Program-made: the position numbers and the translations under genes
Assembly: GCF_004664715.2 (NCBI RefSeq)
Contig: NC_051086.1
Span: 74,365,486 to 74,429,485, forward strand
Source of the DNA: Peromyscus leucopus
Lineage: Eukaryota > Chordata > Mammalia > Rodentia > Cricetidae
Direction of reading: 5' to 3'
Length of the DNA: 64,000 bases
Notes under the pieces: generated by a model
Told to the model about the DNA's origin: nothing
The model's input: only the letters and a program-made list of their open reading frames with translations
The model's database searches: none
Shown here: piece after piece, positions 1 to 64,000 of the stretch
How positions within the stretch are numbered: position 1 is the stretch's first letter
Layout of the letters: each line of letters starts with the position of its first letter

Positions 1-52
1 ATGCATAATATGAGTAGGAATTAGGGAAATGTGAGTCAAAAATACAATGTGA

Positions 53-364
53 GGCTAGGGAGATGGTTCAGTGGCTGAAGTGTTTGACTGATGCCCAGGT
101 GTAAGACTAGAGTTTGGTTTCACTGCAGAAAGCGTGTGAAAGCCGAGCAGGTATGGTGGCAACCTGTAATCTCAGCACTGGAAAAGCAGATACATAAGAT
201 CCCTGGGGCAAGCTGGATAGCTAGACTAGTGTGCTATTGGTGAGCTCTGGATTCAGATACTCTATCTTAATAAATAAGGTGGATTGAGAAAGGCATTCCC
301 TGTCAGCTTCTGGGCCTTTACACACTTGTGTATACACATATGCTTATATGCACATACATGTATC

Positions 365-408
<44 letters not shown>

Positions 409-418
409 CCAGATCCCC
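53..418 (+). mobile_element. B4-type SINE (ID + B1 fusion) with target-site duplications
   Basis: The left part reads like an ID/tRNA-derived head (GGCTAGGGAGATGGTTCAGT) and the middle like a B1-type right part (GGTATGGTGGCAACCTGTAA). A CA-rich tail follows. The 14-bp direct repeat AAAATACAATGTGA lies at 39-52 and again at 419-432, so the insertion is exactly bounded and includes the (AC)n tract. The family name is from memory of the B4/RSINE consensus. Confidence 0.85.
367..404. repeat. (AC)n microsatellite in B4 tail
   Basis: About 19 uninterrupted AC units lie inside the target duplications of the B4, so the tract grew from the SINE tail rather than from older unique DNA. Confidence 0.97.
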
Positions 419-584
419 AAAATACAATGTGATGCCCCTTGACCTATAGCTATTATTAAAATAATATTTTATTTTTTTAATTATACTACTCTTGGCAAAT
501 ATGTGGTGAAATTAGAATCTGTGTGTAGTTAGTAGTTATATAAAGTGGCAGAGCTATTATAGAAAACAGTATGATAATTCTATT

Positions 585-1133
585 TTTTAAAAAAGTTAGA
601 ATTATCATAAGGTCCAATAACTCAACATTTGAGAATATAACCAGAAGAACTAAAAGAAGACTCTTAAGTAAAAAGACATTTGTACACTCATGTTTACAGA
701 AGTACTATTTATGCAGCTATAGGGAGAACCAACCACATGACCATCAAAGGACAAATTAGCAGTGCAATAATGCATCAATAGAATATTACTTTGCTTTAAA
801 AATGAAAGAAGAAGTTCTGATACATGCTACAATGTGGATAAATTGAAAGTCTACTATGCTAAGTGAAATTTATCAGTCTGAACAAGACAAATGCTATAAG
901 ATTTCATTATGTTGAAAGTCCAGTGTTGTCAAATGCATAGAGATGGAAAGTAAAGTGGTATTTGCCAGAGCTGGAGCTGAGGGGGATTGGGAAACATTGT
1001 TCAGTCAGCTTTGTTAGTTGAAAAGAGTTGAGGAAGTGGATGATGGGTGTGAATGTATGGAACTCCATTGTACACCTAAAATAGTCAAGAACAAATACCT
1101 TGTCATGTATATTCTGCCACAATTTTTAAAAGG
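585..1133 (+). mobile_element. Ancient L1 3' end (L1M-type)
   Basis: The order of short matches follows the 3' end of old mammalian L1s: the accession of AGAATATTACTTTGCTTTAA, then TACATGCTACAATGTGGATA, CTATGCTAAGTGAAATTTAT, GGAACTCCATTGTACACCTA and TATTCTGCCACAA. No open frame of useful length remains. It is divergent enough to predate the rodent-specific repeats nearby. Confidence 0.75.
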
Positions 1134-1137
1134 ACCA

Positions 1138-1500
1138 TGCATCTTAGCTTCCTTTCTTGTGATAAAATACTCTGACAAAAGAGAGGGAGGGCTTCTTCTG
1201 GCTCATAGTTCAAAGGTGCAATCTGTCATGCTTGGGAAGTCATGGCAGCGAGAGCCTGAGGCAGCTGGCCACACTGTATCTAAAATCCAGAAGCAGAGAG
1301 CAGTGCAGGCTGCTGCTTGGCCCTCTTTCTCCTCTTACCCAGTCCGGGATCCCAGCCAAGGGAGTGGTAGCACCCACAGTGGGTGGGTCTTCCCACTTCA
1401 GTCAGTGCAATCAAAACAATCCCCACAGACATGCCCAGAGGGCTCTCTCCCAGGTGAGTCAAGATTCTGTCAAGTTGACAGTTCACATTAAACCAGCACA
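1138..1500 (-). mobile_element. MaLR LTR, MT-type (solo)
   Basis: On the minus strand it begins TGTGCTGGTTTAATGTGAAC, continues with a CTGTCAACTTGACAG-like motif and a CCCACTGTGGGTG block, and ends in a TTATCACA...CTAAGATGCA tail. This is the order I remember for MT-type ERVL-MaLR LTRs of rodents. TG...CA ends can be placed at the stated coordinates, but no clean 5-bp duplication is visible. Similar material lies at 21018-22426. Confidence 0.6.
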
Positions 1501-1693
1501 GATGTAAGCAGGAAGCTATGGAGTTTTACATGTTTTCCAATCTTGTTCATTGGAATAATAAATCAGAAAGGTATTTGGGACTGTAATCAAAACCAAGAAC
1601 AAAGAATAGGGTTTTTGTGAAACTTCGATTCTATGATCAAACCCTTTAAAGGCACTTACCAGTAGAGAAGCAGTAAAGGTGGAGGAGTTTTCC

Positions 1694-2076
1694 TGTAATG
1701 GCGGCTGCTCTCAAATCACCACTCAGAGGCTTAATATTATTTGTAAATGCTTGGTCGATTTACTATTATTATTACTATTGCTATTATTTGCAAAAGCTCA
1801 GGCTTGTTATAGATTAGCTCGTACAACTTAAGCCATTTCGATCAAATCTGTGTGCTCCCCCAAGGCTTGTGACTTTTACCTTTATCCCATTTTGTGTGTC
1901 TAACTTGTTTTCCGTCCAGCTAGTGACTACTCTGACTCTCCTCTTCCTCATCCCATCATTCTCAGTTTGGCTTTCCTGCCTAACTTTATCCTTTTCAACT
2001 ATCGGCCAGTCAGCTTGTTTACTAAACCAATCATAGCAACATACATTCACACAGTGTACAGAAGGATTATTCAACA
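1694..2076 (-). mobile_element. Solo ERV LTR, cricetid-type (same superfamily as 8778-9165)
   Basis: The minus strand starts TGTTGAATAATCC, has a GATTGGTTTAGTAAACAAGC block near its start, and later AGCCTCTGAGTGGTGATTTG. These align in order with the LTR at 8778-9165, which has ACTGATTGGTCC and AGTCTCTGTGTTTACTTGATT. TG...CA ends fit, but target duplications have decayed. A TA-rich patch at 1762-1790 looks like local expansion. Confidence 0.55.
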
Positions 2077-2148
2077 GCAAAGTGGTTATACATGGAACAG
2101 TCTGCTGGAATCTCAGTGGTTCATTATAATGAAAAAACTTCACTCATA

Positions 2149-2342
2149 GCTAGGTGTGGTGTAACACACATTTATTCTCAACAGATGAAGGTGGATCTCT
2201 GTGAGTTCAAGGCCAGCTGGGTCTACCTAGTGAGCTCTAGGACAGCCAGGGCTACATTGAGAGAGTCTGTCTTAAAGAAAATGAAAAAGAAACAAGCAAG
2301 CAAACAAAACAAAAAATCAAATACACACACATGGACACACCA
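2149..2342 (+). mobile_element. Old B1 SINE
   Basis: It reads AGCTAGGTGTGGTG at the start, then GTGGATCTCTGTGAGTTCAA, GGCCAGCTGGGTCTACCTAG and GCCAGGGCTACATTGAGAGA, followed by an A-rich AAAC/AAAG tail. Divergence is moderate. Confidence 0.8.
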
Positions 2343-4955
2343 AACAAACTAACAAACACTTAACAATTATGCTATACGCTGAGCACAGGTTTGTGGAGGG
2401 CCTCTGCTCCATCTACACAGTCTCAGAGGGACCCTGATTGATGAGGGCTACATCCTCTTTGGGTGATGGTTTCTCCCCCTCTCATTGTGGCTTCTAAGGT
2501 GTTTAAAATAGGGGAAGAGAATGCAAAAAAATAAGTGACTGCTTTAAAATGCTAGGCTGAGAGTAACGTGCATTTGCCCCATGTCAGCTAAAATTACGTG
2601 TTAAATTGTTACCAAGTAGCAGGGTGGTCAGAGCATCCTCATACTCTATTCAGACCGGACATGAAGCTTTTCTGTTGCTTCTGTTTCCTTCAGAGTTTGG
2701 CAGCAGTGAGCTGTAGTCACAGGTCGCTGGGAGCTACAGCAGATGGTGCCCTCTAGTGTCAGGCCATTGTGCAGGTCAGGAGTGTTGGGTTCTTAGTCCC
2801 TCAAGCCTTGCAGCTCTTGTGCGACCTGGAGAGTCTTTCCACCTTAGGTGTCTGAGATTCTTAGCCCTAAAGACTTGACATCTCTCTGGAAAGCTCCCTT
2901 CCAACAACCAGGACCTAAAGTTTCTCCTCTCTGGCCATCAGTGCTGTTCTGGTGCCTCTGCCAGGAGTGCCGATCCGGGGACTCTGCTGCTTCTTTGTGT
3001 CACAAGCTCAGCTCACAATACTAAAGCCAGGATTTAAAAGACCTTGAGAGAAAGAAGCCTTTTGTTGTAATTTTGAAACACTGGGAGCAGCAGCATGGGA
3101 GATACACCATGTGAGCCTGAGGAGTCTGCTTCTATAGCTAGAGAAAGAGTGTATAGGCCAATGACAACTTTATCTGTTTAACCACAGCCGTGAAGATCTG
3201 AGTTTGGACCAATCACAGCAGTGCCTGTACTAGGCTAATGGAGGAAGTGCTTTCCCCTACCCCTAGCATAGGTGGAAATGACTTCATGGCCATCTAGAGT
3301 TAACTGAGGATTGTAAAAAGTGGAGCTCATGCTCGTCTATGTTTTTAGCAGCCAGGGCAACAGCTGCATCTTCAGGAGGTAGGGCAATCAGCTGATAATG
3401 TATAGTTTTCTCAAGGTGCCTATGGGGTGTTCAAGAGGGTTAATGCTGGCATATATTTCAGCCAGGGCAGCAAGGGAGAGGCCAGAAGCTGCCACTTTGG
3501 GAGTCAAGTTGCTCTGTGTCAATCATCTTTATTTATTTTCCAAAAATGACCATAACATGAGATCACTGAAATTAAAAATTATTAGTGCCAATAGTGATTT
3601 TAACAGTGCTTACCCATGCCTGGTGCCTCATGGAGAGCAATGCCAGTTTAACTGTAGATTTTGCAAGAAGTGTGTTCTTCCTGGATGCTCAGGCAGAGGA
3701 AAATGAAATGGATGTTGGTAATGCATAACATTGTGTCTACCACAGGGAGCATTGCTAAATGCTAGAAATTAATAGAATAACCTAATGTGAGTCACAAACA
3801 TTTACAAATAATTAAACCAGTAGCAAAGCTATAGTTTATTCCACTTTTAACATTCTGGGAAGTTAATGCCAATACTTACTAATATTTATTCTCTTTACCC
3901 CCAAATATCAGGGCTCCCAATCAAACAAGGGTAGAAGGAAAAACTAAGTGATGGCAAAGTATCAATGTGTTAGCCTCATGTTTTCAGGACATAGTGTAGG
4001 ACTCTTTAATGCTGTCACTTGTATAAGACTGTTCTGTTTCTCAGGGTCTGTGATATCTTTCTTGCACTGATCTGTTCCTGATACATTTCATGTATGGACA
4101 TCACAGAATATAGTGGATAGGTTGCAATAGCAGTTGTATGAGCAATGACAAAATTATGCCTTTCTCAATATAAACTGTAATGCTGAACTGGCCTGTAAAG
4201 GCATTTCTACAGGGAACCGATCTAATAGTCTTTGAGTGTAATTTTCCTGGTTATTTGACTTGATTTAGGGAGAGAGCTTAGAGGGTTGAAGGGATTGAAT
4301 ATTTAGCAAGCTCTTTTTTCTCCCCTGTCTCTTTGAATATCAGTTGTCTCAGCTGGAGTGGAGACACTAGACAGGATGTCATATGAAGATCAGTACCTCT
4401 TTTCCTAAGTAGAACTATCCTGTGTTATTGATTGGAGCAGATTCAGGTGCTTTGGGCACAGACACATCAGTGGAAGAGTTAACATTTTGACAGTAAAATT
4501 AAGGAAGATTACTTACATTTCATCCTGAGTATAAATTCAGGGTTTAGAATATATCCCTTTCAATATTTAAACATATATGGATTTGTTCTAAATTTGTGGT
4601 GCCATGAGCCTATTCTCGAATGATCCATCGTTTATGGAAGTGATTTAACAAAAGCCTGCAAGAGTCATGTAGAGCCCAGGGCCTATGGTACCTTTTGGTC
4701 CTATTGACCCAGGCACCATTTCCATCCCCATGATCAAAGGCAGCTTACCTTTGATGCATTCAGCCAGCTGGTTATGTCCTTCCTACTCATGCCCGCAAGT
4801 TCTTTTCAGGTAGTACTGTGGGTATTCCTTGCTTCTTCCTAACCTGAGTTTTATCTAAATGAACCCTCCCCTGGCTTCAACTTCTAATCCTAACCTCAGA
4901 TCTTTTGTTTTGGGCACTTTGGTTTTTATGTGTTTTGGTTTGTTGTTTATTATTT
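2343..4955. other. Unique sequence, no supported feature
   Basis: I see no recognisable repeat or splice-bounded open frame. The stretch around 2690-3070 is somewhat GC-richer than its surroundings. A 102-codon frame at 3398-3706 (+) has no recognisable domain and is treated as chance. Confidence 0.5.
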
Positions 4956-4959
4956 CTTT

Positions 4960-5140
4960 ACTAAAGATTTATTTTTGTTTTTAATTATGTGTAAACATGT
5001 GTGTGTCTGTGTGTGGCTTTGTACACATGTGACTTCAGGTGCCCTGGGAGTCCAGAAGAGGATGTCACATTCTCCTGGACTCCTGGATGTCCTGGGTCCT
5101 CTGCAAGAACAGGATGTGCTGTGCTCTTAACTGCTACTAT
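4960..5140 (-). mobile_element. B3/B2-type SINE, divergent
   Basis: On the plus strand it shows a T-rich tail complement (TTTCTTTACTAAAGATTTAT), a TGTGTGTCTGTGTG patch, then TGGGAGTCCAGAAGAGGATG and GGTCCTCTGCAAGAACAG, which correspond to the minus-strand B3 body. The tRNA-like head at 5110-5138 is eroded. Confidence 0.7.
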
Positions 5141-5207
5141 GTTTTCCGTGTGCTTTATTAATGTTTTACTTTCAGTCAATTGGCAAAAGATTTCAGGGTG
5201 TGTGTGA

Positions 5208-5512
5208 TGTAGTGGGTAGCTGTTCCAGCTTTGACCTGGAAGTACTACCCCCATTGAGGCTTCGGTAACTGTCACGTCTAGAAGGCGGAGCTGAGAAAGG
5301 AGCCCCGAAGACCCGAGATACTGGATGCTGGCTCCTTTTAGTTCCTGGATCCTGGACGCTGGAGGTAGACTGAGCAGAGTTCTCCAGAGAACACCACTGG
5401 ACTGCGCTTCACCTTTCCCAGACCCTGTAACCTATGCCTCCACTTGTAAGTTACCCCACAAAATAAACCTCCCTTTTAACTACGTGGAATTGTTTTAATA
5501 TTTCTACCAATA
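5208..5512 (+). mobile_element. Solo ERV LTR, older copy of the 21203 family
   Basis: It starts TGTAGTGGGTAGCTGTTCCA and ends near TTCTACCAATA. It aligns along its full length with the LTR at 21203-21521: the CCCCCATTGAGG block, ACTGTCACG, the TCCAGAGAACACCACTGGAC block, AATAAA near the 3' side and TTTTAACTACGTGGA. It is clearly more diverged than the 21203 copy. No convincing target duplication is visible. It gives an independent reference for the family's LTR boundaries. Confidence 0.75.
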
Positions 5513-5709
5513 GTGCATGCTTTTGCTTCTTCTCCCACTCCCTTGGAAAGTTTTTTTTTCATCCTCTACTTTGACATTTTAGGAATCAGCAGTGCCAAGC
5601 ACTTACTGTGGATAATATATAGTAACATCTTCAAGCTTTAACTGCTTCCCAAAGAGGGTATTTGGAAGGTAGTTTAATACTTGTATCTAGACGTCACTAG
5701 CTCTTATTA

Positions 5710-5973
5710 ATGGGTCTGTTGATATGATGCTTGCCACACAGGCATGAAGACCTGAGTTATACCCCCTCAAAAAAAAAAAAACCCAGGCAAAAAAAGTCAG
5801 GCATGGTAGTGTATACCTGTAATCCCAGTGCTGGGGTGGGCATGTGGGAAGTGGAGACAGAAAGATGGCTAGGACTTGCTGGCCTGTCAGTCTAGCTGAA
5901 TCAGTGAGAAGCCATGTTTAAAAAATAAGGTGTGGAGTGGTTGAAGAAAGCATCCTAAACCCCTGTCCTCTAC
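5710..5973 (+). mobile_element. B4-type SINE, body
   Basis: The ID-like head (GATGCTTGCCACACAGGCAT) is followed by an internal A-run, a B1-like middle (CAGGCATGGTAGTGTATACC) and the typical B4 distal part (AAAATAAGGTGTGGAGTGG). It passes directly into the tandem repeat that follows. Confidence 0.75.
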
Positions 5974-6350
5974 ATGGGTGCATACACATGTGCACATGCA
6001 CACATATCCACACAAACACATGGGTGCATACACATGTGCACATGCACACATATTCACACAAACACATGGGTGCATACACATGTGCACATGCACACATATC
6101 CACACAAACACATAGGTGCATATACACACATGTGCACATGCACACATATCCACACAAACACATGGGCACATACACATACATGTGCACATGCACACATATC
6201 CACACAAACACACAGGTGCATACACACACGTGCACATGCACACATATCCACACAAACACATGGGTGCATACACACACGTGCACATGCACACATATCCACA
6301 CAAACACATGGGTGCATACACACACGTGCACATGCACACATATCCATATG
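5974..6350. repeat. Minisatellite, 46-50 bp unit, about 8 copies, from a B4 tail
   Basis: The motif TGCACATGCACACATAT recurs at 5991, 6037, 6083, 6133, 6183, 6231, 6279 and 6327, giving periods of 46, 46, 50, 50, 48, 48 and 48. Length changes are always even, as expected from CA/TA slippage inside each unit. Long open frames on both strands are by-products of a stop-poor repeat. Confidence 0.93.
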
Positions 6351-6610
6351 AACATATGTACATATACACAAAAGGAAAACATTCTCTGGGTGAATTTGAG
6401 GACAGAAGCATTCAAAGGCTTACTAACTGCACATGTAAACCGTTAGTTTTTCCTGAAGATAATGAAAAAAGACTACTTTTATAAAAAAATATTAAACAAC
6501 TAAAAATTATACTTGGCTCCCATTATCAAGAAGAGACTTATACCTCATTCATCAATTAGATTAAATGGTAAAGATTTGAAAATATTTCCTTCAAGAATAT
6601 TCTTAAATTT

Positions 6611-7380
6611 GACTCCCAGCACTCCACCCGGGGCCTAGCCGTGGATGTCTGCATCCAGATTCCTCAGTCCTTGGATGGGGTTTCTGGCACAACTATTAGG
6701 GTATTTGGCCATCCCATCACCAGAGTAGGTCAGTCCCGGCTGTCTTTCGACCATTGCCAGCAGTCTTTTGTGGGGGTATCTTTGTAGATTTCTGTGGGCC
6801 TCTTTAGCTCTTTGTTTCTTTTTTTTTCTCATGTGGTCTTCATTTATCATGGTCTCCTATTCCTTGTTCTCCCTCTCTTTTCTTGATCCACCTAGGATCT
6901 CCCGCTCTCTTTCCCTCGACCCTCACCCTGGTTTATATGAGCGAGAATTGTTGAAACCAAGGTTGGATAAAGCACAGGGACAAATAACCAAACAAATGGA
7001 AACACATGAACTATGAACCAAAGGCTGAGGGTCCCCCAACTGGATCAGGCCCTCTGAATAGGTGAGACAGTCGATTGGCTTGATCAGTTTGGGAGGCAAC
7101 TAGGCAGTGGTACCAGGTCCTGGGTTCGTTGCATGAGTTAGCTGTTTGAAACCTGGGACTTATGCAGGGACGCTTGGCTCAGTCTGGGAGGAGGGGACTG
7201 GACCTGCCTGGACTGAGTCTATCAGGTAGATCCCAGTCCTCGGGGGAGACCTTGATCTAGAGGAGGTGGGAATGGGGGGTGGGCTGGGGGGAAGGGGAGG
7301 GGGGCAGGAAGGGAGAGAACAAGGGAATCTGTGGCTATTATGTAGAACTGAATAGTATTATAAAATAAAAAAAAATAAAA
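6611..7380 (+). mobile_element. Young L1 3' end with 5' inversion, cut by assembly gap
   Basis: 6927-7380 is plus-strand L1 3' UTR (from GTTTATATGAGCGAGAATTG) ending in an A-rich tail. 6611-6926 is the preceding part of the same L1 in reverse orientation: its minus strand reads GACTGCTGGCAATGGTCGAA and ends GTGGAGTGCTGGGAGTC, matching 42790-42965 (+). This is the layout of twin priming. About 20-25 bp are missing between the two parts. The right target duplication would lie in the N gap. Confidence 0.85.
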
Positions 7381-7880
7381 NNNNNNNNNNNNNNNNNNNN
7401 NNNNNNNNNNNNNNNNNNNNNNNNNNNNNNNNNNNNNNNNNNNNNNNNNNNNNNNNNNNNNNNNNNNNNNNNNNNNNNNNNNNNNNNNNNNNNNNNNNNN
7501 NNNNNNNNNNNNNNNNNNNNNNNNNNNNNNNNNNNNNNNNNNNNNNNNNNNNNNNNNNNNNNNNNNNNNNNNNNNNNNNNNNNNNNNNNNNNNNNNNNNN
7601 NNNNNNNNNNNNNNNNNNNNNNNNNNNNNNNNNNNNNNNNNNNNNNNNNNNNNNNNNNNNNNNNNNNNNNNNNNNNNNNNNNNNNNNNNNNNNNNNNNNN
7701 NNNNNNNNNNNNNNNNNNNNNNNNNNNNNNNNNNNNNNNNNNNNNNNNNNNNNNNNNNNNNNNNNNNNNNNNNNNNNNNNNNNNNNNNNNNNNNNNNNNN
7801 NNNNNNNNNNNNNNNNNNNNNNNNNNNNNNNNNNNNNNNNNNNNNNNNNNNNNNNNNNNNNNNNNNNNNNNNNNNNNNNN
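7381..7880. other. Assembly gap, 500 N
   Basis: There are exactly 500 N, probably a placeholder of arbitrary size. It begins in the A-rich tail of a young L1, a typical place for an assembly to break. Confidence 1.
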
Positions 7881-8771
7881 GCTCAGTTAAGTATGGCCAC
7901 AGAGAGGACCTGGAAGAGGCTCAGGGTAATGCAGTTAATTGTACTCAAGGGTCCTAGAGAAAACAAGCACACCTACCATACAGAGTTTCATGACAAAGAA
8001 GGCAATATGGTGGTCAGGAGCCAGAAGCCTAGAGTGTGATGAGAGACTAGGTGTAGTATTCCCACAGGGCAATATCTCTCTCAGGCACAGAAGTTTTTGA
8101 AGATATCAAACATCATAAATGAAAGTAAAAATATAAATGCAGTATCAAGCATACTAATCTTTCACATTTGTGAAGTGAAGGCCTTGGTCTGATTCTGTGA
8201 CCCTTGTATTTTTTAATTATAGGATTCCACTCTGAGAGTTTCTTTCTGATGAAGTGTTAAGTGTGACAAGAGGAAATTGGGTTTAACATAATATTGGCTA
8301 GCTCCAAAGACTTTGGTAATTAAGAAATCTTCATTATCTTGGCCAGACCTTTTTAGCTAGCTATATTTTGCCTTAATTATGGTAATGATAACAAAGTCAA
8401 TGGACTCACCACCTCTTCATTAGGCACCTCAAAATGTTTTATGCAAGAGCACAGTGATTTCTAAAAGGGTGCTCTCTGCACGGTGAGCCTTAGCATTTGA
8501 TGAAAACATTGGTTAGTAATTCAATATGTGTCATTATGGAATCCTTTATGAAATATGTTGGTTAGTGCTCCCATAATGGCACAGTAAGTTAGTATCTTGG
8601 CATGTTTCCTATTAACCCTTGCAAGGGGTCAAATACAGGTGGTGCATCACTTTTGTATGTGTTCAGGAATCTGTTGGTAATTTTAAAGTGTAGAAGGCAT
8701 ACAGTTTTCTCCTGGTGCTGTGGGTCTGTTCACTTTGGACAACTAGAGAGCTATACCCACTATCATAGTTG
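7881..8771. other. Unique sequence, no supported feature
   Basis: No repeat family, tRNA-like box or plausible exon is recognised. Confidence 0.5.
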
Positions 8772-8777
8772 TAACAC

Positions 8778-9165
8778 TGCTGTGGGATAGTCTGTATGTC
8801 AAATTACTCTGATAGGTCAATAAATAAAACACTGATTGGTCCATGGCTAGGCAGGAAATATAGGCGGGACTAAAAGAGAGGAGAAAAGAAAGAACAGAAA
8901 GGCAGAAGGAGTCACTGCCAGCCACCGCCATGACAAACAGCATGTGAAGATGCTGATAAGCCACAAGCCACGTGGCAAGGTATAGATTTATAGAAATGGA
9001 TTAATTTAAGCTATAAGAACAGTTACCAGGAAGCCTGCCACGGCCATACAGTTTGTAAGCAATATAAGTCTCTGTGTTTACTTGATTGGGTCTGAGTGGC
9101 TGTGGGACTAGCGGGTGACAGAGATTTGTCCTGACTGTGGGCAAGGCAGGAAAACTCTAGCTACA
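8778..9165 (+). mobile_element. Solo ERV LTR (class II-like) with 6-bp duplications
   Basis: The element runs from TGCTGTGGGATAG to CTCTAGCTACA and is flanked by TAACAC at 8772-8777 and 9166-9171. TG...CA ends, 388 bp and 6-bp duplications fit a class II (ERVK-like) solo LTR. No primer-binding site or internal region follows. Related minus-strand copies are at 1694-2076 and 44852-45340. The Repbase name is unknown to me. Confidence 0.85.
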
Positions 9166-9528
9166 TAACACAGAATAATTCCATGAGTCCAAATTCCCTG
9201 TGGTTCTCCTCAGTAGTCAAATTTTTACACTCAGCCCCAAACTTGGCAAACATGGATATTTTCTCTGTTTCTATAGTTTTGATTATTTAGAATAACATAT
9301 GATAAAATCATGCAATATGTCATCTTTTCCGACTGAACTTTGATCATTAGCAAGCCTTTTAAGTTTTCCCATGCTATTGTGTGAATTAACAGTTCAGGAC
9401 TTTTCACTGCTGAGTAGCATTCTGGTATGGTGCTTCCTATGATGTCATTGTTCTTGAGTAGAAGGACACCTCAGCTTTGCCCCAGCCTTTGATAGTAAAG
9501 GATAAAGGCCTCTATATACATGCAATTG

Positions 9529-9573
9529 GTGTGTGTGTGTGTGTGTGTGTGTGTGTTGTGTGTGTGTGTGTGT
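9529..9573. repeat. (TG)n microsatellite
   Basis: A TG tract with one TT interruption sits at the tail side of the adjacent minus-strand SINE. Confidence 0.95.
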
Positions 9574-9589
9574 TAGACATGGGTTTTTC

Positions 9590-9757
9590 ATATTCTTCTG
9601 CAATTTTTTTTGTGTGTGAACTCAAAGGTGTAGAGGTCAGAAGACAACCTGAAAGAGTGGGTTCTTGCCTTCCACCATTTGAGTCCTGTTTTTCACACTC
9701 AGGTCTTCAGACTTGGCAATGAGTGTGTCTACCCACTGAGCTGTCTTATCATCCCAA
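9590..9757 (-). mobile_element. tRNA-derived SINE (B3-like), divergent
   Basis: The plus strand shows GAGGTCAGAAGACAACCTGA, CTTGCCTTCCACCATTTGAG and CTACCCACTGAGCTGTCTTA. The last is the reverse complement of an eroded tRNA-like A-box head. It is the same SINE type as 46797-47095 and 55590-55777. Confidence 0.65.
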
Positions 9758-9787
9758 ATTTTTCTTTTTGTTGTTTAAATAATATTT

Positions 9788-9862
9788 TTGATGTTGAGGA
9801 TCACACTTGGGATCTTGTATGTGTTAGGAAGAGCTGTACCACTGAGCTATATGCCCAGTATA
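9788..9862 (-). mobile_element. ID SINE
   Basis: The plus strand reads GAGGATCACACTTGGGATCT and TACCACTGAGCTATATGCCC, the reverse complement of an ID element with its A and B boxes. Confidence 0.75.
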
Positions 9863-10214
9863 GATTTTCATATTTCTGGAGTAATCCCTTATGACAACAA
9901 TCAATGGGCAGTATGGAAAATACTTGCCAAGTATAAGAAACTACCCAACTCTTTTCTGAACTGCTGTACCATGCCGTGTCTCTGCCAGTGAAGGCTGTGA
10001 TTGTCCAGTGCTGTGCTTACTCATGGACACTTCACTTTGTCTTCTATTTTAATATTCACAAAATGAGTCATATTTCTTGACTTGGATCATCTTTTTTTCA
10101 TATGTTAATTTTGCCACTCCACATAACCTCTTTAGTGAAGTGTTTATTCAGCTCTTTGCTTGTGGTTAGATTGAGTTGTTTTCTTACTGTTGAACTTGAA
10201 AATCTCATTTAAAA

Positions 10215-10433
10215 AATATTTGTGTTTTTATTTTGATTTTATATGTATGAGTGTTTGATTGCATGTATGTCTGTGCATGTATGCATGTCTTGTACCAATG
10301 GATGTCAGAAGATGGCTTTGGATCTGAAACTGGAGTTACAGGTGGTTGTGAGCTGCTTTGTGGGAGATGGGAATTGAAAGCAGGTTCTCTGCAAGAGCAG
10401 CCAGACATCTTAACCACTCATCTCTCCAGCCTG
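10215..10433 (-). mobile_element. B3-type SINE
   Basis: The plus strand reads CTGGAGTTACAGGTGGTTGT, GGGAATTGAAAGCAGGTTCT and ends AACCACTCATCTCTCCAGCC, which is the reverse complement of the B3/B2 tRNA-like head. It is inserted into the ancient L1. Confidence 0.85.
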
Positions 10434-11944
10434 AGAACTCTTTCTTTAAAAAAAGAAAAGGTTTTATTTACATTTGTGATGTGAAAATAACTTCTGCTAG
10501 CCTCCGAGTATCTTTTCATTGTCATAGGTTACCGTTTTCATAGTTTGAAAAGTTTAATTTGTGCAGATGGTCCTTTTATTGACCTCACTTTTGGTGTCAT
10601 ATTTACAAATTCTTTCTTTGACCTAAGGTTTAAAAGGTCTATGATGTTTTCTAAATTAAAAATTGCATATTGGATTTAGATTAGAGTTCTGTATGAAGGG
10701 TGAACGAGAGGTTATAATTCATTCTTGTGCATATCTTCATTCACTTTTCTTGTTACCATTTCTTGCAGTTTTTCAAGTTGTTTGGACAATTTGTCAAAAA
10801 TCAGTTTTCTATCTATGAAATCATCTGTTTACAATGCCTGTATTCTCTCCCATTAATCTATGTGGCTATATTTCCTCCAATATTACATTGTAAAAATTAC
10901 CATGGCTTTATAGTGAAGCTAAGTACAGGATAATATTTCCTCCAACTTAGCCTTTGTTATTCAGAATTATTTTACTTATTTTAGTATGTTTTCCATAATC
11001 TCAGAATATGCCAGAAGATGCAGAAAAGGATCACTCAGTTCAGCTTGGGTTGCTGTGTTGGTTTTGTAGATGGGAAATTGGCTAGAGGGAACTGACAGCT
11101 TATCTATGTTGGCTTTTCTACTCCGTGGATGAGGTTAGAGTTTTGACTGCCTTTGTCAGTGTCTTTTGTTCTGTCATTCTGGCTCTACACATATTTTTAT
11201 AAGATTCAGGAAATTACAACGCATTTGTCATCACCGAGAGGTGCTTTAGAAGTCATTAATATAAGGGAGTTTTCTCAATTGCTTTTTCTTCGTCTATTGA
11301 AATGATCATGTAGTTTTTCTTCATTAGTCTGTTAATATGACACATTACATTGATTAAGATTTGAGTGTTGAAAGTGCCTCTCAGGTCTAGGATAAACCCA
11401 ATATGTCCTGAGGTGTTAGGTGCTTGATGAATTGCTCCATTTGCTTTATTAATATTTTAGTTTTCTTTTCATGGATTTGGAATTTGTATGCACACATCAT
11501 ATTTTCTTTTTGTGTAATATTTCGAGCTTGGTATCAAGGTAACCCTAGTCTCCTGGTGATTCTGAAAGATTTCTCCTCTTATTTGTGGGAGCGATTGTGT
11601 AGAATCCATGTCATTTCTTTAAGGCAATTAAATTTCCTTGTGGAATCTGTGGTGGAAATTGCCACGGAGACCACCTGGCATCTGAAAACTTTGTTACAGA
11701 GTTCCTGAATAGAAGTTTGATGTTATTCGTGACTGTAGACTGTTCCACCTCTCTAAGTTTTTTAAAATAACTTTTGATACTTTATGCTTTTCAGTGAATT
11801 TGGGCCATTTTAACTGTGCTTTTAATTTATGAGATTAATATTCTTTGGATAATTTTATTGTTATTTTAATGCTTGTATGGTGTATAGTGCTGTGCCCATT
11901 TCATTTTTGTTAGTCTGTTTTTCAGGTGTTATACATTTTTAAGT

Positions 11945-13456
11945 GTATTTTTAATTGAGACAGAATTATATCACTTTTCCCCTCCGTTTCCTCCCTCTAG
12001 CCTCTCCTAGGTACTCTCCCTCCATCCTCTCCCACATCTCCCCCCTCAAGCTGTAGTTTCTTTTCCGTTCATTATTATTGTCACAGATGCATAAATACAA
12101 CCTGATGATTCCATTTTTGTCTGTTTGTATGTACGTGGTTTCAGAACTGACTACTTTGCATTCAACAACCAATGAGGGTTCATCCCTGGAAGAGGCTAAT
12201 TCTCCCTCATCTGTCTGTGATTAGTTGCCTGTAGTAATTTCTCTAGGGTTGGGACCCCAGGGAATCTTTCTCCTTCTTTGTTAACATGTCCATTGATATT
12301 TCTGCTTGTTTATGCAGTCATTTCTAGGAAAGATTGTTTCATGCAGCCTTTCTGGTATTCTGGCTTCTACAGTCTTTCAGTCCCCCTTCTGTGAGACTCC
12401 CTGAACCATAGATCCAGGAGCTGTAATGCAGTTGCATTCCCTAGGGCTGATCACCCATGACCTGTTGCTCTCTGCATGTGTCTGGTTGTGGTCCTCTCTG
12501 ATGGTCTCCATTTTCTGTAAAGAGGGGTTTCTTTGATGAAGGGTAGTAGCTACATGTATATGTGGGTGTAAAGATAAGATTTAGAATGTAAAAAGAAGTT
12601 CTGCTGTTCTAGCAAGGTGCTGCCAGTAGATTCTTTTCTAAGGCCCATGACTTTGAAAGACCCTAACCCTTCAGGCTTACACCCCCAAGCCCCAGGAAAT
12701 GAGAAACTAAAAATCTAGTTCCAAGGGCAAGCTGACCCAATCATTACTCAATCACCCCTGCCACAATGTAACAATGTAAAGAGATTTCTATTAAGAGATG
12801 TGCTCAACTTTGACTGGGATAATTGTAAATGTTCCCGAAAGACCACTGTGACCTTTATGTAAACTTCACTCCCACCCTGATACCCCCCTTGAGGTTTTGA
12901 GAAGAATGTGCATGTGGACGTGACTGTACCCACTTTGTGATCACTCTGTGATCAGAGCATGATCTCATGAAATTAGCCTCTAGACGTAAATTGTATGGGA
13001 ATTGTAATCTTGTGGTTTTTGTGAGTTTTTCCTTTAAAAGCACCTATGTGGCTGCAGTAGGATACGACTCTTGCTCTCAGGACAAGAGTAGCCCGTCTGT
13101 ACAGTCGCTTCAATAAACCTCGTGCTGTTGCATCAACTGGAGCAGAGTCTGGGTTCTTGGAGCGCCCACTCGAGAAGGTAGTACCCTAGATTTTGGGGTC
13201 TTTCAACTTCTCTTGCTCTGGGAAGCTGGCTTGGTATGATTTCCCTCTTGTTGAGTGAGCTGTAAGTCCAATAATATCTACTGTTTTTCACCAACATATG
13301 AGCACCTCTATGGCACCTCATGTGGACATCTTTCCATACTGTCATTGTTGTGGTTCATAGGTATTGCCACTAAGTAGGATTGTTTAATTGCTTCCCTCCC
13401 TTGGTAACTTGCACAGTGTTTTATGGTACTATGGAAGCTAGACTGCAAGAAGGAGA
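11945..13456 (-). mobile_element. Lx-type L1 3' region, split by a solo LTR
   Basis: It begins on the left with a TTTTTAATTGAGACAG end, then a C/T-rich stretch (CCTCCGTTTCCTCCC), and CAGAACTGACTACTTTGCAT followed by AACAACCAATGAGGG, typical of minus-strand rodent L1 3' ends. The 3' UTR reads on to 12653, stops at the solo LTR, and resumes at 13206 through about 13450 (GCACCTCATGTGGACATC, CTATGGAAGCTAGACTGCAA). No coding capacity remains. Confidence 0.7.
12654..13205 (+). mobile_element. Solo gammaretroviral-type (ERV1) LTR with 4-bp duplications
   Basis: The termini are inverted: TGAAAGACCC at the start and GGGGTCTTTCA at the end, the classic gammaretroviral LTR ends. ACTT occurs at 12650-12653 and 13206-13209, the 4-bp duplication expected for this class. 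Inside, a TTTAAAAG box lies near 13035 and AATAAA at 13112, fitting U3-R-U5 order on the plus strand. At 552 bp it is typical in length. No internal region is present, so it arose by LTR-LTR recombination. Confidence 0.9.
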
Positions 13457-13939
13457 TGTGGCGATATTTTATTTGTGCTAAAATGTGGTGATATTTTATT
13501 TGTATGTTAATAAATAAAGTTTACCTGGAGATCAGAGGACATAGATAGCCAGCCATAAACAAAAGTCAGGTGGTGGTAGCACACATCCTTAATCCAATCA
13601 CATGGCAAGCAGAGTTTCTGTGTGTTCAAGGACACAGCCAAGCGTGGTAACACATGCCTTTAATCCCAGTACCAACCATAGAGACCTGGAGGTCTGTACA
13701 GACAGGCAGTGACGAGGAAGTGAGGTGGCTGGGCTAAGAGCCAATGAGAAGGCAGAACAGCAAGGCAATAAAGGTGCAGATTAGACAGGAAGAAGCTGGT
13801 TCTCTTGGGAAGCTATGGCGGCATGGTGAGCTAAGGTTAGCTGGTGACTATTCCTATTTCTCTGATCCCTACGGCTGTTCACCCCTGTATTTGGCTCTGT
13901 GTTTCTTATTTAATAAGACTGTTTAGAAATTTGTTTACA
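13457..13939 (+). mobile_element. Solo ERV LTR carrying B1-like modules (copy 1)
   Basis: It runs from TGTGGCGATATTTTA to AATTTGTTTACA, flanked by AGGAGA (13451-13456) and AGGAGG (13940-13945), a 6-bp duplication with one mismatch. It holds GTTAATAAATAAAG near the start, two B1-like modules (CACACATCCTTAATCC; CACATGCCTTTAATCCCA), CCAATGAGAAGGCAGAAC, and TTCTTATTTAATAAGAC near the end. The family resembles what I remember as BGLII/RMER17-type LTRs; the name is uncertain. Related copies: 30321, 61828 and 63667. Confidence 0.75.
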
Positions 13940-14379
13940 AGGAGGCTTTTGGGTAAGATCCAGATTGAATAATTCAAGTCCCGTGTCCTAATATGTGGTG
14001 TCTTCACCCTCAATGCCTGAGAAACAGCCAAGGACTACATTAATACTCTATATTGTTTTGGGAATCACTTGGACTACCCCAATTACCATTTGAATGGAGG
14101 TTTCTCGTGTCTGGAATTGGGACTTTTGTTAGTCTATGGTTCTTGAGGGAGTATTGTCAGCTCAAGTGGCCTAAGTTCCTTTAAGACACACATACACACC
14201 ACACACATGTATTGTGTATAATTTTAGATAAATATAAAATAATATGACTCCTTGAGGCTTTATCAAATATACTTTCCAAAGGGGTAATTTTTGTTTGATT
14301 TTTTCCCTCTATTCTTCTGTCTTAATTTCTTTCAATTGTGCTCTTGGGTGAACTTAACAAATTAAGAGGAAAGAACATG

Positions 14380-14570
14380 TCAATTCCATTTACCCAGGAA
14401 CACACCATCTCTCCCGCTTTCCCCTCATTCCTTAATTTCCAGGTTTCCTTCTGGTGTATTTTTCCTTTAATCTGAAGAATTTCCTCTTGCATTTGTTTTA
14501 AAACATGCTTGCTGGTTCTTCACATGAAATGTCCAAAAATTTCCATGATCTGAGAATTTCTGTTATTATT
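14380..14570 (-). mobile_element. Ancient L1 (L1M-type), left part
   Basis: The plus strand reads CTTAATTTCCAGGTTTCCTT, CTTTAATCTGAAGAATTTCC and ACATGCTTGCTGGTTCTTCA, matching in order the reverse complement of an old L1. The continuation lies at 15702-15890, beyond three nested insertions. Confidence 0.65.
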
Positions 14571-15010
14571 TATTTATTTTGAAGTGTATCATATATATCA
14601 AGACTGGCCAAAAAACATTCTAAGTAGCCAAAGATAATCTTGAACTTTAAAAAAGTGATTTATTCATTCATTTATTTAATTTATGTGTTTGTGTGCTCAG
14701 CCTGCAGGGGGTTTATGATACTACATGCATTGCCAGAGCTATCAAATGCTGGATGGGGAGCATTAGGACCCCTGGACTGAAGTTACAGGTATTTAAGAGC
14801 TATTGTGTGAGTACTGGGAACTGAATTTGAGTCCTCTCAAATAGTGTGCTCTTGTAGCCACTGAATCATCTCTGCAGTTCCCAGTCTCGGAACTTTTGAC
14901 CTTCTTGTCTTTGCTTCCTGAGTGCTGGGATTATAGGTGTGCACCACCACATTTAGTTTATGCAATGCAAGGGACTTCACAAGGGCTTTGTGCATGCTAA
15001 GCAAGCACTC
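14571..15010 (-). mobile_element. ID-B1 type SINE split by a B3
   Basis: 14571-14655 holds the T-rich end and AAGACTGGCC...AATCTTGAACTTTA. 14881-15010 resumes with CTGAGTGCTGGGATTATAGG, GTGCACCACCAC and an ID-like part ending GTGCATGCTAAGCAAGCAC. Together they form one minus-strand B1 joined to an ID, interrupted by the B3 at 14656-14880. Confidence 0.7.
14656..14880 (-). mobile_element. B3-type SINE nested in ID-B1
   Basis: The plus strand reads TTAATTTATGTGTTTGTGTG, CCCTGGACTGAAGTTACAGG, GAACTGAATTTGAGTCCTCT and TAGCCACTGAATCATCTCTG, in B3 minus-strand order. Confidence 0.75.
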
Positions 15011-15305
15011 TTCTATTATTAATGTTTTTCTTTTATTTTACATACTGATCTCAGTTTCCCCTCTGTCCTCTCCTCCCATACCTTCCTCCCACCTCCCATC
15101 TACACCTCCCCATCCACTCCTTTTTCATCTTCATTCACAAAGAGGCAGGCCCCCCATGGGAGTTAACAAAATATGGCACATCAAGTTGAGGCAGGACCAA
15201 GCTCCTTCTCCTGTATCAAGCTGGGTGAGGCAACCCAGCATGGGGAAAAGGTTCCTAAAAGCCAGGTCAAGTTCTAGGAGCCCCACAAAGAGAGCAAGCT
15301 ACCTG

Positions 15306-15356
<51 letters not shown>

Positions 15357-15670
15357 GGGCAGAGGTTGATCTCATGCAGCCTCCCTAGCTGTTAGTCTAG
15401 AGTCCCTGCGCTTCCATGAGTTCAGGTGAGCTGTCTCTGTGGGTTCTCCTGCCATGACCTTGCACAATCCCTCCACTTTCTCTCCAGTTGGAATCCTGGA
15501 GCTCAGCCCAATGCTTGCCTATGGATCTCTGCATCTGCTTCCATCAGTTGCTGGAGGAAGGCTCTCTGATGACAATTAGGGTAGTCACCAACCTGATTAC
15601 AGGAGAAGGCCAGTTTGGACACCCTTTCCACTATTGCTAGCAGTCTTAGCTGAAATCATCCTTGTGGACA
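15011..15670 (-). mobile_element. Lx-type L1 3' region
   Basis: The left T-rich/pyrimidine end is followed by GAGGCAGGCCCCCCATGGG, ATATGGCACATCAAGTTGAG and GCAACCCAGCATGGGG, the same minus-strand order as 21850-22110. It continues to TTGCTAGCAGTCTTAGC. It inserted into the ancient L1 seen on both sides, and its right junction carries the inverted duplication at 15671-15725. Confidence 0.8.
15307..15354. repeat. (AC)n microsatellite inside Lx
   Basis: About 24 AC units lie within the L1 3' UTR. The related Lx at 21095-22121 has only ACTGTCACACATATG at the equivalent place (about 22050), so the tract expanded here after insertion. Confidence 0.97.
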
Positions 15671-15725
15671 AAAATAGCCTTCAAAATACGGAGACATCCC
15701 TTCTCCGTATTTTGAAGGCTATTTT
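15671..15725. repeat. Perfect 24-bp inverted repeat, 7-bp loop
   Basis: 15671-15694 is the exact reverse complement of 15702-15725; the loop is CATCCCT. The right arm (TCTCCGTATTTTGAAGGCTA onward) is native ancient-L1 sequence, so the left arm is an inverted copy placed at the Lx 5' junction. Confidence 0.97.
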
Positions 15726-15890
15726 CATTGGATATAAAATCCTTGATGGAAACTTCTTTTTCAACCCCAGGATGAAATGGTCTACTGTCTTATAGCTCTA
15801 AAAGTTTCTGATGAGAAATTTATCTTTATTTGGATCATTTTTTAATTGGTGTCAAACAAGCTATTCTTTTTCCTCTGGATGCATTCAGGA
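15726..15890 (-). mobile_element. Ancient L1 (L1M-type), right part
   Basis: The plus strand continues CATTGGATATAAAATCCTTG, AGTTTCTGATGAGAAATTTA and similar old-L1 matches, picking up where 14380-14570 stops (together with the arm at 15702-15725). Confidence 0.65.
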
Positions 15891-15924
15891 CATTTTTTTT
15901 TTTTTCATGGAGAAGATATCTAGA

Positions 15925-16010
15925 AGCGGGATGTATTGCTCAGAGGCAAAGCATTTGTTTAGTATATATAAGGTACTAGATTTGAATCATGGTACTTGTA
16001 AAGCAAAGTA
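15925..16010 (+). mobile_element. ID-like SINE fragment
   Basis: It reads GGGATGTATTGCTCAGAGGC, AAAGCATTTGTTTAGTATAT and TTTGAATCATGGTAC, a diverged ID head with A and B box remnants. Confidence 0.6.
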
Positions 16011-16220
16011 AGCTACCTCAGGTGCAGCATTTTAGCAAGTGCCAATCTCAGACTGATGCATGTAGAGTGCTGCTCACAAAATGGCCAGTGCTTCTGACAG
16101 CCGCACGTTAGCTAGGCTTCTGAACCTTCCACTAGACCTATTCATGCATCTGCAAAGTCCAGGTTTATTAAAGAGCCCTGCAGCACCAGTTTAGCCTCTC
16201 CTCTCGTAATATCTGATCCC

Positions 16221-16398
16221 TGTGGTGTTTGAAAGAGAATGGCCTGTAAGCTCATGTGTTTGAATACTTGGTGGAACTACTTTGGAAGGATTAGGAGGTG
16301 TGAACTTGTTGGAGTATATGTGTCACTAAGAGTGGGTTTTGAGTTTTCAAAAGACTGGTTCCATTTCCAATGTGTTCTCTCTCCCTCTCCCCCTCCCT

Positions 16399-16459
<61 letters not shown>

Positions 16460-16636
16460 CCCGCCACATTTCTTCTGCTTGAGGATCAAGATGTGATTTC
16501 TCAGTTTTTCCTACTGCCATACCTCTATCATCATAGACTTGAACCCTCTGAAACTGTAAGCCCAATCAAATGCTTTCTTTTATAAATTGACTTGGTCATG
16601 TTGTTTTATCGTGGCCATAGAAAAGTAACTAGGACA
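16221..16636 (+). mobile_element. ORR1-type MaLR LTR
   Basis: It runs from TGTGGTGTTTGAAAGAGAAT to AGTAACTAGGACA. Landmarks are ATGGCCTGTAAGCTCATGTG, GGAAGGATTAGGAGGTGTGA, GTGGGTTTTGAGTTTTCAAA, a (TC)n tract and CTCTGAAACTGTAAGCCCAA. This is the ORR1 order. No 5-bp duplication is evident. Confidence 0.85.
16401..16454. repeat. (TC)n microsatellite inside ORR1
   Basis: An almost pure TC tract has expanded from the pyrimidine patch normally present in ORR1. The CT/GA reading frames across it are not genes. Confidence 0.97.
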
Positions 16637-18672
16637 GTTTTCCACAATATCTAATTAGATTTTGTTCACCACCATCCTCCATGATGTCTGATCTCTAGAA
16701 ACATAAATGGTTTATTGGACCAGCTTACAGAGAACACTCTTTGTTGTAGATATTTGCTGAGAAATTTTCCCCTTGCCAACTCCACCCTGCTCCTTAGTTA
16801 TAGAATCAGCTTGCTTGTACTATATTTGGATTTGAGACTTCCATTGTGAAATCTCATTGCTGTGGTCCCACCATGTATATGATTATGTTCTTTACGTTTT
16901 AAACAATACCACAGAAAGAGTAATTTTATCACCTCTTTATTCCTATTTAACCCCATTAAACTTGTCTTCTTGTAGTCCTTCATTACACTACCCTAACCCA
17001 AGTTTGTTTGAACCCCTCAGCTTTCAAAAGTTTCCTGTCTTTGTGTCTCCTCATGGAACAATGGATTCCCTCTATGCTTCCTCAGTCCCCCACAACTGGG
17101 GCTGCCCTTAATTGAGGCAGCAAGACAGAGAAAATTGAAGAGATATCTTCCTCTGCAGTCCTTGGACCACAAACATTCTTTTACCCAGTTGATCTTGGTA
17201 GGGCAGTTTTCTCTCATGGGTTCAGTTGCCCATGCAACATTACTATGACAACTGCAGAGCCGCTCTGTGACTTGGGGGCAAGACTGGGAGAGGAACAAAG
17301 AAAGAAGGAAAGACAGAGTGAGAACACAAACACAATGCTGGGGATCTCTCGCATGCCCTCCTCCTGCAGGAACGCTTTCTCAGTCCTCATGGCAGAAAGA
17401 AGAATGTTCCTTCAGAGTCAAGGTGCATGCCTTACTAACCTGGTTGTCAAGGAGAGGAGCACAAAAGGCAGGAACAAAGCATGCTAGAGTCTGTCCCAGT
17501 TCTTATGTTCTCTAGCACGCTGTTTTTCAGAATCAAGACTTTCATTTTGTATTCTTCCAGTTTTTCATTGCAGGCAGTAAGAGAGAGGCCTCGTGGTGAG
17601 CTTATTCCTTCTTGACTGGTGCTGTCACTTGTATGATTTAAAAGTAAAAAATTCTTGAAGATGGGTAAAGTCCCGGCAGACTGTGGAGGTTGTGGCTCTC
17701 GTTTTTGAATCATTTATCAGGGTCCACGAGCTGATACTTTGAACAGTAATTCTGGAAGAAAATTATTTGAAGTTGGGTTTGTTCTGGAAAATCTAGCAGG
17801 TGCATTTAGCAGCACTTTCTGATCTCTAAACTTAATCTGGTGTTTTCTCTGTATTTCCGTCTCACAGATGACTTCTTTCTCATTCTTCGAACAGTGAATA
17901 GAAATTGTCTATTCTGTTGTCTTCCTTTAACAGTGAATCAAATCATTCAGTTCTTGAGGAAGGGAGCTCTTCTCAATCTCATGGACGTCCTTAGCATCTA
18001 GGGACAATGCCTGCAGTTGATAGGCACTGTGTATATATTGATCTGATAATTGAATGAGGAGTTTGTACATACCTTTTCCAAATATAAGTGTCTTCACATA
18101 AAGGGTAATGGCACCCAGATGTTATAAAATCTGAACCTTATACTTTCTCATACATATTTTTGTTTGTTTTAGATTCTCAGGGACATGTGTTCTCAAGGTC
18201 ACCTTTTCATACTGGATTCTCGACACAGCTACATTTGTGTCTTATGTCTCTTTGTTCTGCTGCATATAAAACAAGCATGAGCTTAGACTTCTTCCTTTGC
18301 TTCCCAAATCCTTTATAGAAAGTGACCTCTTCATGTGTCACACACATATGAATGTGAGGTAGGTGCATCTACCTGTAAGTGCGTAGATTCTGAGAAGGTC
18401 TACAATGATGGAGAGGTACTTCCTTGCAGCACCTCCCAAGGTCTCATTGAGTATTAGATGCTTTTTAGAGTTTAACTACCCCATTGCTCTCAAATCTGCC
18501 CTTTGTGCTAGGTGATATGAGACAAAATAATTAATCGAATTCTATTTGGTTAATATACAAAGTTAGATTTGTTACTATACAAAGGGGCTTGTTAATAGGC
18601 CTTTGGATAATGAAAAGTAACCTGATAGATGTGGCCAAGGCTTTAAGATTTCAGTTCCTACTCTCTAAGTAT
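16637..18672. other. Mostly unique sequence with one X-box-like site
   Basis: No transposon is recognised. 17000-17500 is less AT-rich than its surroundings and holds overlapping short frames on both strands without a known domain. See the separate entry at 17225-17238. Confidence 0.5.
17225..17238. promoter_or_regulatory. RFX X-box-like palindrome
   Basis: GTTGCCCATGCAAC fits the RFX half-site pair GTTGCC / GCAAC with a 3-bp spacer. A single site in unique DNA could be chance. Function is inferred from the motif only. Confidence 0.3.
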
Positions 18673-18674
18673 TA

Positions 18675-18974
18675 TTTGTGTTCCTATGTGTGTGAGCACC
18701 TGAACGTGTACGTGTTGTGTGTTCATATGTTATTTTTTTTTTTTTTTTTTTTTTTTTTGTAACAAAGTCTCTTACTGGCTTAGATCTTGTCAAGTAGGCT
18801 AGGTTGACTGGCCAGTGATTCCCAGGGGTCTGCTTGTCTCTGTCTCCCCCAATACTGGGATTACAGGCATATATCACGCATCTGGCTTTTTGAAAGGGGA
18901 TTCCAGGGATCAAACTTGGGTCATCATGCTTGTACAACAAGCATTTTACCAGACAACCCATCTTTCCAACTCCT
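18675..18974 (-). mobile_element. B4-type SINE
   Basis: The plus strand shows a poly-T patch (about 18729-18758), AACAAAGTCTCTTACTGG, CTGGCCAGTGATTCCCAGGG, TACTGGGATTACAGGCATAT and then the reversed ID head CTTGTACAACAAGCATTTTA...CATCTTTCCAACTCC. This is B4 in reverse. Confidence 0.8.
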
Positions 18975-19574
18975 TCAATACTTTAGTACTGTTTTTACTG
19001 CTATGATTTGAGCCACACTCTCTATTATTTCCTAATTCTGCCATAAAACAGAGAAATAGTGAAAGTAAAATTAGGGTTGGAAGTGAAAGTTTATGCATCA
19101 TGACACATGGATTTATTTATTTAATGAAGAACAGGAGCAAGGTGCCCATCCTGAGGAAAAAAAAAAGGGTCACCACTTGCTTACAAGAGGTCATGGAATT
19201 TGCAGTTAGAAGACCTGAGGTTACATTCTTGCTTAGCAGAGAATTCCTACTTGCATTATTTTGAGATAAGTCTTTATTTCAGATTGGGGAGGGTTCTTGC
19301 ACATTTTCTTCACGTGAAAAATTCTTGTACAGCTTTGTACGTCTATTTCAAATTTCCATTATTTGGTTCATTTATCTATTGTCTCTTTGGGTCTCAATTA
19401 CATCCATAAAGTGAGAATAATCATATCTGGGGGATGAGAAGTTGCTATAGGGATGGGAGAAAATAACACAAGCAAAGATGTTTTGTAGAGTGTCATTTCA
19501 GTGTATCAGCCCCTAGTTTCTTTTTTTTCTTTTTTTTTGTACCTGAATTTTAGCAGTGATGACCCCATGAAAAG

Positions 19575-20190
19575 ATATTTATTGTCTTCTTTTTATTTTT
19601 ACCTTTACTTTTTATTCTTTCTCCTTGTAGGTACACATCATTTGCATAATTTCATACATACATAATGCATTGTGATCATATTCACCCTTATTACCATCTT
19701 CTGTCCCCTTCATCTCCTGCTGACCCCTTCTTCCTAATTAGCACTTCCCCACTTTCACGACTTTTTTTAATGTTGCTGACTTTAATTGGGATTGCTTGTA
19801 TGAGCAACGGTAAGGGGTTATTTACTGGAACACGGACAACTTACCTATCATTACACACTGAAGAAAATGACAACTTTACTTATTCTGTCCCCATAATTAC
19901 TAACTGTCAATAGCTCCTGCTGGAGGGATTTGCCTCACCACATGCCCTCATCTATGATGGGATGTTGAAAGGTCCAATTTTGTGCAAGTATTGCACAGCT
20001 ATCCAAAGCTTCTGTGTGCACGAATCCAAGGCTGTATCATATCCAGGAGGCAGCATTTTATGGAACCTCTTCCCATCCTCTGGTCCTCACATTTCTTTTG
20101 ATCCTCTTTTCTACAATGTTTCCAGCTTATTATTTTCATACTCTAGTGCCAATAGAGTTGTCCTCGAGTTCTTTTGAGGCCCTTTAAAAT
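19575..20190 (-). mobile_element. Lx-type L1 3' region
   Basis: The left part is T-rich, then CTTCTGTCCCCTTCATCTCC, GGACAACTTACCTATCATTA, TAATAGCTCCTGCTGGAGGG-like text (19910) and CATCCTCTGGTCCTCACATT. The order fits minus-strand rodent L1 3' UTR. Confidence 0.65.
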
Positions 20191-21017
20191 TCTTTTATCA
20201 ACGAGCCCAAGAACTTGGAAAAGTCCTTCAGTGATACAAATATGTCTAGTAGACCCATCATATCTGCATCCTCTGGTTTATTATGAACTAGTCTTCTATA
20301 ATTATGAGTCCTGTTTTCTTTTTTAGCTGAAGTTAACTTTAGTCAGGTAATCTAGGTATTAAAATTTAGTTTGAGATAATTGTGAAATAGTCTTATGTGA
20401 GCAAGTGCACCCTGGAAACTCTAGAACTTTTTATTAGCTAGAACATATCTCCAGTGAAAATAGTATGGGTAGTTTTGAGATGTCTTTGGTTGACACATGA
20501 GTTTAATTAAAGTAAGTGTGCATGTGGGAAACTTCTGGAAAATTACTCGTACTGATGAGAGTCTAAGAAAAATCCTGTGTGGTCACATCAATAAATAAAT
20601 CTTCTGGCTGTTTAATGTTCACCTTCCAGATCTATTCTCTGTGATAAATGTCCACACCAAAACTCTTGTGACTGGAAGTCTAGTTTACATCATTTTTTAT
20701 TTGTTGAAGCAATTTATGTATAACTATTTAAAGTCAGTTTACAAGAAGATGAAAGTAAGTTTAAATGATGGTGCGTGAATCCCTTATTATGCCATTTTCC
20801 TAATCCAATAGTTGACTTGTTTCCAGGTGCCCTGCAGATTCCAAGTGCATAGTGTTTGTGGTTGTTAGCTTAGTGATCGTAAGATTTAGAATCCATGCTT
20901 TACTTAACATTTGTTAACACTTTCTATTCTGTAGTGCTTACCTTCCTCTCCCTTAGATGTTGTTTAATAACATTTTCTCATTTAATCATTCCATTAATTT
21001 TTTTTTCTTTTTCGGTT
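20191..21017. other. Unique AT-rich sequence
   Basis: No repeat or exon is recognised. Confidence 0.5.
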
Positions 21018-21202
21018 TGTGCCAGTTAGCTTCTGCCAAGTTGATACCCAGGAAGGTGGAACTTTCAATTGAGGAACTGCCCCATCAGATTTTTTTATTA
21101 ATTAAATTTATTCATTTATTTTACGTCCCCACTGGTTTTGCCTCCCTCCTCTCCTTTCACTTCCTCTCCCCATCTCCCCCCACCAACCCTGCAATCTATT
21201 CC

Positions 21203-21521
21203 TGTAGTGGGTAGCCATTCCAGCTTGGATCTGGAAGTTCCAACCCCCATTGAGACTCTGGCAACTGTCACGCCTACGAGGCGGGGCGAGGGGAGGCGCC
21301 GGGGCACCCGAGAGCTGGATGGGCCAGCGCTCGCTCTGGGCGCTCTCGGTGCCGGGACGCTGACCAGTGCAGATTGACTGTGTAGAGCTCCGGAGAACAC
21401 CGCTGGACTGCATTACACCTTCCCCAGACCCTGCGACCTACCCATTACTTAATTTGTGAGTTACGCCATTAAATAAATATCCTTTTAACTACGTGGAGTG
21501 GCCAAAATAATTTCTCCAATA
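21203..21521 (+). repeat. Full-length LTR of the object
   Basis: It starts TGTAGTGGGTAGCCATTCCA. The GC-rich U3/R part holds an imperfect hairpin: CCGGGGCACCCGAGAG at 21299-21314 against CTCTCGGTGCCGG at 21343-21355. AATAAA lies in ATTAAATAAATATCC near 21470. The 3' end near CTCCAATA is set by the primer-binding site two bases on and by the older copy at 5208-5512. Confidence 0.85.
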
Positions 21522-21523
21522 TC

Positions 21524-21587
21524 TGGCGCCCAACGTGGGGCACGAACCCACGACCCTGAGATTAAGAGTCTCATGCTCTACCGACTG
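21524..21587 (-). other. Reverse-transcribed tRNA-Lys(CUU), nt 76 to 13, including primer-binding site
   Basis: The first 18 nt, TGGCGCCCAACGTGGGGC (21524-21541), are the tRNA-Lys1,2 primer-binding site and include the complement of the non-encoded CCA end. Complementarity then continues to 21587 through the T arm, variable loop, anticodon (AAG on this strand, CUU in the tRNA) and into the D arm. From my memory of mammalian tRNA-Lys(CUU), the only mismatch is A at 21542, opposite A58. CCA shows the template was a processed tRNA, not a tRNA gene. Confidence 0.92.
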
Positions 21588-21593
21588 GGGAGA
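21588..21593 (+). other. Purine stub before U3 (polypurine-tract remnant)
   Basis: GGGAGA joins the tRNA copy to the second U3 start TGTAGTGGG. With the shared G at 21587 it reads GGGGAGA, as expected for the end of a retroviral polypurine tract. There is no match to tRNA nt 12-1. The role is inferred. Confidence 0.55.
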
Positions 21594-21844
21594 TGTAGTG
21601 GGTAGCCATTCCAGCTTGGATCTGGAAGTTCCAACCCCCATTGAGACTCTGGCAACTGTCACGCCTACGAGGCAGGGCGAGGGGAGGCGCCGGGGCACCG
21701 AGAGCGCCCAGAGCGAGCGCTGGCCCATCCAGCTCTCGGGTGCCCCGGCGCCTCCCCTCGCCCCGCCTCGTAGGCGTGACAGTTGCCAGAGTCTCAATGG
21801 GGGTTGGAACTTCCAGATCCAAGCTGGAATGGCTACCCACTACA
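21594..21844. repeat. 106-bp inverted repeat of U3 with 39-bp loop
   Basis: 21594-21699 and 21739-21844 are reverse complements with one mismatch (A at 21674). The loop 21700-21738 is the inverted sequence of LTR positions 21309-21347. The strand switch falls on GGCACC, found forward at 21303-21308 and inverted at 21348-21353 in the intact LTR. Confidence 0.95.
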
Positions 21845-22429
21845 ATTCCTCCCCTGTTTCTCTTCAGGAAAGGACAGGCCTCCCATGAGTATCAACAAAG
21901 CATAGCATATTAAGTTGAGGTAGAACTAAACTCCTCCCCTTGTATTAAGACTGGGCAAGGCAACCCAGTATGAGGAATAGGTTCCCCCAAACCAGCCAAA
22001 GTGTTAGGGATAGCCTCTGCTTACACTGTTAAGAGTCTTGCAACTAGATAACTGTCACACATATGTAGAGGGCCTAGGTTGGTCCCATGCAGGCTCCCTG
22101 GCTGTTGATCTACACTTTGTGAGATTTTTCTATATGCAAGCATGTGGGGCACTTTCTTGATTTATGGTTGATATGTAAGGTCTAGGAAGAGATGCTCCTC
22201 TGACAGTGATCTTGGGTTCTATTAGAAAGCAGGCTGAGTAAGCCATGAGAGTGAGTGACTAAGCAGAACCCCTTCATGGCCTCTGATTTAGAGCCTGCCT
22301 CTAGGTTCCTGCCTTGACTTCCATCAGTGATGGACTGTGACATCGAAGTGTAAGATACATGTCGTTTGTATGTACCTCACATTGCTTTTGGCCAGTGTTT
22401 TATCACAGAAACAGAAAACAAACTCACCT

Positions 22430-22552
22430 TTTGGGAGGGCATGGTCTCATTAGGTAACCCAGCCTGTCCTTGAATTGTGATAATTTTACCTCAGCCTACC
22501 AAGTATTGTGATGAGATGACAGACATCATCGGCTGCCATGCCAAGCTCTTAG
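22430..22552 (-). mobile_element. Old B1 SINE
   Basis: The plus strand reads GGCATGGTCTCATTAGGTAA, CCCAGCCTGTCCTTGAATTG and TGCCATGCCAAGCTC, an eroded B1 in reverse. Confidence 0.6.
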
Positions 22553-22599
22553 TACAGTAAATTAATGTGCCATCATATGTGTGGATGTTTAGATTATTT

Positions 22600-22975
22600 A
22601 TAAATCTTTCTTATGGTAGATATTACTGCACTGTCTCCATGGCTAAATGTTTGGTATTGTAGGTATTAATGCACTTGTTAAATCTTTACCACTATAAATG
22701 TTAGTGTATTGTCTCCATTGTTATATCTTTTCTACTGTGTTAGTGCACTGTCTCCATTCTTAAATCTTTACCACTCTAGGTGTTAGTGCACTGTTCCCAT
22801 TGTTAAATCTTTACCATTGTAAATATTAGTGTACTGTCTCCATGGTTAAATTTTTACTACTGTGTTAGCGTACTGTCTCCATTGTTAAATCTTTACCAAT
22901 GTAGGTATTAGTGTACTGCCTTCATTCTTAAATCTTTTCTATTGTACATATGAGTGCATTCCCCTCATGCCTGCA
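22600..22975. repeat. Minisatellite, 38-44 bp unit, about 9 copies
   Basis: The core GTCTCCAT(T/G)GTTAAATCTT and its variants recur with cores at 22633, 22711, 22750, 22793, 22836, 22874 and 22918, plus a degenerate copy near 22670. Spacings are 39, 43, 43, 38 and 44. Short units lack a few bases before TTAGTG. It lies in otherwise unique DNA just after an old B1. Confidence 0.92.
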
Positions 22976-23754
22976 GTTCTTGGCTGTTATTAGTGTCACA
23001 GGCAATTAGAAATAGGCAGAGTCAACACAATTTCTCCATTTTTCATGTGACTATTTAATACTTAATCGTTATATACAGTATTAGCTCAAAGTTCACTTTA
23101 CATTTTTATTATTTTATTATACTTGTCTATTAGAATATTGTTTGTATACTGTCCTACTGCTCATAACATTTTCTTATGTATTAATAATTTCCTGCAAATA
23201 TTTTCCCAAATCATTTTTCCTTTAAAGCCTGAATTTATTTTTAATGCAAAACAATTTCAGTTTTAGGTGATCAATAATGTTTTAAAGTCTCTGTGATATT
23301 TTTAGCTTGTTTCAAATAGAGGAAATGATCTCTTACTAAAAATTGGACAAATAATATTCTAATATTTCTATTTCTCTGTAAAAACTTTCAGTGATTAGAC
23401 ATATCAATTTCTGAGTTTAGAAACGAGGCTCTCTTTTATATCCCAAATTGTCAACTTTAATGAAAAATTTCCTCTTCGAAATCGCTGTGTGAACACAAAA
23501 AGAGGGAAAGTTGTAAATATGCACGAAACACTTCCAAAGCAGAGGGTTATTACAAGTCAGTCATGTGTAGCTGCTTCTCATTTCATCACGTGACCATTTT
23601 GAGACATAATAAACAATTAAAAAATAATAGCTCAAAAAAATGTTGCCTTTCACTCTTATTTTCTGTAGTAGTTTGTATAATTCAGAAATTGCGTTTCCTT
23701 GAATTTTGGTAAAATTCTCTTGAAGTATTACTTCAGCCTGGAGTTCATTTTACT
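22976..23754. other. Unique AT-rich sequence
   Basis: No repeat family is recognised. 23395-23700 looks less degraded by simple sequence and holds CATCACGTGACC at about 23586, an E-box. I cannot say more. Confidence 0.45.
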
Positions 23755-23952
23755 TTAAATTTTTTCTTTAATTTTTAAGATAATAATATAATTACATAAC
23801 TTCTCCCTCCCCTTTCATTCTTCTAAATCCCCTTATATATCTTTCCTAGCTCTCTTTCAAATTCATGGCCACTTTTTTCATTAGTTGTTGTTGCATGCAC
23901 TTATGTATATACATATATATTCCTAAATATAAGCTTCTTAGTCTATAGACTG

Positions 23953-23997
<45 letters not shown>

Positions 23998-24230
23998 ATG
24001 TGTTATATAATTATTATATAATTATATATATAATATAATTCCTGTTATATAATATAAGTAAATACAATGTTGCTTGTATGTAGGTTTTCAGGGCTGACTA
24101 TTTGGTATTGGATAACCGATTGGTGTTTCCCTGGGGAAAACTATTTCTCTCATTCTTAGCATAGTTGCCTATAGTGTAAGATTGTAGCCTCATGGATTTT
24201 TTTTTAATGTGAGGAAGTCATAATTTTGTG
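23755..24230 (-). mobile_element. Lx-type L1 3' region with CA/TA expansion
   Basis: The left part shows TAACTTCTCCCTCCCC and TCAAATTCATGGCCACTTTT; the right part shows AGGGCTGACTATTTGGTATT, GGATAACCGATTGGTG and TCCCTGGGGAAAACTATTTC. This is minus-strand rodent L1 3' UTR order. Confidence 0.75.
23951..24054. repeat. (CA)n(TA)n microsatellite and AT-rich patch
   Basis: A CA tract (23951-23980) passes into TA repeats, then a TATATAATTA-rich patch up to about 24054, all inside the Lx. Confidence 0.95.
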
Positions 24231-24234
24231 CAAA

Positions 24235-24590
24235 TGTGTTTGGTATATTTGCATTCCTGTGACCATGTATAAAGGACAGAACACTTATTTTGGCTCACAG
24301 TTTCTGAAGGTTCAGTCTGTCATCACAGAGAGAAAATACTGGAACAGAGTGGTTCACATCATGGTGGCTAGGGAGAAGAGAAGGGGTCATTTCAAGACAG
24401 ATCTCCAAAAGATACACTACCTTAGCTACCCTAGCCACCTATTTTGTCCAAATGGCCCATTCTCCTGTCTTTTACCATTTCTTAATGAAGTCATTGTATT
24501 ATGAGCTAATCAAGGGATTGATCCATTCTTTGAGTCAGAGCCTTTACAATCTAAGTCTCTGAAAATACCATCGACAGAGAGAAAGATAGA
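24235..24590 (-). mobile_element. Rodent interspersed repeat, possible MaLR or hAT relic
   Basis: TATTTTGGCTCACAGTTTCT, ATGGTGGCTAGGGAGAAG and GAGCTAATCAAGGGATTGAT follow the order of a medium-reiteration repeat I recognise by style but cannot name. Orientation is uncertain. Confidence 0.4.
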
Positions 24591-24591
24591 T

Positions 24592-24592
<1 letters not shown>

Positions 24593-24681
<89 letters not shown>

Positions 24682-24693
24682 AGGGAGGGAGGA
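24593..24693. repeat. (TA)n(GA)n(GGGA)n compound microsatellite
   Basis: TA repeats (about 24596-24639), GA repeats (24641-24674) and GGGA repeats up to about 24693 lie in series. Confidence 0.97.
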
Positions 24694-24709
24694 GGGGTTT
24701 TGCTTTACT

Positions 24710-25075
24710 AATCACCTAAGTAGGAGTTTAATTAGTGTGATACAACTTTAAAACACTTATATCTTCTGGATGAATAGACATTTCATCAACTTTAATGACT
24801 ATGACTTATAAAGGTTTTCCTTTCAAGTTTTATTTTGTCTGATACTGATTCTTTGTATGGATTCTAATTTTAAGTGTTTGATTTTTTTCTTTCTATATGA
24901 CCTTTAAAAAACTTCTAAACTCTGTAATCTGATGATCACTGTCTTTTAATTGATGAGTTTAATCCACTTAATATATTGGAATTATTGTTATTAGTGTTTG
25001 TTTGTATCATCCTCTTGGGTACTAATGATTTCACCTCTCTTCTATTAATTTTTTTATCCTGGGTAGACCACGGGC
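24710..25075 (-). mobile_element. Ancient L1 fragment
   Basis: TTTTATTTTGTCTGATACTG, GATCACTGTCTTTTAATTGA and GTTTAATCCACTTAATATAT match, in order, the reverse complement of an old mammalian L1 ORF region. There is no open frame. Confidence 0.6.
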
Positions 25076-26800
25076 TTTGAAGATTACCCTCAGTTTTAAC
25101 ATTCTGTAGATGACACCAAGTGTAAGTGTGGTTATGTTATGCCTTTCCTGGCAATGTCCACGTGTGTAAAAGGTTAGACACGATTGAGCTGATTTTTAGA
25201 GGTTAGACTCCATTTGACTGAGCAAATGAGTAAGGATTAACATTAGGAAGCAAGATTAGAGAAATAGAATGTGGAAGATGTTTGTGCGTTTGGAAGCAAC
25301 AACTGAACAGGAGGGCAGGAAAGATGTTAGGATGCGGCTACTAGAAGAAAAAGACTTATCATCTAGAAGGCAGTGGAAGGTGGAAGAAGGATGATAAAGT
25401 GTAGGCTAGTAGGCGATTATAACAGAAATGTAACAAATAGAACATACATTGTAGATGCCTGTACCAAAGGCTGTAGTCATAACTTGAAATGCAGCAGTAG
25501 ACTCTCCATAGTGTGAACAGTGGTCAGTACAAGACTCTTACATTTGGTATTATTTTGATATAGGAAAAATAGGTTGGAAGAGACTCACTCAGAGAAGCCA
25601 TGAATATAGCCCACCAAAATCCTGGTTTCACATGATGGAGACACGTATCAGTGGAAATGACACCCAAGCAGCTGCCACATGCTAGGCACTCCAAATACTA
25701 CCCTTCCGTGGACTTCTGTAGAAGGGATGACCTTCTCTGAAATATTTATTAGAAGCCCCAGAAAATAAATTCAGCTGCTCAGCACCATTTATAGTGTTCA
25801 TGAGTGTGAGGGCAAAGGCCATTTTAGACAATATTCTAGAAAATATCCAGTTTAGAAAGTAATGGGGAAAAATCCCTCATGTGAGATCAGAGCTTACATG
25901 CCCTTATTTACATGCCAGCAGAGAAAATGACCTTTCATGGTGATAAGAGATAGGCAGGCACTTGTTCATGACCCTTCTATTAAAATCAAATTTATGAGCA
26001 GAAGGAAATAATGACAGAAAATTTATAAGAATTATGAGACAAGAATTGAGCGGAGTGTTCTACAGCTTTAATGCCTTCTATGTCCAATAAATCTATACTG
26101 CCCAATTGCTACCCTTATCCCAGGGAACTGAGTAATGTTGCTATGATACCTCCTCTGCATTAGCAAGCTGAATGGAGGAATGTAATATCATTCTGCGGAG
26201 GATTAGTTGTCGGCAGGGGTCAAAATAGCAAACACACAGTTGCATTCCATACAAAAGTTTCCACACTCTAGTCTAATGCCTTCCAAAAGGAAAATATACT
26301 GCAAAGGTCAAAATTCGTGTCACCTCAAGGTACCTCAGGCTGTATCCAGAGTTTTGCCAGTGCCACATAGGAGGTCACAGTACCTCAAGAAAAGTTGAGA
26401 GCTTCTGAGATGCTCAGCTGTCAGACTCTTCTCTGTAAAGCCCTTGTGATTTAAAAAGCCTGTGATGAGTACAGAGAACGCAGAGGTAGACAGAATGATC
26501 AATAAATAAGCTAGATGACCAAGACAGAAGACATCTTCAGGTGTTTGAAACTTAGTATGCAAGTGCGTTTTCCTCTTGAATCATAAATCAAAACAGGCAT
26601 TTGATTTTAATATAATGAAATGCACAAACATTAAGAAGCTGTAATTGATTATATTCCTGATGTTTGGTATGGAATACAGTTTGTAGGATACATGCAGGTG
26701 GTATAAAATGCTTTAATTAAGGGCACGACTGTGGCATTAGTAGCTTGTGATTTAATTTTTGCAGCATGTGAGGGTTATTTTTTTAATTTTTAATTTTGAC
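25076..26800. other. Unique sequence, possible conserved non-coding blocks
   Basis: No transposon is recognised. 26570-26770 carries several homeodomain-type sites: GTAATTGATTA (about 26641), CTTTAATTAAGG (about 26711) and TGATTTAATTTTTGC (about 26748). This is a weak enhancer-like signature. Confidence 0.4.
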
Positions 26801-26804
26801 TTGG

Positions 26805-26925
26805 GCATATTCCTTATTCTTTCCCATCTGTGAAATGGAAGAACCACCTAAATTTATCTCATGGTTGCTACCCAGTTCAATGGAATGAAGAAGATAAATT
26901 GTGTTGCTCAATGATTAATACTCAG
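26805..26925 (+). mobile_element. MIR SINE fragment
   Basis: CCATCTGTGAAATGGAAGAA and GTTCAATGGAATGAAGAAGA fit the 3' half of MIR. Confidence 0.5.
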
Positions 26926-26936
26926 GAAATGCCAGG

Positions 26937-27040
26937 AAGCAGCATAATGTAGTGTTCAGGACTTTAGGCTTCTGATTTTGGTGTTCTGAGTTCATGTCTT
27001 AGTTCTCCCACAAACTAGCTGTGAGACAGAGACCCTATTT
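26937..27040 (+). mobile_element. MIR SINE fragment (5' half)
   Basis: AGCAGCATAATGTAGTGTTC, CTGAGTTCATGTCTTAGTTC and ACTAGCTGTGAGACAGAGAC follow the MIR tRNA-like head and core. Confidence 0.6.
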
Positions 27041-27790
27041 ATAGAGTACATTAAAGATTTTACTATTTGGCAGGGTGGGATGAAATCAGAATAATTTTGG
27101 CCTTTTGTTTATTTGCTTGTTTTTTTTTAACGTTAGAATGAAAATTCAGTATTTCTTTTATTCAAATTCAAATAAAAGATATTTGCTTCTGGGGAGCTGC
27201 AAATTTTAGGAAGCTTCCCAGTTCTCTTCCTTTGCTGGCACACCACACACACCCCTCCCAAGAGGCTGGTAATGAGCACCAGGTTCCTCAAAACCACTCA
27301 TTTTTTTTTTTAAAATCCATATTTCCAATAGAGAAAGACTCACACAAAATGATAAAAAAAACACTGAACTTTGAATAATAGACAGCCAAATCAGATGATG
27401 AAGTAAAGAAATATAAATGGCAAACATGGAAAAGTGTGACAGCTCTTAAAAAAATTAAATGAATTCAAAGTCAAGCAATGAGATCTAAATTTCCTGGCAT
27501 CACATTGAAAGAGAAGATAAAATTCATAATGTCAAGTTAAATAGGCACTTTTATGAATTGCCGATAGAAAAATCACTAGCCAAAATTTACTTTTGAAAAG
27601 AAGTTTGTTTAAATTAGTAGAATGCCTTAAAATATTAATGACTTTTAAACTAGTAGTTCTCTTTCCAATACTCTAAGAAAAAAAGTCAGTAGTTCAGAAC
27701 ATATATTTAATGCAGATGTTAAGAATTTTCTATCCAGTGCTATTTAATGATAGATGTGCTAAAGTTTTTTAGAGACCTTGGAATATCCTA
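27041..27790. other. Unique AT-rich sequence
   Basis: No repeat or exon is recognised. Confidence 0.45.
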
Positions 27791-27794
27791 AATG

Positions 27795-28300
27795 GGATGT
27801 TTCCATCCCTTCCTTCCAAGCTCAGGGAACTCTGTGGAAGAGGAGGTGGAAAGATTGCTAAGAGGCAGAGGGGATGGAGAACAGCAGGAAACAGGGCCCT
27901 CTAAGCACAGCAGGACCAATGCATGCATGTATGAACTTGCAGAGACTGTGGCAGCATGCACAGGGCTTTCAAAAGTCTGAGCCAGATGGGGTTTTATGGC
28001 ATTTCTGTGTGGAGGAACATGTGTGTCTTTGTGTATTTCTTGTATTTTTGCTTTGGATCTTTTTCTTCCATTTGCTGTTTGTTTTGTCCTGTTTTGCTTT
28101 GTTTCCTCTTATTTTATTAGTTTTTCTATTAGTATTATATATGTATTTTACTTGCCTGTTTGTGTTCTTATGATGGAGAGAAAGGAAAGGTGTTGATTTG
28201 GGTGGGTGGGGAAGTGGGGAGAATCTGGGAAGGGCTTGGGGAGGGGAAACTGTAATCAGAATTTATTGTGTGGAAAAAAATCTATTTTCAATAAAAAATT
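27795..28300 (+). mobile_element. Lx-type L1 3' UTR
   Basis: CTCAGGGAACTCTGTGGAAG, AGCAGGACCAATGCATGCAT, AACTTGCAGAGACTGTGGCA, GAATCTGGGAAGGGCTTGGG and the end TCTATTTTCAATAAAAAATT follow an Lx-type rodent L1 3' UTR. Confidence 0.8.
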
Positions 28301-28324
28301 CTACTCAGTAAAAATGAATGATAG

Positions 28325-28560
28325 TTTTCTTCTAATTTGTTTGCCCTTTCCTCTAGTTGTTTACAGCGTTCTTCCAATTTTCTTGTCTTTTCCTCTACAC
28401 AAGCCTCTAACTTCTTCATGATGTTACTCATAAGGCTACTTTCTTCTGCTTCTTCCAATTTTTGATGTTCAGGTCTAGATGTTGGAGGCAGGCTAGGTTC
28501 TGGTGATGCTGTATTGCTCTTCATTTTGTTGTATGTACTTCTGCCTTGACGTCTGCCCAT
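28325..28560 (-). pseudogene. L1 ORF1 N-terminal fragment, 5'-inverted
   Basis: The minus strand from ATG at 28560 encodes about 78 residues beginning MGRRQGRSTYNKMKSN, then a Pro/Ser-rich stretch (SPEPSLPPTSRPE) and a Glu/Lys/Leu-rich segment (KKLEACVEEK, RCKQLEERANKLEEN) that looks like the start of the ORF1p coiled coil. ORF1p is the L1 RNA-binding trimer subunit. The RRM and C-terminal domain are absent because the fragment stops at the target duplication. It lies downstream of its own 5' UTR but cannot make a working protein. The frame also stays open upstream through one monomer. Confidence 0.85.
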
Positions 28561-28715
28561 CTCCTTGTGGTTCCTTCTTGTTCTTATCAGTGTACTTGGT
28601 TCAGAAAGAGCTGACAGATTCAGGAACTCTCTCTCTCTTGTCCAGATGGGAGTTCTCTTGTCCAAATGGGAACTCTGGGGCAGGATGGAAGCTCTTATCT
28701 GGACCGGAAGTCTCT

Positions 28716-29248
28716 GGTCCAGAAGGGAGGTCAGGAGCAGGATCGGAGCTGGGGGCCGGTCTCTAAGTCTCAGGAGGTGGCTGGGGTCTCTGGCAGATGG
28801 GAGTGGGGGCAGGGTGCGGAGATTGCAGGGGCTGCCAGGGTGGGCTTGGAAATGGGGATCCCTCCCGGTGGGGCTAGAAGGAGACCTGCCCGGTGGCCAG
28901 AACCTGGGGCCAAGTTGGGCAGGTCTTCCCAGAGTGGCAGGTGCCCAGGGATGAGGTCCGGGTTGGGCCCAGATACTCACCTTTGGTCCAGAAGGGAAGT
29001 CGGGGGCAGGATGGGAGCTGGGGGCTGGTCTCTAAGTCTCAGGAAGTGGCTGGGGTCTCGGGCAGATGGGTGTGGGGGCAGGGCATGGAGATTGCAGGGG
29101 CTGCTGGGGGGCTTGGAAAAGGGGATCCCTCCTGGTGGGGCTAGAAGGGTACCTGCCCGATGGCCAGAACCTGGGGCCAAGTTGGGCAGGTCTTCCCAGA
29201 GTGGCTAGTGCCCAGGGATGGGGTCCGGGTTGGGCCCGGATACTCCTG
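28716..29248 (-). promoter_or_regulatory. L1 5' UTR promoter monomers, two tandem copies of about 269 bp
   Basis: GGTCCAGAAGGG occurs at 28716 and 28985, a period of 269 bp. Each copy carries TCTAAGTCTCAGGA, AGATTGCAGGGGCTGC, GGGATCCCTCC, GGCCAGAACCTGGGGCCAAG and CAGGTCTTCCCAGAGTGGC. Tandem monomers upstream of ORF1 are the usual promoter arrangement of young rodent L1s. Here they would read leftward into the ORF1 stub and flanking DNA. Activity is inferred. Confidence 0.75.
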
Positions 29249-29736
29249 GTGGAGCGCTGGGAGTCTAATTAGTGAGAAAGAGGAGGGTCTATATGAGCAA
29301 GAATTGTTGAAACCAAGGTTGGATAAAGCACAGGGACAAATAACCAAATGAATGGAAACACATGAACTATGAACCAAAGGCTGAGGGGCCCCCAACTGGA
29401 TCAGGCCCTCTGAATAGGTGAGACAGTCGATGGGAGGCATCTAGGCAGTGGTACCAGGTCCTGGGCTTGTTGCATGAGTTAGCTGTTTGAAACCTGGGAC
29501 TTATGCAGGGACGCTTGGCTCAGTCTGGGAGGAGGGGACTGGACCTGCCTGGACTGAGTCTATCAGGTCGATCCCAGTCCTCGGGGGAGACCTTGATCTA
29601 GAGGAGGTGGGAATGGGGGTTGGGCTGGGGGGAAGGGGAGGGGGACAGGAAGCGGGAGAACAAGGGAATCTGTGGCTATTATGTAGAACTGAATAGTATT
29701 GTAAAATAAAAAAAAATGAAAAAAAATGAATGATAG

Positions 29737-30314
29737 ATGGGATGAAGTATTTAGAGTATGTAGTCTTTCTTTTGTTAATAAAATTTATTTACATATATAA
29801 ATGGAGAGTATTGGGGTCTATGTGATTAATTAAATATAGTCAAATCACTTGATATTTAATCTTGGTAATGAGTATATTCTTGTTTACTTTTATGTGTATT
29901 TGAAAGTTTTCAAGGTAGAATATTAGAATAAAATAAAAAGTGTAGTAAGAAAAGAGCAAATAATAATTAGTAACATTGCAAAATGAAAAATAATCTGTCA
30001 TTTAAGGTAGTTATAATGCATGCCAATGATAAATGATTAGAAAGTCATTGAAATCATTTTTGAATGAGGTTTTAGCAAGGTGTTTTATTTATATTTTTAT
30101 ATTTCTATTAGGTATGTCTTAACAAAATATTTTAAATGAGTATAATTATTAAAGAAGTCGAAGATTCAGAGTATCTTAGTTTTAAGAAAAATATACATAC
30201 ATTACTATTTCAGACTAGAAAGAAAGTTACTGAGATTTCAATATCTGAATTAGAGTTGGGTGCAATGATTTATGTAGGAAACTGTTTACTGCATTTCTAA
30301 TTGTAATTGTGAGA
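29737..30314. other. Unique AT-rich sequence
   Basis: No repeat or exon is recognised. Confidence 0.5.
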
Positions 30315-30320
30315 ATTTAT

Positions 30321-30822
30321 TGTGGTGGTAATCTAATTGTACTGAATTATTATTTTGATTGTATGTTAATAAATAAAGTTGTCTGGGGGTCAGAGCTATT
30401 AGAGCCATAGCAAGAGTGTGGCGGTGGTGGCACACGCCTTTAATCCCATAGATATCTGTGTGTTCAGGGTCAGAGCTATTAGAGCCATAGCAAGAGTGTG
30501 GCGGTGGTGGCACACACCTTTAATCCCATAAGATCTCTGTGTGTTCAGGGATACAGCCAGCATTGGAGACATATGCCTTTAAGACCTAGGGGGCTGTACA
30601 TTCAGACAGTGACGAGGCAGTCATGTGTTTGGGTTTACAACCAATGAGAAGGCAGAACAACATACTATAAAAAAACGAACCGACAGGAAGTAGGTCTCTT
30701 TTCGCGAAGCTGGGACAGCAGGAGGAAGGGTGAGATTTTAGCTCTGAGCTCTGACCTCTCGGCTTTCTCTTTTACATTGTTTCTGTGTTTCTTATTTAAT
30801 AAGACGGTTGGATACATCAATA
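30321..30822 (+). mobile_element. Solo ERV LTR carrying B1-like modules (copy 2)
   Basis: It runs from TGTGGTGGTAATC to GGATACATCAATA and is flanked by ATTTAT at 30315-30320 and 30823-30828. It shares GTTAATAAATAAAG, CACACGCCTTTAATCCCA, CCAATGAGAAGGCAGAAC and TTCTTATTTAATAAGAC with the copies at 13457, 61828 and 63667. The terminal CAATA, instead of CTACA in the 63667 copy, is probably a mutation. Confidence 0.8.
30388..30547 (+). repeat. 80-bp tandem duplication inside the LTR
   Basis: GGTCAGAGCTATTAGAGCCA recurs 80 bp apart, and the two copies are nearly identical over the full unit. The other LTR copies in the window have the unit once. Confidence 0.92.
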
Positions 30823-30828
30823 ATTTAT

Positions 30829-31164
30829 ATCTTTCCAATCACCAGGAGAGGATATAGCAGCATTGCTTGGTAAGTGATATTTCTGAATCTGAGACCTGTG
30901 CAGTTATTATGAATGTTTAGAGCATTTAAAAATGTAATACTTGGACAATCTGTGTCAAAATGTTGAATATAAACGCTGGTTGTTCTGAGATGGGATGTCC
31001 CATTTCTACCCAGCTGTTTGAATGTCAGTGTCTTATCTGTACCCTCGGATTGTCTTTTGCTTCTGTGCTGGCCACTTACGGGCAAGTTAATGATAATTAC
31101 ATTTCGATATGAATTGAGACAGTCAAGTCTACCAAACCTCATGTGTGAATCTGTATCTGATGTT
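30829..31164. other. Unique sequence
   Basis: No repeat is recognised. A 105-codon minus frame (30825-31142) has no recognisable domain. AATGATAATTACATTTCG at about 31088 is homeodomain-like. Confidence 0.45.
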
Positions 31165-31545
31165 ACACTTCGAATCAGAAATCTCTATTAAAGGCTCATG
31201 TTTGTATCCTCATCCTCTAGCACGTAGCACTATTTTGGCAAAGTGAAGAAATGTTGGGATGCTAAGCTTGGCTAGCAGAAGTAGGTCACTAAAGGTGAGC
31301 ATTTGAAGGCTGTATAGAGGCTTCTGGTTCTAGCACTATCTATTTCTTCACCCACCAAGATGTGAGGAGCTTCTACCACATGTTCTTGCTGCCATGGATG
31401 GGGCTGTTCCACCATGCCTTCCCTGCTAGGATGAATTAAAGTACCCCGAAACTGTGAGCCAAGTAAGTGTATCCCCCATTAGTTGATTCTGTCAGGAATT
31501 TTCATTGCAGTAATATAAGTGTCATGAATACACCTGGGTTCTTAG
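31165..31545 (+). mobile_element. MaLR LTR (ORR1/MLT-like), old
   Basis: AAAGGCTCATGTTTGTATCC, AGCAGAAGTAGGTCACTAAA, AGATGTGAGGAGCTTCTACC, ACTGTGAGCCAAGTAAG and TCAGGAATTTTCATTGCAGT follow the MaLR LTR order. Confidence 0.65.
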
Positions 31546-31697
31546 AACAAATATGTTTTGTCGCTTCTCTGTAAGTCAGGATATCAGTATATAGGGATGA
31601 TTGTGTATAAAAAGCCTTTGGTATTCCACTGACAGCTCATATTGAGAATAGATAACTGCTTGGTAGATGTTGAATGAAATAGGGAAATCTTTAAGGA

Positions 31698-31699
<2 letters not shown>

Positions 31700-31745
<46 letters not shown>
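31700..31745. repeat. (GT)n microsatellite
   Basis: About 23 uninterrupted GT units. Confidence 0.97.
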
Positions 31746-31748
<3 letters not shown>

Positions 31749-32339
31749 GGAGATAATATCAATTAAGACTTGCCAATGGGAGCTTGATCATCCTGGATTG
31801 TGTCAATCTGATATATAACATGTTGTTATTTCTTCTCCACATATAACTGGAGGATCTTCCTTCTTAGATAGCCACAAAGATGCTTTCTGAAGACAGCTTA
31901 TGAGCCCACCGTGGTAAATATAGCATGTATCACAGATCTATGTGGGAAGCAACTTCTCAATTTTATGGGACTCCAATTTACTAACTGTGAGGACATTGTT
32001 ATTGTTTGTGACTTTGTAGAAGAATCTTCTCTATAAATTCCACAAAACAAACCTGCCCATGAGAGCAATATTCTCACTGGGACTTTTCTTTTTCCTTAAA
32101 TATTTTCTTCTTTCATCACAAGGGAAATCAAGAACAAAAGGTGAAAGAGTTTAGTTAAAAATATTAATGGTATGTATTAACTATCCAACCACCAAGCAAA
32201 AACAAAAGGAGATGTGAGGAGGGGGCTAGCAAAAAGTGGTCAGAGCAGTCCAGTTCTCTAGGCGTGATGGATCGTCGCAGTGGTTATTCATTGCATTGGG
32301 AATAGATTTAAGGGTTGGAAATTACTGGAGTTGCCTATG
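31746..32339. other. Unique sequence
   Basis: No repeat or exon is recognised. Confidence 0.45.
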
Positions 32340-32372
32340 AAGGAAGAGGTTTTTTCCCTTCCATCCCCCCTC

Positions 32373-32429
<57 letters not shown>

Positions 32430-32768
32430 CTCTGTGTATGTGTGTGTGTACGTGTTCTTGTATGGTGGTGAGCACATTTGTCGGAGTTTACCTGCATGTG
32501 TATGCCTGTGGAAGCCTAAAATTTATGTTGGGAATCATCTTTGATTGCTCTTTTACCTTATTGATTGAGGTAGGGTCTCTCAATCAAAACCCGAGCTCCT
32601 CACTAATGGCTACTCTTGCTAGCCAGCTTGCTCTGGATCACTCTGTCTCAGCCTTCCAAGGCTACAATGACAGGAATGCTACCTCCCTACCTGGGTTTCT
32701 GAGGACCCAGACTCTGGTCCTTAAACTTGTGCAGCAAGTACTTTAACTTCTGAGCCCTCTCCCTAGGC
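32340..32768 (-). mobile_element. B4-type SINE with long (TG)n tail
   Basis: The plus strand shows a (TG)n tract (32379-32448), then TTTACCTTATTGATTGAGGT, AGGGTCTCTCAATCAAAACC, CAGCCTTCCAAGGCTACAAT and CTTAAACTTGTGCAGCAAGT...GAGCCCTCTCCCTAGGCCC, the reversed ID head. The tract is the B4 tail. Confidence 0.8.
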
Positions 32769-33744
32769 CCAGGAAGAATATTTTATGAGCCCCTTTGTAC
32801 ATTTGAAGCTACCAGAATTCTTTTTGAATTCTGTACCAGCCTAGCCTTATTGCCTGGAGACCGAAACACTTCACTTAAACAAGAGGCTGGGGGTGGATCT
32901 CACAGCACCTTCTTTCCAGCATTGATCCAAGAAAGTTAGAAACAAATGAATCCCTTGCCACTCAGGGGCTAGAAGAGATTTCCAAAACTACAGAAGAGCA
33001 GTTTTGAGAAGACTCTAAAGGATTGTGGTTCTCAACTTTATCTTCACTCTGGAGGCCTTTGCTAAAACTAAAGTTGACAACAGCCTGGTGAAAATGGTTC
33101 GAAACTCAATACTTAACTTTTGTCTGTTTTACTACAATCTGGGTCCTTCAGGAAGTTTCATTGGTCAGTACTTGGAAGTTACTTGACTATCATAAATGCA
33201 ACCTCTACTTACAGAGAACTTGAAAACCAAAAGAAAGAAAAATCACATCACATAGCCAGATGACCTTTCACCATTTGTGTATACATGCCTGTTGGCATGT
33301 GTTTGCTTTCAAAGCCTTGCAGATAATTTCCAAAACACAATTTGATGTCTCTTTTTGTTTGAAATTTAAATATTAAAATTACATGACCTTTGAAGATATG
33401 TATTTGCCAGTGGCTCTCCCCTTTCCCTAGTCCTATATACATAGTTATCCAATTGTTGCCTTAATTGGCCAAATGCCTTTATACCTGTCTTAAGGATAGC
33501 CTACAAGGTAAAAGGAATTATGGTCTTTTTGAAGCATTATATTGCAAAAAGAACAGTCTAAAGTTCATACATATCTATATATCTATAGCTTCCATGAAGG
33601 GACCTGAGGTGGAAGGCAACCTTTGATTGCTTTGATGAGTAACAGGAACGAAAAGGAGAGAGCTAGGTAGGGGAAAATGTCCTATATCTCTGCTTGCTCC
33701 TTTGCCTTTTCCACAGGAGAAATAGCTTGTAAGTTTTACTGTTT
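32769..33744. other. Unique sequence
   Basis: No repeat or exon is recognised. Confidence 0.45.
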
Positions 33745-33965
33745 AGAACAGGACTTAGCAAGCTTTGTCTTCCAGTGGCAAGGAAGTAAATCTTTTAGAT
33801 TTAACTGATTGTATCATCAGGTAACCATTTAACTCTACCATCAGGGAGGGAAAGTAGCTCTAGATGATAGGTAGGCAAATGGGCATAGGTGCGTGACAAA
33901 TAAACCTTTATTTATAAGAAGGAGAAGTGGGCCTCTAGCAGGGCTGGGTTTGACCTGAAGATGTA
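33745..33965 (+). mobile_element. hAT-Charlie type DNA transposon relic
   Basis: AGCAAGCTTTGTCTTCCAGT, GGAAGTAAATCTTTTAGATT, AACTCTACCATCAGGGAGGG and ACAAATAAACCTTTATTTAT follow a non-autonomous Charlie-type element common in mammals. The termini are eroded. A minus-strand relative lies at 56036-56310. Confidence 0.65.
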
Positions 33966-36029
33966 GTTTTTTTGACCTGTGATTTCTAGCCCAAGGTATC
34001 GAATAGAGGCAGGGCTCATCAGAAGACAGGGTCACAGTGTTTTTAAAAGTTTGTGCACATTGACTTTATGTCCTGCAACCTAACCAAATTCATTTATTAC
34101 TTGAAACAGGGTTGCTTTCTCTTGTCTCAGGTTGCTCCGTCTGTTTACCCCTTTCTAGTCTTGAAACTACTGAACTGAGATAGCCCACTCATGGGGTGGG
34201 TCATCTTCTCTCTTCCTTCCCCATTTAAAGATTGGCTATTGCTCTGGGCTAGATGCTAGAAACTGGATGCAAGTTTCCATGCAAGGAGCAGATGACCATG
34301 CATAGGCTTGAGTCTCTTCTTTTTGTTAGAACCTGTTGTTCTTACCAGTTACCTTTAAAGAGTGTTGGGCAAGGCTCAGATAATAGCAAAGAAGACTGTC
34401 TCTTAATTACTATCTTCTGAGTTGAGCTCTTCCGGAGATCTTGCTTGATAAAACCATAGAACACAGAGTGTGATTTGGAAATTCGTGGGTCCTATAATTA
34501 AATGCTTTTAAAATTAACCTCAATTATTTTTGTAGGAGCAATGCTTTTTTGAATGCCTTGTCAAAATGGTATTTTCCACCATGGACTATGGATAAATTCT
34601 TTCAAAAAAAAATTGCTCGAGCGTCTTTCTGCATGTGACTGAGAGGACAGTACTGAGAGGTGGCAGGAGGCCAGATGGTCTAATCTGATTGCAGGATCAG
34701 GGCTTCTGGCTACTCTCATGGGATCTTCTGAGAGGAAACTCTAATGAAAAATAGATTAGATTTTTACCAAGTGCAGCTTCAGGTGTCAAATGCTTACATC
34801 ATGCCATTTCCCATCCTCATTACAATTACTGCCATAAGAACTGATCCACATTATACTTTTTTTTTTTTTTTGGCTCCTCTTTGCAATTTTCGCAGGAAAA
34901 AGCAAAAAGGCCTAGGACTGCATTATCTGTGCAGCACAGGGCAGCACTGGTTTCTATAGTAATAGGGTTGGTTTGCTTGCCCAGGCAATATGTTTGGGGA
35001 CACGAGCTATGAAAACTCATTTTCTTAGTTGGAAAATCCACAGCCTGTAGAGTAGAAGACGGACTCTGTGCAGAGAAGAGAGTCAGCGGTAGAAGATGGG
35101 AGCACAATTTGTGTATCCAAAAAGATGTAAGTAAAATACTGAGATACATTGTGAGAGGAAAGTCACTTAACTAATTATACTAGCTATGGGGGCAAAAACC
35201 AAAATAGTAAAAGGGCCATATCATCACCAGTTAACTATCTTATGAATAGAATTTTTTTTGTATTAAGATATTGGAATAATGCTGCCTCTAAGGGAGTGAT
35301 TATAAAAGCACGAGTAATATGGGAGACCAGGGAGAGATTTTTCTAGTCTGTTCTCTGCATTATTCAGAAAGTAATGGAATCATGAATGTCAAAGGTCAGT
35401 AATGACCAAAATGTGAGCCTGCTCGGTATCTTTGAATCTCAAGCCATTGTTCTTCATTTCAACCATGATTTCTTATCTCAAAGAATAAATGGTTCTGGAC
35501 TAATTTATCACCTCTAGGTCTTTGTAGCGATTGTCTCATGTGGCTTTTTATTATTGGTGTTCTGAAGGGTTCTTGTCTTAAGAGATGATCCATGGGACAA
35601 GAGCTTTTATGCTTCCACACACTGGAAGGGTGCCGCTCACTACACTTTGCTTTCAGTTCGTTCTATGCCATGTTTATGTACCACAGGTCCTGAAACGTCT
35701 TGCATTGAAGAGACTGTTTAACTATCTGTAGTCCAGGGTTTGGGGGAATATTTTCCTCAACATCACTTTTTTGGTGTGTGTTAACCAGATGGTATAGAAC
35801 CCAATCTGACAACACTGGAGGTGGTAAAGCTGTTCACTTACTCCTGACCCATTAACCAGTACTTTTCTTGATTAAGATGTTAACTATGTCCCTGGTCAAA
35901 AGTCTTCGTCATGGAATGAAAAGCAAGTTGGCCTATTGTCCGACTTGTAATGCTCTTGATTTTATGAACACATTCTTCCAGCCTCACAATGGCCCTGTGT
36001 GTAGACATTAGTCCCCTTATTTTGTCTAA
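33966..36029. other. Unique sequence
   Basis: No repeat or exon is recognised, apart from a short T-run at 34858-34871. Confidence 0.45.
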
Positions 36030-36037
36030 GGAACTTG

Positions 36038-36044
<7 letters not shown>

Positions 36045-36098
<54 letters not shown>

Positions 36099-36245
36099 GT
36101 TTTTCGAGACAGGGTTTCTCTGTGTAGCTTTGCGCCTTTCCTGGGACTCACTTGGTAGCCCAGGCTGGCCTCGAACTCATAGAGATCCGCCTGGCTCTGC
36201 CTCCCGAGTGCTGGGATTAAAGGCGTGCGCCACCACCGCCCGGCT
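36045..36245 (-). mobile_element. Young B1 SINE with 53-57 nt poly-T and target duplications
   Basis: The 15-bp repeat GGAACTTGAGATTTT lies at 36030-36044 and 36246-36260. The poly-T runs to 36097. The body reads GAGACAGGGTTTCTCTGTGT, GCGCCTTTCCTGG, GCTGGCCTCGAACTCATAGA and GTGCTGGGATTAAAGGCGTG. Low divergence, an intact tail and exact duplications mark it as recent. Confidence 0.97.
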
Positions 36246-36260
36246 GGAACTTGAGATTTT

Positions 36261-38555
36261 GAGAGACAAAGTAGGCTTTCCCTGGGTATAAGGTAAATCA
36301 GTTGTGTGAAAGAAATAACCACTTAGATGAGTTAGACTGGAAGATGAGACTTCACTAAACTCAGAAGAGCCCCAGAGAACCACTCTGAGCTGGGCATGCG
36401 AACCCTTCTTCTTTTGGTTCTCATAAAACCATGGAGCAGCCACTGTGGCACTCTTTTCCTGGGATTACACATGGCCCCCGAGTTCTTAGCCATGCTATGA
36501 ATGGAGGCAGTTCCCACTAACCCGTGGACATTGATGTGTACATGGATGTACAGATTGTGGAGACTTTTCTTTTCTCTATTTTCCATATTGTTTGTGTACA
36601 TGTGAAGTCTGTTGTATGCTGTGTATTTTGGTTGCTGGAAGGGGGCTTCCCTGAACTGTGGCCTTTTTAGTCTAAGCCTTAAGCTGATATTCAATGATTA
36701 TTCCGAAATAAGCTGACATTTGGGAGTTTGACCTCTCTTTATGTTGTCTCTAATTTGCGATCCAAACCCATTCTTGCTAATTACCCAGTCTATTAAATCT
36801 GGACCACTCTAATTCTTATATTTTATTTTTGTCTCAATTTGTCTGGGTGTTCTGTGTTGCATGGGTCAGTTGAAGGAAGAGGTCACTCCAAAATGCAATT
36901 TTAAGGCCTGTGTAGCAGCAAGAAGGTCCAGCCTCTGATGAACTGGACTGAACTGAACCTCAAACCACCATACAAAGGCATATTTATTGATTGTTACACA
37001 AAGTTGTTTTTTGGGTAAAGTATTTTCTCATACCAAGGTCCCTAATCTAATCTATATGTCTCCCTAAGGAAAGCATCACATGCCTACATGACTCTAGTCT
37101 TTTATTGTGTACCATTTGCAGTACACAATAATCCAAATGCCTCAGGTGTGCCAGAGGCATCTTGCGACCAAAGTCATGTGAATGCTGAAACGCCCCTTCA
37201 GAAAAACCATTCTACAGATCACAGAAAACAATCACTATTTTCCACAATGAATCTTCAAGGTCAAAGTACTTCTGGAAAACAACTATTCACTCTAACGTTT
37301 ACCCTGGATACAATGAAAACTAAATTCCTATGACATCAATTCTAGGGTTTCTTCCTTGGTTTATTTTACCCATTCCCTCTGATAAAGAATACTCCCAAAC
37401 CTATACACCTATCAAAACTCTCATAATGGGTTTCCATCCATGCACTGGACCAGAGGTTGCAGATGAACGATCCAGAGGTATTTTGGATTTAATTTTATGT
37501 AGTAGAACTTAAAGCATTTGAATTATTTTCTCTTAAAAATTGTGATATTTACATAAAACTACTTACATTTCTCTGGACCACAAATATCAAACTAAAGCTG
37601 AGCAGTACAGTCTGTGTACCCTATTGATTATGGCCTAGTTGAGTATTAATTGTTCTATTCAAGTCTTGCTTCTTTGTTACTTTGCTCTCACCCTCAGCTC
37701 TAAGCCAGGTGTTCCGTTCAGACATTGCTAGACTAAACAGGTAACATGGACCTCATCATCTGTCTAAGCAGGCCTCTATACTTCCCATCTCCCTCAACTT
37801 CTACATTAAGAGCAAGAAGTCCATTGCTAACACCTAGTCATTTGACTCCTCCATGTAGACCTAGGAACCAGCTTCTGTGAGCTTCCCATGCCCTGGATTT
37901 TGTTGAACTCTACCCCATCTTTGCTTGGAACACCATTTCTGCTTACGCTGCTAGAGTAGTCTTCATCACCGCCAAACTTTAGTTTTTGCATAAATATAAT
38001 CCATCTCAGAAGTGTCTATTTGTTTAGCAATCCTTCAGAAAGTAATAGTTACATTATTACTTTTTCTGTTGAAAAATTATCAGTTGCTTTCTAGTCCCTG
38101 GTGATTAAAATGTAAACTCCCTCATTATCCTGTTAATTATGGCCCCATTTATTTTGACTCCAATCTTCTTTTCTTGACTGATTTCCTTTATTTTCAATAT
38201 ACTCTGTTACTGCTTCTGGCTTTGTTGACTTCTGTCTTAGTCTGGGATGTCCCCAGATCCCTATATATTTATAATAGTTTAAATCTTAGTTTTCCTTAAT
38301 ACTTGGTCAGTAGCCATAACTTTTCTAAGCCTGTGTTGATCAGTCCATGATTGTACCTGTACATCTTTTCCTTTAACTAATTTACAGTTCCTCTAATTGA
38401 AGCTCTCCAAAATGTAACTATTAGAGTGATTTGAGCTTTGCAAACAATACCATTTCTTAGTATTGGGAAATATCCATGGGATGTTAGGTGTGAGACACCA
38501 TTTTATTGCACAGAGAACACTGATGTCCTTTTCACATGTTTCCTAATGGTGCTTT
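36261..38555. other. Unique sequence with one strong hairpin
   Basis: No transposon is confidently recognised. 36840-37500 could be an old LTR element, but I cannot name it. See the hairpin at 37102-37131. Confidence 0.4.
37102..37131. repeat. 11-bp perfect hairpin, 8-nt loop
   Basis: TTATTGTGTAC (37102-37112) and GTACACAATAA (37121-37131) are perfect reverse complements around CATTTGCA. There is no flanking poly-T or other sign of a small RNA gene. Confidence 0.85.

Positions 38556-38608
<53 letters not shown>
38556..38608. repeat. (TG)n microsatellite
   Basis: About 26 uninterrupted TG units. Confidence 0.97.
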
Positions 38609-38610
<2 letters not shown>

Positions 38611-38635
38611 ATGATATTGTCTACAGCAATGCATT

Positions 38636-38735
38636 GCTGAGGGCTAGGAATAGATTTGTATTTCTGTATCTCCTGCAACTTTCAGCAAGCTATTTGCATA
38701 TAGTAGATACTTAATGAAAGTGGATTAATAAGTGA
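38636..38735 (+). mobile_element. L2 LINE 3' end fragment
   Basis: CTGTATCTCCTGCAACTTTC and ATATAGTAGATACTTAATGA follow the L2 3' end (tail text similar to AGTAGGTGCTCAATAAA). Confidence 0.55.
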
Positions 38736-38759
38736 ATAATGTAGTTCTCCAGGGAGATA

Positions 38760-38965
38760 AGATATTTATTTATTTGTTTGTTTATTTAGACAAAGTCTCA
38801 TGCATGTGGCTGATGTCAAACTTGCTATATAGCTGATTATCACCGAGAACTCATCCTCTTTTCCCACCTCCCAAGTGCTGGGATTTCAGGTATATACCAC
38901 CTTATTCAGTCTGATGTGGTGCCTTGAATTTAACCTAGGACATTGTGCATGCTAGAAAAGCAAGT
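38760..38965 (-). mobile_element. ID-B1 type SINE
   Basis: A TTTA/TTTG-rich tail is followed by GACAAAGTCTCATGCATGTG, CTCCCAAGTGCTGGGATTTC and the reversed ID part TTGTGCATGCTAGAAAAGCA. Confidence 0.7.
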
Positions 38966-39736
38966 CTATGAAAACAACACAATAAAACACTATCTCTCTT
39001 ACTTGTGCTCGGTTTTTTGAAAGTAACTTCTATCATCCTCTGATTCCTTCTTTGGCAGAGACTGGTCTTTCTAGGATTAGTCTCAGGTTTCAACATCTAC
39101 CAAGAAACAGGAATGCAATTAATCTCATGCCAGTATTTCTTATCTCTAGGAAAACCCACACATGAACCAATTCAGACACATTATTTTGTGTGGGGGAAGG
39201 GAAATATTCATTGTAAGAGAATCAGAGAGTCCAGAGGATGATATGAAAATCATGGCTATAAAATGATCTTCCCCATCAAATTGCCCTGGGTGATTTTTTT
39301 TTTTTGTACAATTGTTCGTGGTGATTTATTCAACTTCAAGTATCTTCTAAATTTTCCAGAGAATGATAAGGCCAAATTACCTGCTGGTGCCGAATCTTTC
39401 AGCAGGATTACTTAAGAGAACACTTTGGGGGCAGTTTTCTGCTTTGATGGTATTATGGTCCATTCACCATTTAACAATGGTGAGATGATTGTCATTTAGG
39501 GGATCCATCCTAACTGCACAATGGTTTCTGATTATGATAAGACCACGATTGTTGCTGATTAGAGTACTGCACTGTGGCTGGCTGTCAGTGCCCCATATCT
39601 TCTTAGGAAAAGGTGGCACCTGTAAAAATTAATAATGCATGAGTGGAGAAATCTCTGAGACAGCATTTCTGTTAAGGCCAGAAGGAAAGACAGAATCAAA
39701 CTTTCTCAGTCTCCCAAGTTTCTTGATCTATTCATA
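38966..39736. other. Unique sequence
   Basis: No repeat or exon is recognised. Confidence 0.45.
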
Positions 39737-39865
39737 CCAAGGAGTTTGTATTGAGCACCTGTGTTGTGCTTTTCACTATGCCAGCAGCTGTTATAGATCA
39801 GACAAGATAAATATAAGGCATTATTCCCACCCTCCAGTAGTTTGTAATCACTTTGGATGAGACAA
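39737..39865 (-). mobile_element. L2 LINE 3' end fragment
   Basis: TTTGTATTGAGCACCTGTGT, ATGCCAGCAGCTGTTATAGA and CACCCTCCAGTAGTTTGTAA follow the reverse complement of the L2 3' end. Confidence 0.55.
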
Positions 39866-40722
39866 GACATTTAAATAGATACAATTAAAAGGCAATGCAA
39901 GACACCATGCAGCAGGCTGCAAAGCACACTGTGTAATTAGAGATCGTGATTGTGTTTTAAGAAAGAAGAGTGAGGACTGGACTCAAGCCTGGCTCTTGTT
40001 TTATCTGAGATTATTGTGAAACACATAAATAAGAAACAAGACCACTCACAGAGCTGTTTGTCTTTCTCTTTGGGTAAGGAAGTTGAATTCCATGGAAACC
40101 CAAGAGTTTTTAAGGATGCCCTGAGTAATTCCTAATGTATGCTATGTTCATTATCCCATAGGTGCCAGAGCATGAATGACCTCTTCCTAACAACGGCCTC
40201 TCAATATTTGCATTCTCAGAGTAGTTTGATTTACCATTGGGCTATTGGTTATCATCATCAGTGGCAGCCTCTGATCCACCTCTTAGCAGCCTTTGCATTC
40301 TGTCTTTCCTGCTGTCTTTCTTGGTGAGTGTTCTCTCTGCAGTGACCTATGGTGTTCAAGAAAAGATTTTTAAATTGACATATGGAAAGATACTAGTATC
40401 CAGGAGAGTTTATTAAGCCCACAGCCAATGAATGTGGTTCATGCCAATGCCTTTAAAAGAATGAGAGTCTGCAAAGCTGCAGGACACTGGATCGTGTTAG
40501 CACCAGCAATGAGATGGGATTTTGAACAGTGTGAAACGGACGTTCTGTTCTGTAATTGACAGTGTGTGGTAGAAAGGAAGAGATCACAGCACTGGAAAGA
40601 TGGAGAAGGAAAAAGATGAAGAAGGAGAAGGGACACATTTACGTAGGTGTCAGTTGCCAGTGACTTTTGGAGTCTGTTGTTTTTCTATGAACACATTAGT
40701 GGAAAAATACTTTATTATATAT

Positions 40723-40759
<37 letters not shown>

Positions 40760-42776
40760 CTCTTTAGCAGTAACTTAAGGGTCAGGCAAGGAAGTAGAAT
40801 TCTTCTGGAAGGAATATTATTCTATAGAGGTGACTTTGGGGCCCCTACCATTTTTTCCCCCTGTTTTAAGTGTTAACTCGAAACTTTAAATGAAATGAAA
40901 CCTCCTGGATTATTTAGAAACACTTCAGGCAAGGCTCTACCAGATGGTTCCTAAGCCCCCTTTCCGCTCTTGATTTTGAGACTCTCTGTTTCTCAAGAAA
41001 GCTGGCTGTGTTTAATTTAAACATAGTCAAAGCATAGACTCTGTTGAGCAACCTACAATGTTGGCCAAGCAGCTGAGACAGTATGTAGAGACTTGTGTGA
41101 AATGCACGCTTCCCAGTGTGATTTCTGGGTTGTATTCCCCCACCTCCTTCTTCCATCCATCTGTTCTTTCACATTTCATCATGACCCCTAACTGGAAGGA
41201 GACCAGGATCCAAAGATAAACTAAACATGACCAACAGCTTACAGTCCAACAACACAGACAAAGACACCCCACATGTAACTTGGGAAGGAAACAGGGAGAA
41301 AAGATGCCTGAATCATCTATGGAGGGGAGGTAGAGATGTTTCTAAGACAGAGCTGAGTTTTGCTGCCCCATGAGAGTTACCTGGGAAAAGCATTGAAGGG
41401 CCTTCTGATTACATATGATAGGACTTTAATGATATTGTTTAATTCATATGATAGTAGAAAAATTTGTCTTTGTAATTGTATTTGATTGCCATGTGCTACA
41501 AATGAATACACATGCTATAATCATTATAAACTTGTAAAGGAAAGTGCTTCAAAGAAAAACAAGGCATCCATCGTCCATAGTTTGGCTATATCACTTACAC
41601 TTGAGCACTGACTTTCTATTGTCCTGGTCATGTGTAAAAGACTCAGAAGACCAAATGCCACCACTGCTGATATCTGCGACTTTGAATAGTTGGGTTAATT
41701 GCTTCACTTGGTAGCCATCTGAAGTAGCCACCTAAGGAAATGTTGTATATGTTCTGTTACTGTGGGCTTTGAACTTGTGCTCTGGTGGTAGCTACACATA
41801 TGTTAACAGATTTCTCAGGGACTTGACTTTGCCAACAACTCTTAATGTGTCTCCCTTATCAACAAGATTGGGAAATGATGCCATTTCACTTCATGGTGTT
41901 GCAGTGAGGATCAGCCAGTGATGTGTACAAACATCCTTCCTGGTTAATCTCTAACAGCATGCTGCACTTGTAAAGAAACATCAAACCAAACCTCTTTAGG
42001 AGATTCTTCATGTTTGTCTTTTTTAGTCACTTTCATATGAAGTTAAATGATCACTCAAGGGTAACTGATCATGCCCAGCTATCTCCTTTTCTTTCTATAT
42101 AAATTACTAGCTCAATCTCCCCCTCTTTCTCCTTGCCCTGTAACAAATTATGGAGCTAATTTGTTTGCTCCCTTGTCAAGGTTTATTGTCACTTAAGATT
42201 CACTGTGACCCGTAAGACAGTGTAGGGGTTGAATTACTGTGGTCAAAATGTTAGGAATTGGGAAGCTTGGATGTGATTAGAGGAGTTCAAACTCAGATCC
42301 AGTAAGAAAACTTCACGGAAATGCAAGGTGGGAATTCCAGCTTGATGGCCCTCGTGGTGATTATGAACTTTGAAGTCTGAAAAGGATTCCAAGGAGAAAC
42401 CAGTTCAGCCACATCCCTTCCACCTGAAGTGGAAATGAGGCCACAGTGATTGTGGCCTGGAGATAACAAAAGGAGCAGAACTCAGGCCCCTCAGCCTATA
42501 CCACTTCCCAGCTATTTTTTCCTTGTCTTTCCTTTATATATTTTATTTTCTAGTGTCCAGTGTATTCTGGATATCTTCATAATCTATTTTTAAGATTTAA
42601 TGTTATTTTGAGAGCACTACTTTGGTTGGGTTCATATTGTTCAATCCAGGAATTCATTGTATTATCCAGGAATGTGATTGATTATGTACGGTAATAGTAT
42701 TGTAACATTTAAATGCAGCCACAGGTATTAAAGTCTTTGTGATATCTAGCTATTTCTTTTGACATAAATTTGTGTC
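39866..42776. other. Unique sequence with one (AC)n tract
   Basis: An (AC)n tract lies at 40725-40758. Otherwise no transposon or exon is recognised. Short frames at 40139-40327 (+) and 41027-41272 (-) have no domain and no codon-quality evidence. Confidence 0.45.
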
Positions 42777-43437
42777 CACAAAAATACCTCCACAATAGAC
42801 TACTGGCAATGGCCGAGAGACAGCCCGAACTGACCTACTCTGGTGATAGGATGGCCAAACACCCTAATTGTCATGCTAGAAACCTCATCCAATGACTGAG
42901 GGAACCAGATGCAGAGATCCATGGCCAGGCCCCAGGTGGAGCTCCAGGAGTCCAGTTGGTGAGAAAGAGGAGGGTTTATATGAGCGAGAATTGTTAAGAC
43001 CAAGATTGGAAAAAGTACAGGGACAATTAGCCAAACTAATGGAAACACATGAACTATGAACCAATAGCTGAGGAGCCCCCAACTGGATCAGGCCCTCTGG
43101 ATAAGTGAGACAATTGATTAGCTCGATCTGTTTGGGAGGCATCCAGGCACTGGGACCGGGACCTGTCTTCAGTGTATGAGCTGGCTGTTTGGAACCTGGG
43201 GCTTATACAGGGACACTTGGCTCAGCCTGGGAGGAGGGGAATGGACCTGCCTGGACTGAATCTACCAGGTTGAACTCAATCCCCAGGGGAGTCTTTGCCA
43301 TGGAGGAGATGGGAATGGGGGGTGGGCTGGGGGAAAGGTGGGGTGGGGGGGGTGGGCAGAGGGGTGAGAACAAGGGAATCCGTGGCTGATATGTAAAATT
43401 AAATTAAATTATAACATTGAAAAAATAAATTAAATAA
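42777..43437 (+). mobile_element. L1 3' UTR, same family as 6611 and 28325, not inverted
   Basis: ACTACTGGCAATGGCCGAGA, GTTTATATGAGCGAGAATTG, ACATGAACTATGAACCAATA, GGCCCTCTGGATAAGTGAGA and CAAGGGAATCCGTGGCTGAT give the collinear order used to recognise the inversions in the other two copies. It ends in an A/T-rich tail. Slightly more diverged than the others. No clear target duplication. Confidence 0.88.
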
Positions 43438-43589
43438 AGGCAGACAAAAGAGAACTTAGAAAACCTGGATTGCGGTCTTTTTTGTTTCTCCATCTTTTTG
43501 CTATGAGAATGTTAATATGTCACTTTATATTTTAGAGTTTCAAATTGTTCTTCTGCAGAATGGAGATAAAGCTAACAATGATCATTTGA

Positions 43590-43937
43590 ATGATAATAGC
43601 CACCATAGGCTCATATATTTGAATGGTTCCCAGTTGGTGGGCAGCTTAGGAAGCATCAGCAGTCATGGACTTGTTGGAGGAGCTGTGTTTACTGGAAGTG
43701 GGCTTTGAGGTTTCAAAAACCCACACCAGGGCCAGTCTCGCTCTCTCTTAGCTTCTACCTTGTAGATAAGATGTAAGCTCTTAGCTCCTGCTCCAGCACC
43801 ATGCCTGCTTCCATGCTCCCTGACATGGTGATGGTGGATTAACCTTCTGAAACTGAAAGCAAATCACAAATAAATGTTTTCTTTTACATGTTGGCTTGGT
43901 CGTGGTGTCTCTTCACAGCAATAGAAAAGTAACTAAG
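43590..43937 (+). mobile_element. ORR1-type MaLR LTR
   Basis: CATAGGCTCATATATTTGAA, ACTTGTTGGAGGAGCTGTGT, GTGGGCTTTGAGGTTTCAAA, AGATAAGATGTAAGCTCTTA and CAATAGAAAAGTAACTAAG follow ORR1. Its last bases were duplicated by the B2 insertion. Confidence 0.85.
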
Positions 43938-44120
43938 GGGGCTGGAGAGATGGCTCAGAGGTTAAGAGCACTGGCTGCTCTTCCAGAGGTCCTGAGTTCA
44001 ATTCCCAGCAACCACAACCATCCATAAGGAGATCTGGTGCCCTCTTCTGACCTGCAGGCAGATATGCAGGCAGAACACTGTATACATAATAAATAAATAA
44101 ATCTTAAAAAAAAAAAGAAA
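43938..44120 (+). mobile_element. B2 SINE with target duplications
   Basis: GAAAAGTAACTAAG (43924-43937) and GAAAAGTAAGTAAG (44121-44134) flank it with one mismatch. The body carries the tRNA-like head GGCTGGAGAGATGGCTCAGA, then GTTCAATTCCCAGCAACCAC and the tail AATAAATAAATAAATCTT followed by A-run. Confidence 0.95.
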
Positions 44121-44339
44121 GAAAAGTAAGTAAGAAGCCTTAGAAAAGTAACAGTTACCTAACAGAAGGTTGCTGCTTGGTTTAAAAGAATTTATAAGTG
44201 AGAAAGTTAATAATGCCCACAAAACAATTATCATAGTATGTTAATACCCACGGAGTTTGCCAGCTAGGATAGGTTGGTGAATCAGATCATGTTTAATTTC
44301 AGTGCCGTCTTGGGGATCCCTAGGCTTTGTGAGGCTCCT

Positions 44340-44685
44340 TATTTTTATTTATATTTGTGTATGTGTGTGCGCATGCATGCATTCTTGAATGTGCACATGC
44401 ATTTTCATGTGTTTGAGTGCAGACATGTGTGCTGAGATGTGTTTGTGTAGGTCAGACCTTGGGATTGGTCCTTGCCTTCCACCTGTTTGAGACAGAGTCT
44501 CCAATTGCTTGCTGTTTTGTGTGTTGGGCTAGGTGGCCTATAGTGTCTTGGGGTTCTCCTGTCTTTTCCTCATGTCTTATCAGTATTCTGGGGTTACAGA
44601 TGCAAGCTGCTACCCCCAACAGGCTTCTTTATATGGCTTCTAGGGCTCTCTACTCAGGTCTTTAGGCTTTATTCCACCTCCAGGG
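44340..44685 (-). mobile_element. B4-type SINE, old
   Basis: The plus strand shows a TGTGTGTGCGCATGCATGCA tail, CTTGCCTTCCACCTGTTTGA, GACAGAGTCTCCAATTGC, TCTGGGGTTACAGATGCAAG and CAGGTCTTTAGGC. The ID head is mostly lost. Confidence 0.65.
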
Positions 44686-44851
44686 TCCATCTTAAAACTT
44701 TTTATTTTTAATAATAAATTACTTTCCTTGGTAAAGTTGTAGTGACATGGAAGTTGTAATCCTTAAAATCTATAACTATTGAAATGAAAAATAGTAAGGA
44801 AAGTTTTTAAATTTACATTAAAACCCACTGCATTTAGAATTTCCTTTGGGC

Positions 44852-45340
44852 TGCCAACAGGCTCCCAAATAAAAACAAGGAGACTTATTATTAAGTATGA
44901 ATACTTGACCTTAGCTTGGGCTTATCCCTCTAGCTCTTTTAAGTGGATTTAACCTGTTTCTATTTATCTGTGTTTTGCCTCAGGGCTTTTTACCTTTCTT
45001 TCATTCTGTATGTCCTACTTTCCTGCTTTCTCCATGTCTGCCCCTGGTGTCTCTTTTCTTTTTTCTCTGTAGCCTAAATTCCTCTTCCTAGTTACTCTCC
45101 CTGCCTGGAAGTCCTGCCTATACCTCCTTCCTTGCTATTGGCTGTTCAGCTTTTTATTAGACTAATAAGGTGCCTTAGGTAGGCAAGGTAAAAACCACAA
45201 CACATCTTTTCATAATTAAACAAATGCAACACATCTTTACATAGTGAACCAAATATTCTGCAACATAAACAAATGCACCCCGTCTTTACATAGTTAAACA
45301 AGTACAACACGTCTTTGCATAGTTAAACAAATATTCCACA
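44852..45340 (-). mobile_element. Solo ERV LTR, cricetid-type
   Basis: The minus strand starts TGTGGAATATTTGTTTAACT and ends GGGAGCCTGTTGGCA. It shares a CACCTTATTAGTCTAATAAA block, a GCCAATAGCAAGGAAGG block and an AATAATAAGTCTCCTTG block with the superfamily at 8778 and 1694. The plus strand shows near-tandem ACACATCTTT / ACATAGTTAAACAA units at 45200-45330. No clean target duplication. Confidence 0.65.
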
Positions 45341-46054
45341 AAAAGTCACGTAATTCATGATGCTTAGGAGACTGAGGCACATTAAATATTAGAGAGGGCT
45401 TTGTATTCACAGCCTTAAAGCAAACGATCGTTTATTCTGACTGTTCATTTTGAAGCCAAATTTCTGTGACTTTCCCCCATGTCTGTGTCCACACTAATGT
45501 TAACAGATGTCCCACCTTCCAAAACAGAGCGGCAAGTTTGGCAGCCCTTCTCAGATGGCAAATTTAATTATGGCTGCAAATGTGATAATGGAGCAACCTT
45601 TCCAAGTTTTAATTGGATTTGCATTTGGCACAAGCAACCTTCGCTTTCCCACCATATGGGTAACTGCAGTGCAAGGAACTGTCATGTGCCCTTGCTGAGA
45701 GTTACTCAACTCTTGGTTATCTTATAGAGGAATGGGCCATATAGTGGATCAGTCATGACTGTTTTACAACCTCGGCCAGCTCTCAGCTATGCCTAGTGTA
45801 ATGCTGCCCCATGCTGCCACTTGGTTTAGCCCTGGCACCCAGTAACATTTTAATATCTTCTGGGCAGAACACCAACTATTAATCTGATGCCAACTTATGC
45901 ATCATGCCTTTCCATTAGATAACACATTCCATGTGCAATCTTACATGGCTTTCGATGTGTAGGGGGCCTTAAGATTTGTAGAACGGATGATAACTCAGAC
46001 AATCCAGATAACAGTTAGGTGTCTTGGTGGTAGGAGAGTAGGTAACGAAACCAT
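45341..46054. other. Unique sequence with possible conserved non-coding element
   Basis: 45550-45640 has a compact cluster of developmental-type sites: AATTTAATTATGG, TTTTAATTGG and the POU octamer ATTTGCAT, with no simple repeats. Two overlapping frames (45479-45727 and 45507-45698) have no recognisable domain. Confidence 0.4.
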
Positions 46055-46125
46055 CCGGGCGAGTTGAGTGACTTATCCAAGGAAGCACAGAAAGAGTGTC
46101 AACTTTAGGTTTCTAACAAAAAGGC
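46055..46125 (-). mobile_element. Possible MIR fragment
   Basis: GAGTGACTTATCCAAGGAAG and the following AGCACAGAAAGAGTG loosely follow the reverse complement of the MIR core. Weak. Confidence 0.3.
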
Positions 46126-46364
46126 TCTTGCTTAATCTGACACTTTCCCATGAAAGAACGGGAGAAATATTTAGATGACCCCCTATTTTGAATTATTGTA
46201 GCTTCCCTGTTTTAGCACAGACAATGAACAATATGATTTGAATAAACAAAGGAAAAGATAGGATGCAGCAAAGAAGCTAAAAAAATAATTGTTGGATTCA
46301 TTCGCTTTTAAAAGCTTATCTCTCTGTCTGTCTCTCTCGTCTCTGTCTTTGTCTCTCTGTATGT

Positions 46365-46606
46365 GTTCATCTGTTTGAGCATAAATGCACATATGACATG
46401 GTGCATGTGTGCAAGTCAGAGGAAAATTTGGGGTCTCAGTCTGCATTCCAGCTTGTTTCAGACATGGTCTCTTGTTCACTGCTGCATGTAACAGGTGAGG
46501 TGGTCCACGAGCTTCCAGGGATCCCCCAGTCTCTTCATTCCATCTTGCTGTAAGACTGCCGAGATCACAGACCAGCCACATCTGGCTTCATTGAGCCATC
46601 TGCCCA
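46365..46606 (-). mobile_element. B4-type SINE
   Basis: CATGGTCTCTTGTTCACTGC, ACGAGCTTCCAGGGATCCCC and CATTGAGCCATCTGCCCAGC follow a B4 in reverse, with its middle B1-like part (GACTGCCGAGATCACAGACC) eroded. Confidence 0.65.
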
Positions 46607-46796
46607 GCCCTCATTTGCTCACTCTTCTCTCTTCCTTTTCTTAGAACACATTGTCATCCTTTTATGGCTTCAGAGGTCTGTGTCAGAACTGTGGCAATTC
46701 AGAGTAAAGAACAGGTGAGCATGAGCCCTAAAGAAAGAACTGAGAGCATCTCAGAAAACCGTTTGAGGCCCTAGAAGAGTTCTTAACATTATTTTA

Positions 46797-46818
46797 TTAT
46801 ATTTTTATTTACTTATCC

Positions 46819-46878
<60 letters not shown>

Positions 46879-47095
46879 TGTGTCTGTGTCTGTGTCTGTG
46901 TGGTATGTGGCGTGTGGCCTGTGTTGCACTTTCTGTATGTGTGTGAATGTACATGTGCTGTGGCATGTGTCTGGAGGCAGGAGGACAATCTGTGGGAGTT
47001 GGTTTTCTCCTTCCACTGGGTGCTCCTGGGGTTTCGATACAGGTTGTTACGTTTGGCAGCACGCATCTTTACCCACCGGGCCATCTCACTGGCCT
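46797..47095 (-). mobile_element. tRNA-derived SINE (B3-like) with (TG)n tail
   Basis: The tail side is TATTTTTATTTACTTATCCT and (TG)n (46820-46904, with TATG and CTG variants). The body shows GGACAATCTGTGGGAGTTGG, TCTCCTTCCACTGGGTGCTC and ends TTTACCCACCGGGCCATCTC, the reversed A box. Confidence 0.8.
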
Positions 47096-48106
47096 TTCAT
47101 GCAAAATTTAAATCCTAAAACTTATGTACTAGGAAACTTCATTAGATAGTTGGCATCAGGGGTTGAAAGTGGCTAAATATACAATTCTGATACCCTTATT
47201 GGATACTGAAAAAGAAAGACAAATAGTTCTTACAGCAGTAACCAGATAATTCAAGGCAAGTCTTAAGTGCCCTGGGAACTACAGTTCATCTTGGTGGTGA
47301 ATTTCAATTCTTGCTTAGTTGGGGGGCACATGTGGGATTACTGAGGACACAGTAATCACAAATTTAAAGAAAACCTCTTGAGTCAAATTAAGATGTAGTT
47401 CTGAATGAGAGATAAATGCACCAGAAGTATTTAACAGAAGACTTTTATAATCAACTAGTTAAGACCATATTTGGAAAGAGTCCTCCTGCCCCCCACAGCA
47501 TGAACTACATAAAAACAAACAAACAAACAAACAAAAAGCCATGATAATAACACAGAGAAATGGCCTTCTGCGATTCCAAACATCAAAAGTTCTGCTATTT
47601 AGAAATAGTCTCAGGTCACAGCAACCATCCCTGAAGATTTCAAAGCAAGCTGAAATAGTGAGTTCAGAGTACCAGAGAATTCCAGAGAGCTCTTTGAACA
47701 ATGTGGTCTGGACTGAGCCTAGAGGTAGAAGGGATGAAGCCACTTTAGTATCCCATGCTGTTTAGGTGTAGGGCAAGGAGGTAGTTCTCCAATTTGTGAA
47801 AAATTCATTTTCATGTGATAAGGTCTCCTAGCAGCAGGATGGTTTCTGGAAACTGCCTTCTCTTTCTTGTGCCAAAATGGGAGTGTTTACCCAGATGCAA
47901 AAGATGAAAAATAATGACATTAAAAAAAGATCGGAGTGCTTAAAAAAATATGGATTTAATTAAGCATTCCTATAATTTGGGACTGGAGAGATTCAGAGGG
48001 TTCTGTGTAGGATGTAACAGTTACTGTTTCATTATAGAGCCACAGTGGCCCTAATGTAGCACTCTGGCTTTGCTCATGGCCAAGTGGGTGGGTAACAGAA
48101 ATTAGT
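47096..48106. other. Unique sequence
   Basis: No repeat except an (AAAC)n patch at 47510-47535. No exon recognised. Confidence 0.45.
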
Positions 48107-48181
48107 TTCTCTCTCTCTCTCTCTCTGGGGGAGGAGAGAGGGAGAGAGAGGGAGAGAGAGGAAGAGAGAGAGGGAGAGAGA

Positions 48182-48245
<64 letters not shown>
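48107..48245. repeat. (TC)n/(GA)n mirror-type purine-pyrimidine tract
   Basis: A short TC run (48107-48126) is followed after a GGGG step by about 115 nt of nearly pure purine (GA, GGGA and GGAA units). Confidence 0.95.
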
Positions 48246-48248
<3 letters not shown>

Positions 48249-48789
48249 TTTTTCTTCTCTGCTAAATTGAAGTGAAGGCCATTATCAGTACCTGATAGTC
48301 CTGAAAAGCACTATTTGTTCCCAGAATCTCATATACCCTTTTATCAGTCCTCATCATATGGCTGTTGCACTTATTTTGTGTCTTTATAGTACATGGAAAT
48401 GGGTTCCTCTGTACAGAGGGAGACAAATGTTACGTAATTCTTTTCCTCCAGAGTCTCTACCTCTTCCTTTCATCTTTGGCTCAGGACAGAGTTTGGCTCA
48501 ATTTTGATTTTTTGGACTTGAAGAAAGCATGGAGAAAACAGCCAGGCTCTCCTGGTAACTAGAAGGTTCTCTTGGTGAGCATGCTATAGTAATAGTTCAT
48601 AAGAAGAACAGATACATGTGGTGTACCTGTTCAGTGAGAACTAAGTGTTGATATGCATATATGTGGGTTAATCTGAATTACAGGATCAGATAACAACTAT
48701 TATTCTATAAATGAAAGTACCTTTGACTCATCTAATGCCTGCTTTCAGATCCATCTTGCTTTCAGAAACATTTTAAAAATATCAATTTA
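48246..48789. other. Unique sequence
   Basis: No repeat or exon is recognised. Confidence 0.45.
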
Positions 48790-49010
48790 ATGGTTCATAA
48801 GATGTCTCAGCAGTGAGGGACATTGTCACCAAGCTTGAGAACCTGTCTTGTATTCTCAGAACTCACTCCCATAAGTATCCTTTCACCTCCACACATACAG
48901 CCTTACATGTACCTACATACATATACATGCACAATCACACATATACACGAACACACATACACATATACATGTACCCACACATATCTACATGCACATAAAA
49001 TAAATAAAAA
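48790..49010 (+). mobile_element. tRNA-derived SINE with (ACAT)n-rich tail
   Basis: GGTTCATAAGATGTCTCAGC and GTCACCAAGCTTGAGAACCT look like an eroded A and B box head, followed by a CA/TA-rich tail and AAAATAAATAAAAA. Confidence 0.55.
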
Positions 49011-49361
49011 AAATAAGCGAAAAAACCATTTAAAATATACTTAGGCATAGTACTTATCAATCACCATTATGCTCTATAGGACACAGATTAATAATTAATA
49101 CTAATGCATACAACAGGTCACAGCTATTAGGTTCAATCAAGCACAGTTCAAAATATTTTACAGAAGTTAAGACTATAATGCCATTTACAACTCTATGGAT
49201 CATATACTGTTATTCTAAGTTCCTAGTTGGGGACAATCATTTGTAATGTTTACTGTTTTTATTCCAATTTTTTTGTCAGGGAATGGTACATCAGAGATTT
49301 TGCTTGACAAAGCCACATGTACAATAAATTGGCAAAGCTGAGGTTTTAAAAAAAATTCAAG

Positions 49362-49524
49362 TTGCCGGTGGTGGTGGCACACGCCTTTAATCCCAGCACT
49401 CGGGAGGCAGAGGCAGGCGGATCTCTGTGAGTTCGAGGCCAGCCTGGTCTCCAAAGCGAGTTCCAGGAAAGGCGCAAAGCTACACAGAGAAACCCTGTCT
49501 CAAAAAACCAAAAAAAAAAAAAAA
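49362..49524 (+). mobile_element. Young B1 SINE with target duplications
   Basis: AAAAATTCAAG lies at 49351-49361 and 49525-49535. The body reads GGTGGTGGTGGCACACGCCT, GGCGGATCTCTGTGAGTTCG, GCGAGTTCCAGGAAAGGCGC and AAACCCTGTCTC, followed by an A-tail. Confidence 0.96.
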
Positions 49525-49535
49525 AAAAATTCAAG

Positions 49536-50444
49536 GTAATGTGTAATCTCCATCTTCATATCTCCTCTCTGACCCTTTATTCCTTTGTATTCTCCGATAG
49601 CATCCCATACCTTGCAGAATATTTGTTTAATATCTGTCTTCTCAACTTGATGGGGCTCCCTGATGGCACAGCTGACTGTGACTAAAATATTATACCCAAT
49701 GTTACACTAAAGTGTCAGCTGAGTGTAGAGGACTTCATTAGTGCCTCTCAGGACTACTCACCAAATTTCTCCTTTGTGTATGCTAAAGGTGACTTTGTTA
49801 GGCAAGGAGAAATTTCAAAGAAAACAACACATGGCGATATTCTTGTGGTTTCCACAGCCAACTTGAAAAATCCAGATAGGTGGAGATATGACAGGCTGAC
49901 AGATGACATGAATGCATGACAGTGCAGATGATGTAAGTCCCTGACAAGTGACAGAGGAGGAAGAGAGGAGCAACCCTGGGATGTATCAAGTTTCCCCAAA
50001 GCAGAGTGAGTTAGTGAGCTTGTAAGACCTGTCTTATCTACTTGGCTGCAACTTTCCAGTTAGGCCGATGTGTGTCAACAATCACACACCCACAAGAGAC
50101 CGGAGACAAAAATAAATCCAGTGATTTCCAAATTTTCTATTGATCCAAAAAAGGCAAATGCACTAGATTCATAAAACTTCTGGGTCAGAAACCTCCTAAG
50201 TTACTGAGCTATTCAGTTCCTTGCTTGCTCACTGCAGTTGCCAGTTATATATCCCAAGCGGGAAGGTCTGTGTTAGGTGGTGGTGGAAGTTTCTAGGCTG
50301 GGAAGGGAAAACTGTAAATGACTCCTGACCATGCAAACCCTTCTCAGCCCAACTTGCCATTGTGAGATGTGCTCAAGACAGCACTGTGTATTTTTGACTT
50401 GAATGTTTTCAATGAAATGCTTGCCTTCAAGCATTTCTGTATTC
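49536..50444. other. Unique sequence
   Basis: No repeat or exon is recognised. Confidence 0.45.
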
Positions 50445-50550
50445 TTATTGTCTTACTATGTAGACTAGACTGGCCTGGAACTCACAATCTTCCCACCCCA
50501 ACTTCTGTGTACTAGAATTAGCAGATGTGCGCCACTACCCGTGCCTGGGA
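50445..50550 (-). mobile_element. Old B1 SINE
   Basis: GTCTTACTATGTAGACTAGA, CTGGCCTGGAACTCACAATC and GATGTGCGCCACTACCCGTG follow B1 in reverse. Confidence 0.75.
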
Positions 50551-51090
50551 AGTATCTCCATTAACCAATATGAAGCTATATGGATGCTTACAACCCTCTT
50601 GTCTGAGAGTCTCTGGTTCTCAACACTCTGCATGCTCTGCTTGCCTTTATGGATGCCATGCTTTCTTTACAAAGTAGTCTTTATCTGGGGAGCCATGAAT
50701 ACTTGCGTCAAGGTAGTTTTCAGAATTTTCCAGATTGCCATTTCTTAGCTGAGCCTTCTCCTCTTGGCTCTTTCCTGGGCAAGTTCCCTGCTCAAGCCGC
50801 AAGACTGTTAGCAGTGCCACACTGGTGTTCCATTCTCCCCTAAGCAATAGAAAGGAAAAACCCCCTTTTTTTTTCTTTGCAGCAGTTCAAATAAACATCC
50901 TAGAGTTGTGTCTTAGTCACTGAACTTGGGCTGTGAGTCTATTTTGAGTGACCCACTTCTAGTGAATCTAAGAATCAAAGATTTATTCCATTAGTCTGGA
51001 TCATATGACAACCAAGTCTCAGTGTAGAAATGAGAACTATAGCTGATCCTTTGGTTAAAAACTACAGCCAATATGCCTTAAGAGTAGGAG

Positions 51091-51302
51091 GGCCTGGAGA
51101 AGTGCTCAGAGGTTAAGAGCACTGGCTGCTCTTCCAGAGGTCCTGGGTTCAATTCCCAGCAACTACATGGTGGCTCACAACCATGTGGTAATGAGATCTG
51201 GTACCCTCTTCTGGCATGCAGGTGTACATGCAGGCAGAATACTATATACGTAACAAATAAATAAATTTTTTTCCAAATAAATAAATTTTTAAAAAAGAGA
51301 AG
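51091..51302 (+). mobile_element. B2 SINE with target duplications
   Basis: AGAGTAGGAG lies at 51081-51090 and 51303-51312. The head has lost a few bases (GGCCTGGAGAAGTGCTCAGA). The body has CTGGGTTCAATTCCCAGCAA and CATGGTGGCTCACAACCATG. The AATAAATAAATTTTT tail is partly doubled. Confidence 0.95.
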
Positions 51303-51504
51303 AGAGTAGGAGTTGGCGGTCTTTGCTGAGTAAAGGGGTCGATGTCACCCTCTACAAAGACTTAACAACCTTTGTCATTCATTTAAATTCCTCTGGTTTC
51401 AAACAAGATAATTTGATTAGACATGGTGGGGCAGTTATATATCTCAGGATCAGCCAGGAATTGCAGCTAATATAGTAGGAAAAGACAACCCACAACAAAC
51501 TCTT

Positions 51505-51612
51505 TGCCCCACCTTAAAGATGAATGAACATGCCTCCTATTGTTTAGCTAACAGCAACAGAATCAGAATTTAAACCCAGTTCTGGTTCAATAATCCATGT
51601 TCTATGCATAGT
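51505..51612 (-). mobile_element. MIR SINE fragment
   Basis: CCCACCTTAAAGATGAATGA, AATCAGAATTTAAACCCAGT and CCATGTTCTATGCATAGTAC follow MIR in reverse. Confidence 0.55.
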
Positions 51613-52284
51613 ACCAAGTCTATTAAACTTGCTGTGATAGGCTCCTAAGCCTATGATTCATATATGTCAAAATTTTGCTCTCACATTTCCGTGCTTCCTC
51701 TGACTGTATTTTATTAACTTCTAAGTATTAATTGAGCTATATTCAAAACTTCCCAGTTTCTGCCAAGTAAAGGCAATGTCCTTAGAGACTCAGTATGAGC
51801 CGCATCGAGATCAGATGTGGGATGTGCTCATTAGAGAAACAATCCTCTGTAGACAGTGTTTCTCCTCCTTGGTCTTCCTGAGGGCTCTTTTTACTCTCTG
51901 CAGATTTTGAGTGAGTTTATTTAAGGAACGATTCTTTTATTAGGCCGCTCAACATCCCCTCAAACTGTTTCTGCTTACAAAACATGGATAGATTCAGATG
52001 AACAGCTGAGAGGTAGCATAAGCTGTAGCAAATGTGAATAGAAAATGATAAACTGTGTTGGCACAAATCTGTTAGAGATGATGAGGCCATTCCACTTACC
52101 TGTTTTGATGACAAGATCTGTGACTAGTTTTCAGTTGATTTGACTCATGTCAGAGTCAGGTAACTTCTTACCATACTTTTAAAAAGTTTTATATATGTGT
52201 GAAGAAATATATATATTTAGTACATGTTCATGTGGGTACGTTTATTTTTGTACATGTGTGTATTTACATTGGGTTAATTCTCAT
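51613..52284. other. Unique sequence
   Basis: No repeat or exon is recognised. Confidence 0.45.
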
Positions 52285-52605
52285 ACTGATGAGCTTCCTA
52301 TCTGTGGATTCCACCAATTGCAGATTGAAAATATTTCAACATAAAGTTTGTCTGTGTTAAGTACATACATTCTTTTCTTTTCCCATTGTTCACTAAAAGG
52401 TACAGTATAATGATTATGTACAGCACAGCTATCATTTACATTACATCAAGTGCTGTAATAGTCTAGAGGTGATTCAGGGTTATGGGTTAAATGCAGCCAT
52501 GATGCCATTTTGTATAAGGGATTTGAGCATCTGCAGGTGTGGGCATCTGAGTCAGGGAGGGCGAGTCCTAGAATCGTTGGACACCAAGGATGATAGATGA
52601 TGGCA
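52285..52605 (+). mobile_element. Tigger/MER2-type mariner relic
   Basis: ATCTGTGGATTCCACCAATT, GATTGAAAATATTTCAACAT, AAGGTACAGTATAATGATTA, CATTTACATTACATCAAGTG, TCTAGAGGTGATTCAGGGTT and TATAAGGGATTTGAGCATCT follow a Tigger-derived non-autonomous element of mammals. There is no transposase frame. Confidence 0.75.
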
Positions 52606-53084
52606 TGTGTGCACATACACACAGGGCTTGGGGGAGAGTGAGATGAACAACAATAACTATATTTTAATAATGTAACTTTATGTTGATAAGGTTTTATGTG
52701 TTTATGTTATATTTTCATAGTGCAGGTGAAATTAATATCTAATTTTCTTCACCAAAGACAAACTGATATTTTTGCAGTGTTTCCTTTGGCCCTTCCGTTT
52801 TTCTTTTTTCAGGTGGTTTATTCTGATTACACGCAGTTTTTGTTTTGCCCTACACAGTTTATGTGGGATTAGCTACCCCTCGTGGTTAAAGAATACAGAC
52901 AACCCAGTTTCTCAGATTACACTAGTTGAGCTTTGCTATTGAAGCACAGACTTCATCTTTGTCTGCACTTGGGTGAGAAATGTCTGTTGCCATTAGCTTT
53001 AGCCTAGAATTCCTCTGTTCAATGTTTTTTTTTTCTTGGTTGGGTCTCTGATCTCTAGAACCAAATAAGCCATTACTAAAAGAT
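52606..53084. other. Unique sequence
   Basis: No repeat or exon is recognised. Confidence 0.45.
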
Positions 53085-53157
53085 GGGTTTATGGCTCAGT
53101 GGTAGAAAGTTTGCCAAGCATGTATAAGTTTTTAGGTTCAATCTCTGTCATCCCACC
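53085..53157 (+). mobile_element. ID SINE
   Basis: GGTTTATGGCTCAGTGGTAG and TTAGGTTCAATCTCTGTCAT are diverged A and B box parts of an ID element. Confidence 0.7.
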
Positions 53158-53614
53158 AAGCCACATCTAACTGTGGGATCATTTATGAAAAACCCCTCCC
53201 TCTGCAGGAATCATCTCTTTCTGGCGTATTATCCTCTAATGCTCCCTTTAACCTTCACCTCCAGGGACCTCTTCTCTTCCTTGCATGCTTTGTGTCCTTT
53301 CTCCCAACTGCCCCTGTGGCTGATAGCGGTATTGTTGCCCTTAGCATTTCAGGACAGCATCAGGGTAGGCTACACAAGCATATGCTGACATAATTTATGG
53401 ACGGTGATGTATAGGGGACAAGAGACTTACGGGGGAAGGGGGGATGTTGAAGATGATACATACAACTGATACCTGACCTTCTCCATGGCGGTTTGGCTCT
53501 ACTTGAGGAACAGCAGGAGTATAGTCAAAAAGTGCCGTTTTCCCCCCCAGGAAAATTATCAGCAGAAAATAACAGATTAGCACCTTAGATGCTTCAAAAA
53601 CATTTCTGTGTGCA
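53158..53614. other. Unique sequence
   Basis: No repeat or exon is recognised. Confidence 0.45.
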
Positions 53615-53775
53615 TTTTCTCCTTTAATCTGTGCAAAAGCAGGGTGTTCTCGAATTCTCCCAGCTTTGAGGGAGATGTTGTACTCCCTGCTTTGAGAGGA
53701 GGCTCACGAAGGTCCTGCCTTGGTTAAAATGTGTCCACTAAGAGGTGGATCAAAAGCAAGATCTTCTTGCTCTGT
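53615..53775 (-). mobile_element. MIR SINE fragment
   Basis: TTTTCTCCTTTAATCTGTGC, GAGAGGAGGCTCACGAAGGT and AGAGGTGGATCAAAAGCAAG follow MIR in reverse. Confidence 0.5.
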
Positions 53776-54128
53776 CCTCGTCCTCTCCCCTGATGCACCA
53801 GAAATGGGCTTGTTTTTAAGACTTCTTCGGTACGTAAACACCTTACGCTAGCATTTGCATGAATTTAAGGTACAGGTGTGGTAAATGAATCCTGATAGAA
53901 GAGACAAGGCAGGCTTCAAGGAGATCAGGCTGCAGAACATATACAGAGCTCTTAATCTGTAGATAGAGGATCATAGATACTCTGTAGGGATTGAGAAAGT
54001 GATCAGGAATGGAGCAAAGGAAGCCGACTTCTTCCTATAATCTAGGAATCCACTGCACTTGGACTTTCTCTAAGCAAGAGAGCAAAACTGAGTTATTTAA
54101 ATTGTATTTTATGAAAAAATTTAAAACT

Positions 54129-54312
54129 AGGGGTTGGCGTGACCGCTCAATGGTTAAGAGCACATATTGTTCTGTCAGAGGACCTGAGTTCAGGTCCCAG
54201 CTCCTGGCTTACAATTGCCTGTAACTCCAGCTTCAGGAGATCTGATACCTGTCCGGCCCCCTCGTACCCAGACATATACATAAACGAATAATAATAAAAA
54301 TAAAAGAATTAA
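54129..54312 (+). mobile_element. B2/B3-type SINE
   Basis: GGGTTGGCGTGACCGCTCAA, GGACCTGAGTTCAGGTCCCA, TTGCCTGTAACTCCAGCTTC and AGGAGATCTGATACCTGTCC follow a B3-like body with an AATAATAATAAAAATAAAA tail. Confidence 0.8.
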
Positions 54313-55589
54313 AATTAACATATAGGTATGGTGATGTTTCTGAAGGAGACTTGTTTTTGTTGATTGTCCCCCCCTCAGCCTCCTGGGTCCCCTTGGAGAC
54401 CAGTCCATCCCCAGCATCTCCTTTCTGCTCCATTTCTCATGTCATATGTGTTCTAGTGACTCCCTTCTCTGACGCCCATGCTTTTCCTTCTCGTCAACAA
54501 ACTGAATTCTTCTGTTCTTTTGAAAATCGGCATCAAAAAGATATTTGCCTATTTCTCCTATAGGAAAGCATCCTGCACTTCTTAAGAACATGTATTGGTT
54601 GAGGTTATGAGTTTGCAATATCACAACGGTAAATGGAGGGCTTCTGTACTCATCGCACTGTGGCAACAGAGGAGCCCAAGATGTTCACACAGCTCTGTTG
54701 TAGAGGATCAAGAAGAGGAGCTGAAAGGTCCGTTATCTATTTGACTCTATGAAAGTGAAATACACTTCTTTTGATTTTAAGAGAAGCCTAATATGTGAGA
54801 AGCACCCTAGGGTCCTTCGGTCCGTGTGACAGCATGGCTGACACAGGATGGGGACGGACAGAACATTTAGAGAGAGATGTTAATAAAGGACAATACATGT
54901 GGACATGGAGCTGTTTCTTTTCCCTGTACAAAACAAAGTCGTAAAGTATGTGTGATTTCTCTTCTTATGGCTAACAGTAACTTCATTTTCTAACAGGTAA
55001 TTTTTCTATTGCTCCAACATTTTCCCTTTGGGGGAAAAAATCTGAGTTTCAGAACTAGATCTCTTGGGCCTTTCTCTTGTCTCTTTCTGTTCAAAATGCT
55101 TGTGTCTCTTTACGGCTCATACCCTATTGGAGCTGCAATTAGGCTCAGCACATCCAGGGAGTCTTTGTGGGGTTGACCTTCTTTAATACACTTGGCTTTA
55201 TATGGCTCTGTCTACCACAGCCCCTGTCTCTGAGCATAGCATTGCTTTTCTTGGCATACAGAAATGCCTTTCCACTGGGTCACTCTTTGAGGCTAATGCC
55301 TGACATATTCTGTCCATAAAGTCTGTCCAGTTTCAGGTCTGTGGACCATCTTAGCAGAGGACCTGACATTAGCAATTACTACCTCAAGCTATTTCCATAG
55401 AACATTAAAGGAATCACACATGTGATTTTCTAATACACAGTACTTGATACTGTTTTCTAACACACAATACTCTAATACTTTCTCCAATGGAAGCTCTCAA
55501 ATAGGTAGGTTAAAATGTCAAAGAATTGCTGTTCAAAGGATTGAGCAGTTATTAGTGTATATTAGTTTCTTCCCTTCTCAATGGCAGGC
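54313..55589. other. Unique sequence
   Basis: No repeat or exon is recognised. Overlapping frames at 54351-54666 have no domain. Confidence 0.45.
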
Positions 55590-55777
55590 TTATATTACAT
55601 TTATGTGTATGCATGTGTAACCATGCACTCTCATGCTGTGGTATGCATGTGGAAGTCAGAGGATAACTTTTGGGAGGTGGCTCTCTCCTTCCAGCAAGTT
55701 GGGCCTAGGGATTTAAATTCTGGCCATCATGCTTGGCAGCAAGCACCTTTACCTGTTATGCCTTCTTGTCAGCTCAG
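55590..55777 (-). mobile_element. tRNA-derived SINE (B3-like)
   Basis: GGAAGTCAGAGGATAACTTT, TGGCTCTCTCCTTCCAGCAA and GCTTGGCAGCAAGCACCTTT are in the same order as 46797-47095. Confidence 0.7.
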
Positions 55778-56035
55778 GAATCTCTTGCTTATTGTTGGCA
55801 ATTAAATTATGATATTTTAAAGTAGACCAGGTCCATGTCTTTATTTCATATATTCTTGATTTACATGAAGGACAGGTGAGAAAGTCAGGGACAGTTTCAA
55901 AATATTATACAGTGTCTATCAGCACAATATCTGTAGCAACCCTGGTTGCTTTCATTTCTTCCATATTTCATTTTTTTTCACATATCCACCCCATACATTT
56001 AGCTTGTGATTTGACTCCTATCATGCTGCCCTCAA

Positions 56036-56098
56036 GGTCTAGGACAGCAATTTGTGAACTATGGCCAGATAGCAGACCAAAGTCAGCTCAGTGTCTGC

Positions 56099-56162
<64 letters not shown>

Positions 56163-56310
56163 AGAAAAAACAAACAAAAACAAAAACAATACACAGCCAC
56201 CCTTCATTTGCCTAGAAGTTCTCTGGTTTCTTTTGCCCCACAATGGCAGAGGTTAGCTGTGACAGTTTTAATCCAAAATGCTTAGAATATTTATTGCACT
56301 TCTTTTATAG
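56036..56310 (-). mobile_element. hAT-Charlie type relic split by poly-A
   Basis: CAATTTGTGAACTATGGCCA lies before, and CACAGCCACCCTTCATTTGC with ACAATGGCAGAGGTTAGCTG after, a pure A-run. The order is the reverse of the element at 33745-33965. Confidence 0.65.
56102..56160. repeat. (A)59 homopolymer
   Basis: An uninterrupted A-run lies inside the hAT relic, with no SINE or L1 body attached on the left. CCAGAAAAAACAAAC follows. Confidence 0.97.
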
Positions 56311-56539
56311 AATAGTTTCTCTGTTTCTGGTCTAGCTACATTCTGGATCTTGATAACATTTCCCTACCATGCCTTTCACACACAGAAAACATTCTGCTCC
56401 TATTTAATCTTTATTAAAAAATCTTTTATTTGAAAAGTCTTAGATCTGGGTGGAATTCAGACCCCATTTTTCATATTCAAAAGTAAACCACTAGTGCTGA
56501 CAGATATTTCTCAGTCTGTGGATTTTCTATTTTATCATC

Positions 56540-57860
56540 TTAACATACTACAAACAGGAAGATAAAAAGACAGACTCAACGTAATCCCCATTAAAATTCC
56601 AACACTGTTCTTTACAGACTTTGAAAGAACACTACTCAACTTCATATGGAAAAACAAAAAATCCAGGATAAGTAATACAATCATGCACAATAAAGGAACT
56701 GTTGGAAGTATCACCATCCCTAATCTCAAGCTTTACTACAGAGCTATGGTAATAAAAACCACATGGTATTGCATAAAAACAGACAGGTGGATCAATGGAA
56801 TTGAATTGAAGACCCAGACATAAATCCACACACCTATGGACACCCGATTTTCGATAAAAAAAAAAATCCAAAATTATACAATGAAAAAAAAAGCATCTTC
56901 AACAAATGGTGCTGGTCTAACTGGATGTTGGCATGTAGAAGATTGCAAATGGATCCATATTTATCACCCTGCACAAAACTCAAGTCCAAGTGAATCAAAA
57001 ACCTCAACATAAATCCAGATACACTGAACCCAATAGTTAGAGGAAGAGGGAAATAATCTTGAATGCATTGGCACAGGAAACAACTTCCTGAACAGAACAC
57101 CAGTAGCATAAGCATTAAGGTTGACAATTAATAAATGGGACCTCATAAAATTGAAGTTACTGCAAGGCAAAGGACACCATTAATAGGACAAAATGGTAGC
57201 CTACAGAAAGGGAAAAAGTCCTCACAGAAAGCTGATTTCCAAAATATATAAAGAACTCAAGAAACTAGATAGTAACAAACTAAATAATCCAATTTAAAAA
57301 ATGGGGTGAAGATCTAAACAGAGAATTCTCAACAGAAGAATTTCAAATGGTCGAGAAACACTTAAACAGAAGTTCAACATCCTTAGCCATCAGGGAAATA
57401 CAAATCAAAATGACTCTGAGATTCCATCTTACACCCGTCAGAATGACTAAGAGCAAAAACACAAGTGACAGCTTATGCTGGAGAGGATGTGGAGCAAGGG
57501 GAACACTCCTCCATGGCTGGTGGGAGTGCAAACTTCTGCAGCCACTTTGGAAGTCAGTCTGGCAATTTCTCAGAAAACTGGGAATCAATCTACCACAAGA
57601 CCAAGCTATATGATCTTGGGCATATACCCAAAGGATGCTCAATTATAACACAAGGACACTTGCTCCACTATATTCATAGCAGCTTTATTTGTCATAACCA
57701 GAACCTGGAAACAACCTAGATGCCCTTTAACCAAGGAATGGATAAAGAAAATGTGCATTTCCACAGTAGAGTATTACTGAGCTGTTAAAAACAAGGACAC
57801 CAGGAAATTTGAAGGCAAGTGGATGGAACTAGAAAATAAAAAAAAAAATCCTGAGTGAGG
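56540..57860 (+). pseudogene. L1 ORF2 C-terminal remnant
   Basis: Readable in several frames because of frameshifts and A-runs (56858-56869, 56884-56893). The longest clean piece, 57347-57613, contains REIQIKMTLRFHLTPVRM and a Cys/His cluster, C-W-R-G-C then H and C, in CX3CX7HX4C spacing. That is the C-terminal zinc-knuckle-like motif of L1 ORF2p. The endonuclease and reverse transcriptase catalytic regions are absent by 5' truncation. It cannot code for an active protein. Confidence 0.9.
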
Positions 57861-58798
57861 TAACCTAGACCCAGAAAGACAAATATGGTATATACTCTCT
57901 CATAAGCGGATATTAGCTGTAAAATAAAAGATAAGTAATGCTACAATCCACAGACCTAGAGAGACTAGGTAACAAGGAGGGTTCATGGTGGGATGCCTAG
58001 ATCTCCCTGGAAAGGGGAAATAGAGATTTCATGAGTGGACTGATGGTGGGGTGGGAGTGCAGAAGGAAAAAGTACTGAAAGAGACTACTGGAATTGGGGG
58101 GCATTTCAGGGTCAGGTAAAAACCTGGTGCAAAGGAATCTCCCAGGAACCTACAAGAATGACACCAGCTGAGACTCTTAGCAATAGTTGATACACAGCCT
58201 GAATTGGACATTTCCTATAATCAAATTGGTGCCTAGTCTGATTGTCATTGGAGAGGCATCATCCAGCAATTGATGGAAACAGATGCAGACCCACATACAA
58301 ACATTAGGTAGAGTTATGGAAATGCTGCAGAAGAGGGGGAGAAAGGATTGTAGGGGCCAGAGGGGTCAAGGACACCACAAGAAAACTCACAGAATCAACT
58401 AACCTGGGTTCATAGGGGCTCACAGAGACTGAACTGGCAACCAGGGAGCCTGCATGGGACTGATCTAGGCACTCTGCATGTATGTGACAGTTGTGTAGCT
58501 TGGTACTCTTGTGAGACTCTTAACAGCAGGAACAGGGACTGTCTCCAACTCTTTTACTGGCTTTTGAGACCCTATTCCGAATACTGGTCACTTTAGGCTT
58601 ACTGCAACTTGATATGCCATGTTTTGTTGATACTCATGGGAGACCTGCCCTTTCCAAAAGAGAAATGGAGGAGAAGTAGACTGTGGGGTGGGAACAAAGA
58701 GGGGTTTGGTGGAGGGACTGGAAGGAGAGGAGGGAGGGGAAACTTCAGCTGGGGTGTGAAATAAATAAGTAAACAAATAAATAAATAATTTTTTTTTT
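56540..58798 (+). mobile_element. Lx-type L1, ORF2 C-terminal half and 3' UTR
   Basis: A 5'-truncated L1, about 2.26 kb. ORF2 remnants run to about 57860, followed by a 3' UTR with GACTACTGGAATTGGGGGGC, CTTGATATGCCATGTTTTGT and TGGAGGGACTGGAAGGAGAG, ending in a (AAAT)n tail. Its 3' UTR in reverse matches 15011-15670 and 21095-22121. It is the best reference L1 in the window. Confidence 0.9.
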
Positions 58799-61380
58799 TT
58801 AAAAAAGACATTTTTTAGCAACTTGTTTAGCTTTACAAATCTTCCCTGTTAACACCAGAAACAATCTCTGGAAGATTCTTCAATGGGTTTAAGTCACTGC
58901 ATGCCCATTGGCCACTTCCTTCTCCACTTGTGGCCATATTTCTGATAGTCAGAATGCTTGCTTCTCATAGAAACACTCAGAGAACAGAAAGGGCCTTTTA
59001 AGAAAAGCAACTTTAATTTTACTTGTTGAATGAACTGAGATTGTAACAAGGGAACAACACTCTAGTGGGCTTGAGTTAAAATTTTGGAAACTGTGAACTT
59101 TCTTCCAAACAGCCGCCTCATAAATCCTTTTAAGCATGCGGCCCTTAGCACGAGTCTCTACTAAATTAAATATCAAGCTGAGCTGGGAGAGGACCGGTGG
59201 TACTTTTGATTATTTTATAGGGTTGGGAGAGAGAAGACACCCAGGAATACAAACTTCTAATAGCTTCTTCTCCCTTGCTGCTTTTCTAGCCTTCCAAAAA
59301 GTTGCAGGAAGTTCTGAGTTCCAGCCCTTCTAGCTGTGCACTGACAGTCGGTGAGTCCTCGGCTTGGATACCAAGTACAATTGTGCATATCCAGAGTGCG
59401 TGGGGAATTCAATGATTTAGTGTGTGTGTTTTCTTCAGATTGCTGAAATTCTTCAGAACAAGACATTCCCACCTTTGGGGCACTGGACCACATCATCTGA
59501 GCCGATTTCAAAAAAAGGAAAATCAACAGTGACTTAGTAACTTCCAAGCTTCTGCCCAAATACTGTGTTTTGATGATTCTGCAAAGCAGAAGTTAAACAG
59601 CAGTCCTCTACCCATTCCAAGTACTTGAGAGTAAGATGAAACTGACTAGAATACCCAAATAAAACCAGGAAGCTTGCACATATTCCACAACACTGAACAC
59701 TTAGGTTGCTTGAAAAATGTACAGTAATTGAGTTCTAGTCCTTTTCTGCTATCAGCCGGTAATAGGACCAGGGGAGCCACATCATATCACTGGGTTTGTT
59801 AAATGCAAAAAGGGGAGAGATGAGACTTGATATTTAAGATCTTTCTTGCAAACTCATTATTATGTTCAAGTTCTGAGCTAAGAGGCATTGTCAACCTTTG
59901 GAATAGGACTTTAGAGGAAGGCATACTCAGGAGATTTACTGTCTTATGTCATTCTAGTGACCCTAACTAAACTTACTTAGAACTTGCCAGACAGTACAGA
60001 CCCTTGAATGCCCTTGATGTGATAAATGGTCTTTCTGTCTCGAAGGCTATATTCCTAGACAAAACGTATATCATCTGGAAGTTGCCAGGTAGAATGGTAA
60101 AGAAAACAATGAGATGGCTTCCATTTCCTATGAGATCAGTTGAAACAACCTCAATCCTCAGAACGGACATGCGGCAATCAGATGGCCTTCAAGAGGCAGG
60201 GAAAGGGCGCTGTTTTTACATATTGTCTCATTGGAGCTGAGGGAGTAAAGAATAAGCTATGCGAGTTCTTTTCTAGGCTCATCATTTTATGATTTCATAG
60301 GTAATAAGGCTCTGATTTTTCTTGTCTTCGGTTGAAATTTTGATGAGCACACATTTTTATTGAGATGAATCTTGCCTTAACAGCTGCAGGTGGGACATCG
60401 TTCATTAGGGACCTCTATATTGAGGCACACAATCCTCCCCTTCATTTATACAGAGAAACTCAACAGTGACACCATAATATTTGACCTTAACAGCTGCACC
60501 TGGAGTCATTCACCAAGAATACCACAGGAATTTTGCCAGCAGATTTAGCTCCTCGCATTAGCAGTACAATGATGCTGGGAGCCGTAGTCATCTGGACTGT
60601 TTTAAGAGCTTCTAGCACTCCTCAGTTAGGCTTGATGAATTAGTTCTCTCCCTGAAATATGGGGATAACATAACTCATTATTAGTACATTTTATGGAAAT
60701 GACATTAATCCAAATTGTTAGTAATTTCAGGTGCATATTTCAAAAGCACATGATTTAATTCCACCCAGTGGAGAAGATTGGGCAAATTTTCTGTAAGCTC
60801 TTGTCATGACATGACTGAAGGCAAACGCTATAACGAGTGGGGATGGTCTTGGGAACAAGGCACATTTGAAGATTTAAACCAACAACTGTCTTTCTGCCAG
60901 TAATTTTTCCCACTCAAGGCTCCTGTGTATTGTAGACCTCCTGCCGCATGCAAAGAAGAACAGCAACTGACTTTATACTTTATTCCCAGGCTGCCGGTGC
61001 TCAGAAAGCAACCTCCCAAGACCACTCAGAAAGAAGCACCTGATGGGGAAAAGGACCAAAGCGCACCTCTATAAATCTATGCAGTTCCAATTTTACTCCC
61101 CAGTTCCAATAAATAGATAAGATGACTGAAGATAGTCTTGCAAGAAGTTAAAACAAGACCCTTGACCCAATTAATTGTCCTATGCTCAAGAAAGTCATCC
61201 ATCCAAACCACCAATGGCTTAAGTCAAGTTCGTGGCTTTTCACTTGGAAAACTAACCACTCAATCTGATTTCTTTCTTACAAGTTGCCTTGGTCTCTAGC
61301 TCACCTGACTTCCATGATATGAACAGTGAATTTTCTAGGATGAAAATGAGATCAGATCATTCTCATGCTAAAAATGCTAG
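58799..61380. other. Longest repeat-poor stretch, with paired E-boxes
   Basis: No transposon is recognised. 60290-60760 has several developmental-type sites and the duplicated E-box motif listed separately. Frames at 59136-59333 and 60004-60240 have no domain. Confidence 0.45.
60375..60498. promoter_or_regulatory. Two double E-box sites, 110 bp apart
   Basis: CCTTAACAGCTGCA occurs identically at 60375-60388 and 60485-60498. The first is followed by GGTG and the second by CCTG, so each forms two abutting E-boxes (CAGCTG with CAGGTG or CACCTG). This is the site type bound by basic helix-loop-helix factors. Function is inferred from motif only. Confidence 0.35.
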
Positions 61381-61384
61381 CCTA

Positions 61385-61690
61385 TAGGCTGAGGCAGGGG
61401 GTGGCTCAGAGGGCCAGAGAACTTGCTGTGTAAGCATGAAGGCCAGACTCTGAGGCCCTGAACCTATTTGAAAGAGCTAGGCGCAGCCCTGCATGCCTGT
61501 AACCTCAGTGTTGGGAGACAGAGGCAGGATGATCCTGGACATGCAGTGGCCTGCTAGCCTAGCTCAACTGGTGAGCTTCAGTTTAGTGAAAGAGCCTATC
61601 TCAAGGAAGTAAGATGGAAAGTGTTTGAGGAAGATACTGGGTGTTTTCCACTAGTCTCTGTATGTGTACACATGTGTACACACGCACATA

Positions 61691-61734
<44 letters not shown>

Positions 61735-61735
61735 A
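61385..61735 (+). mobile_element. B4-type SINE with (CA)n tail
   Basis: GGGGGTGGCTCAGAGGGCCA, AACCTCAGTGTTGGGAGACA, GATGATCCTGGACATGCAGT and TGAGCTTCAGTTTAGTGAAA follow B4. The (CA)n tract is at 61692-61731. Confidence 0.8.
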
Positions 61736-61741
61736 GAGTTT

Positions 61742-61825
61742 GGTCTGGGAATGTCTTTCAGTGATAGAGTGCTTGCCTGGCATGTGTTAAGTCCTGGGGA
61801 TAAATTTCCAGTATTGAAAGACTTC
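61742..61825 (+). mobile_element. ID SINE fragment
   Basis: TGTCTTTCAGTGATAGAGTG, CTTGCCTGGCATGTGTTAAG and TCCTGGGGATAAATTTCC follow ID. The first bases are lost. Confidence 0.65.
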
Positions 61826-61827
61826 TG

Positions 61828-62316
61828 TGTGGTAATATTGTGTCCCCCAATATGTTGTGCACCTTAATAAACTTATCTGGGGTCAGAGAACAGAACAGCT
61901 GCTAGATAGACATAGAGGCCAGAAAATTGTGGCACACACACCTTTAATCCTAGCATTCTGGAGGCAGAGATCCATCCGGTTCTCTGTGAGATTAAAGCCA
62001 CACTGGAAACTGCCAGGCATGGTGACACACGCCTTTAATCCCAGGAAGTGATGGCAGGAAGCAGAAAGATATAGAAGGCGTGAAAACCGGGAACTAGAGC
62101 CTGTTAGGCTTTCAGGCTTTGGAGCAGCAGTTCAGCTGAGATGCATTCCAGATGAGGACTCAGAGGCTTCCAGTTTGAGGAAACAGCATTGGCTGAGAAG
62201 TTGGCCAGGTGAGCTTAGCTGTGGCTGGTTCTGTCTCTCTGATCTTTCAGTGTTCACCCCAATACCTGGCTCCAGGTTTGTTTTAATTAATAAGACCTTT
62301 TAAGATTCATGTAACA
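61828..62316 (+). mobile_element. Solo ERV LTR carrying B1-like modules (copy 3)
   Basis: It runs from TGTGGTAATATTGTGTCCCC to AGATTCATGTAACA. Flanks CTTCTG and CCTCTA match at 4 of 6, a decayed duplication. It shares TTAATAAACTTATCTGGGGT, two CACCTTTAATC(C)-type B1 modules and TTAATTAATAAGACC with copies 1 and 2. Confidence 0.7.
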
Positions 62317-62534
62317 CCTCTATGTCTCTAACAGCCATCGCACTGAGCTTAGGTGTGCTGCCTGTGACCATCTTGGCTCCAGGTTCAATCTGTTTCCTTA
62401 GAGGAATGGAATTTTTTGACCCATCAAATAGGTCTGTGTGGCTTTCAAAATGCTGTATTTTCATGTCTTTGATACTTTTGTATATGCCACTCACTTCTGC
62501 TTTGAGCTGCAACTTAAAGGATAGAAAAATGAAA

Positions 62535-62725
62535 GTTCAAATTTATTGGGCTCTTAATGATGAGCCAGGCATAATTCTGTTAATACATTCAGCCCTCTCA
62601 GCAGCAGTGTGAAGTGGGTGCCCTTGCTATCCTGGAATTATAAAGAGGGATCATGAAGCATAAAGCAGTTAAGTTACTTGTCTGAGGTTTCTCAGGTACA
62701 AAGAGTGAGATCTGGGAACCTAGGG
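62535..62725 (-). mobile_element. MIR SINE
   Basis: TTATTGGGCTCTTAATGATG, AAGTTACTTGTCTGAGGTTT and GAGTGAGATCTGGGAACCTA follow MIR in reverse over nearly its full length. Confidence 0.7.
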
Positions 62726-63394
62726 AACAAGCTTGCAGGTGAGGTGTTGTACAGCCTCTGGGTATCTTTTTTTCAATTTTTTTTTTAAAAAACAAACATC
62801 AATGTGTGTTTCACTGGGATGCCCTTACTATGCTCACATCTGAAGGAGGAGCTCTGCACCCAGGCTCTTCAGCACCCCACGCTTCCCCCTGTTATGATAC
62901 ATGCAACACCGTATGCTGAAAACTCAGGGGTCTCTCCTGCATCCCCCTATGTACTGCTAGGCAAATATTTGTGAAAAGGAGAATACATTTTCACCTGTAA
63001 TAAGTTGTTTCCTTTTGTTTGCAAAATAGCCATGTTTTTAGTCAGGAATGTCGCCCCTAGAAGACCATAGGTATTCAGTATTCCATGACAAAAACAAAAA
63101 TTCAAATAGCATCATGGGTTTCCTCCAGTGCCCATCGGGAAACACATCTCGGGGATGGGGTATTGGTGATATGATCGATGTATGTTTTATGCATGTATTA
63201 AAAGGTCAAAACGAAGCCCATTATTTTGTACAATTACTATGCACTAATAAAATGAGTACTTCTTATTTTCTTAACCCTCTTTCCACTTCCTTAATCACAG
63301 GTACTACTCCTGTACTCTGAAACTATAAAGAAAAAAATGTTTCCTCATGCAGTCTTTTATACTTTTTTTCTTCCTTTCCTCTATATTTTCACTT
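62726..63394. other. Unique sequence
   Basis: No repeat or exon is recognised. Confidence 0.45.
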
Positions 63395-63505
63395 ATGGAG
63401 TCTTAGTTGGTCTGGGACTTGCTCTGTACATGAGATCACATTTGTGGCTATTTTCTTTCCTCTGCTTCCAGAGTAATGGGATTTTAGCCATGCACTACTC
63501 TTCTT
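63395..63505 (-). mobile_element. Old B1 SINE (first of two)
   Basis: GGTCTGGGACTTGCTCTGTA and CAGAGTAATGGGATTTTAGC follow B1 in reverse. Confidence 0.55.
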
Positions 63506-63527
63506 GGTTGTTAGATGTCTTTGACAT

Positions 63528-63640
63528 ACAGACTCACCCTGTATCCCAAGCTGCCCCTTAACTTCTTATGGTATTCCTGCCTCAGCTTTCCAGGTGCTGG
63601 GATTATAGGCATGATACACAATGCCCAGCTTGCTAGCCTT
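63528..63640 (-). mobile_element. Old B1 SINE (second of two)
   Basis: GACTCACCCTGTATCCCAAG, TCCTGCCTCAGCTTTCCAGG and TGCTGGGATTATAGGCATGA follow B1 in reverse. Confidence 0.7.
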
Positions 63641-63666
63641 TGGTTTATAAAGATTAGCACACATCT

Positions 63667-64000
63667 GTAGGTGTAACCAACCGTCTTATTAAATAAGAAA
63701 CACAGAACCAATGTAAAAGAGAAAGCCAAGAGGTCAGAGCTCAGAGTTAAAATCTCACCCTTCCTCCTGCGGTGGTCCTAGCTCTCTGAAAAAGAGCTAC
63801 TTCCTGTGTGTATGTCTTTTCATAGTCTTTTTGTTCTGCCTTCTCATTGGTTGTAAACCCAAACACGTGACTGCCTTGTCACTGCCTGTATGTACAGCCC
63901 CCCAGGTCTTAAAGGAGTATGTCTCCAATGCTGGCTGTATCCCTGAATACACAGAGATCTACCTAGCTCTTATATCAAGTGCTGGGATTAAAGGCATGTG
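63667..64000 (-). mobile_element. ERV LTR carrying B1-like modules (copy 4), cut by window end
   Basis: The minus strand ends AATAAGACGGTTGGTTACAC then CTACA. It includes CCAATGAGAAGGCAGAAC, AGTGACAAGGCAGTCACGTG and GCTGTACATACAGGCAGTG, closest to copy 2. It continues beyond the window. Confidence 0.8.

Follow-up and report, generated by a model that had tools for sequence, protein, structure and literature searches.

At positions 21203-21844 of the window, i.e. the whole stretch of 64,000 nucleotides of Peromyscus leucopus DNA that was analyzed, sequence reading and repeat comparison identified a 642-base insertion whose outer ends are both U3 termini and which is flanked on either side by ATTCC (Table 1; other loci and contigs are given as L and C numbers, respectively). 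The anatomy of the original prediction, namely an LTR, a tRNA-Lys copy, GGGAGA, 106 nt of U3, an inverted U3 and ATTCC flanks, was confirmed on re-reading. The end of the LTR was placed by the 3' LTRs of related loci, which stop at 21521 with target-site duplications (TSDs) next to them. Together, the 18-nt primer binding site (PBS) and the 46 further bases behind it make up a 64-nt copy of tRNA-Lys. This length agrees with the earlier claim of 64 nt complementary to tRNA-Lys(CUU), but the match is not full, as a single mismatch, at 21542, falls exactly at the m1A58 position; we read the A found there as a misincorporation at the m1A58 stop site. The tRNA-Lys(CUU) sequence served as the reference for the alignment. 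The tRNA-Lys(ctt) genes at L094 and L097 have A58, do not encode CCA and represent an isodecoder with a GGGAC anticodon stem.

Table 1. Features of the insertion and of its flank paralogues in the window.
Feature	Position	Strand	Basis or remark
Left TSD, ATTCC	21198..21202	+	sequence; same in L009
Full LTR (U3-R-U5), TGTAGT...CCAATA, 319 nt	21203..21521	+	sequence and related loci
Two bases, TC, between LTR and PBS	21522-21523	+	sequence
18-nt PBS, complements tRNA-Lys(CUU) 3' end including CCA	21524..21541	+	sequence against tRNA-Lys(CUU)
A at the base opposite tRNA A58 (a faithful copy has T)	21542	+	tRNA alignment
Remaining tRNA-Lys copy, as far as tRNA nt 13	21543..21587	+	tRNA alignment
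GGGAGA, polypurine tract (PPT) tail	21588..21593	+	sequence; PPT of L029
U3 nt 1-106 repeated, one mismatch	21594..21699	+	repeat comparison
Inverted copy of U3 nt 1-151	21694..21844	-	100% identical to 5' LTR; second U3 terminus
Right TSD, ATTCC	21845..21849	+	sequence
Flank paralogue, continuous over insertion site	58438..58788	-	67% identity over 382 columns
Second flank paralogue, continuous over insertion site	15011-15278		within window

The end of the tRNA copy and the PPT tail share one nucleotide, G, and the latter was named on the basis of L029, where a PPT ending in GGGGGAGA precedes the TGTAGT of an LTR. The direct U3 copy (106 nt, 99% identity) and the inverted one overlap by 6 nt, 21694-21699, at a natural inverted repeat in U3. 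The resulting inverted arms (158 nt, 98% identity) form a strong palindrome, with an RNA minimum free energy of -260 kcal/mol for the hairpin of U3 and its inverted copy. Rfam placed a tRNA on the minus strand of the insertion at 26.6 bits, under the gathering score of 29, and ARAGORN found no tRNA in the whole 64-kb window, as expected with a partial copy. Rfam matches to miRNAs over the palindrome, also under their gathering scores, reflect the hairpin and were set aside. A solo LTR, i.e. one LTR left between duplications by LTR-LTR recombination, is ruled out by the presence of the tRNA copy, the PPT tail and the inverted U3. An older, diverged LTR with 72% identity to that of the insertion lies at 5208-5512 (+) of the window.

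By employing the 642-nt insertion as query in a whole-genome search, with the best 40 of 3853 candidates scored, we obtained 37 other loci that all consist of an LTR with a tRNA-Lys copy, a selected set inasmuch as the query itself contains the tRNA copy. A read-through pattern, composed of the LTR end, the PBS, two free bases and eight tRNA bases, with up to 2 mismatches, was found at 298 places in the genome, while the reversed pattern, used as a control, was found at 0 places genome-wide. An LTR leading through an altered PBS into the ordinary leader occurred at 267 places, a few of them within inverted elements such as L020, and through a canonical PBS into the same leader at 89. By these three patterns, read-through accounts for 298 out of 654 LTR-PBS junctions, an approximate share, as the pattern lengths differ and other leaders exist. 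Among the matches listed for the canonical PBS followed by G or C ten bases on, 100 exact places were judged by eye to be tRNA-like in 90 cases and not in 10. As the AAACTCCAAA leader cannot match this G/C-ended (S) pattern exactly, an A/T-ended (W) run was added, the 95 exact places of which comprised 27 tRNA-like ones, 45 with exactly one of two ordinary leaders, 22 with something else and one more read-through with a two-base gap at nt 58-57. Such a junction, at C6:117211011, lacks the bases facing tRNA nt 58 and 57 and is possibly a case of bypass by skipping. The recurrence suggests that one and the same mishap has scarred this genome hundreds of times.

The tRNA copies were compared in a sample of 58 loci, namely the window, L010-L046 and L052-L071, the last consisting of the first 20 exact entries in the 298-place list that had not already been taken. 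Not counted as loci were L009, whose apparent C opposite A58 is a slip due to a missing G, and L029's second LTR. Of the 58 loci, 47 have A opposite A58, 5 have C, 6 have T and none has G, whereas the other tRNA positions were mismatched in 39 out of 3750 cases. These 39 comprised 19 at the isodecoder positions 36 and 48, 17 C>T or G>A changes and 3 other changes. Paired anticodon-stem changes in L023 and L035 (36A>G and 48T>C) correspond to a second isodecoder, in the form of the L094 and L097 genes. Among 100 of the 298 places listed, two rows of which come from one locus, the base was A in 85, C in 8, T in 7 and G in none. N1 methylation of A58 is given as the cause of the normal plus-strand stop at the PBS in the available text of PMC13191261, and, according to that of PMC4787781, reverse transcriptases that get past m1A introduce incorrect bases. 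Bypass of m1A58 should produce an error concentrated at A58, and most likely the reverse transcriptase bypassed a methylated A58, copied the primer and then changed templates.

That the primer tRNA was instead unmethylated at A58 is unlikely. Loss of the methyltransferase does let the HIV-1 plus strand pass A58 (PMC13191261, as far as its text is available) and the faithful T occurs in 6 of the 58 copies, but the base is wrong in the other 52, and both tRNA-Lys(ctt) genes seen carry A58. Five faithful-looking copies (L092, L093, L095, L096 and L098), situated outside the 298-place list shown, have the base of the gene at A58 and are followed by an encoded CCA. Together with the six copies with T, they weigh against pure misincorporation, so some bypass may have been correct or some of the tRNA unmethylated; methylation of A58 in this host is what the base spectrum would imply.

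Behind the tRNA copy, the 20-mers were all different in the 58 loci, and the copies themselves ranged from 35 to 76 nt with 21 different lengths, tRNA nt 1 being reached in 23 of the 58. The copy is continued by ERV 3' internal sequence at many places, by antisense LTR, by tRNA-Glu or by other sequence, and the overlaps at the joints are short, about 0-4 nt as judged by eye. A passage from tRNA-Lys nt 1 to the 3' CCA end of tRNA-Glu was found at 4 places genome-wide with up to 3 mismatches allowed (control 0); the direct joint was examined in two of the four, L023 and L038. In L036 the same joint has a small gap, and in L026 tRNA-Glu is entered internally. The copy in L016 runs into an integrase gene (rve 2.7e-18, IN_DBD_C 3.8e-9), which shows an integrase of the retroviral type; the source ERV is putatively of class II, betaretrovirus-like. 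In L030 and L037 the tRNA copy is followed by just 13-14 bases of inverted U3 terminus, and in L045 by CCAATA alone, each with an exact 6-bp duplication. The 3' end of L046 equals the upstream end before the PBS of another ERV group. L033 and L046 are chimeras that continue, behind the 5' LTR and tRNA copy, with the 3' part of an apparent second ERV group. In L044 the tRNA copy enters a long short-repeat array, with AGCTAG common to the array and the tRNA end, while L029 contains three successive LTRs that are separated by the same internal piece, with the same tRNA copy behind the first two, probably through unequal exchange. Capture of host mRNA was considered for L011 (poly-T), L042, L015 and others, where the sequence behind the tRNA copy may instead be flanking genome joined one-sidedly. 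At gathering thresholds, Rfam identified no RNA families besides tRNAs in the 37 loci.

Such a set could in principle be a small non-autonomous LTR family, similar to TRIMs, in which the tRNA copy is heritable and spreads by retrotransposition. The LTR end with tRNA common to 298 places, the near identity of the youngest LTRs and the LTR-internal-PPT-LTR layout of many loci would all fit. This reading is nevertheless very unlikely, given that the post-tRNA sequences differ in 58 out of 58 loci and the copies have 21 lengths, that the base opposite A58 varies between A, C and T, and that two tRNA-Lys isodecoders and several LTR groups are involved. Furthermore, a genome-wide search that tolerated up to 2 mismatches found the tRNA-PPT-U3 joint of the window once, and no second locus with the whole 642-nt structure was found among the best 40 of 3853 candidates. 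Within the same 40, the one other full-length match, on contig C987 (L009), has flanks that match those of the window at 99.2% over 6 kb, and is therefore the same locus, probably on an alternative haplotype contig. Since the joint was found once and the other whole copy is from the same locus, the window insertion itself looks like a one-off. The first join, from the LTR into the tRNA copy, recurs at other loci, and its 298 matches with differing continuations in 58 out of 58 point to a recurrent mechanism rather than to one mobile family; the independence of the joints was looked at in 58 of the 298 junctions. Out of the two outcomes left open by the original prediction, a one-off accident or a small propagating family, the former consequently holds for this insertion and neither for the class.

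The window insertion was also claimed to be a single event on the grounds of a paralogue that is continuous across the site, and two such paralogues are indeed present in the window (Table 1). By the earlier label they would be L1, and each is a continuous relative in the same window rather than an orthologous empty site. With the short duplication and a U3 terminus at each end, they support the view that a malformed, gene-less cDNA was integrated whole. An assembly artefact, or an origin from an ordinary provirus that was later rearranged step by step, is extremely unlikely. The insertion is a strong palindrome, a type prone to misassembly, but the same structure is present in the separate contigs C24 and C987 (98.75% over 642 bases), the flanks are continuous in the paralogues, and exact duplications are found at many other loci.

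Integration signs were found in the majority of the 38 loci made up of the window and L010-L046, with an LTR-type 3' terminus and a 5-6 bp duplication of the left flank in 27. A U5 end is combined with a 6-bp duplication in 12 loci (L012, L013, L017, L018, L019, L025, L026, L032, L036, L038, L041 and L045) and with a 5-bp one in four (L016, L024, L029 and L035), whereas L046 has a foreign end with a 5-6 bp duplication. An inverted U3 end is found in nine (L010, L020, L023, L027, L030, L031, L037, L039 and L040), the window, with 5 bp, being the tenth. L025, L027 and L032 lie in simple repeats and carry little weight; the end of L027 is situated in a G run, and that of L023 is altered by one changed base (ACTAAA). 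For L016, a chance-looking duplication at +1058 was rejected in favor of a 3' LTR further on with a 5-6 bp duplication. A 3' LTR is present in L028 with the duplication absent, and 10 of the 38 loci (L011, L014, L015, L021, L022, L033, L034, L042, L043 and L044) are without a resolved LTR-type 3' end and duplication in the stretch examined, although L022 and L043 have candidate duplications just behind, or close to, the end of the tRNA copy. L028 and these ten may represent one-ended or repaired events.

LTR-type termini with a 5-6 bp duplication are as integrase makes them. The range of 4-6 bp expected beforehand includes the 5 bp of the window, but not as the typical size, the related insertions having mostly 6 bp and a minority 5 bp. 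The ten loci with an inverted U3 end, including the window, indicate that two U3 ends can integrate together with a short duplication. Paired LTRs within one locus differ by 0-1.9% and are therefore young and were probably made in one round. Copying of ERV RNA by LINE-1, i.e. the processed pseudogene route, has next to no chance of being correct, the flanks matching repeat paralogues labelled L1 by the original prediction but the copies beginning at the U3 terminus rather than at the RNA 5' end, including the tRNA complement and having 5-6 bp duplications directly at LTR-type ends.

Read-through extends beyond one LTR group, to other tRNA-Lys-primed groups as well. Among the 20 additional loci, the LTRs of L061, L062 and L065 are nearest to the canonical-PBS subfamily (96-98.8%), L052, L054 and L069 form a separate LTR group that has no long match with the main group, and the LTRs of several others are diverged or unmatched. 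In a tRNA-half search, with 100 of 121 matches listed, 13 places were taken whose base at A58 is not that of the gene and which are absent from the 298-place list shown. All 13 start at the PBS, four behind one other upstream end and six behind a second, both of which would be LTR ends judging by their position, while L108 lies behind an 85% LTR and L103 and L107 behind neither recurring end. In young ordinary elements (L072-L081, L020 and L031) the PBS is altered and one base shorter than the tRNA-Lys1,2 complement (TGGCGCTCACGTGGGGC); a tRNA-derived PBS seems rarely to be fixed, although each round should copy it. Weak pairing at a mismatched PBS was considered as the sole cause of read-through, as suggested by the inverted copies with an altered PBS in L020 and L031 and by the 267 matches, but is ruled out in that role by L061, L062 and L065, which are near the canonical-PBS subfamily, and by the other upstream ends that are read through too.

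The tRNA-Phe counterpart is absent in this genome, with 0 places for its read-through pattern genome-wide, despite 182 exact matches to the 18-nt tRNA-Phe PBS, counted irrespective of LTR position and some of them in tandem arrays. These short arrays, often with 38- or 25-base spacing (C1:99004937-99005106, C8:74344911-74345042, C11:16058717-16058926 and others), give the impression that the PBS region of that ERV underwent repeated duplication. Read-through of tRNA-Lys3 was found at 2 places with 1-2 mismatches, a count without a denominator. Together, these numbers suggest that read-through in this genome is associated with tRNA-Lys1,2 priming.

According to the textbooks, the PBS end of retroviral DNA is set by the stop at m1A58, a step studied mostly in HIV-1. 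Very probably, to judge from the sequence, the window insertion is the integrated dead-end product of ERV reverse transcription in which this stop was bypassed, the primer tRNA copied and the template switched. Plus-strand synthesis would start at the PPT and proceed through U3-R-U5 into the primer tRNA-Lys, 18 nt of which give rise to the PBS. Without a stop at the N1-methyladenosine of tRNA position 58, which would be bypassed by insertion of an incorrect base (A in most cases), the tRNA would be copied for most or all of its length. The 3' end would then have no match in the minus-strand PBS, the normal second strand transfer would fail, and the failed end would jump to another template with little or no homology. 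For the window we envisage a jump to the PPT/U3 end, copying of 106 nt of U3, a fold-back at the 6-nt overlap in the U3 inverted repeat, and copying of U3 outwards to its terminus; at other loci the new template would be ERV 3' internal sequence, antisense LTR or tRNA-Glu. Where a molecule happened to acquire a second LTR end, it would be integrated with a 5-6 bp duplication. The order of these steps, the failure of strand transfer and the use of integrase we infer.

We lean, although only slightly, towards the broader view that m1A58 bypass is a standing and quantitatively major exit of ERV reverse transcription here (298 of 654 junctions by the three patterns), which feeds the genome with LTR-bounded chimeras (with antisense LTR, tRNA-Glu and other ERV families) and is a main source of non-autonomous ERVs. 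If this is true, a tRNA modification and the errors typical of an ancient reverse transcriptase are both recorded in the DNA of this genome. Within a single genome, the m1A58 stop appears to have failed naturally hundreds of times, and the outcome of each failure is preserved, giving an in vivo error spectrum for the bypass, mostly A, some C and no G seen. Read-through DNA would not simply be lost, rescue by template switching and integration being indicated, and a concrete route to non-autonomous ERVs is suggested.

In the open literature, with subscription papers mostly outside the scope, we recognized no report of genomic insertions that combine primer read-through with the m1A58 signature, but several known systems share parts of it. 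Host RNAs are packaged and recombined (available text of PMC4997597), and an analysis of PBS mutations argues, in the part available, that known tRNA modifications do not explain mutations inside the PBS (PMC7472051). Precedents are a tRNA-Gly adjoining an HIV provirus (PMC12220202, in part) and the work of Colicelli and Goff from 1986, as cited in the same source. In the published unintegrated clone with tRNA-Gly, as here, reverse-transcribed tRNA is joined to LTR sequence, which was explained by a linked, copied primer; our cases differ in that copies of the tRNA-Lys primer are integrated in the genome, at as many as 298 places, and that those examined show duplications and the A58 signature. 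Hairpin-induced tRNA-mediated recombination in HIV-1 (Konstantinova 2006, as summarized in PMC12220202) likewise patches pieces of tRNA, i.e. tRNA-Asp or tRNA-Glu, into viral sequence, but does so at an inserted hairpin in replicating virus and without primer read-through. The Helenus TRIMs (PMC10886601, in part) are short LTR elements with tRNA-like sequence, which is inherited and located inside the LTR, whereas here an antisense primer copy lies behind the LTR and starts from the PBS. The mysTR-related non-autonomous ERVs of the deer mouse comprise subfamilies that, in the available text of PMC10089650, mainly have the region from pro-pol to the 3' LTR in common, and the word 'tRNA' has 0 occurrences in the main text of that paper; jumps from a tRNA copy into the 3' part would produce a shared region of this kind, which suggests a possible link. 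A further likeness is the HIV-1 read-through with undermodified tRNA-Lys3, seen in methyltransferase-mutant cells (PMC13191261, in part), where the plus strand passes A58 and proceeds up to the tRNA 5' end, as here. Those products are described as unusable for strand transfer, whereas template switching seems to have rescued the ones in this genome, which were then integrated, in most cases with the wrong base at A58.
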